NCBI GenBank assembly: GCA_023251075.1
Contig: JAHEZM010000013.1
Location: 1-64,000, forward strand
DNA: 64,000 nucleotides
Source: Flavobacteriales bacterium
GTDB lineage: Bacteria; Bacteroidota; Bacteroidia; Flavobacteriales_C; GCA-002722245
Direction: 5' to 3'
Below, one piece after another: positions 1-64,000 of the stretch; position 1 is the first letter of the stretch; each line of letters opens with the position of its first letter. The notes below the pieces were generated by a model that saw only the letters and a list, made by a program, of their open reading frames with translations, was not told the DNA's origin and made no database searches. A program made the translations under genes and the position numbers.

Positions 1-895
1 TGATAAATACCAATATGTTAAGTAGTGACCAAACGATCAATCCTTTCTTTACACGATTATTCCAAAGAGGATCCCATTTTTTGGAATTTAAAATCGATTT
101 AGTGAAAAGCATGTAGAATGTAAAAGCTACGTTGCCCAAAAGTAAAACAAGTATTTCATGGTATTTAAAAGAGGAGAAAAGTCGAAGTTCAAGTAGTCCG
201 GTTTGGGCCAAAACAAATAAAATAATAACAAAGTTATTGGCTATGTATAATAAGTAAAATTTTTTCCTCACAATGAAGTAGAGAGCAAGGTTGTAAATGG
301 TCATGATGATAATGGCGCCCAGAAAAAAATGAAGAAAAACGGAGGTGTTGTTTTTTAATTCTGCAAAAGCTTGATCGGAGTATATGGTAAAGGGCAGTGG
401 AGCGTATTGTTGGGTTGATTTTTTTTCTTTTGTGCAAAAAACATAAAATTCATTTTCTCCTTTGCCAAGTATTAGTGGTAAATAGGAATCGGTTCCTAGA
501 ATGATGTTTTTTTGACTGTGATCGAGGTTAGTTCCTGAGAAAAGGCACTTTATTTTATGATTGGAATCGGGATAACAAACTTTTAAATAATCGAAGAAAC
601 TGGTGGCGAGCAGGAAATCTTGTTTTGATGATTCATTTCTCACGGAAATTTTGAGCCATAAACTTTGAGCTTCTTTAGAAATAGAGTCCTTAGAAAAGGG
701 ATGAAATTTTGATTTTTGTAAACTACTGGCAGATAAAACTGAATCTTCTACGGATACTTTGAGCATCTGTATTTGTTGTGTTGGGATTTCCTCATTGCTT
801 TTATCGTCTAGCACAAAAGCATTTGCGGCAGCACTAAAAGTGAAAATGAGAAAAAGGCCAACAATCAAGTTGATTGTCTTCAGTTTTTGTTGCAT
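1..895 (-). CDS. 7TMR-DISM-type receptor, N-terminal part (cut by left edge)
   Basis: The reading frame starts at an ATG at 893-895 and stays open to the left edge, so only the first 298 residues are present. It begins with a signal peptide (MQQKLKTINLIVGLFLIFTF...). Next comes a soluble region of about 150 residues that looks like the periplasmic 7TMR-DISMED2 fold, and then several hydrophobic helices from about residue 190 with the typical start FLGAIIIMTIYNLALYF. In this family the seven-helix domain is normally followed by a cytoplasmic histidine kinase, GGDEF or helix-turn-helix output domain, which lies outside the window. The ligand is unknown. The next gene to the right is on the same strand and ends 9 bp upstream of this start, so the two may be co-transcribed. 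Confidence 0.8.
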   Translation of the reverse strand, partial: MQQKLKTINLIVGLFLIFTFSAAANAFVLDDKSNEEIPTQQIQMLKVSVEDSVLSASSLQKSKFHPFSKDSISKEAQSLWLKISVRNESSKQDFLLATSFFDYLKVCYPDSNHKIKCLFSGTNLDHSQKNIILGTDSYLPLILGKGENEFYVFCTKEKKSTQQYAPLPFTIYSDQAFAELKNNTSVFLHFFLGAIIIMTIYNLALYFIVRKKFYLLYIANNFVIILFVLAQTGLLELRLFSSFKYHEILVLLLGNVAFTFYMLFTKSILNSKKWDPLWNNRVKKGLIVWSLLNILVFI

Positions 896-904
896 TGGGA
901 AACC

Positions 905-1576
905 CTATACGATCTTTTTTCGAAAAAGATTCAATAAATAAATATAGAAGCAATCTAATACTAATACTATGATTCCCAGCCACTGAACAAAATGATTTTC
1001 GGGGTAGAAATAAAAAAGTGAAACAGTAATTAAGCCGGTACCCAGCATTTTCGACCAGGCCACAATTTTAGAGAAGTATTGCGCTCCGGTTTGAATCATT
1101 ACAATAGGGTACATGATGGAAATAATAATATTTAAAAGATAACCTGAGTTGGCTCCAATAGAGGTATCGAAGCCATCTTTCACAAAGTAGTAATTGAGAA
1201 CCAACCAACCTGCTAACGAAACCAAACAAATTACTTTAAAGTTGTTTTTGATTTCAGGCATTTTGATATGATTTGCGCCGTATTTCAATACATAGTAAAA
1301 GATAAAGCAATCTAAAAAAAATGCCGCTTGATATTGTAGTGCAAAGGCAATTCCTGTATTGGGATGATATACAAAGGCCCAAACAAATTCCCAGGCAATA
1401 TTTCCTGCTGCGATGAAAAAGGGCATTTCCACAAATTTCTTTTTAATCATTGTATAAACTATAACAGCGTAAGCTATCACCCAAAAGGCGCAACCAAGTC
1501 CGTTAAACCACAAACCGGTAACATCAAAATTTTTGGTGTTTACCCATACTTCCGGATAGTTTGTAAATGCTTGCAT
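905..1576 (-). CDS. Seven-helix membrane protein resembling Pyr4/PaxB-type terpene cyclases
   Basis: This 223-residue protein is almost entirely membrane helices, with about seven predicted. I see the motif GNIAWEFVWAF with Glu63 at the end of the second helix, and an Asp at position 208 in the last helix (VLVLDCFYIYLL). Integral-membrane terpene cyclases of the fungal Pyr4/PaxB family are about 240 residues with seven helices. As I recall, they depend on a Glu at position 63 and an Asp near 218, which protonate and fold epoxidised meroterpenoids. The size, topology and placement of the acidic residues fit, but this is a by-eye assignment. The gene begins 4 bp after the MpaB-like oxygenase gene, so both are probably made from one transcript. 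Alternatively it is an uncharacterised membrane protein with no cyclase activity. Confidence 0.5.
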   Translation of the reverse strand: MQAFTNYPEVWVNTKNFDVTGLWFNGLGCAFWVIAYAVIVYTMIKKKFVEMPFFIAAGNIAWEFVWAFVYHPNTGIAFALQYQAAFFLDCFIFYYVLKYGANHIKMPEIKNNFKVICLVSLAGWLVLNYYFVKDGFDTSIGANSGYLLNIIISIMYPIVMIQTGAQYFSKIVAWSKMLGTGLITVSLFYFYPENHFVQWLGIIVLVLDCFYIYLLNLFRKKIV

Positions 1577-1580
1577 ATGG

Positions 1581-2762
1581 TTATTTTAATTTCCAGTTTT
1601 CTTGTAAGGAAGGAGGAATGTTAAATTCCACATTTGTTGTTTTTAAATAGATGGCGACCATTCCTTTCATGATTTTTATATTAAGCCATTTCACAATGCG
1701 GGCAAAAAACCATGATTTGCTTTCAAGATTACTTACCGCATCAAAGGCTTTTTCCATAAACCAGGTAATCATGCGACGTTTAAAGGTGGGTTTAGGATTT
1801 ATTCCTATAAGAGCACAAAAATCAATTTTAGCCGCTGCGCTCACATCTCTTGTAAAACGTTGAATGAAGTATTCCGGCATATCATCCAAAAAGCGGAAGG
1901 GTAAAATGATTTTCCCGAAATCCACTAAACTTGCAGTTAATGCTTTAGCTTCGTCTGATTCGTGTTGATTTCTGGTAAGTATGGCCAAACCAAGATTCCA
2001 TCCGTCTTCGTGATTTTTAGGGTAAAGTTCGGGATCTACTCCAATAAAATGTCCTACAATCAACCAGCAGTGTAAGTAAGCATCTTTTTCTTCTTGTGTA
2101 GTTTCTACGCCCAGTAAATCTAATCCTTGTGTAACCAGTGGTCCGAAAGCCATTAAGGTTCCGGCCATTTCTTCCTGATTGATAGGAATACCATAGGTTT
2201 GGGTATCCCAACCATTTCTGTTGATGTGTGGATGGAGAAGATAATAGCGAATAGCAGCATGCATTAATCTCACTTTTTTCACTGTCACAATTCCCTTTCC
2301 TTCGGGAGTTAATCCGCCTGGAGCCATCACATTAATAACCATTTGTGATGTTTCCATCAGCCTTCTAACAATTTTACTAGTATTGTGTCCTTCTTCTCGC
2401 AAACGCCCGGTAGAATACAAAACCTTGGCTCCATTTTTTGAAGAATAACAAAGTGGAAGCGATCGAAAATTCAGAAGAAAAGCGATTTCCGGTCCGAATT
2501 TCGCAAACATATTTTGTGCGATTGCGATTTTCTTTTGATCGGCCCAGGAAGGGAGATTCATTTCATTATTGAAATAGGCTTTTACTTCAGGTAGTACGCT
2601 ATTGTTTTTAAGAATATCATCATTGTTGGTTAATTGAGAAAAGAGTTTTCTTATTTCATCGATTCCGTGTGATTCAATGATTTGGGTTACAAGTTGATCA
2701 GCACTTTGATCGGTTTTATGGCTCATCTCCTGAAGAAATTCAGCCGTCCATGTATTCGTCAT
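1581..2762 (-). CDS. MpaB / rubber-oxygenase family protein (DUF2236-like)
   Basis: This 393-residue soluble protein matches the family of ER-bound oxygenase MpaB and latex-clearing protein, which are heme enzymes that cleave carbon-carbon double bonds of prenyl chains. The segment KIVRRLMETSQ followed by VRLMHAAIRYYL places Arg134, Thr138 and His168 with spacings of 4 and 30. I recall the same spacing for the Arg164, Thr168 and axial heme ligand His198 of the Streptomyces rubber oxygenase. No signal peptide is visible, so it is probably cytoplasmic. The substrate is unknown. It is the first gene of a minus-strand pair with the Pyr4-like membrane protein and is divergent from rpsO. The family assignment is fairly secure; the reaction is inferred. 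Confidence 0.75.
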   Translation of the reverse strand: MTNTWTAEFLQEMSHKTDQSADQLVTQIIESHGIDEIRKLFSQLTNNDDILKNNSVLPEVKAYFNNEMNLPSWADQKKIAIAQNMFAKFGPEIAFLLNFRSLPLCYSSKNGAKVLYSTGRLREEGHNTSKIVRRLMETSQMVINVMAPGGLTPEGKGIVTVKKVRLMHAAIRYYLLHPHINRNGWDTQTYGIPINQEEMAGTLMAFGPLVTQGLDLLGVETTQEEKDAYLHCWLIVGHFIGVDPELYPKNHEDGWNLGLAILTRNQHESDEAKALTASLVDFGKIILPFRFLDDMPEYFIQRFTRDVSAAAKIDFCALIGINPKPTFKRRMITWFMEKAFDAVSNLESKSWFFARIVKWLNIKIMKGMVAIYLKTTNVEFNIPPSLQENWKLK

Positions 2763-2942
2763 TTAAGTTCAGTTTTTTGAGGTTGAACGAAAATAAAAAA
2801 AATTATGAGGAATCAACACCTAAACAGATCTTTCATTACACTGAATATATGAAACCCTTATTCTTGTTATGTTTGTGCAGGTTTATTCAATTAGAAGGGT
2901 ATTTGACTATTGTGATTTTATATAAAAAGCCGCGGTAAGTTG

Positions 2943-2972
2943 TTGGAAAATAAAAACTTTTGTATATCTTTG
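2943..2972 (+). promoter_or_regulatory. Promoter of rpsO
   Basis: TTG at 2943-2945 and TATCTTTG at 2965-2972 are separated by 19 bp, matching the Bacteroidota sigma consensus TTG-N19-TAnnTTTG. The following TCCTCCG and T-run closely resemble the start of the tRNA-Glu transcript at 55321. Confidence 0.8.
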
Positions 2973-2997
2973 TCCTCCGTTTTTAAAATTGAATGCG

Positions 2998-3267
2998 ATG
3001 ATATTGACAAGTGAAAAAAAGAGAGAACTTTTTAAAAAGTTCGGTAAATCAGAAAAGAATACAGGTTCTACAGAAGGACAAGTTGCTGTGTTTACACACA
3101 GAATTAACCACCTTACAGAGCACTTAAAAGTGAATAAAAAAGATTTTGTTACTCAGCGTTCGTTATTGAAACTGGTTGGACAAAGAAAAAGCTTATTGAA
3201 CTACCTTAAAAACAATGATATCACAAGATATCGTGCGGTGATTAAGGAGTTGGATCTTAGAAAATAA
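2998..3267 (+). CDS. rpsO: 30S ribosomal protein S15
   Basis: The 89-residue product begins MILTSEKKRELFKKFGKSEK and contains the conserved NTGSTEGQVAVFTHRINHLTEHL block and the QRKSLLNYLKNNDITRYR helix. S15 binds 16S rRNA early in small-subunit assembly and bridges to the large subunit. I chose the ATG at 2998 rather than the in-frame TTG at 2989, because it gives the usual length and N-terminus. It has its own promoter and is followed by a strong hairpin terminator. As in many bacteria, pnp lies directly downstream. Confidence 0.97.
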   Translation: MILTSEKKRELFKKFGKSEKNTGSTEGQVAVFTHRINHLTEHLKVNKKDFVTQRSLLKLVGQRKSLLNYLKNNDITRYRAVIKELDLRK

Positions 3268-3290
3268 TAGAGGTGAAGAATCTCAAATAA

Positions 3291-3325
3291 AAAAGGCAAT
3301 TGGTTATCCAATTGCCTTTTGGCTT
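3291..3325 (+). terminator. Terminator after rpsO
   Basis: A perfect 13-bp stem (3291-3303 with 3308-3320) with the loop TTAT ends in a T-run, 23 bp after the rpsO stop. It would separate or attenuate transcription into pnp. Confidence 0.85.
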
Positions 3326-3381
3326 ATAAAATGGTGCTTCCCGAAGCCCAATATTTTAGTAATTAATAGATAGTAAATAAT

Positions 3382-5529
3382 ATGCAAGCAATTAGTGAAA
3401 CATTGCAATTAGAGGATGGAAGAACCATCACAATTGAAACAGGAAAATTAGCAAAACAAGCATGCGGTTCAGTAGTAGTACGCATGGGTAACACCATGTT
3501 GTTGGCTACAGTAGTGGCAAACAGAGAGATGAAAGAAGGACAAGATTTCTTTCCATTATCTGTAGAATACAAAGAAAAATTCTCAGCAGGAGGAAAAGTG
3601 CCAGGTGGATTTATCAAAAGAGAAAACAGACCCAATGAATTAGAGATTTTAACTTGTCGTTTAGTGGATCGCGCATTGCGTCCAATGTTTCCAGAAGATT
3701 ATTTATGTGAGTGCCAAGTGATCATTAGCTTGATTTCTTACGAAGAAGGAATATTACCAGATGCATTGGCTTGTTTGGCTGCATCTGCTGCATTGGCTGT
3801 TTCTGATATACCTTTTAATGGTCCGGTTTCAGAGGTGAAAATTGGTCGTGTAAACGGACAATTCATTGTGAATCCAACAGCAGCTCAATTGGCTGTATCG
3901 GATATCGACATGGTTATAGCTGCTGATAAAGACAACGTTTTGATGGTAGAGGGAGAGATGAAAGAAATCTCTGAAGAAGAAATGGTTCAGGCTATTAAAA
4001 CCGCTCATGAAGCCATTAAAAAACAAGTTGATCTTCAGGTTAGATTGGCAGCGAAAGTGGAAAAATCAAAAGTAAAAAGAGATTATCCAACAGCTGCTAA
4101 AGATGAAGAGCTGAAAGAAAGAATTGAAAAAGAAGCTTACGATAAAGTGTATGCAGTAGCTAAATCAGCCTCTGCGAAACACGATAGATCAGCGGCTTTC
4201 AAACAAATTTTGGAAGAAGTTAAAGCAGGATTCTCTGAGGAAGAGTTGAAAGCAAAAGGAAAATTAATCTCTACTTATTTCCATGATGTTGAATACAATG
4301 CTGTAAGAAGATTGTTGTTAGATGAGCAAATTCGTTTGGACGGAAGAAAACCAAATCAAATTCGTCCAATCTGGTGTGAAGTAGATTATTTGCCTTCTTC
4401 TCATGGTTCTTCAATTTTTACAAGAGGAGAAACGCAATCGTTAACCACAGTAACTTTAGGAACTAAATTAGACGACCAAAGATTAGATGCAGTTTCTGTA
4501 GTAAAAGAAGAAAAATTCTATTTGCATTATAATTTCCCTCCATTCTCTACAGGTGAAGCAAAACCTTTAAGAGGTACTTCAAGAAGAGAAGTTGGACATG
4601 GTAACTTGGCACAAAGAGCATTAACTCCAGTTATTCCAACGGGAGAAGCAAATCCATACACCATTCGTGTAGTATCTGATATTTTGGAATCTAACGGTTC
4701 ATCTTCTATGGCAACTGTTTGCGCAGGAACTTTAGCATTGATGGATGCAGGTATTCAAATTAAAAACCCGGTATCTGGTATTGCGATGGGATTGATTGCT
4801 GATAACACAGGAAAATTCGAAGTTTTATCGGATATATTAGGTGATGAAGATCATTTGGGTGACATGGACTTTAAAGTTTGTGGAACCAAGAATGGTGTTA
4901 CCGCTTGCCAAATGGATATTAAAATTCAAGGGTTGTCGTATGAAATTCTAACCAAAGCTTTACAACAAGCAAAAGAAGGAAGAGCGCATATTCTGGGTGA
5001 AATGATGAAAACGATCTCTGCACCTAAAACAGAATTGAAAGCACATGCACCAAGAATGGTAAGTATTATGATTGATTCTGAATTTATTGGATTGATTATC
5101 GGGCCTGGTGGAAAACATATTCAAGAGTTGCAAAAAACTTCTGGTACTGTAATCACTATCGAAGAGATTGAAAAAACAAAACAAGGTAAAGTATCTATTT
5201 CTGGAAGCAATAAAGATGCTATTGATTTTGTAGTAAATAAAATCAAAGGAATGACTGCTAAAGCCGTGGTGGGTGAAGTTTACGAAGGAACTGTAAAAGC
5301 AATTTTGCCTTTTGGTGCTGTACTGGAAATTCTTCCTGGTAAAGAAGGGTTATTGCACATCTCAGAATTTGAGCACAGAAGAATTGAAGATATCAATACT
5401 GTTGCAAAAGAAGGAGATAAAATTCAAGTGAAACTGTTGGAGATTGAAGCAAGATCAGGTAAATTAAAATTATCTAAGAAAGCTTTATTGCCTCGTCCGG
5501 AAAGAACAGAAGCTCCTAAACAAGCTTAA
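3382..5529 (+). CDS. pnp: Polyribonucleotide nucleotidyltransferase (PNPase)
   Basis: This 715-residue protein has the full PNPase layout: a first RNase PH domain, a helical linker, a second RNase PH domain ([20 protein letters not shown] and [10 protein letters not shown] near residues 390-420), a KH domain ([14 protein letters not shown] near 570) and a C-terminal S1 domain ([20 protein letters not shown]). It degrades RNA 3' to 5' by phosphorolysis, as a cytoplasmic homotrimer and usually within degradosome-like complexes. The length is typical. It follows rpsO, as in many genomes, but with a terminator between the two. Confidence 0.97.
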
Positions 5530-5544
5530 TTAATTGAGAAATAT

Positions 5545-5577
5545 AAACCTCCTTGTTGTAAAACAAGGAGGTTTTTT
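5545..5577 (+). terminator. Terminator after pnp
   Basis: A perfect 13-bp stem (5545-5557 with 5562-5574) with a 4-nt loop and a following T-run lies 15 bp after the pnp stop. Confidence 0.88.
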
Positions 5578-5610
5578 ATTTTATTTAATTATCTTTTTGC
5601 AAAAAAATAT

Positions 5611-6006
5611 ATGTTTAGAAAAGCATTAATAATGGCCTCCCTTTGTGGATTAGCAGGAGTTGTATTTGGCGCCTTTGGTGCACATAAATTGAAAGATATT
5701 GTGGGTGTTGATGAATTACAAATATGGAATAAAGGCGTTTTGTATCAATTCATTCACGTATTTGCAATTTTTGTGGTAGCACTTTTAGCGAAAATAAAAT
5801 TCGAAAAAATATTGAATCTCTCTTTTTATTTTTTCTCGTTTGGGATTTTGCTTTTTTCCGGATCATTATATGTTTTAACCTTCCATGAAAAATTACCAGC
5901 ATTAAAAAATGTTGGTCCGATTACACCTATTGGCGGAACTTTATTTATTGCAGGATGGATTGGTGTTTTTATTTACGCATTAAAAATTAAAAAAGATGAC
6001 AACTAA
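5611..6006 (+). CDS. DUF423 family membrane protein (YgdD-like)
   Basis: This is a 131-residue inner-membrane protein with four helices. The N-terminus has GVVFGAFGAHKLKD, and the C-terminal half has ILLFSGSLYVLTF and GPITPIGGTLFIAGW, which are the conserved blocks of DUF423. The function of the family is unknown. The last 11 bp overlap the start of the M32 carboxypeptidase gene, so translation of the two is probably coupled, although I see no functional link. Confidence 0.88.
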   Translation: MFRKALIMASLCGLAGVVFGAFGAHKLKDIVGVDELQIWNKGVLYQFIHVFAIFVVALLAKIKFEKILNLSFYFFSFGILLFSGSLYVLTFHEKLPALKNVGPITPIGGTLFIAGWIGVFIYALKIKKDDN

Positions 6007-7486
6007 ATACGAAGAGTTTCAAAAGTATTTGAATGAAGTAGCAGTGATTGGCAGTATTGGCGGATTATTGGCTTGGGATAATGAAGTGTATAAACCCTAC
6101 AAAGCCGAAGGAATTCGCGCAGAGCAAAATTCGTTTTTATCGACGTTATTACACGAACGTTTTACCAATCCTGATTTTGAAAAATTGGTAAAAGAATTAA
6201 TTACAGATTCTTTGCTTACTAAAGAACAAAAAATAAATGTGGAAAAAATCCACAAAGATATTCTTCGTCAGAAAAAATTCTCTACAGAATTTGTTCAACG
6301 TCAGTCCATGATTGTTTCAGAAGCATTTGGAAAATGGCATCAGGCAAAAACGCAAAATGATTTTTCCTTGTTTCAGGATAGTTTAAGCAAAATAGTTGAT
6401 TTTTGTAAAGAAACAGCAGAGATTGTAGGTTATAAAGAACATCCCTACGATGCTTTGCTTGATGCGTATGAACCAGGAATGACAACCGCTAAATTGAAAG
6501 TTATTTTTGCAAAAGTGAAAGAGGAATTGGTTCCTTTTTATAATTCCTTGTTACAGAAAAAACAGGTAGATGATTCGTGTTTAAAACACCATTATGAAAA
6601 ACAAAAACAATGGGATTTAAGCATTGAGTTATTGAAGCAAATGGGCTATGATTTTGGGGCGGGCCGACAAGATTATTCTTCACACCCATTCAGTATAGGA
6701 ATGCATCCTACTGATGTTAGAATAACTACGCGTGCGGATGAAAAGAATTTATCAGAATTGATTTGGAGTGCTTTACATGAAGGCGGGCACGCTTTGTACG
6801 AGCAAGGCTTATTGGTGGCTCATTTTGGTTTGCCTCAAGGTACTTCTGCTTCACTAGGCATTCATGAATCGCAATCTCGTTTGTGGGAAAATAATGTAGG
6901 TAGAAGTTTGTCTTTTTGTAAAGCTAATTTTCATTTATTTCAAAAAGCATTTCCAGAAGTATTTGGAAAAGTTGACGTAACAGAATTTTATAAAGCAATC
7001 AATAAAGTTTCTCCGGGTTTGATTAGAACCAATGCCGATGAAATTTCTTACCATTTACATGTTTTGATTCGATTTGAAATTGAATTGGCATTGATGGAAG
7101 GCACTGTTGAGGTAAAAGATTTGCCAGAGTTGTGGAATGTAAAATACAAAGAGTATTTAGCCATTGATGTTCCTTCTAATACTTTAGGCGTTTTGCAAGA
7201 TGTGCATTGGTCGCACGGTAGCTTAGGTTATTTTCCAACGTATTCGATTGGTAGTTTTTATGCCGCGCAATTTTTTGCGCATGCGCAAAAAGGTATAGAA
7301 AATTTACCATCGAAAATTGAGAAAGGAGAAACAGCAGAATTGTTAAATTGGCTGAGGTCTAATATTCATGTTAAAGGACGCTTGTATACTTCTGAAGAAA
7401 TTTGTGAGCAGGTGACAGGAGAAGGTTTGAATTTTCAGTATTTCATGAATTATGCGAAGAATAAATATTCTGAAGTGTATCGATAG
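5996..7486 (+). CDS. M32 family carboxypeptidase (carboxypeptidase Taq-like)
   Basis: The 496-residue product is a cytoplasmic zinc metallopeptidase that removes C-terminal residues from peptides. The zinc-binding motif HEGGH is at residues 261-265, and the third ligand is Glu291 in GIHESQSRLWEN, a hallmark of family M32. The N-terminal helical region and the C-terminal GYFPTYSIGSFYAAQ block are also as in the family, and the length is normal. The start overlaps the DUF423 gene by 11 bp. Confidence 0.93.
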   Translation: MTTKYEEFQKYLNEVAVIGSIGGLLAWDNEVYKPYKAEGIRAEQNSFLSTLLHERFTNPDFEKLVKELITDSLLTKEQKINVEKIHKDILRQKKFSTEFVQRQSMIVSEAFGKWHQAKTQNDFSLFQDSLSKIVDFCKETAEIVGYKEHPYDALLDAYEPGMTTAKLKVIFAKVKEELVPFYNSLLQKKQVDDSCLKHHYEKQKQWDLSIELLKQMGYDFGAGRQDYSSHPFSIGMHPTDVRITTRADEKNLSELIWSALHEGGHALYEQGLLVAHFGLPQGTSASLGIHESQSRLWENNVGRSLSFCKANFHLFQKAFPEVFGKVDVTEFYKAINKVSPGLIRTNADEISYHLHVLIRFEIELALMEGTVEVKDLPELWNVKYKEYLAIDVPSNTLGVLQDVHWSHGSLGYFPTYSIGSFYAAQFFAHAQKGIENLPSKIEKGETAELLNWLRSNIHVKGRLYTSEEICEQVTGEGLNFQYFMNYAKNKYSEVYR

Positions 7487-7528
7487 TTCAATAATAAAAT
7501 AATCAACAGAACACTTATCATTTTACTT

Positions 7529-9052
7529 ATGCAGCTAAAGGATTTTTCGAATTCAAATATATTTCACAATCTTCTTCCCGAAGAATTAATTGAGCAAACT
7601 ATTCAAAGAAAACAAGGGGTTTTAGCTCAATCGGGCGCTTTGGTAGTAGATACAGGAAAGTTTACCGGACGGGTACCTAAAGACAGATATTTTGTAAAAG
7701 ATTCTATCACAGAGAAAAGAATATTTTGGGGCGAGGTAAATCATTCGGTGGAAGAAAATGTATTTGAAAATTTATATAAGAAAGCCATTGAATATTGTAA
7801 AGGAAAGGATTTGTTTGTGCAGGATGTGGCGGCATGTGCCGATAAAAAATACCGACTCAATATTAGAGTCCATTGTGAATATTCTTGGGGTGCTTTATTT
7901 GCCCACAATATGTTTATTCGGCTCAATGCAAAAGAGTTGAAGAAATTTGAAGCACAATGGCAGGTTTTGTGTGTGCCTGGTTTTAAAGCAAATCCATTAG
8001 TCGATGGAGTGGAACACGAACAATTTATTATTGTGAATTTCACCCAAAAAATAATATTGATTGGAGGTACCGCTTACACAGGAGAAATTAAAAAAGGAAT
8101 ATTTACTGTGCTAAATTTTCTATTGCCAGTTGAGCATAATGTTTTTCCAATGCATAGTTCTGCCAATGTTGGTGCCAGAGGAGATGTGGCTATATTTTTT
8201 GGCTTATCGGGAACAGGAAAAACAACTTTATCCAACGATCCGGAAAGAAGATTGATTGGTGATGATGAACATGCATGGACTGATGATTCGGTTTTTAATT
8301 TTGAGGGAGGATGTTATGCTAAGGTGATTGATATTCGTGCCGATACAGAACCTTTGATTTTTAAAGCAATAAAATATGGAGCACTTTTAGAAAATACTAA
8401 ATTTTTTGAAGGTACGAGAATGGTGAATTACCATGATGTAAGTAAAACAGAAAATACGAGAGTTAGTTATCCTATTGATTTTATTCCGGGTGCGGTAGTG
8501 CCTTCAGTAGCAGCCACTCCTAAACACGTTTTCTTTTTAACTTGTGATGCGTATGGTATAATTCCACCTATTTCTAAGCTCACTAAAGAACAAGCGATGT
8601 ACCATTTTGTATCTGGATATACTGCAAAAGTAGCGGGGACTGAAGTGGGAGTAACAGAACCTAAAGCTACTTTTTCAGCAGGGTTTGGAGAGCCATTTCT
8701 TCCTTTACATCCCACAGAATATGCACATTTGTTGGGTGAAAAAATGGAACAACAGAAAGTGAAAATATGGTTGGTGAATACAGGTTGGACAGGTGGTAAA
8801 TATGGTGATGGGCAACGTATGCGTTTAGATCATACCCGCCAGTTATTATCGGCAGCAATGAACGGAGAATTAGAAAAACAAGAATTCGAAACAGAAGAAA
8901 TATTTCAATTGAATATTCCTAAAGCTTGTCCGGGAGTTCCAACTTCTATTTTAAATCCAAAAAATTCATGGAAAAACGAAAATGAATATTTTGAAACTGC
9001 TAAAAAATTGGCAGAGAAATTTGCTGTTAATCACAAAAAATTTGAAAAATAA
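7529..9052 (+). CDS. pckA: Phosphoenolpyruvate carboxykinase (ATP)
   Basis: This enzyme converts oxaloacetate and ATP to phosphoenolpyruvate, CO2 and ADP, the entry step of gluconeogenesis. The 507-residue sequence has the kinase P-loop GLSGTGKTTLS at about 225-235, the adjoining metal-binding block LIGDDEHAW, and MHSSANVG upstream. It also has the C-terminal WLVNTGWTGGKYGDGQRM block. The GTP-dependent enzyme is unrelated in these motifs, so the ATP type is clear. The protein is slightly shorter than the roughly 530 residues of E. coli PckA but complete. It lies 42 bp after the M32 gene and 6 bp before the beta-helix gene. Confidence 0.96.
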   Translation: MQLKDFSNSNIFHNLLPEELIEQTIQRKQGVLAQSGALVVDTGKFTGRVPKDRYFVKDSITEKRIFWGEVNHSVEENVFENLYKKAIEYCKGKDLFVQDVAACADKKYRLNIRVHCEYSWGALFAHNMFIRLNAKELKKFEAQWQVLCVPGFKANPLVDGVEHEQFIIVNFTQKIILIGGTAYTGEIKKGIFTVLNFLLPVEHNVFPMHSSANVGARGDVAIFFGLSGTGKTTLSNDPERRLIGDDEHAWTDDSVFNFEGGCYAKVIDIRADTEPLIFKAIKYGALLENTKFFEGTRMVNYHDVSKTENTRVSYPIDFIPGAVVPSVAATPKHVFFLTCDAYGIIPPISKLTKEQAMYHFVSGYTAKVAGTEVGVTEPKATFSAGFGEPFLPLHPTEYAHLLGEKMEQQKVKIWLVNTGWTGGKYGDGQRMRLDHTRQLLSAAMNGELEKQEFETEEIFQLNIPKACPGVPTSILNPKNSWKNENEYFETAKKLAEKFAVNHKKFEK

Positions 9053-9058
9053 AAATAG

Positions 9059-10789
9059 ATGTTTTGGTTTTCGTTCAATAGAATTTTTACATCGATAATT
9101 TTGTTGTTGTTTTTGTCTTGTACTAACACCAAAGGGAAGACAATTGTTTTAAAGGCAGGTGATTCAATTAATCAAGCCATACAAAATGCCAATGAAGGAG
9201 ATACTTTGCAATTGCATGGGGGTGTTTACAGAGAGAAAATTATTTTGAATAAATCGGGAATTGTAATTCAATCTTTTCCCAAAGAAAAAGTTATTGTTTC
9301 TGCCAGTGAAGAGATAAAGGGTTTTGTTGAAACAAAAAAGAATTTTTATAAGGCCTATTGCAAAAAAGAAGTGTATCAGCTTTTTAAAAATAATAAAATG
9401 TTGTTTCCGGCACGTTGGCCTAATTTTGATTCTTCTATGTACAGTACCAAAAATTGGAAGAAATTATTTACTACTAAAGACTCTACTTACTTTGCTGATT
9501 CAACATTAAAGAATATAAACTTATCGGGCGCATTGGTTTATGCCATTGCAGGAAAAAAATGGGTGGTGAATGTGGAGCAGGTGGAAAAAGGAAATTCAAT
9601 AGCTATGAAGATGCGAAATCATTGGTTCAACAGTAAAAATGGTTGGTATACGGGTAAAGGAGAGGGTTATGTTTTAAAGCATTTAGCTGTTTTAGATACT
9701 CTTGATGAATGGCATTGGCAAAAAGATACTTTGTACTTGATGAGTGCAGAAAAACCACAAAATATTACTGCACAAACAGAAGAAATTATTTTAGAAGGGA
9801 GTAATGTAAATAATGTGATCATTCGAAATATTTCTTTTTTTTCAGGACAACTTAAATTAAAAAATGCAGAGCATGTTATTTTTGACAATGTGGATTTTAA
9901 GTATGGTACTGCTCCCAAAATTTATGATTATTCTAATGGAGCATCGTATGCTAATATTCAGTTTACAGGCGATTGTGAAGGTTGCGAAGTAATAAATAGC
10001 AGGGTAGATGGAAATTGGGGTGGAGGAATTTATACAGAAGGAAAAGGAACTTTAATCACCAATTGCAAAATCACCAATAGTAATTGGATAGGTAATGGAA
10101 CCAGTGCAATAGCCTTGGTGGGTAAAGATCATGTAGTATCATTTTGTGATTTATCTTATTCCGGAAAATTTTTAATTGTGCATAATGCGGCTTCACATGT
10201 AACGATTAAAAACAATCATTTACATCATGCTGGTTATTTAGCGAATGATTTAGGATTAACCTATTGTTATGATACAGATGGCGATAATTCTGAAATTGCA
10301 TACAATGTTGTGCATGATAATGAAGCAAAAGAAGCAGGAGTTGGAATTTACATTGATATGGAAGGAAAGAAATTTCTTATTCATCACAATGTTGTATGGA
10401 ATTGTACCAATGGAATTCAAACGGTAATGAATGCCTATGATCATGAAATTTATAATAATACTATTTGGAATTGTGGTAAGGCAATAAATTACTGGGGAGT
10501 GGATGGTAGTAATATGTACAATCAAAAAGTGTATAACAATTTAGCCAATGATATTTTTGATGCGGGTACAGATATACAAAATAATTTATCTACCGGGGTA
10601 GATTATTTTGTGGATTTAAAAAATCATGATTTTCGATTAAAACAAAATTCGCCTGCGCTTGATTATGGTGTTTATATTCCTGGTATCAATGAAGATATTG
10701 TGGGTGAAAAACCAGATGCGGGTGCTTTTGAATGGGGTGCGCCTCTGTGGAAATATGGTTACGATAGCACTTTGATTCAAAATAATTAG
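9059..10789 (+). CDS. Secreted right-handed beta-helix protein, probable lipoprotein
   Basis: The 576-residue product starts with a hydrophobic signal segment ending LLLFLSCTNTKG, where LSC could be a lipobox. It then has AGDSINQAIQNANEGDTL and GGVYREKI, the typical opening of parallel beta-helix proteins of the pectate-lyase/DUF1565 kind. The middle (about residues 250-500) consists of short beta-strand repeats with Asn-rich turns, such as NVIIRNISFF, SEIAYNVVHD and HEIYNNTIWN. Such proteins often bind or cleave polysaccharides. I see no motif that fixes a lyase class, so the activity is open. It sits in the pckA-rsmE row with short spacing. Confidence 0.75.
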   Translation: MFWFSFNRIFTSIILLLFLSCTNTKGKTIVLKAGDSINQAIQNANEGDTLQLHGGVYREKIILNKSGIVIQSFPKEKVIVSASEEIKGFVETKKNFYKAYCKKEVYQLFKNNKMLFPARWPNFDSSMYSTKNWKKLFTTKDSTYFADSTLKNINLSGALVYAIAGKKWVVNVEQVEKGNSIAMKMRNHWFNSKNGWYTGKGEGYVLKHLAVLDTLDEWHWQKDTLYLMSAEKPQNITAQTEEIILEGSNVNNVIIRNISFFSGQLKLKNAEHVIFDNVDFKYGTAPKIYDYSNGASYANIQFTGDCEGCEVINSRVDGNWGGGIYTEGKGTLITNCKITNSNWIGNGTSAIALVGKDHVVSFCDLSYSGKFLIVHNAASHVTIKNNHLHHAGYLANDLGLTYCYDTDGDNSEIAYNVVHDNEAKEAGVGIYIDMEGKKFLIHHNVVWNCTNGIQTVMNAYDHEIYNNTIWNCGKAINYWGVDGSNMYNQKVYNNLANDIFDAGTDIQNNLSTGVDYFVDLKNHDFRLKQNSPALDYGVYIPGINEDIVGEKPDAGAFEWGAPLWKYGYDSTLIQNN

Positions 10790-10806
10790 AAACTATCTTA
10801 GTAGAG

Positions 10807-11502
10807 ATGAAAGTATTTTATTGTACGAATATCAACGAAAACAAAGCTCTTTTAGATGAAGAAGAATCGGGACATGCTGTTCGTGTTTTGCGATTGACAG
10901 AAGGCAATGAGGTGCATTTAATTGATGGTATAGGTGGTTTGTACAAAGCCGAAATCAGTTTGGCTCATCCTAAAAAATGTGAGTTGAATATTATGGAAAG
11001 AATTCCGGTGTATCAGCGAAAATATTACAAACACATGGTGGTGGCTCCTACCAAAAGTATTGATCGTTTTGAATGGTTTTTGGAAAAAGCTACTGAAATA
11101 GGTGTGGATGAAATTACTCCTTTGCTTACCGACAGAGGTGAAAGACGACATATCAATCCTGAGCGCTTCCAAAAGATTCTTACTTCAACTATGAAGCAGT
11201 GCATTCAGCCTAACCGTCCGAAATTAAATGAGCTTACTAAGTTTAAAGATTTCGTGAAAAAAAATCCGAAAGGGTTTATAGCTCATTTAGAAACGGGAGA
11301 AGAGGAATTGTTGCAAAAAGTATATCAATCGGGTGATAATTGCGTTATCTTAATCGGGCCAGAAGGAGATTTTTCTCCAGAGGAAGTAAAATTAGCAAAA
11401 GAGAATGGTTATGTTTCTGTAAGCTTAGGCCATTCCCGATTGCGTGTAGAAACTGCTGCGGTTGCGGCTTGTCACACAATAACGGTGATTAATAATGATT
11501 AG
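10807..11502 (+). CDS. rsmE: 16S rRNA (uracil-1498-N3)-methyltransferase
   Basis: The 231-residue protein has the RsmE layout: an N-terminal PUA-like domain (HAVRVLRLTEGNEVHLIDG) and a C-terminal SPOUT methyltransferase domain. The SAM-binding knot motifs are LIGPEGDFSPEEV and VSLGHSRLRVETAA. It methylates U1498 of 16S rRNA using S-adenosylmethionine. Its last 8 bp overlap the next gene, which suggests translational coupling. Confidence 0.95.
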   Translation: MKVFYCTNINENKALLDEEESGHAVRVLRLTEGNEVHLIDGIGGLYKAEISLAHPKKCELNIMERIPVYQRKYYKHMVVAPTKSIDRFEWFLEKATEIGVDEITPLLTDRGERRHINPERFQKILTSTMKQCIQPNRPKLNELTKFKDFVKKNPKGFIAHLETGEEELLQKVYQSGDNCVILIGPEGDFSPEEVKLAKENGYVSVSLGHSRLRVETAAVAACHTITVINND

Positions 11503-12193
11503 TTCAATGATAGTATTTAGGCCTATATTCATTTTGATGATTTTGTTTTCAGGTTTTTGCCTTTTAACTTCTGTAGCTCCTCAACAACAAACCTATTCTT
11601 ACCAAATTGCCTTATTGAAATACAATGGTGGTGGAGATTGGTATGCCAATCCAACCTCACTACCTAATTTAATTAAGTATTGTAATGATAATTTAAAAAC
11701 TTCTATTAATCCTGCTCCTGCAACAGTTTTTGTAGGAAGTAAAGATGTTTTTCAATATCCTTTTGTGCATATGACTGGCCATGGGAATGTTGTTTTTTCT
11801 GCTGCAGATGTGGAGAATTTAAGAACCTATTTACTCTCTGGTGGTTTTTTACATATTGATGATAATTATGGAATGGATCAGTTTATTCGTCCGCAAATGA
11901 AGAAAGTTTTTCCTGAATTGGAATTTGTTGAATTACCTGCTTCACATGCATTGTATCACTTGAAATATGATTTCCCTAACGGTATTCCAAAGATTCATGA
12001 ACACGATGCAAAACCGGCACAAGGATTTGCTTTGATTTATGAAGGCAGAGTAGTTTGTTATTATTCGGTAGAAACCGATTTAGGTGATGGTTGGGAAGAT
12101 GCAGAAGTGCATAAAGATTCTCCAGCCAAAAGAACTCAGGCCTTGCAAATGGGCGCCAATTTGGTACAGTTTGCTTTTGGTGGAGGAAGATAG
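11495..12193 (+). CDS. DUF4159 domain-containing exported protein
   Basis: The 232-residue product has an N-terminal signal segment and the DUF4159 hallmarks KYNGGGDWYANPTSL, FVHMTGHGNVVFS, LRTYLLSGGFLHIDDNYG and FPELEFVELPASHALYH. The fold is thought to be glutamine-amidotransferase-like, and the function is unknown. In other bacteria the domain often occurs beside MoxR/von Willebrand-type genes, which are not present here. Translation could start at 11495 or at a second Met codon at 11507. It overlaps rsmE. Confidence 0.85.
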   Translation: MISSMIVFRPIFILMILFSGFCLLTSVAPQQQTYSYQIALLKYNGGGDWYANPTSLPNLIKYCNDNLKTSINPAPATVFVGSKDVFQYPFVHMTGHGNVVFSAADVENLRTYLLSGGFLHIDDNYGMDQFIRPQMKKVFPELEFVELPASHALYHLKYDFPNGIPKIHEHDAKPAQGFALIYEGRVVCYYSVETDLGDGWEDAEVHKDSPAKRTQALQMGANLVQFAFGGGR

Positions 12194-12253
12194 CCGATCG
12201 AAAAATCTGAGGAACGAAGAAACTATTGTCCTATAAATTATTTTATTTTTTTC

Positions 12254-12299
12254 TTGCACAATCAAAAAATCATTTTAACTTTGTAATACAAAGCACTTT
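12254..12299 (+). promoter_or_regulatory. Promoter with palindromic operator upstream of the membrane/regulator operon
   Basis: TTG at 12254-12256 and TAACTTTG at 12276-12283, 19 bp apart, form a consensus promoter. A perfect 7-bp inverted repeat, CTTTGTA-A-TACAAAG (12279-12293), overlaps the -7 element. The segment 12273-12299 recurs at 13313-13339 with only two differences. It is the likely binding site of the winged-helix protein encoded at 13002. Confidence 0.75.
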
Positions 12300-12303
12300 T
12301 AAA

Positions 12304-12966
12304 ATGACGGAACAAGAAAAGCATTTACAGGATTTAAAAGAGATCAGAACTTTGATGGAGAAGTCGTCGAAGTTTATTTCTTTAAGCGGAATTAGTGGTA
12401 TTGTAACCGGTGTAGTGGCTCTTATTGGAGCTGTATTGGGTTATATGCGTTTACAAAATTATTGGGAAATTAGAGATGCCAGTCGTTATATTTCCAATGG
12501 CTCTTTTATTCATACCAGCATGCCCATGAAGTTGGCTTGGTCAACAGCGGTTGATTTGGTTTTAATTGCGGCCGCTGTGTTAGTCATTTCTTTGGTTGCA
12601 AGTACCTATTTAACATTGCGTGAAGCAAAGAAGAACGGACAAAGTATTTGGGATAAGTCAACACAATTATTATTGGTGAATATGATGATTCCATTAGTGG
12701 CGGGTGGAATATTTTCATTGATTTTAATTAAAGAAGATTCTTTTGGTTTGGTAGCTCCTGTTACCTTAATATTTTATGGTTTGGCTTTAATCAATGCGAG
12801 TAAATACACTTTACATGATGTTCGGTATTTAGGTATTGCTCAATTAACTTTGGGTTTAATTAATGCAGCAGCAGTGGGATATGGTATTTTCTTTTGGGCG
12901 ATTGGTTTTGGTGTTTTCCATATTATTTATGGGATAGTGATGTATTACAAATACGAGAGAAAATAA
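12304..12966 (+). CDS. Membrane protein of unknown function, first gene of a regulator operon
   Basis: This 220-residue protein has a short acidic cytoplasmic N-terminus (MTEQEKHLQDLKEIRTLMEK) and about five or six membrane helices. I placed the start at the ATG at 12304, because the upstream in-frame extension runs through the promoter. It lies 35 bp upstream of a small winged-helix regulator, and pairs of this kind are common in Bacteroidota. The family resembles uncharacterised membrane proteins next to PadR/MarR-like regulators. A sensory or regulator-linked role is only an inference. Confidence 0.7.
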   Translation: MTEQEKHLQDLKEIRTLMEKSSKFISLSGISGIVTGVVALIGAVLGYMRLQNYWEIRDASRYISNGSFIHTSMPMKLAWSTAVDLVLIAAAVLVISLVASTYLTLREAKKNGQSIWDKSTQLLLVNMMIPLVAGGIFSLILIKEDSFGLVAPVTLIFYGLALINASKYTLHDVRYLGIAQLTLGLINAAAVGYGIFFWAIGFGVFHIIYGIVMYYKYERK

Positions 12967-13001
12967 CAGGATAGGATTTACGATTTACTATTTTTGAATT
13001 C

Positions 13002-13295
13002 ATGAAAGGAATTATAGCACATTTGAATAAAGCATTTGAAAACCGAATTCGTTTGGGGATCATGTCGGTGCTATTGGTGAACGATGAAGTAGAATTCAAT
13101 AGAATGAAGGAATTACTGGATGTATCGGATGGTAATTTGGCGAGTCATATTTCCGCTTTAGAAAAAGAAGAATATGTGTTGGTTAAAAAACAATTTGTGG
13201 GTAAGAAACCCAATACAACCTACAAAGTAACCAAGTTGGGAAAGAAGGCTTTTGAAGAGCACTTGAATGCATTAGAAAAATTGTTGAAGGGATAG
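13002..13295 (+). CDS. Small winged-helix transcriptional regulator
   Basis: The 97-residue protein is a single winged-helix DNA-binding domain. LGIMSVLLVNDEVEFNRMKE forms the first helices, LDVSDGNLASHISALEKEEYV the recognition helix region, and VKKQFVGKKPNTTYKVT the wing, followed by a C-terminal helix. This is the pattern of stand-alone MarR/ArsR-like regulators (HTH_34 type). I see no ligand-binding domain. Matching palindromes lie over the promoters at 12254 and 13296, so it probably represses its own operon and the following one. Confidence 0.85.
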   Translation: MKGIIAHLNKAFENRIRLGIMSVLLVNDEVEFNRMKELLDVSDGNLASHISALEKEEYVLVKKQFVGKKPNTTYKVTKLGKKAFEEHLNALEKLLKG

Positions 13296-13339
13296 TTGTA
13301 TATTTTTTTGACTTTTAACTTTGAAATACAAAGTACTTT
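13296..13339 (+). promoter_or_regulatory. Second promoter with the same operator
   Basis: TAACTTTG at 13316-13323 is a consensus -7 element; a TTG at 13296-13298, directly after the regulator stop codon, is 17 bp upstream. The near-palindrome CTTTGAA-A-TACAAAG (13319-13333, one mismatch) and its flanks match the site at 12273-12299 at 25 of 27 positions. It would drive the genes from 13354 to 16465. Confidence 0.7.
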
Positions 13340-13353
13340 AATAAAATTAAAAT

Positions 13354-14349
13354 ATGAAAACAAGAAAAGAAATTTGGCAGAGGATAAAAGGAGTAAGTGT
13401 TAGGTCATTTCACTTTTTAGTAAACGTTTATACTTTTGTAATTCCAATACTAGCTTTGTGTATTTGGCTTTTTCCGGAGGTGTATTTTTTTGCGATGATT
13501 CGATCACTTACTCCTCATTTTGCGATTAGTGCTTTGGTTGTTTTGGTGCTTCATCTTTTCAGAAATAAAACTCTTTTATTTCTTTCTTCTTATGCTGCGT
13601 TGATGCTTTTTATTCCCACTTTTTTAGGGTTGATGTATCCCGACGCAATAGTGGAAGCAAAACCCAATCATCAGAATTTTTCCTTTGTGCAATTCAATGT
13701 GTTAAAGCATAATGATCATCATGCAACTGTTATTAATAAGGTATTGGAGAGTGGAGCTGATATTGTTTCCCTACAGGAAATCGATACCGTATGGCATAAA
13801 GACATTCGCGAAAAAATTTCTGCGACATATCCCTATTCGCTTTCTTATCCATCAGAGGTATGTTGCATTGGTTTGTGTTTGTATAGTAAAATTCCTTTGC
13901 AAAATGCACATGTTGAATTTTTTGGTGACTTACCGAATATCGTTGCCGATATACAAATTGATGGAGAAAATATTCATGTGGTTTCATCACACACGCAGGC
14001 TCCTATTTATGCATGGAAATTTGAAGGGCGAAATCAGCATTTAAAAGATCTCACTTCTTATTTACAAAAAATTCAAGGTGCAAAAATGGTGTTGGGTGAT
14101 TTCAATTCTGTGCCTTGGGATAAGTTTTTAACTGATTTCAAAGAAGGAACTAAGTTGAATGATAGTCGACATTCCTATGCTGCTACTTTTCCTTCATGGC
14201 TGGGGAAATTCGGCATCCCTATCGATTATATTTTTTATTCTAAGGAGATTGAATGTATTGGTTTTACTGCCATTCAATCGCAAGATTCTGATCATAATGG
14301 AATCAAAGGAGTTTATCAATTAAAAGGAAATTCAATTGTAAAAAAATAA
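13354..14349 (+). CDS. Membrane-anchored endonuclease/exonuclease/phosphatase family protein
   Basis: The 331-residue product has about three N-terminal membrane helices (within residues 20-95) and a C-terminal EEP domain. The metal- and phosphate-binding motifs are all visible: FVQFNVLKHN, IVSLQEIDTVW, VVSSHTQAP, MVLGDFNSVPWD, IPIDYIFYS and SDHNGIKG. Enzymes of this fold hydrolyse phosphodiester bonds in DNA, RNA, sphingomyelin or inositol phosphates. The membrane anchor resembles that of secreted or periplasmic EEP proteins. The substrate cannot be told. It is the first gene behind the second operator promoter. Confidence 0.85.
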   Translation: MKTRKEIWQRIKGVSVRSFHFLVNVYTFVIPILALCIWLFPEVYFFAMIRSLTPHFAISALVVLVLHLFRNKTLLFLSSYAALMLFIPTFLGLMYPDAIVEAKPNHQNFSFVQFNVLKHNDHHATVINKVLESGADIVSLQEIDTVWHKDIREKISATYPYSLSYPSEVCCIGLCLYSKIPLQNAHVEFFGDLPNIVADIQIDGENIHVVSSHTQAPIYAWKFEGRNQHLKDLTSYLQKIQGAKMVLGDFNSVPWDKFLTDFKEGTKLNDSRHSYAATFPSWLGKFGIPIDYIFYSKEIECIGFTAIQSQDSDHNGIKGVYQLKGNSIVKK

Positions 14350-14358
14350 ATAATTCTT

Positions 14359-15912
14359 ATGCAATTCACTCAATCAAAAATTCGAATTGCTGCATTTGCA
14401 GCTTTAACCATCGCATTCAATTTTCTTTTTTGGATGGAGAAACCAGGAATAAATTATTTGATTTATGCAGCTTTGTTTCTGGGCGTATTAATCTTTCTTG
14501 ATCCCCAGAAATTGAAATTAAAATATTGCACAGTTTCTTTTTTTGGCGTGCTTGTTTCTTTGCTTTCCCTTTTAATGGTGAATAGCATTTTAAGCGTAAT
14601 CATGTTTTTTGTGTCGAGTGTTTTATTTGTGTCTTTTTACTATCAGCAAGAATTAAAGTCGCTGTATTATATTTTACCCAATTCATTTTTGAATTTGTTT
14701 TATTCAGTAAGTGAGTTGTTTGTTAAAGTGGGGGAGCGTTCTCAAAATACCAGTTCAGGTAAGAAAGTAGGGAAATGGTTGAAAATATTGATTATTCCAG
14801 TGATTATCACTTTAGTATTCTTTGCTATTTATTTTCGTTCGAATCATTTTATTGAAGAATTTACCATTGAATTTATTCAAAATATAGGAGAGTATATTCG
14901 CAATATTTTTGAGCATTATCCTTTTCTGCGTTTTGTTTTCATGGCATTAGGTGCTTTATTGGCTTGCTTTTTTGTTTACTATAAAACCAGCAATTTATTT
15001 ATCAATTTTGAAAAAAATCAAACAGATGATATCGAAAGAAAAAAGCTAAAACACTTTTTTTCTTTTCCGCTAAATGGTTTGAAAAGTGAATATAGAATAG
15101 CCCTGGTAACACTTTTGTTTTTAAATGTGTTGTTGTTTTTTGTGAATATCGTTGATATTTGGAAAGTATGGTTTTCATTCAATTATACGGAAGGTTCAAC
15201 TTATTCTGCCCAATTACATCAAGGGATATATACTTTGATTCTTTCTATTCTTTTGTCGATAGGAATTTTGGTTTATTTCTTTCGCGGAAATATTAATTTC
15301 TTACAGAATAATAAGTATTTAAAATGGATGAGTTATGCCTGGCTAGTACAAAATATTTGTTTGGCATTTACAGCATTTTTAAAATGTTTGTATTATATCC
15401 ACTACTACAGCTTAACCTATAAAAGAATTGGTGTACTTATATTTTTACTGCTAACCATTTTTGGATTGGCTATGATGTTTTTCAAAATTGAAAAAAGAAA
15501 AACAGTTTATTTTTTATTGCGAAGTAATTCATGGTTCATCTATTTGTTTTTTGTGGCTGCTTCTTTGGTTAATTGGGATGCAGAGATTGCAGAATACAAT
15601 TTATCGGTTTCCAAAGGCACCACTGCCGATTATGAATATATTCTTTCTCTATCTGAAAAAGCCTTACCAACGCTATTGGAAGACAAAACATTTTTGGCCA
15701 TGCAAAAAGAAAATTATTTTGGATACGATCAATTTTCTATTGCGCATAAAATTAAAAGGTATTTGAATGTACAAGATAAAGTAACTTTCTTATCGTGGAA
15801 TAAAAGTGATGATTACCTGAATGAATTTTTTAGAAAGAAAGGGTATCAATCAGATTTCGAATTACAAGCCATTGAAGAAAAAGCAAAAAACAAAATCACT
15901 CAAACGAAATAA
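14359..15912 (+). CDS. DUF4173-like polytopic membrane protein
   Basis: The 517-residue protein has about ten membrane helices and a charged C-terminal tail of about 90 residues. The block LVNWDAEIAEYNLSVSK near residue 405 is the end-of-membrane motif I associate with the DUF4173/DUF4153 family. A short segment rich in Leu and Glu follows (EKALPTLLEDKTFLAMQ). The function is unknown. It starts 9 bp after the EEP gene and ends 1 bp before the next start, so it belongs to the same operon. Confidence 0.7.
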   Translation: MQFTQSKIRIAAFAALTIAFNFLFWMEKPGINYLIYAALFLGVLIFLDPQKLKLKYCTVSFFGVLVSLLSLLMVNSILSVIMFFVSSVLFVSFYYQQELKSLYYILPNSFLNLFYSVSELFVKVGERSQNTSSGKKVGKWLKILIIPVIITLVFFAIYFRSNHFIEEFTIEFIQNIGEYIRNIFEHYPFLRFVFMALGALLACFFVYYKTSNLFINFEKNQTDDIERKKLKHFFSFPLNGLKSEYRIALVTLLFLNVLLFFVNIVDIWKVWFSFNYTEGSTYSAQLHQGIYTLILSILLSIGILVYFFRGNINFLQNNKYLKWMSYAWLVQNICLAFTAFLKCLYYIHYYSLTYKRIGVLIFLLLTIFGLAMMFFKIEKRKTVYFLLRSNSWFIYLFFVAASLVNWDAEIAEYNLSVSKGTTADYEYILSLSEKALPTLLEDKTFLAMQKENYFGYDQFSIAHKIKRYLNVQDKVTFLSWNKSDDYLNEFFRKKGYQSDFELQAIEEKAKNKITQTK

Positions 15913-15913
15913 T

Positions 15914-16465
15914 ATGGAAACGTACTCAGATCATCCGGCAATTTTAAAAATCGAACGATGGATTAAAATCTATGTATGGGTTTTTATTGTGGGTTTATTT
16001 TTAAGCGGATTAAGTGCTATCCCTTTAGTGTGGGGAGTTGATTTCACTTTGGAATTATTAGATGAAATTGATTTTCACGGACAAATATTTTCGTTCATGT
16101 CAACGGTGCAAAATGCATTGCATTACAACGATGAACATTTTTCTTTTATGGCTTACGGAACCGATTGGTTGGCTTTTGCGCATTTTATGTTTGCTATTTT
16201 ATTTACAAGCTTATTATTCGATGCAGAAAAAAACAGATTTATTCTTCGCTTTGGAATGGTGGCTAGTGTTCTCATACTTCCAACAGCTTTACTGTTCGGA
16301 CAAATTCGTGATATCCCCTGGATGTGGAGAATGGTTGATTGTTCTTTTGGTGTAATTGGTTTTGCAGTTTTGTACAGGGTGGAGTTGCTTTTGAATAAAG
16401 TTGTTCAATTGAAAAATAATTTACAATCTATTAACACCGAGCATTATGAAAAACCAGCCGCTTAG
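15914..16465 (+). CDS. Four-helix membrane protein of unknown function
   Basis: The 183-residue protein begins METYSDHPAILKIERWIKIY and has about four membrane helices, including FIVGLFLSGLSAIPLVW and LAFAHFMFAILFTSLLF, with a short Asn/Glu-containing tail. I used the ATG at 15914, because a longer frame from 15821 would run through the end of the previous gene. It is the last gene of the cluster governed by the second operator. I do not recognise the family beyond similar hypothetical proteins in Bacteroidota. Confidence 0.7.
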   Translation: METYSDHPAILKIERWIKIYVWVFIVGLFLSGLSAIPLVWGVDFTLELLDEIDFHGQIFSFMSTVQNALHYNDEHFSFMAYGTDWLAFAHFMFAILFTSLLFDAEKNRFILRFGMVASVLILPTALLFGQIRDIPWMWRMVDCSFGVIGFAVLYRVELLLNKVVQLKNNLQSINTEHYEKPAA

Positions 16466-16543
16466 CTTTACAATACTGGCAAAGGAAAAGATTACTTTAT
16501 AATGCTTTTCTTACTTATTTTTCCCATCGCGATAGCATTTTCT

Positions 16544-16578
16544 TAACCCACTTAACACAATAGTAACATACAGCTAAC
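16544..16578 (+). promoter_or_regulatory. Pho-box-like direct repeats upstream of the TonB-dependent receptor
   Basis: TAAC occurs at 16544, 16553, 16564 and 16575. The last three are spaced exactly 11 bp apart, the period of PhoB-type response-regulator sites. A -7 element is less clear than at the sister sites: TATTATTT at 16589, or CACTTTTG at 16602. Confidence 0.6.
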
Positions 16579-16622
16579 TTCCGCTTTATATTATTTAAAC
16601 ACTTTTGCCACAAATAATTTTT

Positions 16623-19442
16623 ATGAGAAGTGTTTTAGTGTTTTTAGGAATTTTTATTTGTTCATTGTTGAGTGCACAAACAGGGAAAATCAGTGGAGTG
16701 GTGAGTCAGTACATAGATTACAAGCTAGTACCGTTAGTAAATGCCGATGTTAAATTAAATGATACCACAGTTCAAGCTATAGTAGCCAATGAGTATGGTG
16801 TTTATACTTTCACCGTTAAGCCAGGAACTTATACTATTTATTTCTCTTATATCGGATTTAAAACTGATTCGGTAGCCAATGTAGTGGTGTTGGAAAATGA
16901 CAATAAAATTGTAGATCGTTCATTATTTGTACAATCCTCATTGATTAAAGGAGTGGGTATTACCAAAAGAAAAAATACTCCTGAAAAAGCATTGGTAAGC
17001 GATATTAAAAAAGCCGATAATGCTGTTTCAGGATTGGGTGCTGCCGACATCGCGAAATCGGGTGATCAGGATGCAGCGAAAATCGCCACGAGGATTCCAG
17101 GTGTAACTGTAGTGGATCGTTTCATTACCATTAGAGGATTGAACGATAGATACACTTCGGTTTGGTTGAATGATGCCGGAGCTCCGGGAGCAGAAACCGA
17201 TAAAAGAGCATTTTCTTTTGATATTATTCCGGGTGGAGTCATTGAAAAAATGTTGGTATTTAAAACACCTTCAGCCGAATTACCTGGTGATTTTGCTGGT
17301 GGTATGGTTAGAATTACCACTCGTACTTTACCTGATAAAACAAGTTTTTCTTTTGATCTTAAAGGATCTTATCGACCGGGTTCTACTTTCAACGATTTCA
17401 ATTTCACTCAAAGAAGTAGTGCCGATTGGATGGGCTTTGATAATGGATATCGTGATTTGCCAGCTGGTTTGAATCCATATGTCTCTAAAAACGATGTAAA
17501 TAGTAATGCAGAATCAAAATCATTTGTGAACAATTGGGGAATGCAAACCAATAAAGCTACTCCCGATTTCCGACTGAACCTTTACTACAATCAACTCATT
17601 AAATTAAAAACAAAGGAGGGCAAAGCAAGCAAAGTGTTAATGGGAAATATTTTAGCCTTGAATTACTCAAATACACAAACTGTTTTTTCTATTCACCGTC
17701 AGGATTGGGATTCTATAGCCAAGCAAATTGATTATTTGGATAATCAATCTATTCGATTGGTGCGTACGAATGTATTAGAAAATTTTGCATTTGAATACAA
17801 AGGATTAAAAATGAGTTTGAAGAATTTATTTAATCAAACCGGAACAGAGCAAACTGTTTTTAGAAATAGTTTGATGGAAAATACTTCTGATGAAAAAGCT
17901 TATATGTATTCTTATCAGGAGAAAACCACTTATACCGGCCAATTCACCGGAAGCTTTAATAATAAAGATACTTCATTGTTGTACAATTGGTCGGCAGGTT
18001 ATGCTTACATCAACAGAAATGATCCTGATTTACGCAGAATAAAATACACTAAAAATGATGGTGCACCCGATAGTATGTATAAAGCGCCCGTAGCAAATAT
18101 TGTGGATCCGGTAAATGGTGGCGGAAGATTTTATTCTCATTTAACTGAAAATGTTTTTTCTTTTAATCAAGGGTTGAAGTATAAAGTGAAATTGAAAAAA
18201 TATTTTTTTTCAATTAATGCCGGTTCTTATTGGGAACAAAAAAGCAGAGATTTTGCTGCACGTATTTTAGGTTATACTATTAAGCCGGGGGCTAATGCAT
18301 TTAATTGGAATCATTATGAAGTAGGAAAAATATTTTCTGATCCGTATGTAGGTGTTACCAATGGATATAAGATAGATGAGATCACCAGTGCATCAGATAA
18401 ATATAGTGCGCAAAATCAGTTGATTGCCGGTTACGGTCAGCTGGCTTTGCCTATAGGAAAGAAGATTAATGTGGTGGGTGGTGTTCGTTATGAATACAAC
18501 AAGCAATCCCTGCAAAGTCATGTGAATTTAGATAGTGTGAGCCCTAGTGTAATCACCAAATTCTTTCTTCCTTCTGTAAACGCATCTTACAATTTCACTA
18601 AAAAAAGTTTAATGCGATTGGCCTATGGTAAAACATTAAACCGTCCGGAATTTAGAGAGTGGTCGCCATTTTATTTTTACGATTTTAATTTTAGCGCAGG
18701 AACTTACGGTTCATTATTTCCTACTGTTTTATCGCCTGCTGGTTCAATTTTAAAAGTAGCAGAGATTCAAAATTTTGATGTGCGTTATGAATTTTATCCA
18801 TCGGAAACAGAATTGATTCATGTAGGTGCATTTTACAAATCGTTTTTAAATCCTATTCAACAAGTGATTTTAAGTGCAGGGGGTGATAGTCGATCATTTA
18901 CCTTTATTAATGGTGAATCGGCTTATACAAAAGGTGTTGAAGTTGACGTGAGAAAAAATTTAGTGATGCTGGATAGCGCTTTCAATTCTAAATTTTTCAG
19001 CAATTTATCTTTTGTGGGGAATGTGGCTTTTACGTCTAGTGCTTTGCATTTAAGTAAATCAATCAATCAGGCATCTACTATGCCTTTACAAGGTCAGTCT
19101 CCTTATGTTGTAAATGCAGGTTTATATTATCAAAACGATTCTATCGGTTTACAATTTAATGTATTGTACAATGTATTTGGTCCGCGAGTATTCTTATTAG
19201 GAACATTAGATTATCCAAGTATTGGCGAGTTACCAAGAAATACGATCGATGTTAGTATTTCTAAAAAAATAAGCAAGCATTTCTCTGTTAATCTTTTAGC
19301 CCAGGATATTTTAAACAATCCGGTTTACATGGTGCAAGATTCAAATCAGGACAATAAATTTACTTCTGATGGAAGTGATAAGCTAATCATGAAATTTTAC
19401 AGAGGACAATACGTCACCCTTGGCATCAAAGGAAGTTTCTAG
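16623..19442 (+). CDS. TonB-dependent outer-membrane receptor with carboxypeptidase-like N-terminal domain
   Basis: The 939-residue product has a signal peptide ending LLSAQ and a carboxypeptidase regulatory-like domain (GKISGVVSQYIDYKLVPLVNADV, about residues 20-105). The plug domain follows (ARIPGVTVVDRFITIRGL and ELPGDFAGGMVRITTR, about 150-245), then a long beta-barrel ending in Phe (LGIKGSF). It would import a bulky nutrient across the outer membrane using TonB energy. The start at 16623 gives a clean signal peptide. The 11-bp repeats upstream and the linked PhoB-like regulator suggest induction by phosphate limitation and a phosphorus-containing substrate, which is inference. There is no SusD-like partner. 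Confidence 0.9.
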   Translation: MRSVLVFLGIFICSLLSAQTGKISGVVSQYIDYKLVPLVNADVKLNDTTVQAIVANEYGVYTFTVKPGTYTIYFSYIGFKTDSVANVVVLENDNKIVDRSLFVQSSLIKGVGITKRKNTPEKALVSDIKKADNAVSGLGAADIAKSGDQDAAKIATRIPGVTVVDRFITIRGLNDRYTSVWLNDAGAPGAETDKRAFSFDIIPGGVIEKMLVFKTPSAELPGDFAGGMVRITTRTLPDKTSFSFDLKGSYRPGSTFNDFNFTQRSSADWMGFDNGYRDLPAGLNPYVSKNDVNSNAESKSFVNNWGMQTNKATPDFRLNLYYNQLIKLKTKEGKASKVLMGNILALNYSNTQTVFSIHRQDWDSIAKQIDYLDNQSIRLVRTNVLENFAFEYKGLKMSLKNLFNQTGTEQTVFRNSLMENTSDEKAYMYSYQEKTTYTGQFTGSFNNKDTSLLYNWSAGYAYINRNDPDLRRIKYTKNDGAPDSMYKAPVANIVDPVNGGGRFYSHLTENVFSFNQGLKYKVKLKKYFFSINAGSYWEQKSRDFAARILGYTIKPGANAFNWNHYEVGKIFSDPYVGVTNGYKIDEITSASDKYSAQNQLIAGYGQLALPIGKKINVVGGVRYEYNKQSLQSHVNLDSVSPSVITKFFLPSVNASYNFTKKSLMRLAYGKTLNRPEFREWSPFYFYDFNFSAGTYGSLFPTVLSPAGSILKVAEIQNFDVRYEFYPSETELIHVGAFYKSFLNPIQQVILSAGGDSRSFTFINGESAYTKGVEVDVRKNLVMLDSAFNSKFFSNLSFVGNVAFTSSALHLSKSINQASTMPLQGQSPYVVNAGLYYQNDSIGLQFNVLYNVFGPRVFLLGTLDYPSIGELPRNTIDVSISKKISKHFSVNLLAQDILNNPVYMVQDSNQDNKFTSDGSDKLIMKFYRGQYVTLGIKGSF

Positions 19443-19443
19443 T

Positions 19444-19518
19444 TAACATTTTAATAATATTCAAAACGATAAGTTAACCTGTAAAAAATATTCAGGTAAC
19501 CATTGGAATGTACTTTTG
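19444..19518 (+). promoter_or_regulatory. Pho-box-like repeats and -7 element upstream of the T9SS beta-helix protein gene
   Basis: TAAC or TAAT units occur at 19444, 19455, 19475 and 19497, with spacings of 11, 20 and 22 bp. The -7 hexamer-like TACTTTTG lies at 19511-19518. The last TAAC starts 14 bp before the -7 element, exactly as in the regulator promoter at 21594/21608. Confidence 0.6.
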
Positions 19519-19579
19519 ACTCCATACAAAAGGGAACTTCCGCTACCCTAGAACAGGTGGATAAAAAACTTAAAAAAAG

Positions 19580-21496
19580 ATGAAAAAAAAATTACTAAAA
19601 TTAATTAGCAGCAAGTTGCTTTTGGCAACGGGCGTATGCTTTTTACTGGGTAACACAGCACAAGCAGTGGTTACTCCGGTAGTGCAAGTGCAAGACAGTA
19701 TTGTTGGAGCCAGAACATTTTCTCACGATACTATTTATTTATTAAAAGGATTTGTTTACGCTGTAAATAATTCAGTGTTAACGATCGAAGAAGGAACAAT
19801 TATTAAAGGTGATAAAAATTCTAAAGGATCTTTAATCATTGAAAGAGGAGCTAAAATTATTGCTCAAGGTACTGTTGATCATCCTATTGTTTTCACTTCA
19901 AACCAAGATGCTGGTAACAGATCGTATGGTGATTGGGGTGGGCTAATTATTTGCGGTAAATCTCCAGTGAATTGGGTAGCCGGACAAGCACAAGTGGAAG
20001 GCGGTCCGCGTTCATTGTATGGCGGAACGGATGCTCATGATAGTTCAGGTGTATTAAGTTATGTTCGTATTGAATTTGCGGGTGTTGCTTTTTCACCCAA
20101 CAATGAGGTTAATGGTTTATCGCTTTATGGAATTGGTGATCACACACAAATGGATCATATTCAGGTTTCTTATTCTGGTGATGACGCGATTGAATGGTTT
20201 GGTGGTACAGTGAATTCAAAATACATTGTTGCTTACAAAGCATGGGATGATGATTTTGATACTGATTGTGGATACCAAGGTAAAAATCAATTCGTGGTTG
20301 CTATTCGTGATCCGTACGCAGCCGATCAATCGGGTTCTAAAACTTTCGAATCAGATAGTTATCAAGCGAACACTAACAATGGAAAAAGTGATACTACTCA
20401 CTTAACAAGTTGTGTTTTCGCTAACGTAACGGCTGTTGGTCCATTGGTTAGTCCAACTTCAACTGCCTTCGATCCTCAATTTGTTGCAGGTGCTCACATC
20501 AGAAGAGGTTCTGCTTTAAGTTTAATGAACTCTTTAATTATTGGATACCCAGCGGGAATTTTAATTGATGAATCAAGTGCTTCTTATGCTCAAACCACAT
20601 TGAATATCAGAGATTCTATTTTACAAATTGCAGGTGTTACCATTGCGGGTATTCCTACCAACGGTACTCCCAATAAAAAAGAAGTAATGTATTTGATTGA
20701 TGGTGCTAGAAGTTTAACACCTACTACAGCTTATGCTGATACTACTACAAACACTCCATTTGGATCTTATGCTGGTCCTTACCAATGGTTTACCAATGGC
20801 AAACATGTAAATCATATAGTTGCTACTGCACAAACAGGTTTGAAATTACAAAATCCGTTTAGCTCAACTAACCCGAATCTGGTTCCAACCAGTAGTTCTC
20901 CGGTTTGTTACAACAGCAAAACCTTACCTACTTACATGACTAACTTGTCGCATTTTCAAGTTGCAGATCCATTTGGAAATGGTAAAGTATATCCGTTTAA
21001 CTCAGCTTTACCGATCAATACAGATACTACCAACTGGTTTGCAAATTACAATGCTCCGTCTTACTTGCCGGTAGAATCTTATAAATTAGGAAACTTCTTT
21101 ACTAAAGTTAATTATGTAGGTGCTTTCTCAGGAACACAAACTACTAATGATGATTGGACTGATAAATGGTGTAACTGGGATCCAAACAATACGGATTACA
21201 CAAACTCTTACACTTTAGCTGCTGAAGAAGTTAAATCTGCAATTGGTGTATCGGTTTATCCTAATCCGGCTTCAGCAAGTGCAACCGTAACAGTTAGCAT
21301 TGAAAAATCAGGTTCTGTATTGAACAACCTATATGATGCTTCAGGTAAATTGGTTTATTCATTGAATGCTCAAAATTTATCGGCTGGAACTCACACAATG
21401 GTAATCAATACGGCTGAATTGGCTGCTGGTGTTTACTATATTCAAACAGTAGGTGGTGATGCAGTTACTACTACTAAATTAATGGTTACTAAATAG
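19580..21496 (+). CDS. T9SS-secreted beta-helix-like protein
   Basis: The 638-residue product has a signal peptide (about residues 1-29, KLLLATGVCFLLGNTAQA). Its large central region contains GTIIKGDKNSKGSLIIERGAK, SYGDWGGLIICGKSPVN and WFGGTVNSKYIVAYKAWDD, typical of a family of secreted proteins found next to TonB receptors. The C-terminal T9SS type A sorting domain begins VSVYPNPASASATV and ends TKLMVTK, so the protein is exported by the type IX system and anchored or released at the surface. Codon use looks like highly expressed genes. The Pho-box-like promoter links it to the receptor before it and the regulator after it. A role in capturing a phosphorus source is possible but unproven. 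Confidence 0.85.
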   Translation: MKKKLLKLISSKLLLATGVCFLLGNTAQAVVTPVVQVQDSIVGARTFSHDTIYLLKGFVYAVNNSVLTIEEGTIIKGDKNSKGSLIIERGAKIIAQGTVDHPIVFTSNQDAGNRSYGDWGGLIICGKSPVNWVAGQAQVEGGPRSLYGGTDAHDSSGVLSYVRIEFAGVAFSPNNEVNGLSLYGIGDHTQMDHIQVSYSGDDAIEWFGGTVNSKYIVAYKAWDDDFDTDCGYQGKNQFVVAIRDPYAADQSGSKTFESDSYQANTNNGKSDTTHLTSCVFANVTAVGPLVSPTSTAFDPQFVAGAHIRRGSALSLMNSLIIGYPAGILIDESSASYAQTTLNIRDSILQIAGVTIAGIPTNGTPNKKEVMYLIDGARSLTPTTAYADTTTNTPFGSYAGPYQWFTNGKHVNHIVATAQTGLKLQNPFSSTNPNLVPTSSSPVCYNSKTLPTYMTNLSHFQVADPFGNGKVYPFNSALPINTDTTNWFANYNAPSYLPVESYKLGNFFTKVNYVGAFSGTQTTNDDWTDKWCNWDPNNTDYTNSYTLAAEEVKSAIGVSVYPNPASASATVTVSIEKSGSVLNNLYDASGKLVYSLNAQNLSAGTHTMVINTAELAAGVYYIQTVGGDAVTTTKLMVTK

Positions 21497-21524
21497 TATA
21501 TTCTTTTTATAACTACCTCAATAC

Positions 21525-21559
21525 AATCCGCTCTGAATCTTTTCGGGGCGGATTTTTTG
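21525..21559 (+). terminator. Terminator after the T9SS beta-helix protein gene
   Basis: A 9-bp stem (21525-21533 with 21546-21554, one G-T pair) is followed by a T-run. It overlaps the region just before the 11-bp repeats of the next promoter. Confidence 0.75.
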
Positions 21560-21560
21560 T

Positions 21561-21615
21561 TAATGTTTACTTAATGTTGGTGTAATCCTGGGGTAATGCT
21601 GTGGGCCTATCTTTA
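21561..21615 (+). promoter_or_regulatory. Four 11-bp direct repeats (Pho-box-like) and -7 element upstream of the response regulator
   Basis: TAAT occurs at 21561, 21572, 21583 and 21594, four units with exact 11-bp spacing. TATCTTTA at 21608-21615 is one base from the TAnnTTTG consensus and starts 14 bp after the start of the last repeat. This is what an autoregulated PhoB-type promoter would look like. Confidence 0.75.
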
Positions 21616-21631
21616 AACTATAGAAAACAAT

Positions 21632-22318
21632 ATGTCAAAAGGTAAAATTTTAATTGTAGACGACGAGGAAGATATTCTTGAGTTTGTAAGTTACAATCTC
21701 AATAAAGAGGGGTATGTTGTTTTTAAATGTGCACATCCTGAGGAGGCATTGCAGTTATGTAAATCGCACTCTTTCGATTTAATTATTTTGGATTTAATGA
21801 TGCCCGAAATGGATGGTATCGAACTCTGTTTTAAAATTAGAAATGAAATAGGTTTGAAAGATGTTTTCATTACTTTTCTTACGGCTAGAAGTGAAGATTA
21901 TTCGCTTATTGCCGGATTAAATGCCGGTGCTGATGATTATATTAAAAAGCCTGTTCAACCCAGAGTACTGGTTACCAAAATTAATTCGTTAATGAAAAGA
22001 TTGAAGAAGGGTGGAGCGGTAGAAAGCACTTCCGATTTATTCAATGGATTGATTATCGACAAAGAGAAATTTGTGGTAATTCAAAACGAAAAGAAATTGT
22101 ATTTACCTAAAAAGGAATTTGAATTATTATTGTTGTTGTCTTCAGTTCCCGAACGTGTTTTTACACGAGAAGAAATATATTCAAAAGTATGGGGGGATAA
22201 TTTAATTGTGGGAGACAGAACGATTGATGTTCATATTAGAAAATTGCGCGAAAAAATTGGTGAGCACATTATCTCTACCGTAAAAGGAGTAGGCTATCGC
22301 TTTAATCCAGCTTCCTAG
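21632..22318 (+). CDS. OmpR/PhoB-family response regulator
   Basis: The 228-residue protein has an N-terminal receiver domain with the acidic pair in ILIVDDEED, the phospho-acceptor Asp54 in LIILDLMMPEMDG and the conserved Lys in DDYIKKPVQP. The C-terminal winged-helix domain ends GDRTIDVHIRKLREKIG and TVKGVGYRF. It is a transcription factor switched by a histidine kinase. No kinase gene is adjacent, so it is an orphan here. The 11-bp repeats before its own gene and before the two upstream genes make a PhoB role likely. Its stop overlaps the stop of the convergent subtilase gene by 4 bp. Confidence 0.9.
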   Translation: MSKGKILIVDDEEDILEFVSYNLNKEGYVVFKCAHPEEALQLCKSHSFDLIILDLMMPEMDGIELCFKIRNEIGLKDVFITFLTARSEDYSLIAGLNAGADDYIKKPVQPRVLVTKINSLMKRLKKGGAVESTSDLFNGLIIDKEKFVVIQNEKKLYLPKKEFELLLLLSSVPERVFTREEIYSKVWGDNLIVGDRTIDVHIRKLREKIGEHIISTVKGVGYRFNPAS

Positions 22319-23970
22319 TATTTTATAACTCTAATGGTATTGCTTTTCGCTGTGGAATTTTCTAATTGCAAAATATAAACGCCATTACTCAATATACTGG
22401 TATCGAAAAGAGTGGTGAAATTTCCCGAATTCAATTCTGTAGCATCAAACTGAGCTATTTTTTTTCCAATAGCATCATAAATTACTAGTGAATAAGGGCC
22501 TTTGTTTTGAATATCATAATTCACAATAAATTGTTCGTTGTAATTGGCCACCGATAAAATTTTAAGTTCTGTAGTAACAGGTGCAACAGGAGTAAATTCT
22601 CCACAAAATGATCTCATTTCTTTTACTGCTGCGTATAAATTTAATCTTCCATTAGATACAATTTGATCTTGAAAATCGGGTTTAACATCTACGGAATTCA
22701 TCAGAAAATCTTTTATTTTTTGGGCAGCGATATTTGGATTGTTTTTTACGATAGTCATAAAAGTATCGCAGGATACAGAATATAAAACAGCAACTGCTCC
22801 GCTTACTTGTGGTGCAGCAAAAGAAGTACCCGTTCCGGCAGCGTAGGTATTTCCTGGTCGTGTTAAAAATAAAGCATAGCCGGGTGCAGCTATATCAACA
22901 TTGGTTTTTCCGTATCCACAGTTTCCTATTTCATCTTTATTGTTCGAATAGGTGGTGTTGATGATGTAGTTACTAGCGCAATTTCCCGGCACATCATCTA
23001 CCACATCGTAATTCAAATGAATGTTATTGGTGGCGGTAACATTTAATATTCCAATACTTCCCATATAATCGTACAAATTACACCATACCACATTGTTGTT
23101 AGGAGAATCGCTAATACCAAATGATGAATTAATGGCCACTACAAAAGCACCAGAATCTCCGTTGGAACTGTTATATCGTTCGCGCATTTTAATGATATAG
23201 TCGTAAGCTTTGATAACTGAATCGGCATAAACCGGACCCAAATGAACAGGCAGAATTAATCCTTGGGGGGCAATGCCCGCAATACCCAAGTTATTATTTC
23301 CAACGGCGGCGGCCGATCCGCAAACCGATGTGGCATGATACAAACTAACAGTACCTGTATTGGTATTTGAATTACCATTTTCAATATTCCATCCTGCATA
23401 ATCATCCACATATCCATTCAAATCATTATCTACTAAATCTCCGGGAATTTCGTGTTTGTTTTTCCAGAAATTCAAATCTTCATGATTGATATCGAATCCG
23501 GCATCTACCACAGCAATCACAATAGAATCTCCTGTGTTGGTAAGCTTTCCTTGTCCGTAATCCCATGCCAAATCAGCATCGGTATCGGCATCAGCTGTTC
23601 CACCAAAAGATCCGTCATTTAGTAAATTCCACTCCAATGAAAATTGAGGATCATTGAGGGTAGTGGTGCGGTAAGAAATTTTTTGAATTTTTTGTGCGGC
23701 AACTACTTCGCTATAATTCTGAATGCTTTCTAAAAGCTCAGTGGTATCGGTTTCATTAATGTTAAAATCCACCGACCAGATATTAAGCGCATCGCATAGT
23801 TTTTCTTTTTTTTTACAAGGTGTTTCAGAATGTTGGCGGTTCCATTTATTTTCAAAATCGAAAACACTCTTTTCTTTTTGAAGCTGTACGATTAAGCGCA
23901 AAGAGTTACTTTGCCCGATAGTACTCAGAGAAATGATAAAAAGAAAAATAGTGCATAATCTCGCTCGCAT
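22315..23970 (-). CDS. Subtilisin-like (S8) peptidase with T9SS sorting domain
   Basis: The 551-residue protein has a signal peptide, a region of about 100 residues that may be an inhibitor-like propeptide, and an S8 catalytic domain. The catalytic triad is Asp156 (AVVDAGFD), His212 (SLYHATSV) and Ser383 (GTGTSFAAP). The C-terminal domain (about 470-551, SLVIYDAIGKKIAQF to NTIRVIKY) is a T9SS type A sorting signal, so it is exported across the outer membrane. The His motif YHATSV lacks the usual HGT, a small deviation. It is divergent from oxyR and convergent with the response regulator gene. Confidence 0.9.
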   Translation of the reverse strand: MRARLCTIFLFIISLSTIGQSNSLRLIVQLQKEKSVFDFENKWNRQHSETPCKKKEKLCDALNIWSVDFNINETDTTELLESIQNYSEVVAAQKIQKISYRTTTLNDPQFSLEWNLLNDGSFGGTADADTDADLAWDYGQGKLTNTGDSIVIAVVDAGFDINHEDLNFWKNKHEIPGDLVDNDLNGYVDDYAGWNIENGNSNTNTGTVSLYHATSVCGSAAAVGNNNLGIAGIAPQGLILPVHLGPVYADSVIKAYDYIIKMRERYNSSNGDSGAFVVAINSSFGISDSPNNNVVWCNLYDYMGSIGILNVTATNNIHLNYDVVDDVPGNCASNYIINTTYSNNKDEIGNCGYGKTNVDIAAPGYALFLTRPGNTYAAGTGTSFAAPQVSGAVAVLYSVSCDTFMTIVKNNPNIAAQKIKDFLMNSVDVKPDFQDQIVSNGRLNLYAAVKEMRSFCGEFTPVAPVTTELKILSVANYNEQFIVNYDIQNKGPYSLVIYDAIGKKIAQFDATELNSGNFTTLFDTSILSNGVYILQLENSTAKSNTIRVIKY

Positions 23971-24038
23971 AAATCTTTAAGATTTTTTAAATATAGGTAT
24001 AAACTCAAGTTTAGGAATAATCGAATATGTTTATTAAA

Positions 24039-24051
24039 ATTGTAATACAAT
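24039..24051. promoter_or_regulatory. Palindrome upstream of oxyR
   Basis: ATTGTA-A-TACAAT is a perfect 6-bp inverted repeat 17 bp before the oxyR start, in the 97-bp divergent region shared with the subtilase gene. It could be an autoregulatory LysR-type site. Its core TTGTAATACAA is also the core of the operator at 12279. Confidence 0.35.
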
Positions 24052-24067
24052 CAATAATATCTATTAT

Positions 24068-25015
24068 ATGACTTTAACACAATACCAATATATAGTTGCG
24101 GTTGATATTTATAAATCATTCGCAAAGGCAGCAGAGCATTGCTTTGTAACACAACCTACCTTGAGTATGCAGATACAGAAAATGGAAGATGAGTTGGGTG
24201 TTCGCTTGTTCGATAGGAGTAAAAAACCGGTGGAAACTACCGATATAGGTCGACAAATTGTAGATCAGGCTCGTGTTTTATTGAATGAAGCCGGAAGAAT
24301 TGATGAGATTGTTCAGCAAAATAAAGGGGAAATCAAAGGAGAGTTTCGTTTGGCGTTTATTCCAACTATAGCACCGTCGATCATTCCCAGATTCTTATAT
24401 GATTTCGCTAAAAAATATCCGCAATTGAATTTGCATATCAGTGAAATGCAAACCGATATTATTTTAGATCAAATGAAAAAAGGATTATTGGATGCAGCAG
24501 TATTGGCAACTCCTTTGGCCACAGAAGGAGTGATTGAACGTCCTTTATATTATGAACCATTCATGGCTTTTGTTCCTGAAACACATCGCTTGTACAAAGA
24601 AAAATTTTTGTCGGTAAAGGAGTTAGATGTGAATGATATGTTGTTGTTGAAAGAAGGACATTGTTTTAGAAATAGTGTGTTGAATTTGTGTGGTAAATCG
24701 GTAGCTAAAAAAGATAAGTTAGGAAATGTTCATTTGGAAAGTGGAAATTTTGAAACTCTGATCAAGCTGGCTAAACAAGGATTTGGAATGACTTTAATTC
24801 CTTATTTACTTTCCTTGGATATTAAAGAAACGGAGGACAAAAAATATATTCGTCCTTTTGACAAACCACAACCTTCTCGCGAAATAAGTATTATTTATCG
24901 CAGAGCACAATTGAAAATTCATATTATCGATAAACTCGAAGAAGCGATAAAAAATGCGGTGCCTAAACATATGTTGGCTGCAAAGGAAATGAAAGTGGTG
25001 GGGCCAAAGGCTTGA
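24068..25015 (+). CDS. oxyR: OxyR-type peroxide-sensing LysR regulator
   Basis: The 315-residue protein has an N-terminal LysR helix-turn-helix (FAKAAEHCFVTQPTLSMQIQ) and a C-terminal sensor domain. It has Cys199 and Cys208 in LLKEGHCFRNSVLNLCG, the same positions and spacing as the redox cysteines of E. coli OxyR. Oxidation by hydrogen peroxide would form a disulfide and switch on catalase and peroxidase genes. None of those targets is adjacent. It is divergent from a T9SS subtilase gene. Confidence 0.93.
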   Translation: MTLTQYQYIVAVDIYKSFAKAAEHCFVTQPTLSMQIQKMEDELGVRLFDRSKKPVETTDIGRQIVDQARVLLNEAGRIDEIVQQNKGEIKGEFRLAFIPTIAPSIIPRFLYDFAKKYPQLNLHISEMQTDIILDQMKKGLLDAAVLATPLATEGVIERPLYYEPFMAFVPETHRLYKEKFLSVKELDVNDMLLLKEGHCFRNSVLNLCGKSVAKKDKLGNVHLESGNFETLIKLAKQGFGMTLIPYLLSLDIKETEDKKYIRPFDKPQPSREISIIYRRAQLKIHIIDKLEEAIKNAVPKHMLAAKEMKVVGPKA

Positions 25016-25081
25016 GTTGTGTTTCTGTGTTTTCTGAATAATAGAATACCAATAACTCCCCGTCTTTTCACACTATTGTTA

Positions 25082-25103
25082 GGACACTTTCTGTCCATTT
25101 TTC
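25082..25103 (+). terminator. Weak hairpin after oxyR, possible terminator
   Basis: GGACA (25082-25086) pairs with TGTCC (25092-25096) across a 5-nt loop and is followed by ATTTTTC. The stem is short, so this is only a possible terminator. Confidence 0.35.
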
Positions 25104-25109
25104 ATTGAC

Positions 25110-25167
25110 ACCCAGTACGTCCTTGCGAAAATTTTGTACTCAAAATTTTCGCAAGGACGTACTGGGT
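25110..25167. repeat. 27-bp perfect inverted repeat in a convergent intergenic region
   Basis: The arms 25110-25136 and 25141-25167 are exact reverse complements with the 4-nt spacer TACT. It lies between oxyR and the convergent small exported-protein gene. There is no long T-run after either arm, although AAAATTTT lies inside each arm. The arm is longer and GC-richer than the terminators in this window, so a mobile or repetitive palindromic element is as likely as a terminator. Confidence 0.9.
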
Positions 25168-25229
25168 ATACTAAAAAAGAGATAAGTTGTTTAACATCCT
25201 ATATTTTAATTCTTTTATATAAGAAATTT

Positions 25230-25544
25230 TTATTTTCCTCCGCGTGATCTCCCGGTTTTTCTTTTTTTATCAAACCATCTTTGGTAAAATGGTTTTCTCT
25301 TTTTGCGCATATTTCTTTCTGCTTCTTTTTTCGATTTTTTCATTTTTTTCTGCACTTCTTTGGTTTGCTTGGCGTACTGTGCTTCCTGCATTTTCTTTTC
25401 TGCTTCCTCCTCTGACATCATCTTCTTTTTCTCTTTTTCCTGCTGTTTGTTTACAGGTTCTTTTTGAGCATAACTATTGTTTATCGCACAAAACACTAGT
25501 ATCAATGCAGTGAAAAAGCCCCTTTTATATTTTTTCGATATCAT
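25230..25544 (-). CDS. Small Lys-rich exported protein of unknown function
   Basis: The 104-residue product has a signal peptide (FFTALILVFCAINNSYAQ). The rest is mostly Lys, Glu, Gln and Arg, with a predicted coiled-coil stretch (EEEAEKKMQEAQYAKQTKEV) and a very basic C-terminus ending RSRGGK. I do not recognise a family. A small periplasmic, possibly nucleic-acid- or envelope-binding protein is a guess. Its 5' end is separated from the divergent lipoprotein gene by 40 bp. Confidence 0.6.
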   Translation of the reverse strand: MISKKYKRGFFTALILVFCAINNSYAQKEPVNKQQEKEKKKMMSEEEAEKKMQEAQYAKQTKEVQKKMKKSKKEAERNMRKKRKPFYQRWFDKKRKTGRSRGGK

Positions 25545-25584
25545 ATTATTTTATTTTCTGCGTTATTTATTTTTACCTTTCACT

Positions 25585-26022
25585 ATGGCAACTTACCAAA
25601 AATATAAATCATTAATAGTATTAAGTGCTATTTTTTTTCTTTCCAGTTTAGCTTGTCAAAAGCAAGATACTTCAGCCGTACCTTATGTTCCCGTTAGTAT
25701 TTTGATCAATATTCAAAATTCCGATTACAGCGCATTAAAAACTGTGGGAGGATATGTTTATGTAACGGGTGGATCAAAGGGAATTATTGTGTATCGCTCC
25801 GATTTAAATACCTTTAAAGCTTACGACCGCCACTGTCCCTATCAACCTAAAAACTCTTGTTCTTTTTTAAAGGTTGATGTGGATGCAATGACTACCATTG
25901 ATACTTGCTGCACCTCCAAATTTGTACTACAGGATAACTCTATTTTCAGCGGACCATCGAGCTTAAAAATGCAAGAATATGCCACTTCTTTTGATGGAAA
26001 TATTGTGAGTATAAATAATTAG
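25585..26022 (+). CDS. Lipoprotein with a degenerate Rieske-like domain
   Basis: The 145-residue product has a lipoprotein signal (FFLSSLACQKQD). The remainder follows the layout of a Rieske fold: YDRHCPYQP, then TCCTSKFVLQDNSIFSGPSS, then LKMQEYATSFDGNIVSI. In functional Rieske proteins the cluster ligands are C-x-H and C-x-x-H. Here they read HCPY and CCTS, so both histidines are missing and the iron-sulfur cluster is probably not bound. I started at the ATG at 25585, because the longer frame runs through the divergent gene. It is convergent with the helix-hairpin-helix gene, overlapping its stop by 4 bp. Confidence 0.65.
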   Translation: MATYQKYKSLIVLSAIFFLSSLACQKQDTSAVPYVPVSILINIQNSDYSALKTVGGYVYVTGGSKGIIVYRSDLNTFKAYDRHCPYQPKNSCSFLKVDVDAMTTIDTCCTSKFVLQDNSIFSGPSSLKMQEYATSFDGNIVSINN

Positions 26023-27902
26023 TCTTTATACACCAACTGAATTCGAATATCATTAACTACAGCAACATTGTTAAAGGAAATATTCGTTTTTATAGCAGCC
26101 GACCAATACCTTCCGATTGGGAAATTAAATAGGAGTAGCCAAGAATTTCCTTTATTGCTATAAACACCCATTGTGTTGGTGTACAGCATATCATTTTCGA
26201 AAGCATAAATACGGGTGGAGTAGTTGCTTACATTGTAAAGATTATAGCGCACAAAAACTTTGGCGCCGTGTTTTCCTATTCTTTGTGAAATATTTACATA
26301 GTTTAAAAATCCCCAGTTTTCTTCAGCTTTATGCAATTCACAGCGCAAAGAAATGTTTGAGCCTAATTGATGCTGGTGTTGAATATGCCAGCGCAATTGA
26401 TAGCTGTTGTGATTTATTTTTATTGTTGCATCATCAAATAAAAGAGGATTGTTTTTCCATTGATATCTGAAATACCAGGATGTTTTTTTACTAACTGTTT
26501 TATTGTAAGTAAGAGAAAAATCTTTTCCTCTGCTGGGCCTTTTTATTCCATATTTAAAAAACGGATGTTCGTATAAATCGAAATTTAAAATGAGTTCATC
26601 TTTCTCTGTAAAATTCCAAAGCGCACTGAGGTCGATACCTTTTTCATTCGCTGCTGTACTGTTTTGTGAATAGCTTGCACTGTAAGGAGAAGTGAATGAT
26701 TTACTATAATAACGCGTGCGCAGAGATAAACTCAGTATTTTATTTAATGAAGTTGAAAATCCTTGAATGCAGCTTAATGAAGAGAAATTGGAAAGTGCAC
26801 ATTCACCAAATAGATTGATGTTTTTTAAGTTCAAATTGTAATGCAAACTATTCACTATTTTTCCATGATATTGTATGGTGTTTTCTTTATAATAAACAGA
26901 ATCGCTGAGATAGGGAAAATTGTATTGATAATATACATTACTTATTCCGATAGTAGATTGGTTAAACTCATAAAGGATAGAATTGCCTAGTGTAGTTTCT
27001 GTTCCTGCATCTCTTTTTTCAATTTCACTGAGTGTTCTGTGGTATCCTGTTTTAGGAAAAGATTTAATGATTCCATTTTCAATAGCGGCATCTGTTTTTT
27101 TATTCGATACGAATGAAATGAAGCTGAAATTTTTGTAATACTGTTGCCAGCATATTCCTCTGAAAAATGAATTTTCGTTAGAGGAAGTATAAGGTTTAAT
27201 AAGGTTTTGATCAAGATTGGTATAGAGAGGTGAATTAATAAATATACTTCTGAATGCGTTGCTTAAAAGTAATCCTTGTGCAGTATTTACAGAGAAATCT
27301 CCCACAATAATTTTTGATTTTTTTGTTTGATATTGAAAATATCCGCTAATAAAATCGAAGCCCTTTAATTGATTGTTTTCGTAAAATGTTTCACCCTGAT
27401 CATTCTCTAAGGTAAATCCCATTTGAACTTTATTTCTTGAATAACGCCAGCGGGAGAACATTTTAAAATCCTGATTTCTATTGTAAGTTTCTGTACTGAA
27501 ATCTTTTTGTGTTCGTAAGATAAATAAATTGTTTGCAAGAGGTTCAGGAGGTGAAGCGCAAACCAGATAATGATTTAATAGCTCGATCAATTCAGGAGAA
27601 TAGGAAAGATGTTTGAGTTCATAAATGGAAATTATTTTTCCGTTTTCATTTCTATAATCAATTATTTGTTGTGCTTGTGTAGCACATAAAAGCGGAAGTT
27701 GAATAAATTCTTTTTCGTTTGCTGCATTAATATCGATAGGGTGGTTCAATAGCAAAGAAAATTGTTCGCTCAATTCTTCAATATTTACTTTTTCATCTTG
27801 ATTTCCGTGCAATAAAAAATTAATGCTATTGTTGATGATTTCATTTTGACCATGAGAAATTCCAATACAAAAAATAAAAAATATTGCAAGAAATATTCTC
27901 AT
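26019..27902 (-). CDS. Exported helix-hairpin-helix protein with a beta-rich outer-membrane-like region
   Basis: The 627-residue product has a signal peptide (IFLAIFFIFCIGISHGQ). It has a ComEA-like helix-hairpin-helix segment (PIDINAANEKEFIQLPLLCATQ and QIIDYRNENGKIISIYELK, about residues 54-105). About 500 further residues alternate polar and aromatic positions, as in a beta-barrel (for example KVQMGFTLENDQGETFYENN). Proteins of this layout occur in many Bacteroidota without a known role. The helix-hairpin-helix would bind DNA or another partner in the periplasm. It overlaps the preceding gene by 4 bp, so the two are translationally coupled. Confidence 0.7.
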   Translation of the reverse strand: MRIFLAIFFIFCIGISHGQNEIINNSINFLLHGNQDEKVNIEELSEQFSLLLNHPIDINAANEKEFIQLPLLCATQAQQIIDYRNENGKIISIYELKHLSYSPELIELLNHYLVCASPPEPLANNLFILRTQKDFSTETYNRNQDFKMFSRWRYSRNKVQMGFTLENDQGETFYENNQLKGFDFISGYFQYQTKKSKIIVGDFSVNTAQGLLLSNAFRSIFINSPLYTNLDQNLIKPYTSSNENSFFRGICWQQYYKNFSFISFVSNKKTDAAIENGIIKSFPKTGYHRTLSEIEKRDAGTETTLGNSILYEFNQSTIGISNVYYQYNFPYLSDSVYYKENTIQYHGKIVNSLHYNLNLKNINLFGECALSNFSSLSCIQGFSTSLNKILSLSLRTRYYSKSFTSPYSASYSQNSTAANEKGIDLSALWNFTEKDELILNFDLYEHPFFKYGIKRPSRGKDFSLTYNKTVSKKTSWYFRYQWKNNPLLFDDATIKINHNSYQLRWHIQHQHQLGSNISLRCELHKAEENWGFLNYVNISQRIGKHGAKVFVRYNLYNVSNYSTRIYAFENDMLYTNTMGVYSNKGNSWLLLFNFPIGRYWSAAIKTNISFNNVAVVNDIRIQLVYKD

Positions 27903-28696
27903 AAATAAATTGCTGAAGAAGGCGAAAATCCTAATGTTTGGTGATAAGAAAATCCCAGTTTGAATTGAATGTTTTTCATTTGATAGCCTATTGCAAAATG
28001 AATAGGCTGGTTGCCGCTATTGAAATTTAATCCAGTGTAAAACAAAGAGTGAATCTGATAATCAATTCCTACACCTACAATTGGAAAAGTTGAATTTTGA
28101 AAAATGAGTTGGGCGTTTAATTTTAATTTTTTACTGAACTGATAATTTAATCCTACAGATAGTGTTTGATTGTTTTCGTTGTATTTGTTTTTCAATAAAA
28201 GCGGAATGAAATTTTTTATTGTTGCTGCTAAAATCAGGTTATCATTTAAAGAATAAATCGCTCCTAATTCTGGCCAGATATTTAGGATTGATCTTTCTTC
28301 AACTTGTTTGATATAAGAGATTTTGGCTAGTAAGCCAATTTTTAGTTTTTCATTGAATTTCATTCCACTGGAAATGGAAAGCTGATTGGTGGAATGATTT
28401 GAATAGGAGAGTCGTTCGAGGGCCAATCGCGATTGTATTTTTTTGTTCATTGATAAATTAAAGGCAAAAGCTTGTATAGAAATATCTTTAATGAGAAAAG
28501 GAGTGGAGTAGAAGAGTGCGCCAGAATATTTTCGATTTTCAATAAAACAAGCAGGGTTACTGCTGCTTCCCCAGGCAGTATTAGTAGTTAAACTGAAGTT
28601 ATTTCCAACAGCATTTTGATTGATCTCACTGGAGATAGTGTAATTGCAATAGCTATTGATGCTTAGCAATAAGCACAAAGAAAAAAGTAATTTCAT
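27899..28696 (-). CDS. Outer-membrane beta-barrel-like protein
   Basis: The 265-residue product has a signal peptide ending near NSYCN. It has the pattern of a PorV/PorQ- or FadL-like barrel: an N-terminal segment TTNTAWGSSSNPACF and repeated amphipathic strands such as LSISSGMKFNEKLKIGLLAKI and LSVGLNYQFSKKLKLNAQLIF. The exact family is unclear. Its 3' end overlaps the helix-hairpin-helix gene by 4 bp, suggesting the two proteins work together at the outer membrane. Confidence 0.6.
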   Translation of the reverse strand: MKLLFSLCLLLSINSYCNYTISSEINQNAVGNNFSLTTNTAWGSSSNPACFIENRKYSGALFYSTPFLIKDISIQAFAFNLSMNKKIQSRLALERLSYSNHSTNQLSISSGMKFNEKLKIGLLAKISYIKQVEERSILNIWPELGAIYSLNDNLILAATIKNFIPLLLKNKYNENNQTLSVGLNYQFSKKLKLNAQLIFQNSTFPIVGVGIDYQIHSLFYTGLNFNSGNQPIHFAIGYQMKNIQFKLGFSYHQTLGFSPSSAIYL

Positions 28697-28697
28697 G

Positions 28698-28728
28698 AAA
28701 AACGGAGCTATGTTTAGTTAGCTCCGCT
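28698..28728 (-). terminator. Terminator after the AMP nucleosidase gene (minus strand)
   Basis: A 9-bp stem (28702-28710 with 28719-28727, one wobble) is followed on the minus strand by a T-run. It lies between the AMP nucleosidase stop and the start of the barrel-like gene. Confidence 0.7.
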
Positions 28729-28780
28729 AAAATAATTTTCGTGTTGGAAAAGGAGAAGAAAAGTTATGAGTGAGTTATAA

Positions 28781-29551
28781 TCAAAAACGAAGGTGTTTTA
28801 CACTTAAACCGTAATTCATAATTTCTTTTACCGCATCAATTCCTATTTTGATATGATCTTCAACAAAGTTGGCGGTTACTTTTTGGTCGCTTTGTGCAGT
28901 TTTAACACCGCTAGAGATCATGGGTTGATCGGATACGAGTAATAATGCTCCTGATGGAATTTTATTAGCAAAACCTACTGTGAATATCGTTGCAGTTTCC
29001 ATATCTATAGCCATACAACGCATCAACCGCAATTTTTCTTTAAAGGCTTCATCGTGTTCCCACACCCTTCTGTTGGTGGTGTAAACGGTACCTGTCCAAT
29101 AATCTTTTCCAGCCGATCGTATTACTGATGAAACAGCTCTTTGTAAGCTAAACGCAGGTAAAGCGGGAACTTCTTTAGGGATGTAATCGTCCGAAGTACC
29201 TTCCCCTCTTATGGCCGCTATAGGTAATATAAAATCTCCTAAATTATTTTTCTTTTTTAAGCCGCCACATTTTCCAAGAAATAAGGATGCTTCTGGTTTT
29301 ATGGCTGAAAGTAAATCCATTATTAATGCTGCATTTGCACTACCAATACCAAAGTTAATCATGGTAATTCCTTCGTGAGTGGCATTGGGCATTGCTTTAT
29401 CGGTACCTTTTATTTCGCAACCAGTCATTTGTGCAAAAACTTTTAAATATCCTCCAAAGTTGGTCAGCAGTATATGTTTTCCAAAATCTTCAAGGGGTGT
29501 ACCGGTGTATCTCGGTAACCAGTTTTCTACAATATCTTTTTTTGTTTCCAT
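28781..29551 (-). CDS. amn: AMP nucleosidase
   Basis: The 256-residue protein belongs to the nucleoside phosphorylase fold: MINFGIGSANAALIMDLL, SLFLGKCGGLKKKNNLGDFI, MAIDMETATIFTVGF and GALLLVSDQPM. It matches the short (about 258-residue) AMP nucleosidases of Bacteroidota, which hydrolyse AMP to adenine and ribose 5-phosphate. The E. coli enzyme carries a long extra N-terminal domain that is missing here, which is normal for this lineage. It is divergent from the HsdR-N-type gene. Confidence 0.85.
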   Translation of the reverse strand: METKKDIVENWLPRYTGTPLEDFGKHILLTNFGGYLKVFAQMTGCEIKGTDKAMPNATHEGITMINFGIGSANAALIMDLLSAIKPEASLFLGKCGGLKKKNNLGDFILPIAAIRGEGTSDDYIPKEVPALPAFSLQRAVSSVIRSAGKDYWTGTVYTTNRRVWEHDEAFKEKLRLMRCMAIDMETATIFTVGFANKIPSGALLLVSDQPMISSGVKTAQSDQKVTANFVEDHIKIGIDAVKEIMNYGLSVKHLRF

Positions 29552-29590
29552 AATGCTGTTGTAAATTTATCGAACCAATACGTAAAGTTT

Positions 29591-30034
29591 GTGATAAGGT
29601 TAAATCTTCCCGAATATCAGTTTAAAATACAACGCAAGGATGATGCTAAATTGTACATCTATGATGAATTGCGAAAAAAAAATGTGGTGTTAACTCCGGA
29701 AGAATGGGTTCGTCAGAATTTTATTCAGTACATGAATCTTGAAAAAGGTATTCCCTTATCCATGATGGTGATTGAAAAAGAAATTGAATTGAATTCATTG
29801 AAAAAAAGAATCGATCTTTTGATTTACGATAAAAACCGACTTCCTTTTTTGATTGTAGAATGCAAAGCTCCTCATATTAAAATTAATCAGGATACTTTTG
29901 ATCAGGCGGCACGATATAACTTAACTGTTAATGCACCTTTTTTGGTAATAACAAATGGATTGGAACATTACTATAGTGCTATTGATCTTCAGGAGAAAAC
30001 CACTAAATTTTTAAAAGACTTTCCACCCTATTAA
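29591..30034 (+). CDS. Stand-alone HsdR N-terminal-type nuclease domain protein
   Basis: The 147-residue product consists only of a PD-(D/E)xK domain like the N-terminus of type I restriction subunit R. It has LKKRIDLLIYD (Asp75) and FLIVECKAP (Glu90 and Lys92), with VLTPEEWVRQNFIQYM upstream. The start codon appears to be GTG at 29591. No methylase, specificity or helicase gene is near, so it is not a restriction system by itself. Similar single-domain proteins are common in Bacteroidota, and their function is unknown. Confidence 0.8.
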   Translation: MIRLNLPEYQFKIQRKDDAKLYIYDELRKKNVVLTPEEWVRQNFIQYMNLEKGIPLSMMVIEKEIELNSLKKRIDLLIYDKNRLPFLIVECKAPHIKINQDTFDQAARYNLTVNAPFLVITNGLEHYYSAIDLQEKTTKFLKDFPPY

Positions 30035-30103
30035 ATAAATGTAACCCGCTCACTACTTTACCGTAGTTATAGTATAAAATACCCCTATTTTAATTTTTTG
30101 ATT

Positions 30104-33100
30104 ATGAAATACCACTACCCAAAAACCCTTTTATTATTTTTTGTTTTGTTGTTTGATTTATCGTTCGCTTCGATGTATCAAGATAAAACGCTAATGCTTC
30201 GGGTTAAAAATGAATACCGATCTTATTGCTTGGTAGAGAGTATCACTTATCCAGCATTAACTCCTGTTTTAAATAAAATACAAGTACAATCATTGATGAA
30301 AAATTTCCCTCATCATGAAATGGTGCGTGAGCAAAACACCAGAAATGGCTTGCCTTATACCGATTTATCATTGATTTATAAATTGAAATACAATGGTGAT
30401 TTTCCTTTGAATAAGGTGATTGCCATTCTTTCACAGGTGGGTATTTTTCAATACGTAGAACCTTGTCCGATTCAAGAAGTAATGGGTGTACCAAACGATC
30501 CTAGTATTGCCAGTCAGTGGTACTGGACCAATATTCAACTCTATCCGGCTTGGGATGTTACAAAGGGTGATACCAATATAGTAGTGGGAATTATTGATAC
30601 AGGAATCGATTACAATCATGCCGATTTAAATGGAAATATTAAATATAATTATGCCGATCCTATTGATGGAAATGATAATGATGGTGATGGTTATATAGAT
30701 AATTTTAGGGGTTGGGATATTGTGGGTGGCGATAATGACGCTTCACACACTACCGGTTTATATCACGGATCGTGGGCAGCAACTCAAGCGTGTGAAACTG
30801 CCGACAATAGTACTCAAGGGGTAGGTGTGGGTTACAATACTAAATTTCTTCCGGTAAAAGTAAACGATGCGTCGGGTGCTATTGTAGCGGGTTATGAAGG
30901 TATTGTGTATGCAGCCGATCATGGTTGTGCTATTATTAATGCTTCATGGGGCGATACTGCGGGGTATAATCAGTACGGACAAGATATTATCAATTATGCT
31001 ACGATTAATAAAAATTCATTGGTGGTTGCAGCTGCCGGTAATATGAACAATGAAAGTATGTATTACCCGGCTTCATTTCATCATGTGCTAAGCATAGGTG
31101 GTAGTGACGAAGTGGATCATAAATGGGATAATTTGGCCGGACCAGGGAAAGGAAATGGTTCAACTTATAATGAGTTTGTAGATATGCTGGCACCTAGTAA
31201 AGGTATTTATGTGTGTTCGCAAGGAGGCTCTTTCTTTAAAGCTGGTGGTGGTACTTCTTTTGGTTCTCCTATGGTAGCAGCGGCCGGAGCTTTGGTTAAA
31301 AAAATGTATCCGGGTTATTCTGCCCTTCAAATTGGAGAGGTACTTAAAAATTCTGCAGATATAGTGGATACTATTGCTTTCAATACCACCTTTGCCGGCA
31401 AAATAGGTACCGGTAGATTAAATGTTTTAAGAGCGGTAACTGTATCTGGCTATCCGGGTTTTATTTTTGAAAACGGAGTATTTTCCGATAATGCAGATAA
31501 TGTTTTTAGCGTGGGCGATACCATAAATTTAAATGGCGTTATCACTAATTATTTGACTGCCAGTACTAGTGCTTCAGTTGCATTAACTTGTTCCTCTTCT
31601 TATATAAGTGTGGTGAATGGCACAGTAAACATAGGAGCCTTGGCCACTCTTGGAACTCAAAATGTGAGCGGAAATAATTTGTCGTTTAAGGTCTTAAATG
31701 GTGTTCCGAATAACACTTATGTTATTGTGGTTTTAACTTTTACCGATGGTAATTATAAGGAATCTCAGGCTTTTAAAGTATTAGTGAATCCTAGTTACTT
31801 GAATATGGATGTGAATAACATTACTTTATCAATAGGCTCTAATAGTAAATTGGGTTACATGCAACCTAACCAGGGCACTGGGGCCGGCTTTACGAATAAA
31901 GGAAGTACAACTTATATTTGGTCGATGGGCTTGGTGGTTACCGACAAAACCCAAAAAGCATCCTACAGTGAGGCAGGAGATTTCACGGCTTTAAGTACTT
32001 TGAATGTAACCAATGGAGGAAATGAAGCCGATAAAGTTATTCTTGCGCACTCCAATGATAATGGTGCTGGTGTGGGTAAATTAGGTATTGAAGTAACTCA
32101 AAAAACGATTGGGTGGAATAAAGCCAATACTAAGGATTTTATTATTCAGGAATATCGAATTAAAAATACAAGTGGAACCAATTTAGATAGCGTTTTTGTT
32201 GGTTTGTATACCGATTGGGATAACCTTGTTTACAGTAGCGATACTGCTATTTATGATGCAGCTACTAAAATTGCCTATGTATTTGAAAAAAACACAATCT
32301 CCACATTTTCAGGGGTAAAACCATTGAGATACAATGCTACTGTTGGACATTATGCTTTTAATAATGATGGCTCGGCAGGGAGTATGAATATTTATGGAGC
32401 GGGTGGATTAAGCGATGCCCTTGCACATGCAGGAATTTCTGCAGGTAATTCAAGAGGAAATGCAGGTGGTGTTGATGTATCTCAGTTAGTAGGACAAGGT
32501 CCTTTTGATATTGCAGCGGGTGATTCAGTAACGGTTGCTTTTGCCATTATGGTGGGAAATAATTTGAATGATTTGACTTATCAAGCTTCTCAGGCCGATT
32601 CAATGTATTTAACCATACGATCAATTACAGTAGACACTTTAATTACCAAAGTTCAATGTAAAGATGGTACCAATGGAGCAGTGACCTTAAACACAATTTA
32701 CGGTGTAGCTCCTTATTCTTTTAACTGGAGTACTACAGCCACTTCTGCTGGTGTTTCTAACTTAGCAGGAGGTTCATATTATTGTGATATTTCTGATGCA
32801 GTAAATAACAAAACACATATTGTGGTGAATGTTGCTGAACCAGCTTCTTACTTAACTTCATCTATCTCTGATAGTATTGATGTAAACGGTACTTGTAATG
32901 GTAGTGCAAAAGTTGTAGCGCTAGGTGGTGTGGCTGCTTACTCGTATTTGTGGGATGATGGTTCATCTCAAACGGTTGATTCAGCTGTAAATCTTTGTTC
33001 AGGAACTTATTCGGTAACTGTTACCGATTCTTGGGGTTGTGCCACTTCATCCAATGTGACGATCTCTGATGTAACTGCTGTAAACAAAGTGAATAATTTA

Positions 33101-33349
33101 TCGATGAGCATATATCCTAATCCCGCAAATGATATTGCTTCAATTAAGTTAAGCGGTATTAACGGAGGTATGGTTCAATTGAAGTTCTTTGATCAAAGAG
33201 GCCGTTTGGTGATGGAAAGAAATATTAACTCGGTGTCGAATGATGCAATTATAAATATGAGCTTAAGTGATTTGAGTAGTGGAATTTATTCTGTACAAAT
33301 TCAGAATAACAATCAGTTAACTATACAAAAACTGAATGTTTTGAAGTAG
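30104..33349 (+). CDS. Large subtilisin-like (S8) peptidase with SprB repeats and T9SS sorting domain
   Basis: The 1081-residue product has a signal peptide, a propeptide-like region to about residue 130 and an S8 domain. The triad is Asp165 (GIIDTGIDYNHADL), His221 (LYHGSW) and Ser385 (GGGTSFGSP), with the oxyanion Asn313 (AAGNMNN). A Ca-loop-like insert DGNDNDGDGYIDNF follows the first strand. Beyond a beta-rich middle region there are two SprB-type repeats (CKDGTNGAVTLNTIYGVAPY and the region around GTCNGSAKVVALGG). The C-terminal T9SS domain starts SMSIYPNPANDIAS. I chose the ATG at 30104. It is paralogous to the next gene and 68 bp upstream of it. Confidence 0.9.
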   Translation: MKYHYPKTLLLFFVLLFDLSFASMYQDKTLMLRVKNEYRSYCLVESITYPALTPVLNKIQVQSLMKNFPHHEMVREQNTRNGLPYTDLSLIYKLKYNGDFPLNKVIAILSQVGIFQYVEPCPIQEVMGVPNDPSIASQWYWTNIQLYPAWDVTKGDTNIVVGIIDTGIDYNHADLNGNIKYNYADPIDGNDNDGDGYIDNFRGWDIVGGDNDASHTTGLYHGSWAATQACETADNSTQGVGVGYNTKFLPVKVNDASGAIVAGYEGIVYAADHGCAIINASWGDTAGYNQYGQDIINYATINKNSLVVAAAGNMNNESMYYPASFHHVLSIGGSDEVDHKWDNLAGPGKGNGSTYNEFVDMLAPSKGIYVCSQGGSFFKAGGGTSFGSPMVAAAGALVKKMYPGYSALQIGEVLKNSADIVDTIAFNTTFAGKIGTGRLNVLRAVTVSGYPGFIFENGVFSDNADNVFSVGDTINLNGVITNYLTASTSASVALTCSSSYISVVNGTVNIGALATLGTQNVSGNNLSFKVLNGVPNNTYVIVVLTFTDGNYKESQAFKVLVNPSYLNMDVNNITLSIGSNSKLGYMQPNQGTGAGFTNKGSTTYIWSMGLVVTDKTQKASYSEAGDFTALSTLNVTNGGNEADKVILAHSNDNGAGVGKLGIEVTQKTIGWNKANTKDFIIQEYRIKNTSGTNLDSVFVGLYTDWDNLVYSSDTAIYDAATKIAYVFEKNTISTFSGVKPLRYNATVGHYAFNNDGSAGSMNIYGAGGLSDALAHAGISAGNSRGNAGGVDVSQLVGQGPFDIAAGDSVTVAFAIMVGNNLNDLTYQASQADSMYLTIRSITVDTLITKVQCKDGTNGAVTLNTIYGVAPYSFNWSTTATSAGVSNLAGGSYYCDISDAVNNKTHIVVNVAEPASYLTSSISDSIDVNGTCNGSAKVVALGGVAAYSYLWDDGSSQTVDSAVNLCSGTYSVTVTDSWGCATSSNVTISDVTAVNKVNNLSMSIYPNPANDIASIKLSGINGGMVQLKFFDQRGRLVMERNINSVSNDAIINMSLSDLSSGIYSVQIQNNNQLTIQKLNVLK
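30635..30684 (+). repeat. 50-bp segment identical to 34006-34055
   Basis: This stretch in the first tandem subtilase gene is identical, base for base, to 34006-34055 in the second. It encodes NIKYNYADPIDGNDNDG, just after the catalytic Asp strand. Confidence 0.9.
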
Positions 33350-33417
33350 TTGGATAGTTATAAATAACCTATTCGGTAAATTACCGTAGAATAAAAGCGT
33401 TTTATTTATTTTTTTTA

Positions 33418-36400
33418 ATGAGGAAAACACTTTTAATAGGATTTGTATTCTTGACTTTTAGTCTGTCGATGGCCCAAATTGAAGGGTTTAAGTCAGCCCC
33501 TAAAAGGTTTGAAATGCCTGCTTCTGTTAGAGATTCCGATTATTTACATCAAAATGTTGTATTTAAATTACGTCCTTCCAGTGCTTCATTGATAGAGGGA
33601 AATACAATCAATCACAGTGATCTAATTTCTTTACTCAAAATAATAGATGGAACTTTAATCAGAAAATTTCCTAATCACCATCCCTTTATTAATTCTAGGT
33701 CTAAGGTTGTGAATCCAATGGAAGGTCAACCTTTAGTTGATTTGTCGTTGATTTTTCAAATTGAATACAAATCATCTCATTCTATTGCTCAAATCATCAA
33801 TCAACTATATGGATTTGGAATAGTAGAATATGCTGAACCTATTTATTTGCCGAGATTGTGTACGAATGATCCAAACTTCACTGATCAGTATTATTTGCAA
33901 TTACTTCAAACACCGAATGCCTGGTGGATTCAGGATAGTGATACCAATATTGTGATTGGTATTGTAGATACTGGAGTTGAAATTACTCACCCTGATTTAA
34001 TTGCTAATATTAAATATAATTATGCCGATCCTATTGATGGAAATGATAATGATGGAGATGGTAAAATTGATAATTTTTATGGTTGGGATTTAGGTGAGAA
34101 TGATAATAATCCAACTCCAACGGCAGGTGGACACCATGGAACCTGGGTTTCTGGTTGTGCTGCTGCAGTTCACGATAATGGAATAGGTGGTGCTGGTGTT
34201 GGTAATACCACAAAGATTCTTCCTATAAAAATAACAAACTCAGCAGGATATTTAACTGCCGCTTATGATGGAATAGTTTATGCAGCAGACCACGGTTGTA
34301 AAGTTATTAATACATCGTGGGGAAGTCCGGGAGCTTATTCAATGTACAACCAGGAAATAGTAAATTATGCAGTGGTAAACAAAGGCTGTGTATTAGTAGC
34401 AGCTGCTGGTAATGATAATAATGAAGGGCTTTATTATCCGGCATCTTATGAAAATGTGATAAGTGTTGGAGGAAGTGATAAATTGGATCAGAAATGGTAT
34501 GTTTCTAATGTGAAAGGATCGAATTACAACGATTATATTGATGTAGTGGCTCCTGCTCAGGCTATTTATACAACCTATCAAAATGGAACTTTTATCAATA
34601 TAGGTGGAGGAACTTCATTTGCTTCACCTATGGTGGCTGCTACTGCGGCACTGGTGTTAGCAAAATATCCAAGTTATTCTCCACAACAGGTGGCTGCAAT
34701 CATAAAAATGACCGCTACAGATATTTATTCTATTTCTTACAATCAACCTTACAAAGGTAAGTTAGGAACTGGTCGGGTGAGTACTTTGAATGCAGTTACA
34801 GCAATGACAGAAGCATATATTGCACCTTATAAAATAAGAACTAATTCCACGAGCTTTTCATCGGGAGACACATCAGTTTTTTATATTGACTTGATTAATT
34901 ATTTATCGGTATCAAATGCTATTGATGTTACTATCTCTACAACAAATCCAGATGTTACCATTTTAGATTCAATGGCCACGTATGGTTGGATAGGCTCGCT
35001 GGAGATTAAGCAATCTTCAGATAATTTTAAAATTCTTGTTAATCCAAGTGCTTCAGTAAATGAAAGAATTAGTGTGATGGTAATAGCAACAGATGGAATT
35101 CACAAATGGAAGGAAATGATAGATTTTTTTGTGAATAAGGATTATGTTGATGTTCATGTGAATCAAATATCAACTTCAATAACAAGCTATGGAATGCTTG
35201 GATATAATTTTTCTATGATGGGTGAAGGATTCAAATACAAAAATTCATCTTCCTCTATTTTTGAAATGGGTTTAATAGTGGCGCAGGATTCTACCATCAT
35301 TTCAACAGCAAGAGAAACCGATTTTTATTCACCATTTAATTTGAAGTCAACAACCAGCGGTGAATCAGATTTGGATGTTGAGGGAACATTTGATGACGCT
35401 TTTAATTCGTCTAATGTGAATGTAGATGTTAAAATTAAATCAATGGCATGGAGTTCTTCCGGAAATGATAAATACGTGATGGTTGATTATTGCTTCAAGA
35501 ATAAAAATAATACGGATATCAATAATGCTTATATAGGATTATATACCGACTTTGATATTATAGATAGAAATAAAAATTTAGCCAATTATAATTCAGCAAA
35601 GAAAATTGGTTATGCCTATAAAGATAATGGTGATTATTTTGGAGTTCAGCTACTCAGTAATGAAACACCTTTTTATTATGCATTCAATACAGATGGGCGA
35701 AATAATAGTATTGCAACTGTAGATGGTTTTAGTAATGGAGAGCAGTGGAATTCGATGTCGAAGGGAGTTTCTCGCAGTTCTGCTGATTTGGGTGATGTGT
35801 CTACGATAATTGGAGCTGGACCATTGAATATTAAAGCGGGAGATTCTTTATGGATAACCTTTGCATTATTAGCGGGAGATAATTTGAATGATTTACTTAC
35901 GAGTGCAACCAATGCAAATAATAAATACAAAGAGATTAGAGGTATTCAGTTGAGTTTACAAAATCTTACTGAAATTAGTTGTAATGGAGCTGCTGATGGT
36001 GAAATTGAAATGGCTGTGAATAGCTTGGGTGGTACATACACTACTTCATGGACTAATAACAACGACACCACCCCAAAGATATCTGGTTTAGGTCCTAATA
36101 TGTATCAGATCAAAGTGAAAAACAAAAGAAATTTAGAAGCTTATCAATCTTTTACAATAAGTGAACCTCCGCTTTTAACAGCTTCTTTAACTAAGCAAAA
36201 AGATGTACTTTGTTATGGCACGAAAACAGGAGCTGTAAATTTGACTGTGGGTGGTGGTACTCCAAATTATTATTACAATTGGAATAATCCTGCCATTACT
36301 GGTGTTGCTAACCCTTCACTTCCTGCCGGTACTCATCATCTTACCGTAACAGACGTAAATGGATGTACAGCAGAAGATACTATTACCATTACTCAACCAA

Positions 36401-36930
36401 GCGCCTTAAAAGCTACTTGTTTTTGCATTAATGATACTACCGGTGAATGTATAGGTGTAGCAGGCGTGCATGCGCAAGGCGGCAGTGGAAGTTTATCGTA
36501 TTTATGGAACGATGCCAATGCGCAAATTTCCGATTCAGCTACTGGTTTATGTGAAGGATCTTATTCTGTAATTATTACTGATATCAATAATTGTAAAGTA
36601 TCGAAGGTGATGACTATTACTGGTAAACCAGCTTCTAATAATGGAAATGCAATTGATGAAATCAATTCTGATTTATTCAAATTAACAGCTTTCCCAAATC
36701 CTGCAGCTACTTATTTCATTCTGGAGTTTGAAATCGATAAACAAGCTTCTATCAATTTATCTTTATATGATGAACAAGGAAGATTATCGAAATCAATTTT
36801 GAATGGTGAATATAAACAAGGCGCTTATAAGGTTGTAGTGTGTAGTAATGATTTGGCTAATGGTTATTATTATTACAAACTGCTTTCCAATAACAATTCG
36901 GCTAGCGGCAAGGTAACGGTGATAAATTAA
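33418..36930 (+). CDS. Large subtilisin-like (S8) peptidase, tandem paralogue, with T9SS sorting domain
   Basis: The 1170-residue product has a signal peptide ending LSMAQ, a propeptide-like region and an S8 domain. The triad is Asp184 (GIVDTGVEITHPDL), His240 (GGHHGTW) and Ser400 (GGGTSFASP), with the same DGNDNDGDGKIDNF insert as its neighbour. A long beta-rich middle region and three SprB-like repeats follow (CNGAADGEIEMAV, CYGTKTGAVNLTV and the block around GECIGVAGVHAQGG). The C-terminus has the T9SS signal starting TAFPNPAATYF and ending GKVTVIN. It likely arose by duplication of the preceding gene; a 50-bp block is still identical. Confidence 0.9.
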   Translation: MRKTLLIGFVFLTFSLSMAQIEGFKSAPKRFEMPASVRDSDYLHQNVVFKLRPSSASLIEGNTINHSDLISLLKIIDGTLIRKFPNHHPFINSRSKVVNPMEGQPLVDLSLIFQIEYKSSHSIAQIINQLYGFGIVEYAEPIYLPRLCTNDPNFTDQYYLQLLQTPNAWWIQDSDTNIVIGIVDTGVEITHPDLIANIKYNYADPIDGNDNDGDGKIDNFYGWDLGENDNNPTPTAGGHHGTWVSGCAAAVHDNGIGGAGVGNTTKILPIKITNSAGYLTAAYDGIVYAADHGCKVINTSWGSPGAYSMYNQEIVNYAVVNKGCVLVAAAGNDNNEGLYYPASYENVISVGGSDKLDQKWYVSNVKGSNYNDYIDVVAPAQAIYTTYQNGTFINIGGGTSFASPMVAATAALVLAKYPSYSPQQVAAIIKMTATDIYSISYNQPYKGKLGTGRVSTLNAVTAMTEAYIAPYKIRTNSTSFSSGDTSVFYIDLINYLSVSNAIDVTISTTNPDVTILDSMATYGWIGSLEIKQSSDNFKILVNPSASVNERISVMVIATDGIHKWKEMIDFFVNKDYVDVHVNQISTSITSYGMLGYNFSMMGEGFKYKNSSSSIFEMGLIVAQDSTIISTARETDFYSPFNLKSTTSGESDLDVEGTFDDAFNSSNVNVDVKIKSMAWSSSGNDKYVMVDYCFKNKNNTDINNAYIGLYTDFDIIDRNKNLANYNSAKKIGYAYKDNGDYFGVQLLSNETPFYYAFNTDGRNNSIATVDGFSNGEQWNSMSKGVSRSSADLGDVSTIIGAGPLNIKAGDSLWITFALLAGDNLNDLLTSATNANNKYKEIRGIQLSLQNLTEISCNGAADGEIEMAVNSLGGTYTTSWTNNNDTTPKISGLGPNMYQIKVKNKRNLEAYQSFTISEPPLLTASLTKQKDVLCYGTKTGAVNLTVGGGTPNYYYNWNNPAITGVANPSLPAGTHHLTVTDVNGCTAEDTITITQPSALKATCFCINDTTGECIGVAGVHAQGGSGSLSYLWNDANAQISDSATGLCEGSYSVIITDINNCKVSKVMTITGKPASNNGNAIDEINSDLFKLTAFPNPAATYFILEFEIDKQASINLSLYDEQGRLSKSILNGEYKQGAYKVVVCSNDLANGYYYYKLLSNNNSASGKVTVIN
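34006..34055 (+). repeat. 50-bp segment identical to 30635-30684
   Basis: This is the second copy of the identical block, in the second subtilase gene. Identity of silent positions here contrasts with the rest of the two genes. Confidence 0.9.
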
Positions 36931-36992
36931 TCGTCGCAATATTTTCTTCCCCCGTCAGGTTTTTTTTATAACTTTCCCAAAAATTTAGTTTT

Positions 36993-37556
36993 ATGGATAT
37001 TTCAGGAATTTTTGCGATTAGTGGTAAACCGGGTTTATTTAAGAGTATTGCCCAAAGCAAACACGGAGTGATTGTGGAGTCGTTAATTGATAAAAAAAGA
37101 TTTAATGCTTATACAAGTTATAAAGTGAGTTCATTAGAAGATATTACAGTGTTTTCTGTAGATGAGGATGTTACATTATTAGAAGTATTCAAAAGCATAG
37201 CCGAAAAAGAAAATTATAAAGCAATTCAAGTAATTGAAACAGCAAACAAAGAAGATTTAAGAGCTTATTTCGCTGTTGTTGTACCTACTTATGATGCAGA
37301 TCGTGTTTATGATTCTGATATCAAGAAAATTTTAAAATGGTATAATTTATTACATCAAAATGGAAGAATAGTGAAGGCTTCAGAAGTGAAGGAAGAAGTT
37401 AAAGATGTAGAAGTAGCTAAGGAGGAAACAAAATCGGAAAAGCCCAAAGCAAAAGCACCCAAAGCAAAGGCAATTACAAAAGAAGAGAAGAGCGAGGAAA
37501 AAGCAGTAAAACCAGCGGTGAAAAAGAAAGCTCCCGCAAAAAAGAAAGCTGAGTAA
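36993..37556 (+). CDS. DUF5606 domain protein with Lys/Ala/Pro-rich tail
   Basis: The 187-residue product begins MDISGIFAISGKPGLFKSIA, the start of the DUF5606 domain, which runs to about residue 130 (KKILKWYNLLHQNGRI). The rest is a low-complexity tail rich in Lys, Ala, Glu and Pro (KPKAKAPKAKAITKEEKSEE). This family is conserved in Bacteroidota, has no signal peptide and is probably cytoplasmic. The function is unknown, though the basic tail could bind nucleic acid. It has its own terminator downstream, shared with the convergent murB. Confidence 0.85.
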   Translation: MDISGIFAISGKPGLFKSIAQSKHGVIVESLIDKKRFNAYTSYKVSSLEDITVFSVDEDVTLLEVFKSIAEKENYKAIQVIETANKEDLRAYFAVVVPTYDADRVYDSDIKKILKWYNLLHQNGRIVKASEVKEEVKDVEVAKEETKSEKPKAKAPKAKAITKEEKSEEKAVKPAVKKKAPAKKKAE

Positions 37557-37570
37557 TTAGATATTAAATA

Positions 37571-37602
37571 AAAAAACTCCTGATTTATCAGGAGTTTTTT
37601 TT
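37571..37602. terminator. Bidirectional terminator between DUF5606 gene and murB
   Basis: CTCCTGAT (37577-37584) pairs with ATCAGGAG (37587-37594), with an A-run before and a T-run after it. It could therefore end transcription in both directions between these convergent genes. Confidence 0.85.
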
Positions 37603-37603
37603 G

Positions 37604-38617
37604 TTATATCATATTGACTTCTCTTTCCAGTTCAATTCCAAAGATGTCGTTTATGGATTCAATGATTTTTGAAGAAAGATCGTAGATCTCTTTACCCGTG
37701 GCGTTACTGTAGTTCACCAGCACCAAAGCTTGGTTTTTATGCACTCCGTAATTACCAAATGTTTTTCCTTTCCAACCTGCTTTTTCAATCAGCCAACCTG
37801 CAGCAACTTTCACGTTTTCACCAGCAGGGTAAGAACTTATATCAGAGTATTTTAATTTTAATTCGTTGAATTTTACTTTTGAAATTACTGGATTTTTGAA
37901 AAAACTTCCGGCATTTCCTATTTCTTTTGGATCGGGTAATTTAGATCTTCGAATACTACACACAGCATCACTAATTGCTTTAACACTCAATTCTGTAATA
38001 CCTTTGCTGCTGAGTTCATCTTTTATTTGCCCGTAATCAATCTTGAATTCGGGGGACTTATTTAGTTTAAAAGTAACTGAAGTGATAAAATATTTTCCTT
38101 TCAATTCGTGCTTGAAAATACTTTCACGATAACCAAAATTACAATCGGAATTATTGAATGATCTTGTCTCACCTGTTTCTAAATTTATTGCTTCACAGGA
38201 GTGAAAGGTATCTTTGATTTCAACCCCATATGCTCCAATGTTTTGTATCGGTGCGGCACCAACGGTTCCGGGTATTAGGGAAAGATTCTCTATTCCACCT
38301 AAATTTTTAGCAATTGCAAATTGCACGAATTCGTGCCATACTTCACCGGCTGCCGCTTTTAGCAAACAATATTTTTCATTTTCATGGATAACTTCAATTC
38401 CTTTAAGGTTATTTTTTAAAATCAAACCATTGAAATCCTGAGTTAATAGCATATTACTTCCTCCACCTAGAATTAAAGTATTAAATTCGTTCGGATATTT
38501 CGCAGCAATTACTTTTTTGAGAATTTCAATATTGTTGATTTCAATGAAATGACTAGCATTTGCATTGATATGAAATGTGTTGAATGGGTGTAATGAAACG
38601 TTGGTTTGAAGTATCAT
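37604..38617 (-). CDS. murB: UDP-N-acetylenolpyruvoylglucosamine reductase
   Basis: The 337-residue flavoenzyme reduces UDP-GlcNAc-enolpyruvate to UDP-MurNAc with NADPH, the second committed step of peptidoglycan synthesis. Visible motifs are the FAD-binding LILGGGSNML and LSLIPGTVGAAPIQNIGAYG, Arg164 in FGYRESIFK, and the proton donor Ser238 in GNAGSFFKNP. The residue after YGVEIKD and the C-terminal block match the longer type I MurB. It is convergent with the DUF5606 gene and divergent from the glycosyltransferases. Confidence 0.96.
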   Translation of the reverse strand: MILQTNVSLHPFNTFHINANASHFIEINNIEILKKVIAAKYPNEFNTLILGGGSNMLLTQDFNGLILKNNLKGIEVIHENEKYCLLKAAAGEVWHEFVQFAIAKNLGGIENLSLIPGTVGAAPIQNIGAYGVEIKDTFHSCEAINLETGETRSFNNSDCNFGYRESIFKHELKGKYFITSVTFKLNKSPEFKIDYGQIKDELSSKGITELSVKAISDAVCSIRRSKLPDPKEIGNAGSFFKNPVISKVKFNELKLKYSDISSYPAGENVKVAAGWLIEKAGWKGKTFGNYGVHKNQALVLVNYSNATGKEIYDLSSKIIESINDIFGIELEREVNMI

Positions 38618-38644
38618 ACCTTAAAGGTAATTACGAATTATTTA

Positions 38645-38672
38645 TTTGTAACCGCATGAATTTATATTTTTG
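38645..38672 (+). promoter_or_regulatory. Promoter of the glycosyltransferase pair
   Basis: TTTG at 38645-38648 and TATTTTTG at 38665-38672 are 16 bp apart and match TTTG/TAnnTTTG, 18 bp before the TTG start codon of the first glycosyltransferase. Confidence 0.6.
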
Positions 38673-38689
38673 CACAAAAGAGAGTTGAT

Positions 38690-39811
38690 TTGAAAAAGAT
38701 TATCGTATCTGTAATAAATGATTTATCTACTGATCAAAGAGTACACAGGCATTGTGATACACTGGTGAAGAAGGGATATGAGGTATTGTTGGTAGGGCGT
38801 CAATGGAGAGATAGTCTTCCTATTGAGGGGAGAAATTATTCTACCAAGAGAATGCGACTTCTGTTTAATAAAGGTGCTTTATTTTATGCTGAATACAATA
38901 TTAGATTGTTTTTCTTTTTATTGTTTACCAAAGCTCATGGCTATTTTAGCAATGATTTAGATACCCTTCTACCTAATTTTTTATGCTCTATAATCAAAAG
39001 AAAACCATTGATTTATGATAGTCACGAGTATTTTACTGAAGTTCCTGAACTTCAAAACAGAAAGTTTCCTCGAGGTGTTTGGATAGCGATAGAAAAATTA
39101 ATTTTCCCTAAACTAAAAAATGTAATTACTGTCAATACTTCTATTGCAAACATCTATCAGTCAAATTATGCGGTAAGTATGGCTGTTGTTAGAAATGTAC
39201 CGTTGAGTAGAAATATACCCAAAGTTTCCCGCGAAGAATTAGGAATTGATCCCAATAAAAAAGTGATGATTTTACAGGGTGCTGGCATTAATAAGGATAG
39301 GGGGGTGGAGGAATTAGTGGAAGCTATGTGGTATATACATTCTAATGATATTCTGTTAATTATTGTTGGAACCGGTGATGTGATGGAAAAAATTGATGAA
39401 TTGGTTTGGCGTCATGCTTTAGAGAAAAAAGTGATGCTCACCGGAAAGCTTCCAATGGAAGATGTAGTGAAATATACTTCTATAGCCGATTTAGGTATAA
39501 CTTTAGATAAAGATACCAATTTGAATTATCGCTATAGTTTGCCCAATAAACTCTTTGATTATATTCAGTGCGGATTACCTGTTTTTGCTACCAATTTGGT
39601 AGAAGTGAAACGCATAATTGATCAATATGAATTGGGAGAAGTAGCCAGTCATTTAGAGGCCAGTTATTTAGCAAAAAAATTGGAAGAACTAATGCATGAC
39701 GATGAAAAACTAGCCAGATACCGGGCAAATTCTGTTAAAGCCTCTCTGGAGTTAAATTGGGAAAATGAAAAAGTTGTTTTAGAACAAGTGATTGATAATG
39801 CCTACCATTAA
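38690..39811 (+). CDS. Glycosyltransferase, GT-B fold (GT4-like)
   Basis: The 373-residue product begins with a TTG codon (MKKIIVSVINDLSTDQRVHRH). It has the GT-B layout with YFSNDLDTLLPNF and YDSHEYFTEVPEL in the first domain. VMILQGAGINKDRGVEELVEAM and the nucleotide-sugar-binding segment YSLPNKLFDYIQCGLPVFATN lie in the second. It would transfer a sugar from a nucleotide donor in the making of surface polysaccharide or lipid-linked glycan, and the acceptor is unknown. The next gene overlaps its end by 14 bp, so the two are co-translated. Confidence 0.85.
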   Translation: MKKIIVSVINDLSTDQRVHRHCDTLVKKGYEVLLVGRQWRDSLPIEGRNYSTKRMRLLFNKGALFYAEYNIRLFFFLLFTKAHGYFSNDLDTLLPNFLCSIIKRKPLIYDSHEYFTEVPELQNRKFPRGVWIAIEKLIFPKLKNVITVNTSIANIYQSNYAVSMAVVRNVPLSRNIPKVSREELGIDPNKKVMILQGAGINKDRGVEELVEAMWYIHSNDILLIIVGTGDVMEKIDELVWRHALEKKVMLTGKLPMEDVVKYTSIADLGITLDKDTNLNYRYSLPNKLFDYIQCGLPVFATNLVEVKRIIDQYELGEVASHLEASYLAKKLEELMHDDEKLARYRANSVKASLELNWENEKVVLEQVIDNAYH

Positions 39812-40931
39812 AAAATTAAATTTAGTTGCATTTGCAATTCCTTATCCGCCCAATTACGGTGGAGCTATTGATGTCTTCTATAAAATAAAAAACTTGCATG
39901 CATTGGGTGTTTCGATTGTTTTACATGTTTTCAGGTATGATACAAGAGAGATAGGAGAGTTGGAGAAATACTGTGATAAAATTTATTTCTACGAAAGAAA
40001 AAGAAGTTTTTTTGATCAACTTTCTTTTTTGCCCTTTATTGTAAAATCGAGAGATAGCCTAGAGTTGTTGGGAAATTTAAAATCTAACAATTATCCAATT
40101 TTGTTCGAGGGCTTACACACTACCTTTGTGATGAATCACCCCGATTTACAGAATCGTAGTAAATTTCTACGTATGCATAATATTGAAAGTGATTATTATA
40201 GTCACTTGTGTGCAGCGGAAAAATCATGGCTAAAGAAATTGTTTTTTTGGTTTGAGTCGAAAAAACTTAAAAAATATGAGAATCGCGCATTATCAGGAAA
40301 TATTAAGATCATTGCAATTTCAAAAAAAGATGAAATATTTTTAAATAAACAATTTGGAAATACTACTATGGTAGGAGCTTTTCATGCGTTTAACACCTTG
40401 CAAATAAAAGAAGGAAAAGGCAATTTTGCTTTTTATCATGGCAAATTAGATGTGGCAGAAAACAATGAGGCGGCTTTGTTTTTAGTGCAAAAAGTGTTTT
40501 CTAAAATCAATTATCCTTTGATTATTGCCGGATCAAATCCTAGTTTTGAACTTATGGAGGAAGCCAAAAAATATGCGCATATAGAAATAAAATCTTCTAT
40601 CTCTACCGATCAAATAAATGCACTGTTACAAGATGCTCAGGTGAATGTTTTACCAACTTTCCAAGCTACAGGTGTAAAGTTAAAGTTATTGTCGGCATTG
40701 TATTCCGGGAGGTTTTGTTTGGTAAATGATTTTATGATAAAAGGCACTGGATTAGATCAATATTGTACTGTTGTAAATGATCCCGAAGAATGGATGTCGG
40801 CTTTAAAGAAAATAGAAAACAATGTTTTTAGTTCCGAACTCGTGGAGGAAAGAAGAGAGATTGTTAGTGGTGATTTCTCCAATGAACCCAACGCAAAAAA
40901 ACTTTACAAAATTCTATTTGCTTCTTCGTGA
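39798..40931 (+). CDS. Glycosyltransferase-like protein
   Basis: The 377-residue product has the GT-B pattern: IPYPPNYGGAIDVFYK near the N-terminus, KFLRMHNIESDYYSHL, IAISKKDEIFLNKQFG, and the donor-side segment INALLQDAQVNVLPTFQATGVKLKLL. It resembles mannosyl- or glucosyltransferases that act in exopolysaccharide synthesis. The start at 39798 overlaps the previous gene by 14 bp. Its last 28 bp overlap the convergent ftsE gene on the other strand. Confidence 0.8.
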   Translation: MPTIKKLNLVAFAIPYPPNYGGAIDVFYKIKNLHALGVSIVLHVFRYDTREIGELEKYCDKIYFYERKRSFFDQLSFLPFIVKSRDSLELLGNLKSNNYPILFEGLHTTFVMNHPDLQNRSKFLRMHNIESDYYSHLCAAEKSWLKKLFFWFESKKLKKYENRALSGNIKIIAISKKDEIFLNKQFGNTTMVGAFHAFNTLQIKEGKGNFAFYHGKLDVAENNEAALFLVQKVFSKINYPLIIAGSNPSFELMEEAKKYAHIEIKSSISTDQINALLQDAQVNVLPTFQATGVKLKLLSALYSGRFCLVNDFMIKGTGLDQYCTVVNDPEEWMSALKKIENNVFSSELVEERREIVSGDFSNEPNAKKLYKILFASS

Positions 40932-41584
40932 ATGTTTTGATTCTCAAAACGAATGGTGCGTGCTGCAAAATTTTTAATTAAGCTGTGATCATGTGTTGCC
41001 ATTACCACCGTTGTACCTTCTTTGTTGATATTAAATAATAGTTTAATAATGCCTTCTGATGTTTCTGGATCTAGGTTTCCGGTGGGTTCGTCAGCTAAAA
41101 TTATTCTCGGACGGTTTAATAATGCTCGTGCAATAGAAACTCTTTGTTGTTCTCCTCCTGAAAGTTGATAAGGAAATTTATGTTCTGATTCACTTAAATT
41201 TACTTCCCACAATACTTCTTTGATTCTGGTTTCAATTTCACTTTTCTCAGTCCATCCGGTAGCCGTTAACACGAATAGTAAATTATCTTTTATAGTTCTG
41301 TCGTGTAACAATTGAAAGTCCTGAAAAATGATTCCCAATTGTCGTCTGAGCATAGGAATTTCTTTGCGTTTTATTTGTGCCAGATTGTAATTGATGATTT
41401 TTGCTTCTCCTGATTTCGGCTCTAGTTCGGCATAGAGTAGTTTCAAAATACTACTTTTTCCGCTTCCGGTTTTACCAATTAAATAAACAAATTCCCCCTC
41501 GTTAATAGTTAAACAGATATTATCGAGAACCTTTTGTTCTCTTTGAAAAACATCTACATTTTTTAATGATATCAATTCACTCAT
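40904..41584 (-). CDS. ftsE: Cell-division ABC transporter ATP-binding protein FtsE
   Basis: The 226-residue ATPase has Walker A GKTGSGKS (37-44), the Q-loop [10 protein letters not shown], the signature [15 protein letters not shown], Walker [14 protein letters not shown] and the H-loop [11 protein letters not shown]. The sequence and size fit FtsE, which pairs with the membrane protein FtsX to control septal peptidoglycan hydrolases. ftsX is not in the immediate neighbourhood. An assignment to a general lipoprotein exporter (LolD-like) is less likely but cannot be excluded. It follows the carrier-protein gene on the same strand after 71 bp. Confidence 0.8.
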
Positions 41585-41655
41585 AAGTATGATAAAACTA
41601 TATTATTTAATTGTTTGCTAAAATAGCTCATTCATTTTTTAATGAACAAGCACTG

Positions 41656-41907
41656 TTAACTATTTCTGTTTAGTTTGTTATCAATCAATTTTATCAATTC
41701 ACCCACATTATTCAAATCCATTACTTCCAGGAAATGAAATTCAAGTTCATATTTCTTCTCAATTTCGTTGAGTAAAACAATATTCGTCATTGATGTCCAA
41801 GTGTCAATATCATTAGCATTTAATTCATCCTTGAGTTCAATGTTTTCTTTTCTGAAAACTCGCTTGAAAATTTCTGTTAATTCATTTTTTATTTCTTCCA
41901 TTTTCAA
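41656..41907 (-). CDS. Acyl/peptidyl carrier protein
   Basis: The 83-residue product is a carrier-protein helical bundle. It would be loaded with phosphopantetheine on Ser39 in NANDIDTWTSMTNIVLLNEI, followed by YELEFHFLEVMDLNNVGELI. It starts 4 bp after the adenylation enzyme gene, so the two are a functional pair: the enzyme activates a carboxylic acid, probably an amino acid, and loads it on this protein. The Ser lies in WTSM rather than the DSL of fatty-acid ACPs, which fits DltC- or NRPS-like carriers. Confidence 0.85.
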   Translation of the reverse strand: MKMEEIKNELTEIFKRVFRKENIELKDELNANDIDTWTSMTNIVLLNEIEKKYELEFHFLEVMDLNNVGELIKLIDNKLNRNS

Positions 41908-41911
41908 AATT

Positions 41912-43444
41912 TTATTTCTTAAAGCTGCTTATCAGTTCATGATTGTCGACTTTTCCATTTTCATTCAGGGGCAAAGATTTGAATACTTTTATCATTTGAG
42001 GTAGCATATAGGGTGGCAGCTTTAATTGGAGGTATTGTAATATTTCTTTTTCAATATTTTCTTTTTCACTTTCAATAGCTAAAACTATTTGGGAGCTTTC
42101 CATTATAGGTATTAGTAATGCAATTGCCCTTTTCACCTGATGGTTTTGCAAAGCATGAAATTCTATTTCGTTCAATTCAATTCTATAGCCGTTAAGTTTT
42201 ATTTGTTGGTCGCTTCTTCTTACAAAAAATAAAATATCATTTTTATCTTTTATGCAGATATCTCCCGTTTTATAAGCTGTGCCAGTATAATTTTCAGTTC
42301 TTATTTTGCGAAAACACTCTTTTGTTCTCTCTTCGTTTTTCCAATATCCATTCGCTACTTGAGGTCCAAAGAGGTATAGTTCACCTTCTATATCAGTTTC
42401 GGTAATTTCTTCTCCTTTTTCGTTTAGTAACATTGTACCCATATTATTAATCGATCGACCTAATGCAACAATTCCTTTGTGTTGTGTTGATTCATGGTTG
42501 TGTACGAAAAATTCTGTTACATATACCGTTGCTTCCGTTGGCCCATAAGAATTTATGATCATGCCCTTTGGGGTACATTTTTTCCAATTTTCAGCATCTG
42601 TATTTAGTAATGCTTCACCACAAAAAAATGACCATTTTAGTTCCGGTAAATGGATTTGGTGATAGTATGTGCCCAACTGGTGAATTACAGAGGGAACAAG
42701 ATATGCCTTCGTGATTTTGTGAATGCTTAAAGTTTTTAAAACTTGTAAATAGGTCATCTTATTTTCCGGTACAACAAAAAGTTGAGCGCCACTGCAAAAT
42801 GAAAAAAGTGTTGGTAAAACAGAAAAATCAAAGGTTAATTCAAACATTTGAAGTATTCTGTCATTTGAATTTAAATCGTATTCTTTGTTTAGTAAGTGAG
42901 CTGAAATCAAGTTCGATAAATTACCATGATTGATGGCTACACCTTTTGGTGTTCCTGATGTTCCCGAAGTGTAAAGTAGATAAGCGTAACTATTCACATC
43001 GATTACGGGAATTGCAATTTCTGTTGTTGAAGAGTCGTAGCTTTGTGTACTAATAAAATTGATTTTATTTTCGAAATGATTTTTTAATTCCATTAACTTT
43101 TCATTCCCTTTCTCATAAACAATAAGGTCGATTCCGCTGTTTTCAATTACCTCAATGAGTCTATCGGTTGGCCATTTTTTGTTGATGGGAAAATACCCTT
43201 TACCCGTTGAGAGAATAGCCCAGATAGAGCTGTATGTTTTCACAGAGTCTTCGCAATAAATGCCAATAAAATCAGATTTTGAATCGACTGATTTTATGGA
43301 TTTATTAATGCTGCATACTTGAAGTAAAAATTCCTCATATGAGGAATCTTTCTCATTAATGTGAATGGCTAATTTTTTGGCATGCTTTTTACAACTTTCT
43401 AAAAACAGCTGAAAAATATTGTAAAAAGATGGCCTATTCATCAT
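41912..43444 (-). CDS. Adenylation enzyme, DltA/NRPS A-domain-like
   Basis: The 510-residue product is a complete stand-alone adenylation domain: YTSGTSGTPKGV (158-169), FELTFDFSVLPTLFSF, FFCGEALL, NSYGPTEATVY, YKTGDICI, RRSDQQIKLNGYRIELNEIE and the catalytic Lys498 in NENGKVD. Size and the FCGE block resemble D-alanine ligase DltA. It would activate an amino acid as its AMP ester and transfer it to the carrier protein encoded next. No DltB (MBOAT) or DltD gene, condensation domain or thioesterase is present here, so the final product is unknown. Confidence 0.85.
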   Translation of the reverse strand: MMNRPSFYNIFQLFLESCKKHAKKLAIHINEKDSSYEEFLLQVCSINKSIKSVDSKSDFIGIYCEDSVKTYSSIWAILSTGKGYFPINKKWPTDRLIEVIENSGIDLIVYEKGNEKLMELKNHFENKINFISTQSYDSSTTEIAIPVIDVNSYAYLLYTSGTSGTPKGVAINHGNLSNLISAHLLNKEYDLNSNDRILQMFELTFDFSVLPTLFSFCSGAQLFVVPENKMTYLQVLKTLSIHKITKAYLVPSVIHQLGTYYHQIHLPELKWSFFCGEALLNTDAENWKKCTPKGMIINSYGPTEATVYVTEFFVHNHESTQHKGIVALGRSINNMGTMLLNEKGEEITETDIEGELYLFGPQVANGYWKNEERTKECFRKIRTENYTGTAYKTGDICIKDKNDILFFVRRSDQQIKLNGYRIELNEIEFHALQNHQVKRAIALLIPIMESSQIVLAIESEKENIEKEILQYLQLKLPPYMLPQMIKVFKSLPLNENGKVDNHELISSFKK

Positions 43445-43613
43445 GTGGTGAATGTAATAAACAAAGATAAAAGTTTAACTAATTTAAATTCAAAGATATA
43501 TATGATTTACAGCCTTTTTTTCGTTTTAACACAATGTGGTTGATAATTATTAATCATTACATCTACTAAACCGTAGGGCATTGCATACATTTAACTTGTA
43601 TAAAAGTCATTTC

Positions 43614-46600
43614 ATGAAAATAAAATCATTCTTGTTCTTGTTGATTTTTCAGTTGAGTTTTCTTCTGAATTTTGCCCAACGAACTGCTGTGTATACTAAT
43701 CCTGATGCTGGATACAAGAAAGCTTTAGAGCTTTTTGAAAAGGAAAAATATAGTTCGGCTCAACGCGAATTTTCGAGAGTTTTACAGGAAACCCCTGATC
43801 AATATTCTGAAAATAGAATGAATACAGAGTTTTATTCGGCATTGTGTTCTTTCAAGCTGTATAACAATGATGCGGAAGAAATGTTTTTGTCGTTTTTGAA
43901 TCATCATCCTTCCAGTCCTAAAGTAAAAATCACTCGTTTTTATTTGGCCATTTTCAATTATCGTAAACAAAATTGGACTAAAGCTGTGGAGTGGTTTGAG
44001 CAAATACATACGCATGATTTAACTACTGTTGACTTGGCAGAATACAATTTCAAATTAGGCTATTCTTATTTGCAAAAAAACGATACCACTAAAGCTCAAG
44101 CTCAGTTTTATACTTCAAAAGGGGAAGAATCAGAGTATAAAATTTCAGCTCTGTTTTATTATTCGCATATTGAATATTCAAAAGGGAACTTAGAAACAGC
44201 GTTGATTGGATTTGATCAGCTAAGAAATGATCCTGATTTCGGACCAATTGTTCCTTATTACATTGCTCAAATCTATTATCTACAAAAGAAAAATCAGGAG
44301 CTGGTAGATTACGCAATTCCTCTTTTAGAGAATGCAAAACCAGCTAGAATACAAGAAATTTCCCGATTGATTGGTGATGGATATTATGAAATGAATCAGT
44401 ACGATAAAGCTTTGCCTTATTTGCAAAAATTTGCGGAGGCTAACCAATCGAATACCAATGAAGATATTTATCAAATGGCTTATACCCACTATAAGTTGCA
44501 ACAATATAAAGAGGCAGTTATTTTATTTCAAAAAGTAGTGGATAAAGACACTCCAATGGGACAAATGGCTTTATATTACATAGGTGATTCTTATATGCAT
44601 TTGAATAATAAGGAAGCTGCCAGAAATGCTTTTCGTTTTGCGTCGAAGGCCGATTTTGATACCATTGTTGCTGAAAATTCAACTTTCAACTACGCTAAAT
44701 TATCTTACGAATTATCTATAGATCCATATCATGAAGCAATTTATGCCTTAGAGGATTTTATCAAAAGATTTCCTGAATCATCCAGAATTGATGATGCCAG
44801 AAAATATTTGCTGGAAGTGTATTTAACTACCAACGATTACCGTCAGGCGATTGATGCGATAGAAAAAATCAAAAACAAAGGACCTGAATTGCAATATGCC
44901 TATCAACGTATTTCTTATTTCCGTGCTATTGAATTGTTTAATGATGAGAAGATATTGCAGCAGGAGGGTAAATTGAAAGAGAATTTTATTAATGCAATTT
45001 TCTTTTTCGACAAATCTTTAAAATACAAAGTTGATCCTAAAATTGTAGCCGAGTGTCACTATTGGAAAGGTGAGGCTTACTATCGTTTGAATAAGATAGA
45101 TTCGGCACTTAACTGCTACAATAAGTTTTTGGCTTCTCATGTATCTCCCGCATTGAAAGAAGAGAAAGAGGTGTATTACAATATTGGTTATTGTTATTTC
45201 GATAAGCAGGATTATAAATTAGCTGCAGAGGCTTTCCGTAAATATTTTGCGGAGAATGAAAAATTGCGATCACCAAAAATGAATGACGCCTTAATTAAGG
45301 TGGCTGATTGTTATATTGTGACTAAAGGTTACAATAACGCGGTTCAGTATTATTCAAAAGCTCTAGAAGTAGGAGATTTAAGAGGAGATTACACCATGAA
45401 AATGTTGGCTCGTTCTTATGAGTTATTGGCTCGTCCTACTGATCAGGCAGATGTTTTGGTGAATTTGATTAATAAATACCCTCATTCGGTTTATCAGGAT
45501 GATGCTAAAATGACTTTAGCACTCATTTATTTTTCAGCTAAAAAATACGATGAAGCTATTCGTTACTACAATAAAGTAATTGCAGAACATTCGAATAATT
45601 CTGATTTGGTTCAACAAGCTTATGCTGGTATTGGAGCTATTTATCGCGCTCAAAATAAAAATGAAGAAGCAATTGGGTATTATGAAAATGCAATTAAGGA
45701 AAATCCAATGGGTGCAGAAGCTAAAACTTTATTGGAGATACATAAGGATTTGTCGATCGCGCTTAGTAATCTTGAACGCCACGAATTATTCAGAGGGTCG
45801 ATAGGGGCTCCTCCCATTGGTACTTTTGAAAAAGATAGCATTTCGTTCGCTGTTGCTGAAAAACATTACAATGAAAAACATTATGAGTCAGCTATATCCA
45901 ATTTGAAAAGTTATCTAACGGAATTCCCTAACGGGTTTTTTGCCTTACAAGCCAATTATTTTTTAGCACAAAGTTTATATACTCTTGAGCGTTATACTGA
46001 ATCGTTGAATTATTACCGTTATGTGGTAGAAAAACCTAAAGGTGAGTACACAGAAAATTCATTGTATAGAGCTGCCTTGATTTTACAGTCGCAAGCACAA
46101 ACCGAAGAAGCTGTAAAATATTTTTTATCGCTTGAAGATATTTCACAGGTGCCTTCATTCAGGTATGATGCACAAATTCATTTGATGAGAGATTATGCAG
46201 CAAAGGAAAATCATGAAAAGGCAATTGAATATGCCAACAAAGTTTTAGAAAATGCCAATACCTCTGCTGCCGAAAAGCAAGAAGCGCACATGATTTTAGC
46301 TAGAAATTATTTGGCCTTATTCACTTGGGATTCAGCCAAAATTCATTACGATATAGTTGCTTCAGGCACTCAAAATGAATTGGCTGCTGAAGCAAAATAT
46401 TCTTTGGCCTATATCTTATATGTTCAAATGAAATATGATGCATCTATTGATGCAGTATATAATTACGCTAAAAAAATGTCGAATTACCCTAAATGGGTAA
46501 CTAAAGGATTGTTGTTGTTGTCGGATGATTATTTAGCTAAAGACGATAAATTTCAAGCTAAATACGCGCTAAAAACTATCATCGATAATTTCAAAGGAGA

Positions 46601-46784
46601 GGAAAGTTTAAAGCAAGAAGCTATCAAAAAATTGGAAAGTATTGAGGCTTCAGAAGTGGAGCAGTCGGCCCCAGCACCACAAGAAGAAATTATTATTCGA
46701 GGAAATGAATCAGGTGCTGAAAATCAAGAAGCGCCTAAGGAAGAAGTTAAACCTTTAAATGAGGGAAATAATGAAGGAAAATAA
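43614..46784 (+). CDS. Large exported tetratricopeptide-repeat protein
   Basis: The 1056-residue product has a signal peptide (FLFLLIFQLSFLLNFAQ) followed by tandem TPR units through nearly all of its length, such as ALELFEKEKYSSAQREFSRVL, KAVEWFEQIH, KALPYLQKFAEAN and EAIRYYNKVIAEHSN. A short acidic Glu/Pro-rich tail ends it. It is probably a periplasmic scaffold resembling TolB/YbgF- or Wzi-associated TPR proteins. The ATG at 43614 gives the clean signal peptide. The gene overlaps the following outer-membrane protein gene by 14 bp, implying joint action. The function is unknown. Confidence 0.85.
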   Translation: MKIKSFLFLLIFQLSFLLNFAQRTAVYTNPDAGYKKALELFEKEKYSSAQREFSRVLQETPDQYSENRMNTEFYSALCSFKLYNNDAEEMFLSFLNHHPSSPKVKITRFYLAIFNYRKQNWTKAVEWFEQIHTHDLTTVDLAEYNFKLGYSYLQKNDTTKAQAQFYTSKGEESEYKISALFYYSHIEYSKGNLETALIGFDQLRNDPDFGPIVPYYIAQIYYLQKKNQELVDYAIPLLENAKPARIQEISRLIGDGYYEMNQYDKALPYLQKFAEANQSNTNEDIYQMAYTHYKLQQYKEAVILFQKVVDKDTPMGQMALYYIGDSYMHLNNKEAARNAFRFASKADFDTIVAENSTFNYAKLSYELSIDPYHEAIYALEDFIKRFPESSRIDDARKYLLEVYLTTNDYRQAIDAIEKIKNKGPELQYAYQRISYFRAIELFNDEKILQQEGKLKENFINAIFFFDKSLKYKVDPKIVAECHYWKGEAYYRLNKIDSALNCYNKFLASHVSPALKEEKEVYYNIGYCYFDKQDYKLAAEAFRKYFAENEKLRSPKMNDALIKVADCYIVTKGYNNAVQYYSKALEVGDLRGDYTMKMLARSYELLARPTDQADVLVNLINKYPHSVYQDDAKMTLALIYFSAKKYDEAIRYYNKVIAEHSNNSDLVQQAYAGIGAIYRAQNKNEEAIGYYENAIKENPMGAEAKTLLEIHKDLSIALSNLERHELFRGSIGAPPIGTFEKDSISFAVAEKHYNEKHYESAISNLKSYLTEFPNGFFALQANYFLAQSLYTLERYTESLNYYRYVVEKPKGEYTENSLYRAALILQSQAQTEEAVKYFLSLEDISQVPSFRYDAQIHLMRDYAAKENHEKAIEYANKVLENANTSAAEKQEAHMILARNYLALFTWDSAKIHYDIVASGTQNELAAEAKYSLAYILYVQMKYDASIDAVYNYAKKMSNYPKWVTKGLLLLSDDYLAKDDKFQAKYALKTIIDNFKGEESLKQEAIKKLESIEASEVEQSAPAPQEEIIIRGNESGAENQEAPKEEVKPLNEGNNEGK

Positions 46785-48438
46785 GTTAAAAACCGTTTGG
46801 GTAGGAATTGCGTTTTTAACCGCAATGCATACATCTTTGGCTCAAAATGCTATTGATGTGCATCTAAGAGATGTGGATGTGAAAACAGAACCGTCAGAAA
46901 AAATTAATGATAATCCATCTTTTCACGATACGGTGAAAGTGAATACTGAATTGAAATACGGAATGGTGGAACGTAAAGCTACTTCTAATTTTAAAGTTCG
47001 TCCGATTAGTCCTCCTAAAATTGGAACAGGTGCCATGGATGTTGATAAGTTATACAATGGTTTTGTGAAAGCAGGAATTATTGATTTTAGAAATATACCA
47101 TTTATTGATGCCCATTATGGTTCAAAATACAATCGTGATTATGTGTATAGTGTGGGTTTGAATCATTTTGGTTCCGACTTAAAAACCGCATCACCTGACA
47201 GGGCGCGATTTACACAAAGTGGTTTAGATTTTTCGGGCAAACGTTTTTTGAAAAACCATGTGCTTAGTGCCGATTTGGCTTACGATTACAATACTTATAG
47301 GTACTATGGTTCGGAAATTCCAATGGATGCATTAAATACCGATGCTAGAAAACAATTGTTTGCGAAAGGTCATTTACAGCTAGCGGCATGTAGTAAAGAA
47401 TCGAATACAAGTATTCCTTATCATAAAATTATGGTTGACTATTTTAATATTTTCGATCGTTATGGCATGATGGAAAACAGATTGGCTTTTGGGGGTAAGG
47501 TAAATCCCGAAATTGACCTCTTAAAACCCTATCATCTCAAATTGAATTTAGCAGGAACTATCGATTGGTTTAATTATAAAAATGATGCTAGTAATTTCAG
47601 TAAAAATTCAATTTTAGGAACTGTATTAACTTCATTTCATTATAATGTTGGAAAAATTAAAGCTAATGCAGGATTTAATTGGTATTTCCTTCAAGATGAT
47701 ACTTCGGGTTTTAGAGTTTATCCAATTGCCGATATAGAATATACCTTAATTAAGGATGTATTTGTTGCTTACGGAAAGTATCAACGGTATTTTCAACGTT
47801 ATGATCAGTGGGCTCATGCTGAGTTGAATCCCTTCTTTAATACTTCAATGCAACTTACCAATACTCGTCATTTAAATAATTTTACTGCAGGTTTTCGAGG
47901 AAATATTAGTTCTAAAATCAATTTCAATTTAGGTATTGAGTTCGATCAAATGAAAAATCTTCCAATGTATGTAAATGATCTTACTTCCTTTGGAAATCGA
48001 TTGTTTACCGTAGTTACTGATGATGTTTCTATGTTTAGATCCTACGGACAGTTTTCTGCCGAACTAAAGAAATTTCAGTTTGCTGTGAAAGCCGATTACC
48101 GTCAATATACCGCCTACAACGAATTGAAAGCATGGCAAATGCCCACTTTTAATGCTGGCTTTTCCGGTAAGTATAATTTTCAAAATCTTATTCATTTAAC
48201 TGCTGAAGTATATTATTTAGGTGGAATTTATGCTAAAGAATATGATCAAAGTAATCAGGCCATTGCTGTTGAGCTTCCAGGTATTGTAGATGCTAATTTT
48301 GGAATTGAATACAAATACAGTAAAAGATGGAATGCTTTTATTAACGTAAATAACTTCCTGAATAAACAGTATCGCAGATGGAATAATTACCCTAATTATG
48401 GGTTGAATTTCCTAGGAGGATTGAGCTGTTCATTTTAA
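46771..48438 (+). CDS. Outer-membrane beta-barrel protein (TonB-receptor-like fold, no plug)
   Basis: The 555-residue product has a signal peptide (VWVGIAFLTAMHTSLAQ) and about 500 residues of alternating barrel strands, ending in the typical aromatic terminus (NFLGGLSCSF). A segment IKANAGFNWYFLQDDTSG and the final FINVNNFLNKQYRRW resemble the barrel part of TonB-dependent receptors, but I see no plug domain. It starts inside the TPR gene (at 46771, or 46759 in the same frame), so translation is coupled. Pairs of a long TPR protein and such a barrel are seen upstream of gyrB in other Bacteroidota, as I recall. Confidence 0.75.
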   Translation: MKENKLKTVWVGIAFLTAMHTSLAQNAIDVHLRDVDVKTEPSEKINDNPSFHDTVKVNTELKYGMVERKATSNFKVRPISPPKIGTGAMDVDKLYNGFVKAGIIDFRNIPFIDAHYGSKYNRDYVYSVGLNHFGSDLKTASPDRARFTQSGLDFSGKRFLKNHVLSADLAYDYNTYRYYGSEIPMDALNTDARKQLFAKGHLQLAACSKESNTSIPYHKIMVDYFNIFDRYGMMENRLAFGGKVNPEIDLLKPYHLKLNLAGTIDWFNYKNDASNFSKNSILGTVLTSFHYNVGKIKANAGFNWYFLQDDTSGFRVYPIADIEYTLIKDVFVAYGKYQRYFQRYDQWAHAELNPFFNTSMQLTNTRHLNNFTAGFRGNISSKINFNLGIEFDQMKNLPMYVNDLTSFGNRLFTVVTDDVSMFRSYGQFSAELKKFQFAVKADYRQYTAYNELKAWQMPTFNAGFSGKYNFQNLIHLTAEVYYLGGIYAKEYDQSNQAIAVELPGIVDANFGIEYKYSKRWNAFINVNNFLNKQYRRWNNYPNYGLNFLGGLSCSF

Positions 48439-48595
48439 TATAAAAAGTGAAGAAAATAGATTTAAAAATCACATTCAATAAATAAAACTCCTGCTTTGTT
48501 AATTAGTTGTTGAAAAATGCGATAATTCACCAGTATTTTCGCATGCCTCAGAGATTTAAAAGTGGTATATTCGCATCACTAAAAAATAATCTTAA

Positions 48596-50551
<1,956 letters not shown>

Positions 50552-50605
50552 CCAATTTAAATATGTTTAAATAGTTTATTTACAGAATTATATATCATTA
50601 TTAAG

Positions 50606-50651
50606 AAACTCTCCTTTCCACTATTCAGTATAAGTAGGAAAGGGGAGTTTT
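50606..50651 (+). terminator. Terminator after gyrB, abutting the next start codon
   Basis: AAACTCTCCTTTCC (50606-50619) pairs with GGAAAGGGGAGTTT (50637-50650, one wobble), followed by TT and then the ATG of the next gene at 50652. The long 17-nt loop and short T-run make it a moderate terminator. Confidence 0.65.
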
Positions 50652-52409
50652 ATGATTTTAAGAATAAACATATCGCCCATACTAAATCCAATCTTTCTAT
50701 TGGGTTTATCTTTTTTGATCTCATTTTCTTCTTTTGCTCAGATAGAAACCTACAAATGGACTTTTGGGAATGGTGTAGGTTTGGATTTTGGTTCAGGAGG
50801 TTCCCCGGTAACATTTAGTCATTCAATGACGGTAAATAAAGTTTACGAATCTACTTCCTCTGTTAGTGACGCTTCTGGTAATATACTTTTTTATACCAAT
50901 GGTTATAGTGTTTGGAGTGCTAATGGGTCTGTTATGAGTGGAGGTAACCAAACTTTAAAAGTAGGATTAGGTGGAACTAATGGTAGTGCCGTTCAGGGAG
51001 TAACTATAGTAAAAAATCCTTTTTTAACAGGTATATACTATGTTTTTACTACGGATGCTGCCGATGACGCAGGAGATTATGGTTTTAATTATGCTACTGT
51101 AGACATGACACAAAATAGTGGTTTGGGGTCTGTTAGCGCTATTACTCGATTAAAAGATGAAAGCGGAGTAAATTTTAATACTACAGAAATGGTAGGTGTT
51201 GTGGCTCACTCCAATTCAACAGACATATGGATCGTTACTCACGTTTGGAAATCGGGAGGTTCCTCAAAGTTTTTGGCCTATAAATTATCCAATTCAGGAA
51301 TATCTACACCTGTAGCTACTTCATTAGGGTACAATTATACTACTAAAGATGAAGGACGTGGTTCTTTGGCTTTTTCTGCCGGAGGTACTCGAGCAGCAGT
51401 AGTGCACCATCATCAAAACTGGCCTTATACCAATGCTCTTGAATTGTACGATTTCAATAATTCAACTGGTGTATTTTCTAACTTGGTAACTTTGGGAAAT
51501 ACCAACTGGAATAATTATGCTTCCGGATATAGTGCAGTATTTTCACCTGATGGATCAAAATTGTATGTAAGTTTCATTACTTATCAGGGAATTGTTCAAT
51601 ACGATTTAACCAGTTGGGGAACTCAGGCAACTATAAAAGCTAGTGAAACCTTGATTTCAGGATCTACATCTGGTGAATATGGACAAATGAAAATTGGTCC
51701 CAATGGAGTTTTGTATAAAGCACGTTTGGGCGCTAGTTATGTGGCTACTATTACAGGGAACTTAAATGGTTCGGCGGCATCATTGACTTATACTAATAAT
51801 GGATTGAGTTTGAGTCCTACAGGAACTTCTTCTTATTCTATGCCTAATATGTTTGTGAGAGCAGCTAATCCTCTTCCTGTTGAGTTGGTTTCTTTTGGTG
51901 CGAAGTTGGAAGGTGATTATGTGCGTATTTCTTGGACCATTGCTTCGGCTATCAATAATGATTATTTCAGTGTTGAACACTCTTTTGATGGAATCACATT
52001 CAATGAAATTGAAAAAGTAAATGGAGTAGGGAATAGTAATGATTTTAAAATGTTTTCTGTAAATAATTATGCTTTTTCTGAATTGAATTATTACCGTTTG
52101 AAAATAGTGGATTATAATGGTGATTACAGTTATTCAAAAACTGTTATGGTGAAAACCACTTTAAATAAAGAGATTTCTTTTCTGTGGAATAATCAGCAGT
52201 GTTCTATTTCTATGAATGCTAGTGAAAATACTATGGTAGAGATTTTTTCCACTACAGGAGAAAATAAGCATAAACAAAACACTGTTTTCAGTAGTGCGAA
52301 TCAAACTCTTGTTATTCCTTTTTCTGATCTCGAAGCAGGAGTGTATTTTGTGAGATTGAGTACTCCAACCGAGGTTTTACTTTCAAGAAATATAGTTTTG
52401 GTAAAATAA
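50652..52409 (+). CDS. T9SS-secreted beta-propeller-like protein
   Basis: The 585-residue product has a signal peptide (FLLGLSFLISFSSFAQ). Next is a repetitive beta-rich domain of about 370 residues, with a propeller-like pattern (ASGNILFYTNGYSVW, GRGSLAFSAGGTRAAV and SAVFSPDGSKLYVSF). Then comes the common Bacteroidota linker NPLPVELVSFGAKLEGDYVRI and a C-terminal T9SS type A signal (residues about 505-585). It is therefore exported to the surface or medium. The binding target is unknown. Confidence 0.8.
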   Translation: MILRINISPILNPIFLLGLSFLISFSSFAQIETYKWTFGNGVGLDFGSGGSPVTFSHSMTVNKVYESTSSVSDASGNILFYTNGYSVWSANGSVMSGGNQTLKVGLGGTNGSAVQGVTIVKNPFLTGIYYVFTTDAADDAGDYGFNYATVDMTQNSGLGSVSAITRLKDESGVNFNTTEMVGVVAHSNSTDIWIVTHVWKSGGSSKFLAYKLSNSGISTPVATSLGYNYTTKDEGRGSLAFSAGGTRAAVVHHHQNWPYTNALELYDFNNSTGVFSNLVTLGNTNWNNYASGYSAVFSPDGSKLYVSFITYQGIVQYDLTSWGTQATIKASETLISGSTSGEYGQMKIGPNGVLYKARLGASYVATITGNLNGSAASLTYTNNGLSLSPTGTSSYSMPNMFVRAANPLPVELVSFGAKLEGDYVRISWTIASAINNDYFSVEHSFDGITFNEIEKVNGVGNSNDFKMFSVNNYAFSELNYYRLKIVDYNGDYSYSKTVMVKTTLNKEISFLWNNQQCSISMNASENTMVEIFSTTGENKHKQNTVFSSANQTLVIPFSDLEAGVYFVRLSTPTEVLLSRNIVLVK

Positions 52410-52410
52410 A

Positions 52411-52443
52411 AAATCCCCTCTGCTAACAGAGGGGATTTTTTAT
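52411..52443. terminator. Bidirectional terminator between two convergent genes
   Basis: A perfect 13-bp stem (52411-52423 with 52428-52440) with loop CTAA is flanked by an A-run and a T-run, so it ends both the T9SS gene and the convergent lipoprotein gene. Confidence 0.88.
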
Positions 52444-52459
52444 TGAATCGATTAATTTC

Positions 52460-53359
52460 TTACTTCAGATATTCCACAGTCGCTTTCCCATTACTATCAT
52501 AAGTAACCATACACACAGGGAATCCCTTTTCTTTAGATACCCATACATATCCGGTTGTATTGATTAAAGGAATTTTTGGTGTTTGAATTCCTAGTAAGTT
52601 TGCATAAGAAGTATAATCACCCCAAGCGCCACCATATAAATGTCCTTCGTATTTAACGGTCATTGTTCCGGGTGTTAGTTTATATTTTAAACAATCATAT
52701 GTTCCGCTTGGAGTGGTAATTTTTCCACAACCATTAATACTAAATACATTGCTTCCAGAGAATGTTGCTCTTACTGAGTCAAAATGCAGAGTAAAGAATC
52801 CTACAGTAATGATAGTGTCGAAAGGAATTTGAGCAGAAGCTTTGTATCCATCCGATTGTGATTTGTTCATTTCCAAAGTATAAGGAATGAAAGTAGCCGG
52901 ATTAGCAAAGGCCGGAAATAAAGTAATGTTTTTCAATATTGGTGGAATTTGAGCACCAAGAATTACAATTCCTGAATCAGTTCCTGCAGCTGCCAATGAG
53001 TTGTTACCTTCAGTAACAATGAAATTAGCGCTGGGGAATTTAGAAGCCAAAAGCTGAGTCGCAGGAGCGGCGAAGTTAAAGGTGTCTTGTTTATCATTCG
53101 CTAGTGTGCCGAAATTCCAAGTTGAGTTGGCACCAGTTGCTGCATATAAGTTCGTGTCTCCGGCAAAAGCGGTATCTGTTGCTAGAATATACATTGTTCC
53201 TGCTACCGGGCCGTTGGTTTTATTAATGGTTTGTGTACAAGGATCAACAACATTGTTGTTATTGTTTCCCGAATCATCATCGTCGGTTGTCTTTTTTTTA
53301 CATGAGGTCATTGCCACTGCAGCAATAAGTCCGAATTGAAGTAATTTTTTTTGTAACAT
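52460..53359 (-). CDS. Lipoprotein of unknown function
   Basis: The 299-residue product has a lipoprotein signal (LIAAVAMTSCKKKTTDDDD) with Cys20 as the lipidated residue. A low-complexity Asp/Asn linker and about 250 beta-rich residues follow (SANFIVTEGNNSLAAAGTDSG and GGAWGDYTSYANLLG). I do not recognise a domain. Similar lipoproteins are common in Bacteroidota and are usually surface-exposed. It is divergent from mdh. Confidence 0.75.
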   Translation of the reverse strand: MLQKKLLQFGLIAAVAMTSCKKKTTDDDDSGNNNNNVVDPCTQTINKTNGPVAGTMYILATDTAFAGDTNLYAATGANSTWNFGTLANDKQDTFNFAAPATQLLASKFPSANFIVTEGNNSLAAAGTDSGIVILGAQIPPILKNITLFPAFANPATFIPYTLEMNKSQSDGYKASAQIPFDTIITVGFFTLHFDSVRATFSGSNVFSINGCGKITTPSGTYDCLKYKLTPGTMTVKYEGHLYGGAWGDYTSYANLLGIQTPKIPLINTTGYVWVSKEKGFPVCMVTYDSNGKATVEYLK

Positions 53360-53444
53360 GAGTGTTGTTTTTAGTAAGTTGATCTTAACTCAGACGTTAA
53401 AATAGAAATTAGTTGCCTTATCCCTTCTTTTTTATCGATTTATT

Positions 53445-53476
53445 TTGTGTTTTTTTGAGGAAATGATGTACGTTTG
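53445..53476 (+). promoter_or_regulatory. Promoter of mdh
   Basis: TTG at 53445-53447 and TACGTTTG at 53469-53476, 21 bp apart, match the Bacteroidota promoter consensus and lie 38 bp before the mdh start. Confidence 0.65.
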
Positions 53477-53514
53477 TGTGCTTTCAAAAACCAGTATAAT
53501 TAAATCTTATTGAT

Positions 53515-54453
53515 ATGAAAATTACCGTTGTAGGAGCAGGAAATGTAGGCGCAACATGTGCTAACGTTATTGCTCACAAAGAATTAGCAAATGAAGTAGT
53601 TCTTCTCGACATTAAAGAAGGTGTTGCAGAAGGGAAATCTTTAGATATGTGGCAAACTGCCCCTATCAACATGTACGATTCAAGAGTTGTTGGTTCAACT
53701 AACGATTATTCTAAAACTGCCGGATCTGAAGTGGTTGTAATTACTTCTGGTTTACCAAGAAAACCAGGAATGAGCCGTGATGATCTTATCGCTACCAACG
53801 CAGGTATCGTTAAATCGGTAACTGAAAATATCATTAAGTATTCTCCTAATGCTATCATCATTGTGGTTTCAAATCCATTAGATGTTATGACTTACTGTGC
53901 TTATTTGAACGCGAAAACACACAAAAATAAAGTAATGGGTATGGCTGGTATTTTGGATACCGCTCGTTACAAAGCATTTTTATCTACTGAATTGAATGTT
54001 TCTACTAAGGATATCCAGGCATTGTTGTTAGGAGGCCATGGAGATACAATGGTTCCACTTCCTAGATATACTACTGTAGGAGGTATTCCCGTTACTGAAT
54101 TAGTCTCTAAAGATAAATTAGATGCTATTGTTGAAAGAACTAAAAAAGGTGGTGGTGAGTTAGTAAATTTGATGGGTACTTCTGCTTGGTACGCTCCAGG
54201 TGCTGCTGCTGCTCAAATGGTTGAAGCTATCGTTCGCGATCAAAAACGTGTATTCCCAGTGTGTGCATGGTTAGAAGGCGAATATGGTATGAAAGATATC
54301 TATTTAGGTGTACCTGTAGTTTTGGGTAAAGCTGGTATTGAGAAAATCATCGAACTTCAATTAACTGCAGATGAGAAAAAATTGTTGAGTGATTCAGCAG
54401 TTGCTGTTAAAGAAGTAATGAGCGTTTTAGATAAAATGGAAAAAGTAGCGTAA
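53515..54453 (+). CDS. mdh: Malate dehydrogenase
   Basis: The 312-residue NAD-dependent enzyme has the Rossmann motif VVGAGNVGAT (5-14) and Asp32 for the NAD ribose (LLDIKEG). The active-site loop GLPRKPGMSRDDL has two arginines that favour malate over lactate, with Asp148/Arg151 (GILDTARY) and catalytic His175 (GGHGDTMVP). It interconverts malate and oxaloacetate in the citric acid cycle and supplies substrate for PckA. It is a single-gene unit with its own promoter and terminator. Confidence 0.96.
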   Translation: MKITVVGAGNVGATCANVIAHKELANEVVLLDIKEGVAEGKSLDMWQTAPINMYDSRVVGSTNDYSKTAGSEVVVITSGLPRKPGMSRDDLIATNAGIVKSVTENIIKYSPNAIIIVVSNPLDVMTYCAYLNAKTHKNKVMGMAGILDTARYKAFLSTELNVSTKDIQALLLGGHGDTMVPLPRYTTVGGIPVTELVSKDKLDAIVERTKKGGGELVNLMGTSAWYAPGAAAAQMVEAIVRDQKRVFPVCAWLEGEYGMKDIYLGVPVVLGKAGIEKIIELQLTADEKKLLSDSAVAVKEVMSVLDKMEKVA

Positions 54454-54473
54454 TTTATTTTTTCTTAAAATTT

Positions 54474-54505
54474 AAAAAGACCGTCTGAAAAGGCGGTCTT
54501 TTTCG
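54474..54505 (+). terminator. Terminator after mdh
   Basis: AAAAAGACCG (54474-54483) pairs with CGGTCTTTTT (54494-54503), the stem extended by two pairs around a 6-nt loop. It lies just before the next gene start. Confidence 0.85.
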
Positions 54506-54517
54506 TTATATTTAAGT

Positions 54518-55207
54518 ATGGAAAAAAATAAAACCCGTGATAAAATTTATCAGTTGATCGAGGAAAAAGCTTTTCTTAAACAACAGATCTATAGAAATAC
54601 AGTGGAGGCTTTTAAAGTGCTTAACGAGAGTGTTAAAGAAGTACATCAAGATTTGCACAAAAAATTTCACGTGCCGGGTAAAGGAGTCACTTTTGAGCAT
54701 CATAGAAGTGGTGATTTTGAAATTCGTCAAAAAATAGCCGGTGATACTATGATTTATATGATGCATACCAATATTTTCGATTTTGAAAAAAGTCATTCTG
54801 TTTTTAAAACATCATACCTCGCTGATGACCATTACAGAAGCTATTGCGGAATAATAAATGTCTATAATTTCTTATCAGATTCCTTTAAATATAAACGTGT
54901 AAATGATGTGGGCTACTTGGTAGCACGTATCTTTATTAATAAGGATAATCGCTTCTTTGTGGAAGGTAAGCGACAATTGGGATATCTCTTCAATGATTTT
55001 GAAAACAAAGTCTTTACTAAGGAAGAGGCTGTGGCAGTGGTTGAATCAATTATACTTTATTGTGTAGGTTTTGATTTGTTTACTCCTCCATTCAATGATG
55101 TTATGGAAGTACGATTGAATGAAATGGAAGAGGCTAGTATTAATATGAAAGTAAGTACTGGTAAGCGTTTAGGGTTTAAGTTTAGCGGTGAGGACGACGT
55201 TGTTTAG
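54518..55207 (+). CDS. Conserved protein of unknown function
   Basis: The 229-residue product is cytoplasmic, without signal peptide or membrane helices. A helical N-terminus (KIYQLIEEKAFLKQQIYRN) is followed by a mixed region with HVPGKGVTFEHHRSGDFEI, YHRSYCGIINVYNFLSDSF and RFFVEGKRQLGYLFNDFE, the last repeating a beta-rich pattern. I recall similar unnamed proteins in other Bacteroidota. I do not recognise a catalytic motif. Confidence 0.65.
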   Translation: MEKNKTRDKIYQLIEEKAFLKQQIYRNTVEAFKVLNESVKEVHQDLHKKFHVPGKGVTFEHHRSGDFEIRQKIAGDTMIYMMHTNIFDFEKSHSVFKTSYLADDHYRSYCGIINVYNFLSDSFKYKRVNDVGYLVARIFINKDNRFFVEGKRQLGYLFNDFENKVFTKEEAVAVVESIILYCVGFDLFTPPFNDVMEVRLNEMEEASINMKVSTGKRLGFKFSGEDDVV

Positions 55208-55290
55208 TTAATTTTTACAAGGTCCAAATTCTACTAGCTTCTCACTTAATATCCTTTGTGAATAATCTCAAGCTTTTTTTTCGAATTGGT

Positions 55291-55320
55291 TTTGTTATTT
55301 TAAAAAATCTGTTACCTTTG
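55291..55320 (+). promoter_or_regulatory. Promoter of tRNA-Glu
   Basis: TTTG at 55291-55294 and TACCTTTG at 55313-55320, 18 bp apart, form a consensus promoter. The following CTCTCCG and T-run resemble the rpsO transcript start (2973 on). Confidence 0.8.
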
Positions 55321-55350
55321 CTCTCCGTTTTTTAAAATAGGAAACAATTT

Positions 55351-55422
55351 GGCCCGTTCGTCTAGGGGTTAGGACGCCAGGTTTTCATCCTGGAAACAGG
55401 GGTTCGATTCCCCTACGGGCTA
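55351..55422 (+). tRNA. tRNA-Glu (anticodon UUC)
   Basis: The acceptor stem GGCCCGT (55351-55357) pairs with ACGGGCT (55415-55421). The anticodon arm CCAGG-TTTTCAT-CCTGG shows anticodon TTC, read as Glu, and the T-arm contains GGTTCGATTCC. CCA is not encoded. No repeat of its 3' end, which could mark an integrated element, is visible downstream. Confidence 0.95.
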
Positions 55423-55484
55423 CAAAAAATGAATGTTAAGGTGTAAAGTGTATCTTAGCAAAAGAAAAATTGAATAATTAAATT

Positions 55485-55736
55485 ATGGCAAATCATAAGT
55501 CGGCAAAAAAGAGAGCGAGAGCAAGTGAAGTTAAGCGTGAGCGTAATAAGTATCAGCATAAAACGGTTCGTACTGCTTTGAAAAAAGTAAGAAAAACTGA
55601 AGATAAAAAAGAAGTAGCTGAACTTACTCCAAAAACTATCGCTGCGATTGATAAATTGGCTAAAAAAGGTGTTATTCACAAGAATAAAGCTGCCAATTTG
55701 AAATCTCAATTGATGAAAAAAGTAGCTGCTAAGTAA
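55485..55736 (+). CDS. rpsT: 30S ribosomal protein S20
   Basis: The 83-residue, strongly basic product begins MANHKSAKKRARASEVKRER and contains KTVRTALKKVRKTEDK and GVIHKNKAANLKSQLMKKV, the three helices of S20. S20 binds 16S rRNA and stabilises the small subunit. It lies 62 bp after tRNA-Glu and is followed by a hairpin just before radC. Confidence 0.96.
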   Translation: MANHKSAKKRARASEVKRERNKYQHKTVRTALKKVRKTEDKKEVAELTPKTIAAIDKLAKKGVIHKNKAANLKSQLMKKVAAK

Positions 55737-55756
55737 GCTGGATTCAAGAAAATTGT

Positions 55757-55795
55757 AAATTAGGTCTCTCCTTCTGGGCAGGCCTAATTTTTTTA
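55757..55795 (+). terminator. Terminator after rpsT, directly before radC
   Basis: AAATTAGG (55757-55764) pairs with CCTAATTT (55783-55790), with a partly paired inner region and a T-run ending at 55795. The radC ATG follows 1 bp later, so radC must have a weak leader or be transcribed by readthrough. Confidence 0.7.
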
Positions 55796-55796
55796 T

Positions 55797-56504
55797 ATGC
55801 ACTTAACTAACGAAACCAGCTCGAAGAGCTCCATTAAATATTGGTCGGAACAAGATCGTCCCCGCGAAAAATTACTGAACAAAGGCCGAAAAAGTCTTAC
55901 AGATGTTGAATTGTTAGCCATTATTCTAGGTTCAGGAAATCTGGAGGAGAGTGCTGTAGAATTGTCGCGTAAAATTCTTTTTTCCGTTAACAATGATCTT
56001 TCGAAATTATCTAAAATCGGAATACAGGAATTACAACGCTTTAAAGGGGTTGGACCAGCTAAGGCAGTTAATATTATAGCTGCACTTGAAATTGCTGCGC
56101 GAATTAATCATTTAGTATTGCCTGATCAAACAAAAATCACTTCGAGTAAAGATGTTTTTCAGTTAATGCGCCATGATTTTGATGAATTACGTGTGGAGGA
56201 ATTTTGGTTGATTTTGTTAAGTACGGCCAATAAAGTTATTCTCAAACAACGTATTGGAATAGGAGGAGTATCGGGTGTAATTGCTGATGTAAAGGTAATT
56301 ATGAAAGTGGCCATCGATTATATGGCTAGTTCTATTGTATTGGCGCACAATCACCCTTCAGGAAATGAAAAGGCAAGTAAGCAGGATATCGATCTTACCA
56401 ATAAAGTAAAAGAATCAGCAAAGCTGATGGATATTTCGCTTTTGGATCATATTATTTTTTGTGGAGATAGTTATTTTAGTTTTGCAGATGAAGGATTATT
56501 GTAA
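55797..56504 (+). CDS. radC: RadC-like JAB domain protein
   Basis: The 235-residue product has an N-terminal helix-hairpin-helix segment (LQRFKGVGPAKAVNIIAALE) and a JAB/MPN domain with the JAMM zinc motif AHNHPSGNEKASKQDIDLT (His184, His186, Asp197). It is typical of the chromosomal RadC/DUF2466 family. An early link to DNA repair has not been upheld, and the true reaction is unknown. It starts right behind the rpsT terminator and is 9 bp before the next gene. Confidence 0.93.
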   Translation: MHLTNETSSKSSIKYWSEQDRPREKLLNKGRKSLTDVELLAIILGSGNLEESAVELSRKILFSVNNDLSKLSKIGIQELQRFKGVGPAKAVNIIAALEIAARINHLVLPDQTKITSSKDVFQLMRHDFDELRVEEFWLILLSTANKVILKQRIGIGGVSGVIADVKVIMKVAIDYMASSIVLAHNHPSGNEKASKQDIDLTNKVKESAKLMDISLLDHIIFCGDSYFSFADEGLL

Positions 56505-56513
56505 TTTTAGAGA

Positions 56514-57827
56514 ATGATTCTCCTCTATAGCCCGAAAATAAGTCCTCGATTAAAGTATGCTTTGAATTTGATATTCCGAGATATTTACGGATTGAAGTAT
56601 GAGCTTACCGACGATAAACAGGTTTTTGTAGCTTACACAGGAGCGAAAATTTCCTATGCCTATCAGCCTTTTTCTGATGAATTATTTATTCAAGCAAAAG
56701 GTTTGTTGTTTGAAACAGGTATTGCTGATCAAGAGATTATGGTATTCAATTGGAAAAATACCAAAGCATTTTTTTCAGTAGGGCCTAAATCATCATTGCC
56801 TTTTGATATTTTTTCAGCATCATTTTTTTTAGCCAGTAGATATGAAGAATACCTTCCGCATATCAGAGATATTTACGATCGTTTTGATGCCCAAGTAAGT
56901 TTAGCCTATAGCTACGGTTTTTTACATCAACCAGTGGTGAATCAATGGGCTAAGTGTTTCAAGGAAGTTATACAACAAAGGTTTCCTGATTTAAAATTTC
57001 CCGAAAAGAAATATCGTTTTATTTCTTCAATTGATATAGATAACGCATATGCGTATTTAGAAAAAGGATTTGTAAGAACTGTAGGAGGATTATCGAAATC
57101 GATTTTAACTTTCAATTTCACCGAACTAAAAGACAGAATAAAGGTGTTGATAGGAACTATGAAAGATCCCTATGACACTTATGATTTTCAATTGGAATTA
57201 CAGAAGAAATACAAAATGGATTATTTGTATTTTATTCTTTTGGGAGATTATGGAGAAAATGATAAGAATATTTCCATTCAAAGTAAAAAATTCAGATCGT
57301 TGATAAAGTCGTTGGGTGATTATGCCCAAGTAGGTATTCATCCTTCTTACGGATCTAACGATAGCAACAGTCAGTTGGCCAAAGAGGTTGCACGTTTGTC
57401 ATCTGTAACCAACAGAGAGGTAACCAAGAGTCGACAGCATTTTCTTAAAATACGCTTGCCAGATACTTATCGTAATTTACGTGAGTTAGATATTATGGAA
57501 GATTATACTATGGGTTATGCTTCCGATTATGGTTTTCGTGCAGGTTTGTGTACTCCTTTTTTCTTTTATGATTTGGATTTGGAAATGGAAACTCAATTGA
57601 AAGTTTTCCCTTTTGCTTTGATGGAAGGTACTTTAAAGTATTATTTGAAAATTAGTCCGGAAAAAGCAATGACTTACATTCGTCCGCTTATCGATCAAGT
57701 GAAAGAAGTGGATGGTGTTTTTATTTCTTTGTGGCATAATGATTCTATCAATGATCAGGGATTGTGGAAAGGTTGGCAAAAGGTATATATAGATATGGTT
57801 GAATACGCGAGTGTTGATGGACATTAA
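56514..57827 (+). CDS. Polysaccharide deacetylase-like protein
   Basis: The 437-residue product has an N-terminal domain of about 160 residues, without a signal peptide. A NodB-like domain follows, with SSIDIDNAYAYLEKGF (Asp pair), YDFQLELQKKY, QVGIHPSYGSND (His of the zinc site) and VFISLWHNDS near the end. This pattern matches the cytoplasmic-type deacetylase-like proteins of Bacteroidota. Whether it hydrolyses acetyl groups cannot be told. It overlaps the next gene by 11 bp. Confidence 0.75.
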   Translation: MILLYSPKISPRLKYALNLIFRDIYGLKYELTDDKQVFVAYTGAKISYAYQPFSDELFIQAKGLLFETGIADQEIMVFNWKNTKAFFSVGPKSSLPFDIFSASFFLASRYEEYLPHIRDIYDRFDAQVSLAYSYGFLHQPVVNQWAKCFKEVIQQRFPDLKFPEKKYRFISSIDIDNAYAYLEKGFVRTVGGLSKSILTFNFTELKDRIKVLIGTMKDPYDTYDFQLELQKKYKMDYLYFILLGDYGENDKNISIQSKKFRSLIKSLGDYAQVGIHPSYGSNDSNSQLAKEVARLSSVTNREVTKSRQHFLKIRLPDTYRNLRELDIMEDYTMGYASDYGFRAGLCTPFFFYDLDLEMETQLKVFPFALMEGTLKYYLKISPEKAMTYIRPLIDQVKEVDGVFISLWHNDSINDQGLWKGWQKVYIDMVEYASVDGH

Positions 57828-58722
57828 ATATTTTCAAAATAAGGAAATTGATCGTAATAAATGGGACGCTTGTATTCAATCAAGTCTTCAGCAGATGCCT
57901 TATGCGTATAGTTGGTATTTAGATATTGCTGCTGATAATTGGGATGCTGTAGTTGTAAATAATTACGAAGCAGTTTTTCCTTTGCCTTGGAAAAAGAAAT
58001 GGGGAGTGCGCTATGTTTATCCTCCTTTTTTTATCCAGCAACTAGGATTGTTTTCATCAAAAGATTATGACTATACAGTGATTGATTCTGTTTTGAAAGA
58101 AGTAACAAAGCATTTCAAGTTTATGGAGTTGTATTTAAATTGTTTTGATGAGCCAAGTTGTGAAGTTGTTTTGAGAAAGAATTTTGAATTGAATTTAAAT
58201 GCTTCTATTTCAGATTTACGTCAGAACTATTCTGAGAATACGCGTCGTAATATCAAGAAAGCAGAAGGTGTTAGCCTGCATATTCAAAAAGCAATTTTTG
58301 CCGGCAAGATTATTGAAATGTTTAAAAAGGGGAGAGGCGCGCAATTGAAGACTTTAGATAATGATGATTACAAACGTTTCGAAAAAATACTACAAGCTTG
58401 CGAGCAGCGTTCGGCAGTGCAGCTTTATGAGGTATATACTTTAGAAGGAGAATTGTGTGCTGGAGCATGTTTGCTCAAAACCGCAAGTCGATTGGTTTTC
58501 ATTTTTTCGGGCAATACCGATGAAGGAAGAAAAAGTGGTGCAATGCATTTTTTAATCGATTATATGATTAAAGAGTATGCGGGTAGAGAAATGATTTTCG
58601 ATTTCGAAGGATCGAATGATGAAAATTTAGCTCGTTTTTACCAAAGTTTTAGTGCAGAGAATAAGCCTTATTCTTTTGTGAAGATTAATAACTTACGATT
58701 TCCGGTAAATTTATTTAAGTAA
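57817..58722 (+). CDS. FemAB/GNAT-like acyltransferase
   Basis: The 301-residue product resembles the GNAT-fold family of FemAB-like proteins: KWDACIQSSLQQMPYAYSWYL, YVYPPFFIQQLGLFSSKD, RRNIKKAEGVSLHIQKA, GACLLKTASRLVFIFSGNT, and FDFEGSNDENLARFYQSF near the end. It probably transfers an acyl or aminoacyl group. I set the start at the ATG at 57817. Its overlap with the deacetylase-like gene suggests both modify the same glycan or lipid, which is inference. Confidence 0.75.
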   Translation: MDIKYFQNKEIDRNKWDACIQSSLQQMPYAYSWYLDIAADNWDAVVVNNYEAVFPLPWKKKWGVRYVYPPFFIQQLGLFSSKDYDYTVIDSVLKEVTKHFKFMELYLNCFDEPSCEVVLRKNFELNLNASISDLRQNYSENTRRNIKKAEGVSLHIQKAIFAGKIIEMFKKGRGAQLKTLDNDDYKRFEKILQACEQRSAVQLYEVYTLEGELCAGACLLKTASRLVFIFSGNTDEGRKSGAMHFLIDYMIKEYAGREMIFDFEGSNDENLARFYQSFSAENKPYSFVKINNLRFPVNLFK

Positions 58723-58729
58723 ATTTATT

Positions 58730-59344
58730 TTAAAAAAGTCCGTTAATCTCGGCATCAATTTTAGTGATAATTTTTCCTAAATCTTCTTTGTTTTCAGGGA
58801 AATTATTTTGATCTACATCAATGATTAATAATTTACCGGCATCGTAAGTAGAAATCCATGCTTCATATCTTTCGTTCAATCGGTTTAAATAATCCAAACG
58901 GATGGAGGCTTCATAATCTCTACCTCTTTTTTGGATTTGATTGACTAAAGTTGGAACACTAGCTCTTAGGTATATTAATAAATCGGGTGCTTGAATAACA
59001 CCATTGATTAAGTTGAATAAGTCATTGTAAGTCGTGAAATCACGTTTCAGCATCAAGTTCATTGCATTTAAATTCGGTGCAAAAATATAGGCATCCTCAT
59101 AAATGGTTCTATCTTGAATTACACTTTTACCACTTTTTCTAATTTCTTGAATTTTGCTAAAGCGATTATGGAGAAAATAAATTTGAAGGTTGAACGACCA
59201 GCGTTGCATATCTTCATAGAAATCATTCAGGTAAGGGTTGTCGTCGGCATCCTCGTAATGAGCTTCCCAATTGTAATGTTTGGCGAGCATTGAAGTCAAT
59301 GTTGTTTTTCCTGATCCGATATTACCCGCAATGGCTACATGCAT
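58730..59344 (-). CDS. Deoxynucleoside kinase
   Basis: The 204-residue product has the P-loop GNIGSGKTT (7-15), the DR-type catalytic block VIQDRTIYEDAYIF and the lid RGRDYEASIRLDYLNRLNERY. It is a deoxynucleoside kinase (dGK/dAK-like) that phosphorylates deoxynucleosides for salvage. It is the last gene of a minus-strand row with sppA, a GH3-like gene and a propeller-like gene. Confidence 0.92.
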   Translation of the reverse strand: MHVAIAGNIGSGKTTLTSMLAKHYNWEAHYEDADDNPYLNDFYEDMQRWSFNLQIYFLHNRFSKIQEIRKSGKSVIQDRTIYEDAYIFAPNLNAMNLMLKRDFTTYNDLFNLINGVIQAPDLLIYLRASVPTLVNQIQKRGRDYEASIRLDYLNRLNERYEAWISTYDAGKLLIIDVDQNNFPENKEDLGKIITKIDAEINGLF

Positions 59345-59376
59345 ATGAAAATGCTTAAAAGTTTATTTGCGCTAAT

Positions 59377-60219
59377 TTAAGGGTTTAATTTATAAATATG
59401 AAGACTGTCGCCATTTAGAATGAATAGTTTTTTTTCACTGATGCTAAAGTCGGTCATGGTGGAGTCGCTATAAACTCTGTTTAACTCAAGTGTTTTTGTA
59501 TTTAAAGTATTGATTTCATTGCCTTTTCTAAAAGCAATTACATTTTCAAAAACGTTAAATTTTGAGATATTTGTTTCAGGTATTTTTCTCAAAAAAGCGC
59601 CATAATTATCGAAAACAAAAATTCCTTTTTCAGGATCGTTTAAATATAAACCACTTGTTCTTTCCAACATCTGTTTGGGTGCAAAAGCTTCACCCAGCAT
59701 TCTTTGCACGTTCAATATTTCTATTTCTTGTTGTAGGTTATTGTTGATTTTAACCAATTTATCTTGTTTAGCCTCATATACCCAAATGCCGTTATTTAGT
59801 GACTTACAAACAACTTCGGCCTGGTCGAGATTGAAATCCAGCAACTGAATATTGAGGCTTTCTTCGGCTAAGAAATTATCTAAAAAAGTGATTAGGGAAA
59901 GGTCTTTATAAAAAACTAAAATTTTCATTGGATCACCTGCATCGATATAGTTGATATTGCCTGATTTTTTAGCACTGAAAACAAAATTATTGTTGTTTTG
60001 TGAACTCGTTTTCCAAATAGAGTTTTGTGTAGCTATATAGTAGTTTTCTAGGGGGTCGGAATAGATTTTATTTCCCTGAACTTTGATTGTTTTTATAAGT
60101 TCCAGGTTATTAAGGGAATCATTGTTTGAGATACTATTTGTTATTGTTGGAGATACAGATGTGCATAGTAAAAAAGAGCTAAGAATAATTGTTGATATGA
60201 TCAATAAAAAGCTTCTCAT
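59377..60219 (-). CDS. Exported beta-propeller-like protein of unknown function
   Basis: The 280-residue product has a signal segment (LLIISTIILSSFLLCTSVSP); the Cys could be lipidated, though the lipobox is not ideal. About 230 residues of short repeats follow, such as YYIATQNSIWKT, GIWVYEAKQDKLVKINN, GIFVFDNYGAFLRKI and KKLFILNGDSLHIYKLNP, which look like propeller blades. The start overlaps the GH3-like gene end by 4 bp. The function is unknown. Confidence 0.6.
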   Translation of the reverse strand: MRSFLLIISTIILSSFLLCTSVSPTITNSISNNDSLNNLELIKTIKVQGNKIYSDPLENYYIATQNSIWKTSSQNNNNFVFSAKKSGNINYIDAGDPMKILVFYKDLSLITFLDNFLAEESLNIQLLDFNLDQAEVVCKSLNNGIWVYEAKQDKLVKINNNLQQEIEILNVQRMLGEAFAPKQMLERTSGLYLNDPEKGIFVFDNYGAFLRKIPETNISKFNVFENVIAFRKGNEINTLNTKTLELNRVYSDSTMTDFSISEKKLFILNGDSLHIYKLNP

Positions 60220-61730
60220 TTTTGTATATATTGAATTAATTCCTCGATGAGTTCCCTGTCGTTAGAAAGTCGTGGTATTTTATTTTGTCCGCCTAATTTA
60301 TTTTTGCTTTTTAACCATTCATAAAACGTGCCTTTTTTCACTATGGAAATTTCTGGTTGTTTCAATATTAAATTCAAATATCTTTTGGTTTCATAGTCGG
60401 AATTTAGTGATTTTAAAGCATTATCTAAACAATAGGTGAAAAGTGTTAAATCTGAAGGAGCATCATCAAATTCAATCAACCATTCATGAACGCCGCAATG
60501 TCCTTCAGCAAAAAACTTAGGTGCCGCAGTATAATCAATCACATTTACTTTGCATTTTTCTGCTGCAATCGCAATGGCCTTATCTGTATTTCCCACCATT
60601 AGTTCTTCGCCAAAAGCATTGATGAAATGTTTGGTTCTGCCTGAAATAATAAACTTATGTGGATCAACAGAGGTAAAGGTAATGGTGTCGCCCAGTTGAT
60701 ATCGCCATAAGCCTGAATTGGTAGTAATTACCAAAGCATAGCTTTTGTTGATTTCTACTTCTTCTAGGAGCAAGGTTTTTGGATTTTCTTTTTCAAATTC
60801 CTCTAAAGGGATAAATTCATAAAAAATGCAATAATCCAACATAAGTAATAAATCCTTTACGTTATCTTCTGGTTGAATTCCAAAGAAACCTTCCGAGGCA
60901 TTATATATTTCTATATATCTGAGTTTATTACCTGGAAAAAACTTTTTGTATTGATCTGTATAGGGCATGAAATTTACGCCACCATGTATGTACATTTCAA
61001 GATTAGGCCATACTTTTTCTATGTTTTCTTTTCCTGTTTTTTCTAATACTTTTTGGAAAAAAATAGAGGTCCAGGAGGGTACGCCCGAGATAGAAGTAAT
61101 ATTTTGATGAATAGTTTCATCAGCCATTTTATTCAGCTTTTCTTCCCAATCACCCAAAAAGGTGATTTCTTTTTTGGGCGATCTCATTTGTCGCACCCAA
61201 AAAGGTAAATTATCAATTAATATTGCGGATAAATCTCCTATATAACTGTTTTTATTCAAAGGATTAATTTCATGGCTGCCCCCCATAGTTAAGCTTCTGC
61301 CATTGAAAATTCTGGCATCATGAAATTGATTGCAATACAAAGCGAGAATATCTTTCCCTGCCTGGTAGTGACAGTTGAATAAATTGTCTTTGGTAATAGG
61401 GATAAATTTGCTTTTATTATCAGTGGTACCAGATGATTTGGCAAACCAGTTAACTATTCCCGGCCAAAGTAAATTTTGTTCTCCTTTTAAATTTCTTTCT
61501 ATATAAGGCAATAAACTTTCATAGGATTGAAGAGGAATTTGTTGTTGAAATTCTTTTTCGATTTTTATTTTACCAAATCTGTATAGTTCCCCAAATTCAG
61601 TGTTTTTAGCTGTTTGGAGAAGATAACTGAGTTGGTTTTTTTGAGTTTGAAATGGATTTTTTTTAAAGTAATCAATACGTCTCATTCTTTGCCGCATATT
61701 ATGCGCTATAAAGGAATTGATTACACTCAT
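60216..61730 (-). CDS. GH3-family (auxin-conjugating-type) protein
   Basis: The 504-residue product has the GH3 layout: LWPGIVNWFAKSSGTTDNKSK (ATP motif), SLTMGGSHEINPL, GVPSWTSIFFQ, YIEIYNASEGFFGIQPED and LWRYQLGDTITFT. In plants the family joins amino acids to jasmonate or auxin through an adenylate. Bacterial members have no fixed substrate, and those in Bacteroidota are widespread and uncharacterised. The gene starts immediately after sppA and overlaps the propeller-like gene by 4 bp. Confidence 0.88.
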   Translation of the reverse strand: MSVINSFIAHNMRQRMRRIDYFKKNPFQTQKNQLSYLLQTAKNTEFGELYRFGKIKIEKEFQQQIPLQSYESLLPYIERNLKGEQNLLWPGIVNWFAKSSGTTDNKSKFIPITKDNLFNCHYQAGKDILALYCNQFHDARIFNGRSLTMGGSHEINPLNKNSYIGDLSAILIDNLPFWVRQMRSPKKEITFLGDWEEKLNKMADETIHQNITSISGVPSWTSIFFQKVLEKTGKENIEKVWPNLEMYIHGGVNFMPYTDQYKKFFPGNKLRYIEIYNASEGFFGIQPEDNVKDLLLMLDYCIFYEFIPLEEFEKENPKTLLLEEVEINKSYALVITTNSGLWRYQLGDTITFTSVDPHKFIISGRTKHFINAFGEELMVGNTDKAIAIAAEKCKVNVIDYTAAPKFFAEGHCGVHEWLIEFDDAPSDLTLFTYCLDNALKSLNSDYETKRYLNLILKQPEISIVKKGTFYEWLKSKNKLGGQNKIPRLSNDRELIEELIQYIQK

Positions 61731-63518
61731 TTATTCAATAATTATTTCGCCGGCCAATCGTGTTTGAATACCTTTCATGGATTGCATTTGATGCATCAAC
61801 TTTACTACTGAGGCATAAGAACTTTTTAGCTCTGGTTCGGCAATAATAGCGTTTTCTATTTTTATGTTGGTTAAGTCTTTCAATAGTTTGCTCAGTTCAA
61901 AATTTTGTTTTGGATATTGCAGAATTTGGTAATCACTAATTTTAGCTTTTTTAGCTGCAAAAGCAATGGCATCTTCTAAATCACCCATTTCATCTACTAA
62001 TCCAATTTTTTTAGCATCAATTCCACTCCAAACTCTTCCTCTTCCTAAACTATCTGCCATTTCTATGCTCATGCCTCTTCCTTCAGAAACCCTTTGTTTG
62101 AAAAGTTTATAAACATTAGCTATTTCTATATTAATGATCATTTTTTCTTTCTCTGTCATTTTCCTATCAACAGAAGCCATATCAGCATGTTCGTTGGTTT
62201 TTACCCCATCGAAATGCACACCTATTTTGTTTTCAAATAAATCATTCATGTTGAATAGAATTCCAAAAACACCTATAGATCCTGTAATCGTGTTGGGTTG
62301 AGCAAATATTCGGTCTGATTTACAAGCAATGTAGTATCCGCCGGAAGCGGCTAAATTGCCCATGGAGATTACCACCGTTTTTTTCTTTTTAGTGAGTTCT
62401 ACTTCTCTTAAAATATTTTCAGAGGCGAGAGCACTGCCACCGGGAGAATTGATTCGCAATACCAATGCTTTAATTGTAGAATCCTCTCTTATTTTTCTTA
62501 GCTCTTTAATGAAAGTAAGGTCTCCAATTTGACCATCGCCACCTTTACCATCTACAATTTCTCCTTCAGCGTATAGTATAGCAATGTTGTTTTTTCCTTT
62601 TTCAAATTCTTTAAATTCTTCTAGTTTTTTCGATTGAAGGTATTTTGAAATAGCTACCAGTGGGCGGGTTGAATTACTCATTTTTTTAATTTTTTCATTC
62701 ACCTGGTCGGTATAATAAAGTTGATCACATAATTTTTCGTGAAGAGATTGTTGTGCATTTAATATCACCATGCTGTCGGCCAATTCATTTAGCTTTTGTG
62801 TAGTGATTTTTCTGCTTTTTGAAATTTCTTGCAGCATTTCATTCCAAATGGAATTAACAAGGGCAAGTGATTGCTCTTTGTTGGCTGCACTCATTGAATC
62901 AGAATCAAAAGGTTCTATAGCACTTTTGTATTTTCCTTGTCGGAAAATCTCTGGCTCAACACCCATTTTGGTTAATAAACTTTTAAAGAATAAATATTTA
63001 GCAGAAAGACCTTTGAATTCAGTATTTCCATGTGGATTCAGCCAAACGGAATCGGCACATGAAGCTAAATAATAGTCGATTTGAGAATACGAAGAACTAT
63101 AGCTATAAATCTTTTTTCCGCTTTTTTTGAAGTCGATAAAGCAATTGCGTAGCTCAGTAATATTGGCTATTCCACTTGATAAGCCATTAAAATCAAGTAA
63201 AATTCCTTTTACTAAATTATCCTTCTCAGCTAATTTCAAACCCTCCTTAATTTCTTCCAGTGAAATTTTGCCATTGTCACCATTAATTAATTTTCCAATT
63301 CCTTTATCATCAGCTCTATCTGCAATTTCTCCGGAAAGAGTGATTTGTAAAAAAGTTGCTTCAGTAACACTTATTATTTCTTCTTTATCGCTGGAATTTA
63401 TAGAACTAACAAGATATCCCGCAATACCGGCAAGGATTATAAAAAATAAAATAACGAAAACAATTTTACCTACTAAATAAGCAAGTAATCCGCCCCAAAA
63501 GGAATTTTTAAAACTCAT
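61731..63518 (-). CDS. sppA: Signal peptide peptidase SppA, 67K type
   Basis: The 595-residue product has an N-terminal membrane helix (residues 15-40) and two tandem SppA domains. The catalytic pair is Lys198 (FRQGKYKSAIEPF) in the first domain and Ser392 (GNLAASGGYY) in the second. These are the positions of the Lys/Ser dyad of E. coli SppA. It cleaves leftover signal peptides in the membrane. It ends 1 bp before the GH3-like gene begins and is divergent from folK. Confidence 0.94.
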   Translation of the reverse strand: MSFKNSFWGGLLAYLVGKIVFVILFFIILAGIAGYLVSSINSSDKEEIISVTEATFLQITLSGEIADRADDKGIGKLINGDNGKISLEEIKEGLKLAEKDNLVKGILLDFNGLSSGIANITELRNCFIDFKKSGKKIYSYSSSYSQIDYYLASCADSVWLNPHGNTEFKGLSAKYLFFKSLLTKMGVEPEIFRQGKYKSAIEPFDSDSMSAANKEQSLALVNSIWNEMLQEISKSRKITTQKLNELADSMVILNAQQSLHEKLCDQLYYTDQVNEKIKKMSNSTRPLVAISKYLQSKKLEEFKEFEKGKNNIAILYAEGEIVDGKGGDGQIGDLTFIKELRKIREDSTIKALVLRINSPGGSALASENILREVELTKKKKTVVISMGNLAASGGYYIACKSDRIFAQPNTITGSIGVFGILFNMNDLFENKIGVHFDGVKTNEHADMASVDRKMTEKEKMIINIEIANVYKLFKQRVSEGRGMSIEMADSLGRGRVWSGIDAKKIGLVDEMGDLEDAIAFAAKKAKISDYQILQYPKQNFELSKLLKDLTNIKIENAIIAEPELKSSYASVVKLMHQMQSMKGIQTRLAGEIIIE

Positions 63519-63562
63519 AAAAGTTGTTTGTGCAAAAGTACATTAAATTGTTGTGTTAAGAT

Positions 63563-63570
63563 TACCTTTG
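63563..63570 (+). promoter_or_regulatory. -7 element before folK
   Basis: TACCTTTG matches TAnnTTTG and ends 4 bp before the folK ATG. No clear TTG lies at a proper distance, and the implied transcript would be nearly leaderless. Confidence 0.4.
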
Positions 63571-63574
63571 ATTC

Positions 63575-64000
63575 ATGAATAAAGATATTTTTCTGTTGAT
63601 AGGTACCAATTTAGGAGACCGTGAACAGAACTTGGCTTTTGCCAGAGATCAAATACGTGAGTTGTTGGGGAATATTGTTTCGGAATCATCTATATACGAA
63701 TCAGAGCCTTGGGGTTTCCAAGCACAGGAAATGTTTTTAAATCAAGTGGTTGAGATTGAAAGTTTGAAAACTTGTAAGGAATTTTTGTTAACGATAAAGA
63801 GAATTGAAGAAAAAATGGGTAGGGTTAAGATCGGCAATCAAGGTTATGTTTCGAGGTTAATTGATATAGACATATTGTATTTTGGTAAAGAAATAGTTAG
63901 GGAATATGATTTGGTGGTGCCTCACCCCCATATTGAAAACCGAAAGTTTACATTGTTGCCACTGGTTGAAATTGCCGCACAATGGGTGCATCCGTTGTTT
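63575..64000 (+). CDS. folK: 2-amino-4-hydroxy-6-hydroxymethyldihydropteridine diphosphokinase (cut by right edge)
   Basis: The first 142 residues are present, starting MNKDIFLLIGTNLGDREQNL. Visible family motifs are LIGTNLGDREQNL, SSIYESEPWGFQAQEMFLNQ, and SRLIDIDILYFG and VPHPHIENRKFTLLPL near the end. It transfers pyrophosphate from ATP to the pterin in folate synthesis. The usual length is about 160 residues, so only about the last 20 are missing. It is divergent from sppA. Confidence 0.93.
   Translation, partial: MNKDIFLLIGTNLGDREQNLAFARDQIRELLGNIVSESSIYESEPWGFQAQEMFLNQVVEIESLKTCKEFLLTIKRIEEKMGRVKIGNQGYVSRLIDIDILYFGKEIVREYDLVVPHPHIENRKFTLLPLVEIAAQWVHPLF

Follow-up and report, generated by a model that had tools for sequence, protein, structure and literature searches.

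What brings a gene for a terpene-cyclase-like membrane protein and a gene for a heme-dependent oxygenase together at the beginning of the window (by which we mean the whole stretch of 64,000 nucleotides that was analysed), and what do their products do there? A preliminary description of this DNA had noted two adjacent, co-oriented genes 4 bp apart, from families known in fungi for producing drug-like molecules, and had suggested from them an undescribed modification of an isoprenoid or a quinone side chain. The arrangement of the two genes holds as described. The first gene of the operon, at 1581..2762 on the minus strand, encodes an MpaB/Lcp-family protein of 393 aa (PF09995, DUF2236), and the second, at 905..1576 on the same strand, a Pyr4-like seven-TM protein of 223 aa; the MpaB-like gene is the upstream one, and the gap between the two co-directional genes is 4 bases. 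While the pair was thus confirmed, a third co-directional gene (2..895, minus strand) had been missed. It begins 9 bases 3' of the Pyr4-like gene and encodes a 7TMR-DISM receptor (7TMR-DISM_7TM, 49.9 bits with Pfam), of which the window holds only the 5' part, 298 aa, the gene being truncated by the contig end (the window begins at base 1 of contig C21). The 3' part forms the start of another contig of the same genome (G000:C30:5-1489), and the two contig ends overlap by ~203 near-identical bases with a few mismatches (window 1-203 versus L142:1-203, on C30), the receptor gene being split between both. The remainder on C30 is 71% identical to the intact protein of a sister species and carries the end of the 7TMR-DISM domain and a SpoIIE/PP2C phosphatase domain (61.8 bits).

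The neighbourhood of the pair in related genomes had been set beforehand as a test, and the pair is kept in same-genus and sister-genus genomes. The complete operon of MpaB, Pyr4 and 7TMR-DISM-SpoIIE genes occurs in three genomes of the same genus, the last gene being intact in two of the loci (L010 and L014, 730 aa) and spread over two ORFs in the third (L012), and in a sister-genus genome the MpaB/Pyr4 pair has a 7TMR-DISM histidine kinase with a receiver domain upstream. The window genome has one copy of each of the MpaB-like and Pyr4-like families. The intergenic region 2763..2988, defined from the gene layout as lying between the start of the operon and a divergent ribosomal-protein-S15-like ORF, presumably holds the operon promoter; a simple promoter scan gave no site in it, with fewer matches than in shuffled sequences. 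NCBIfam has no name for any of the three operon genes, and comparison with PLSDB gave no match, so there is no sign of plasmid carriage. A defence system was considered and rejected: the PADLOC matches fell only on generic kinase and cyclase domains of giant transducers of the kind described below, and none on MpaB or Pyr4.

The product of 1581-2762 matches PF09995 (MPAB_Lcp_cat) at 67.6 bits, above the Pfam cut-off of 23. Arg134, Thr138 and His168, which had been described as spaced as in rubber oxygenase, align with Arg164, Thr168 and His198 of Lcp, and the same alignment pairs R165 and R172 with R195 and R202 of Lcp; among 50 MpaB-like relatives R134, R165, R172 and H168 are conserved in 50/50 and T138 in 44/50. 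The active-site residues of DUF2236 proteins include the proximal heme ligand His198 together with Arg164 and Thr168 (PMC5522427). Judged from the alignment, H168 is the predicted proximal heme ligand of the window protein, and R134, T138, R165 and R172 would be the other matching active-site residues. The distal heme ligand of Lcp, Lys167, which is a subfamily feature, corresponds to E137 here; most relatives have Glu at this position, and Lys occurs in 1/50. The AlphaFold model (pLDDT 88.8) overlays on Lcp with Z 30.6 over 333 residues and an rmsd of 3.2, and in the fold ranking Lcp is followed by t-anethole oxygenase (Z 20.4) and then by globins (Z 8-9). The earlier label ‘heme oxygenase-like’ was right as to an oxygenase family, and is better worded as an oxygenase of the Lcp/MpaB type that depends on heme and has a globin-like core.

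For the smaller protein, lack of profile homology to Pyr4-type cyclases had been named as the finding that would count against the assignment; it scores 63.4 bits against PF25129 (Pyr4-TMTC), the cut-off being 27. Its AlphaFold model is compact, with seven TM helices as had been proposed (pLDDT 95.3, pTM 0.89), and three acidic residues, E63 in TM2, D89 in TM3 and D208 in TM7, are each kept in 87/88 Pyr4-like proteins, and also in the Pyr4-kinase fusions described below; two outgroup Pyr4-like proteins are without the TM2 Glu. The Glu in TM2 and the Asp in TM7 are the acidic cyclase residues of the Pyr4 literature. With this conservation, the Pyr4-like protein may or may not still protonate and cyclise its ligand. 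In structural comparison with VIA-align the model is closest to the KDEL receptor (Z 13.6), cystinosin (12.3) and SWEET (12.1), all 16 top rows being of that fold and the next rows reaching at most 6.7, and Foldseek ranked the KDEL receptor/SWEET fold first with an E value of only 0.046. The likeness of the model to this PQ-loop fold, which has a 3+1+3 helix arrangement and whose receptor and transporter members are known relatives (PMC11109136), is suggestive only, because helical bundles can reach such Z scores by chance. Opsins are absent among the fold matches listed for the model, which by itself does not exclude an opsin-like fold. An internal duplication, considered because the LDCF motifs at D89 and at D208 resemble each other, was dropped, as at the sequence level the hhalign score was no better than that of column-shuffled controls. 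Among the relatives, one separate subfamily (L048-L052, family code f60, by inference probably from green sulfur bacteria) stands alone, with neither MpaB nor signalling genes, and two of its members are without the TM2 glutamate. Five loci (L086, L093, L097, L108, L111) from Acidobacteriota, Gemmatimonadota, Leptospirales and Saprospirales have tandem pairs of Pyr4-like genes, possibly encoding heterodimers, beside one MpaB gene and a multidomain transducer; one of the two copies at L086 is without E63 and D89.

With both families assigned, the company that the two genes keep becomes the more informative question. A query of genome contigs with a single protein returned no relatives; an alignment of 12 Pyr4-like proteins returned 80 loci with named hosts, and adding five further loci and the window gives the 86 loci considered here. 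Gene labels came from iterated profiles built for the purpose, for which Pfam-verified domains served as seeds. The hosts, many of them metagenome assemblies, belong, going by the taxonomic ranks given with the record titles, to about nine phyla (Bacteroidota, Ignavibacteriota, Acidobacteriota, Gemmatimonadota, Spirochaetota, Planctomycetota, Calditrichota, Thermodesulfobacteriota and Myxococcota). A signalling gene adjoins the block of enzyme and Pyr4 genes in 67/79 loci by script, and in 72/81 assessable loci after correction for kinases that a frameshift or the ORF calling had split (L053, L058, L075) and for two loci that the script had skipped (L116, L131); of 151 blocks of the same size taken five or more genes away in these loci, 11 touch a signalling gene (~7%). 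An MpaB-like gene stands at position -1 of Pyr4 in 56% of the loci and almost nowhere else, and an output domain at +1 in 68%, against mostly 0-18% from the fourth gene outwards. The median gap is 4 bases from enzyme to Pyr4 and -4 bases from Pyr4 to transducer. The signalling linkage is well supported. Nine assessable loci are without an adjacent transducer. Six loci from Bacteroidota metagenome assemblies (L096, L098, L103, L109, L113, L126) have Pyr4 with no transducer directly adjacent, three of them with a flavoenzyme.

The type of output linked to Pyr4 varies. Verification with Pfam gave four kinds: HisKA/HisKA_2-HATPase kinases, SpoIIE phosphatases, class III cyclases, and giant proteins of the Ser/Thr kinase-AAA-GAF type that end in a cyclase or a phosphatase; judged by a simple count of hydropathy, the giant proteins are soluble. 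Since the loci are not independent observations, the Pyr4 tree is a better guide than the locus counts. A quick IQ-TREE phylogeny requires a minimum of 11 switches of output and 3 of the enzyme partner, as would be expected if an input module can be joined to exchangeable outputs. Receiver proteins and a receiver-cyclase fusion come after several of the kinases. This fusion of a receiver with a class III cyclase, ~348 aa long and located downstream of the kinase (L062:16763-17812, L066:11434-12480, L119:11462-12502), recurs in loci of both the MpaB type and the flavoenzyme type, which suggests a cyclic-nucleotide output. At two loci from two assemblies (L107 and L118) a single ORF combines Pyr4-TMTC, HisKA and HATPase_c domains, verified with Pfam, the Pyr4 membrane domain being N-terminal to HisKA-HATPase, whereas in the window the partner is the separate 7TMR-DISM-SpoIIE protein. 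The L118 assembly, and by its contig names that of L107 as well, has a second, kinase-less Pyr4 gene on another contig; at L130 this second gene comes after MpaB.

Many of the transducers are also related on their membrane side. An N-terminal membrane domain of ~180 aa is common to 42 transducers of three output types, namely 33 kinase genes (two of them as split ORFs), five SpoIIE phosphatases and four cyclases; all 42 lie within 200 bases of Pyr4, and there is no other match to the domain in these loci. It is not exclusive to Pyr4 loci, weaker MASE-like relatives occurring away from Pyr4 in the phylum sample, where the two best scores fall at Pyr4 loci, as scored by a profile that had been trained on such loci. 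Its resemblance to the membrane sensor domains MASE7 and MASE11 is weak (7/37 and 5/37 members, best E 2.5e-7). Two genomes (G328 and G336) carry seven and eight copies, respectively, of the MASE-like transducer domain, far above the other sampled genomes.

The enzyme partner, in turn, comes in two kinds. The co-occurrence of MpaB-like and Pyr4-like genes, first noticed in the window, extends to 53 of the 86 Pyr4 loci; 20 loci have a flavoenzyme instead, 13 have neither and none has both. Where MpaB is missing, the upstream gene usually encodes a flavoprotein of 556-666 aa; in NCBIfam it comes closest to the profiles of HpnE, zeta-carotene desaturase and phytoene desaturase, none of which it matches above cut-off. 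Both MpaB and the flavoenzyme come from families with isoprenoid-acting members, and it is because two such enzyme types alternate that we argue for a prenyl compound as the input. Local production of the ligand is not universal, since three near-complete genomes (G118, G328 and G336) have Pyr4 and a transducer with no detectable MpaB or flavoenzyme. Conversely, most MpaB genes in the phylum occur without Pyr4. At one locus (L179:1557-8332, minus strand) an MpaB-like gene adjoins a gene for a kinase-AAA-GAF-cyclase protein with no Pyr4 between them; therefore MpaB may couple to outputs alone. At another, a 1692-aa ORF (L176:3087-8165, plus strand) contains caspase (Peptidase_C14), GDSL lipase, MPAB_Lcp and DUF5995 domains and is directly followed by a 7TMR-DISM histidine kinase (L176:8178-10292, plus strand), with no Pyr4 gene seen there.

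We propose, with a probability of roughly 0.55, that the pair and its transducer constitute an isoprenoid-linked, three-part membrane sensory module, of which the pair is the upstream half and in which the terpene-cyclase-like protein probably senses an isoprenoid-type molecule at the membrane and does not belong to a drug-making pathway. The Pyr4-like protein is placed at the membrane input because of its tight and repeated linkage to transducers, their exchangeable outputs, the membrane domain that these transducers have in common, and the direct fusions. The evidence is genetic and structural; the isoprenoid ligand, a direct contact between the proteins, the order of the steps and any remaining catalysis by Pyr4 we infer. 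Let us suppose that, in a first step, the MpaB/Lcp-type heme oxygenase, or elsewhere the phytoene-desaturase/HpnE-like flavoenzyme, oxidises the prenyl chain of a lipid-soluble isoprenoid, for which the menaquinone side chain, a polyprenol or carotenoid-like compounds would be candidates. The Pyr4-like seven-TM protein would then bind the product, possibly cyclise it by means of Glu63 and Asp208, and shift its conformation. The co-encoded transducer would read this shift, in the window through the 7TMR-DISM-SpoIIE phosphatase and elsewhere through a histidine kinase, a nucleotide cyclase or a kinase-AAA-GAF protein. Several observations weigh against a sensor: the presumed catalytic acids are so strictly conserved that Pyr4 could be a real cyclase in a pathway that is merely regulated, and to this are added the genomes with neither enzyme, the loci without a transducer, the Pyr4-less MpaB genes, and the occurrence of MASE-like domains elsewhere.

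As the main rival, MpaB or the flavoenzyme, together with Pyr4, might make a terpenoid or a modified quinone under local control, with the neighbouring kinase, phosphatase or cyclase only regulating the pathway or responding to its product. Both families are enzymes where they have been characterised, their catalytic residues are conserved here, and bacterial Pyr4-like cyclases do make meroterpenoids (PMC13307353). Yet the nearby prenyltransferase genes that the preliminary description had proposed to survey did not appear: a phmmer search with three UbiA seeds found no match in the 86 loci, and the three UbiA genes of the window genome are on other contigs (C36, C11, C20). A meroterpenoid cluster of the fungal type, which would bring together a prenyltransferase, an epoxidase or oxygenase and a cyclase, is accordingly not supported by a search directed at UbiA: oxygenase- and cyclase-family genes are present, but in place of a UbiA gene there are signalling genes. 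Pyr4 and transducer also persist in the genomes that have neither enzyme, and the transducers, often swapped and twice fused directly to Pyr4, include cyclases and PP2C phosphatases, which are not simple transcription regulators. The fusions, the varied outputs and the missing prenyltransferase are less well explained by a biosynthetic pair than by a sensor, and we regard such a pair as unlikely, though as the explanation to be taken most seriously after the sensory module. Of the modification suggested at the outset, an isoprenoid substrate is still the best guess, strengthened by the flavoenzyme partner, while the biosynthetic pathway that it implied is not supported, because UbiA is not found nearby and signal transduction is conserved next to the pair, including the two fusions.

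It is a good deal less probable that the MpaB-like protein itself, whose core is globin-like, uses its heme to sense O2 or redox state and relays this through Pyr4 to the transducer with no terpenoid chemistry involved. The Lcp fold does resemble globin-coupled sensors (PMC5522427), globins come after Lcp in the fold search, the alternative flavoenzyme is redox-active as well, and the exchange of the distal Lys167 for Glu in most members possibly leaves the site open to O2. However, the full Lcp active-site set (the three arginines and, largely, T138) is conserved beyond the needs of heme binding, the second-best fold match is an alkene-cleaving oxygenase, and the protein that replaces MpaB is a desaturase-like flavoenzyme and not another gas sensor. 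We consider it very improbable that Pyr4 is a SWEET-like carrier or exporter of the partner enzyme's isoprenoid, with the transducer monitoring transport: its best fold relatives would fit, but the conserved acids match the cyclase family, kinase fusion is more typical of receptors, and no conserved transport genes lie nearby in the loci read.

Returning to the sensory module, we think that a sizeable Pyr4-family clade in about nine phyla is probably a sensory system. More tentatively, this may be a widespread bacterial system unrelated to opsins, in which a seven-TM receptor of a terpene-cyclase family responds to an isoprenoid ligand, produced locally by a heme oxygenase or desaturase dedicated to it and perhaps cyclised during signalling, and drives kinase, phosphatase or cyclase outputs. 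So far the Pyr4 family has been regarded as one of biosynthetic enzymes, to be mined for drug-like terpenoids, and members away from terpenoid genes have been filtered out; a survey of bacterial Pyr4-like cyclases kept 264 of 1107, the remainder being without terpenoid genes nearby (PMC13307353), and the discarded sequences may include the signalling-linked clade. Within the open-access literature, subscription papers and preprints being outside the scope of the search, we found no paper that joins Pyr4 or DUF2236 to signal transduction. If the proposal is true, bacteria read an internal or external isoprenoid (the state of a quinone, a membrane lipid or a signal) via a receptor that has an enzyme either as its ancestor or as its descendant. 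It would point to a function to seek in many DUF2236 genes and serve as a warning for genome mining, and culturable Algoriphagus, Dyadobacter, Spirosoma and Hymenobacter offer systems in which it can be tested.

Lastly, we compare the module with systems already known. With the Pyr4-like cyclases (PF25129; Pyr4, XiaH, TylF, GroF, ZigF) the window protein shares the profile, the seven TM helices and the conserved presumed catalytic acids, but the known cyclases belong to terpenoid biosynthetic clusters, whereas the clade here has signalling genes for neighbours and includes kinase fusions. With the MpaB/Lcp/DUF2236 oxygenases its partner shares the profile, the fold and the active-site residues, t-anethole oxygenase being a structural relative; it differs from Lcp in its partners, Pyr4 and a transducer, in having mostly Glu in place of Lys167 among its relatives, and in its setting, a rubber-degradation context not being seen. 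In sensory rhodopsin systems the genes for a seven-TM receptor and for its separate transducer lie side by side, in some cases along with one for a carotene-cleaving enzyme. The likeness to them would be one of logic, a seven-TM receptor gene beside a membrane transducer of variable output and an enzyme that possibly oxidises an isoprenoid; in contrast to sensory rhodopsin, the Pyr4-like protein is without opsin homology, and the KDEL receptor and SWEET, not opsins, are among its top fold rows. A further parallel is with transceptors, for which the KDEL receptor with SWEET and the S-components with 5TMR sensor kinases have been discussed (PMC11109136). The searched text of that paper mentions no Pyr4-family input domain (neither ‘terpene’ nor ‘PQ-loop’ occurs in it), and the principle that it describes, a transporter- or enzyme-like membrane fold that gives a receptor or histidine kinase its input domain, is the one that we propose here.
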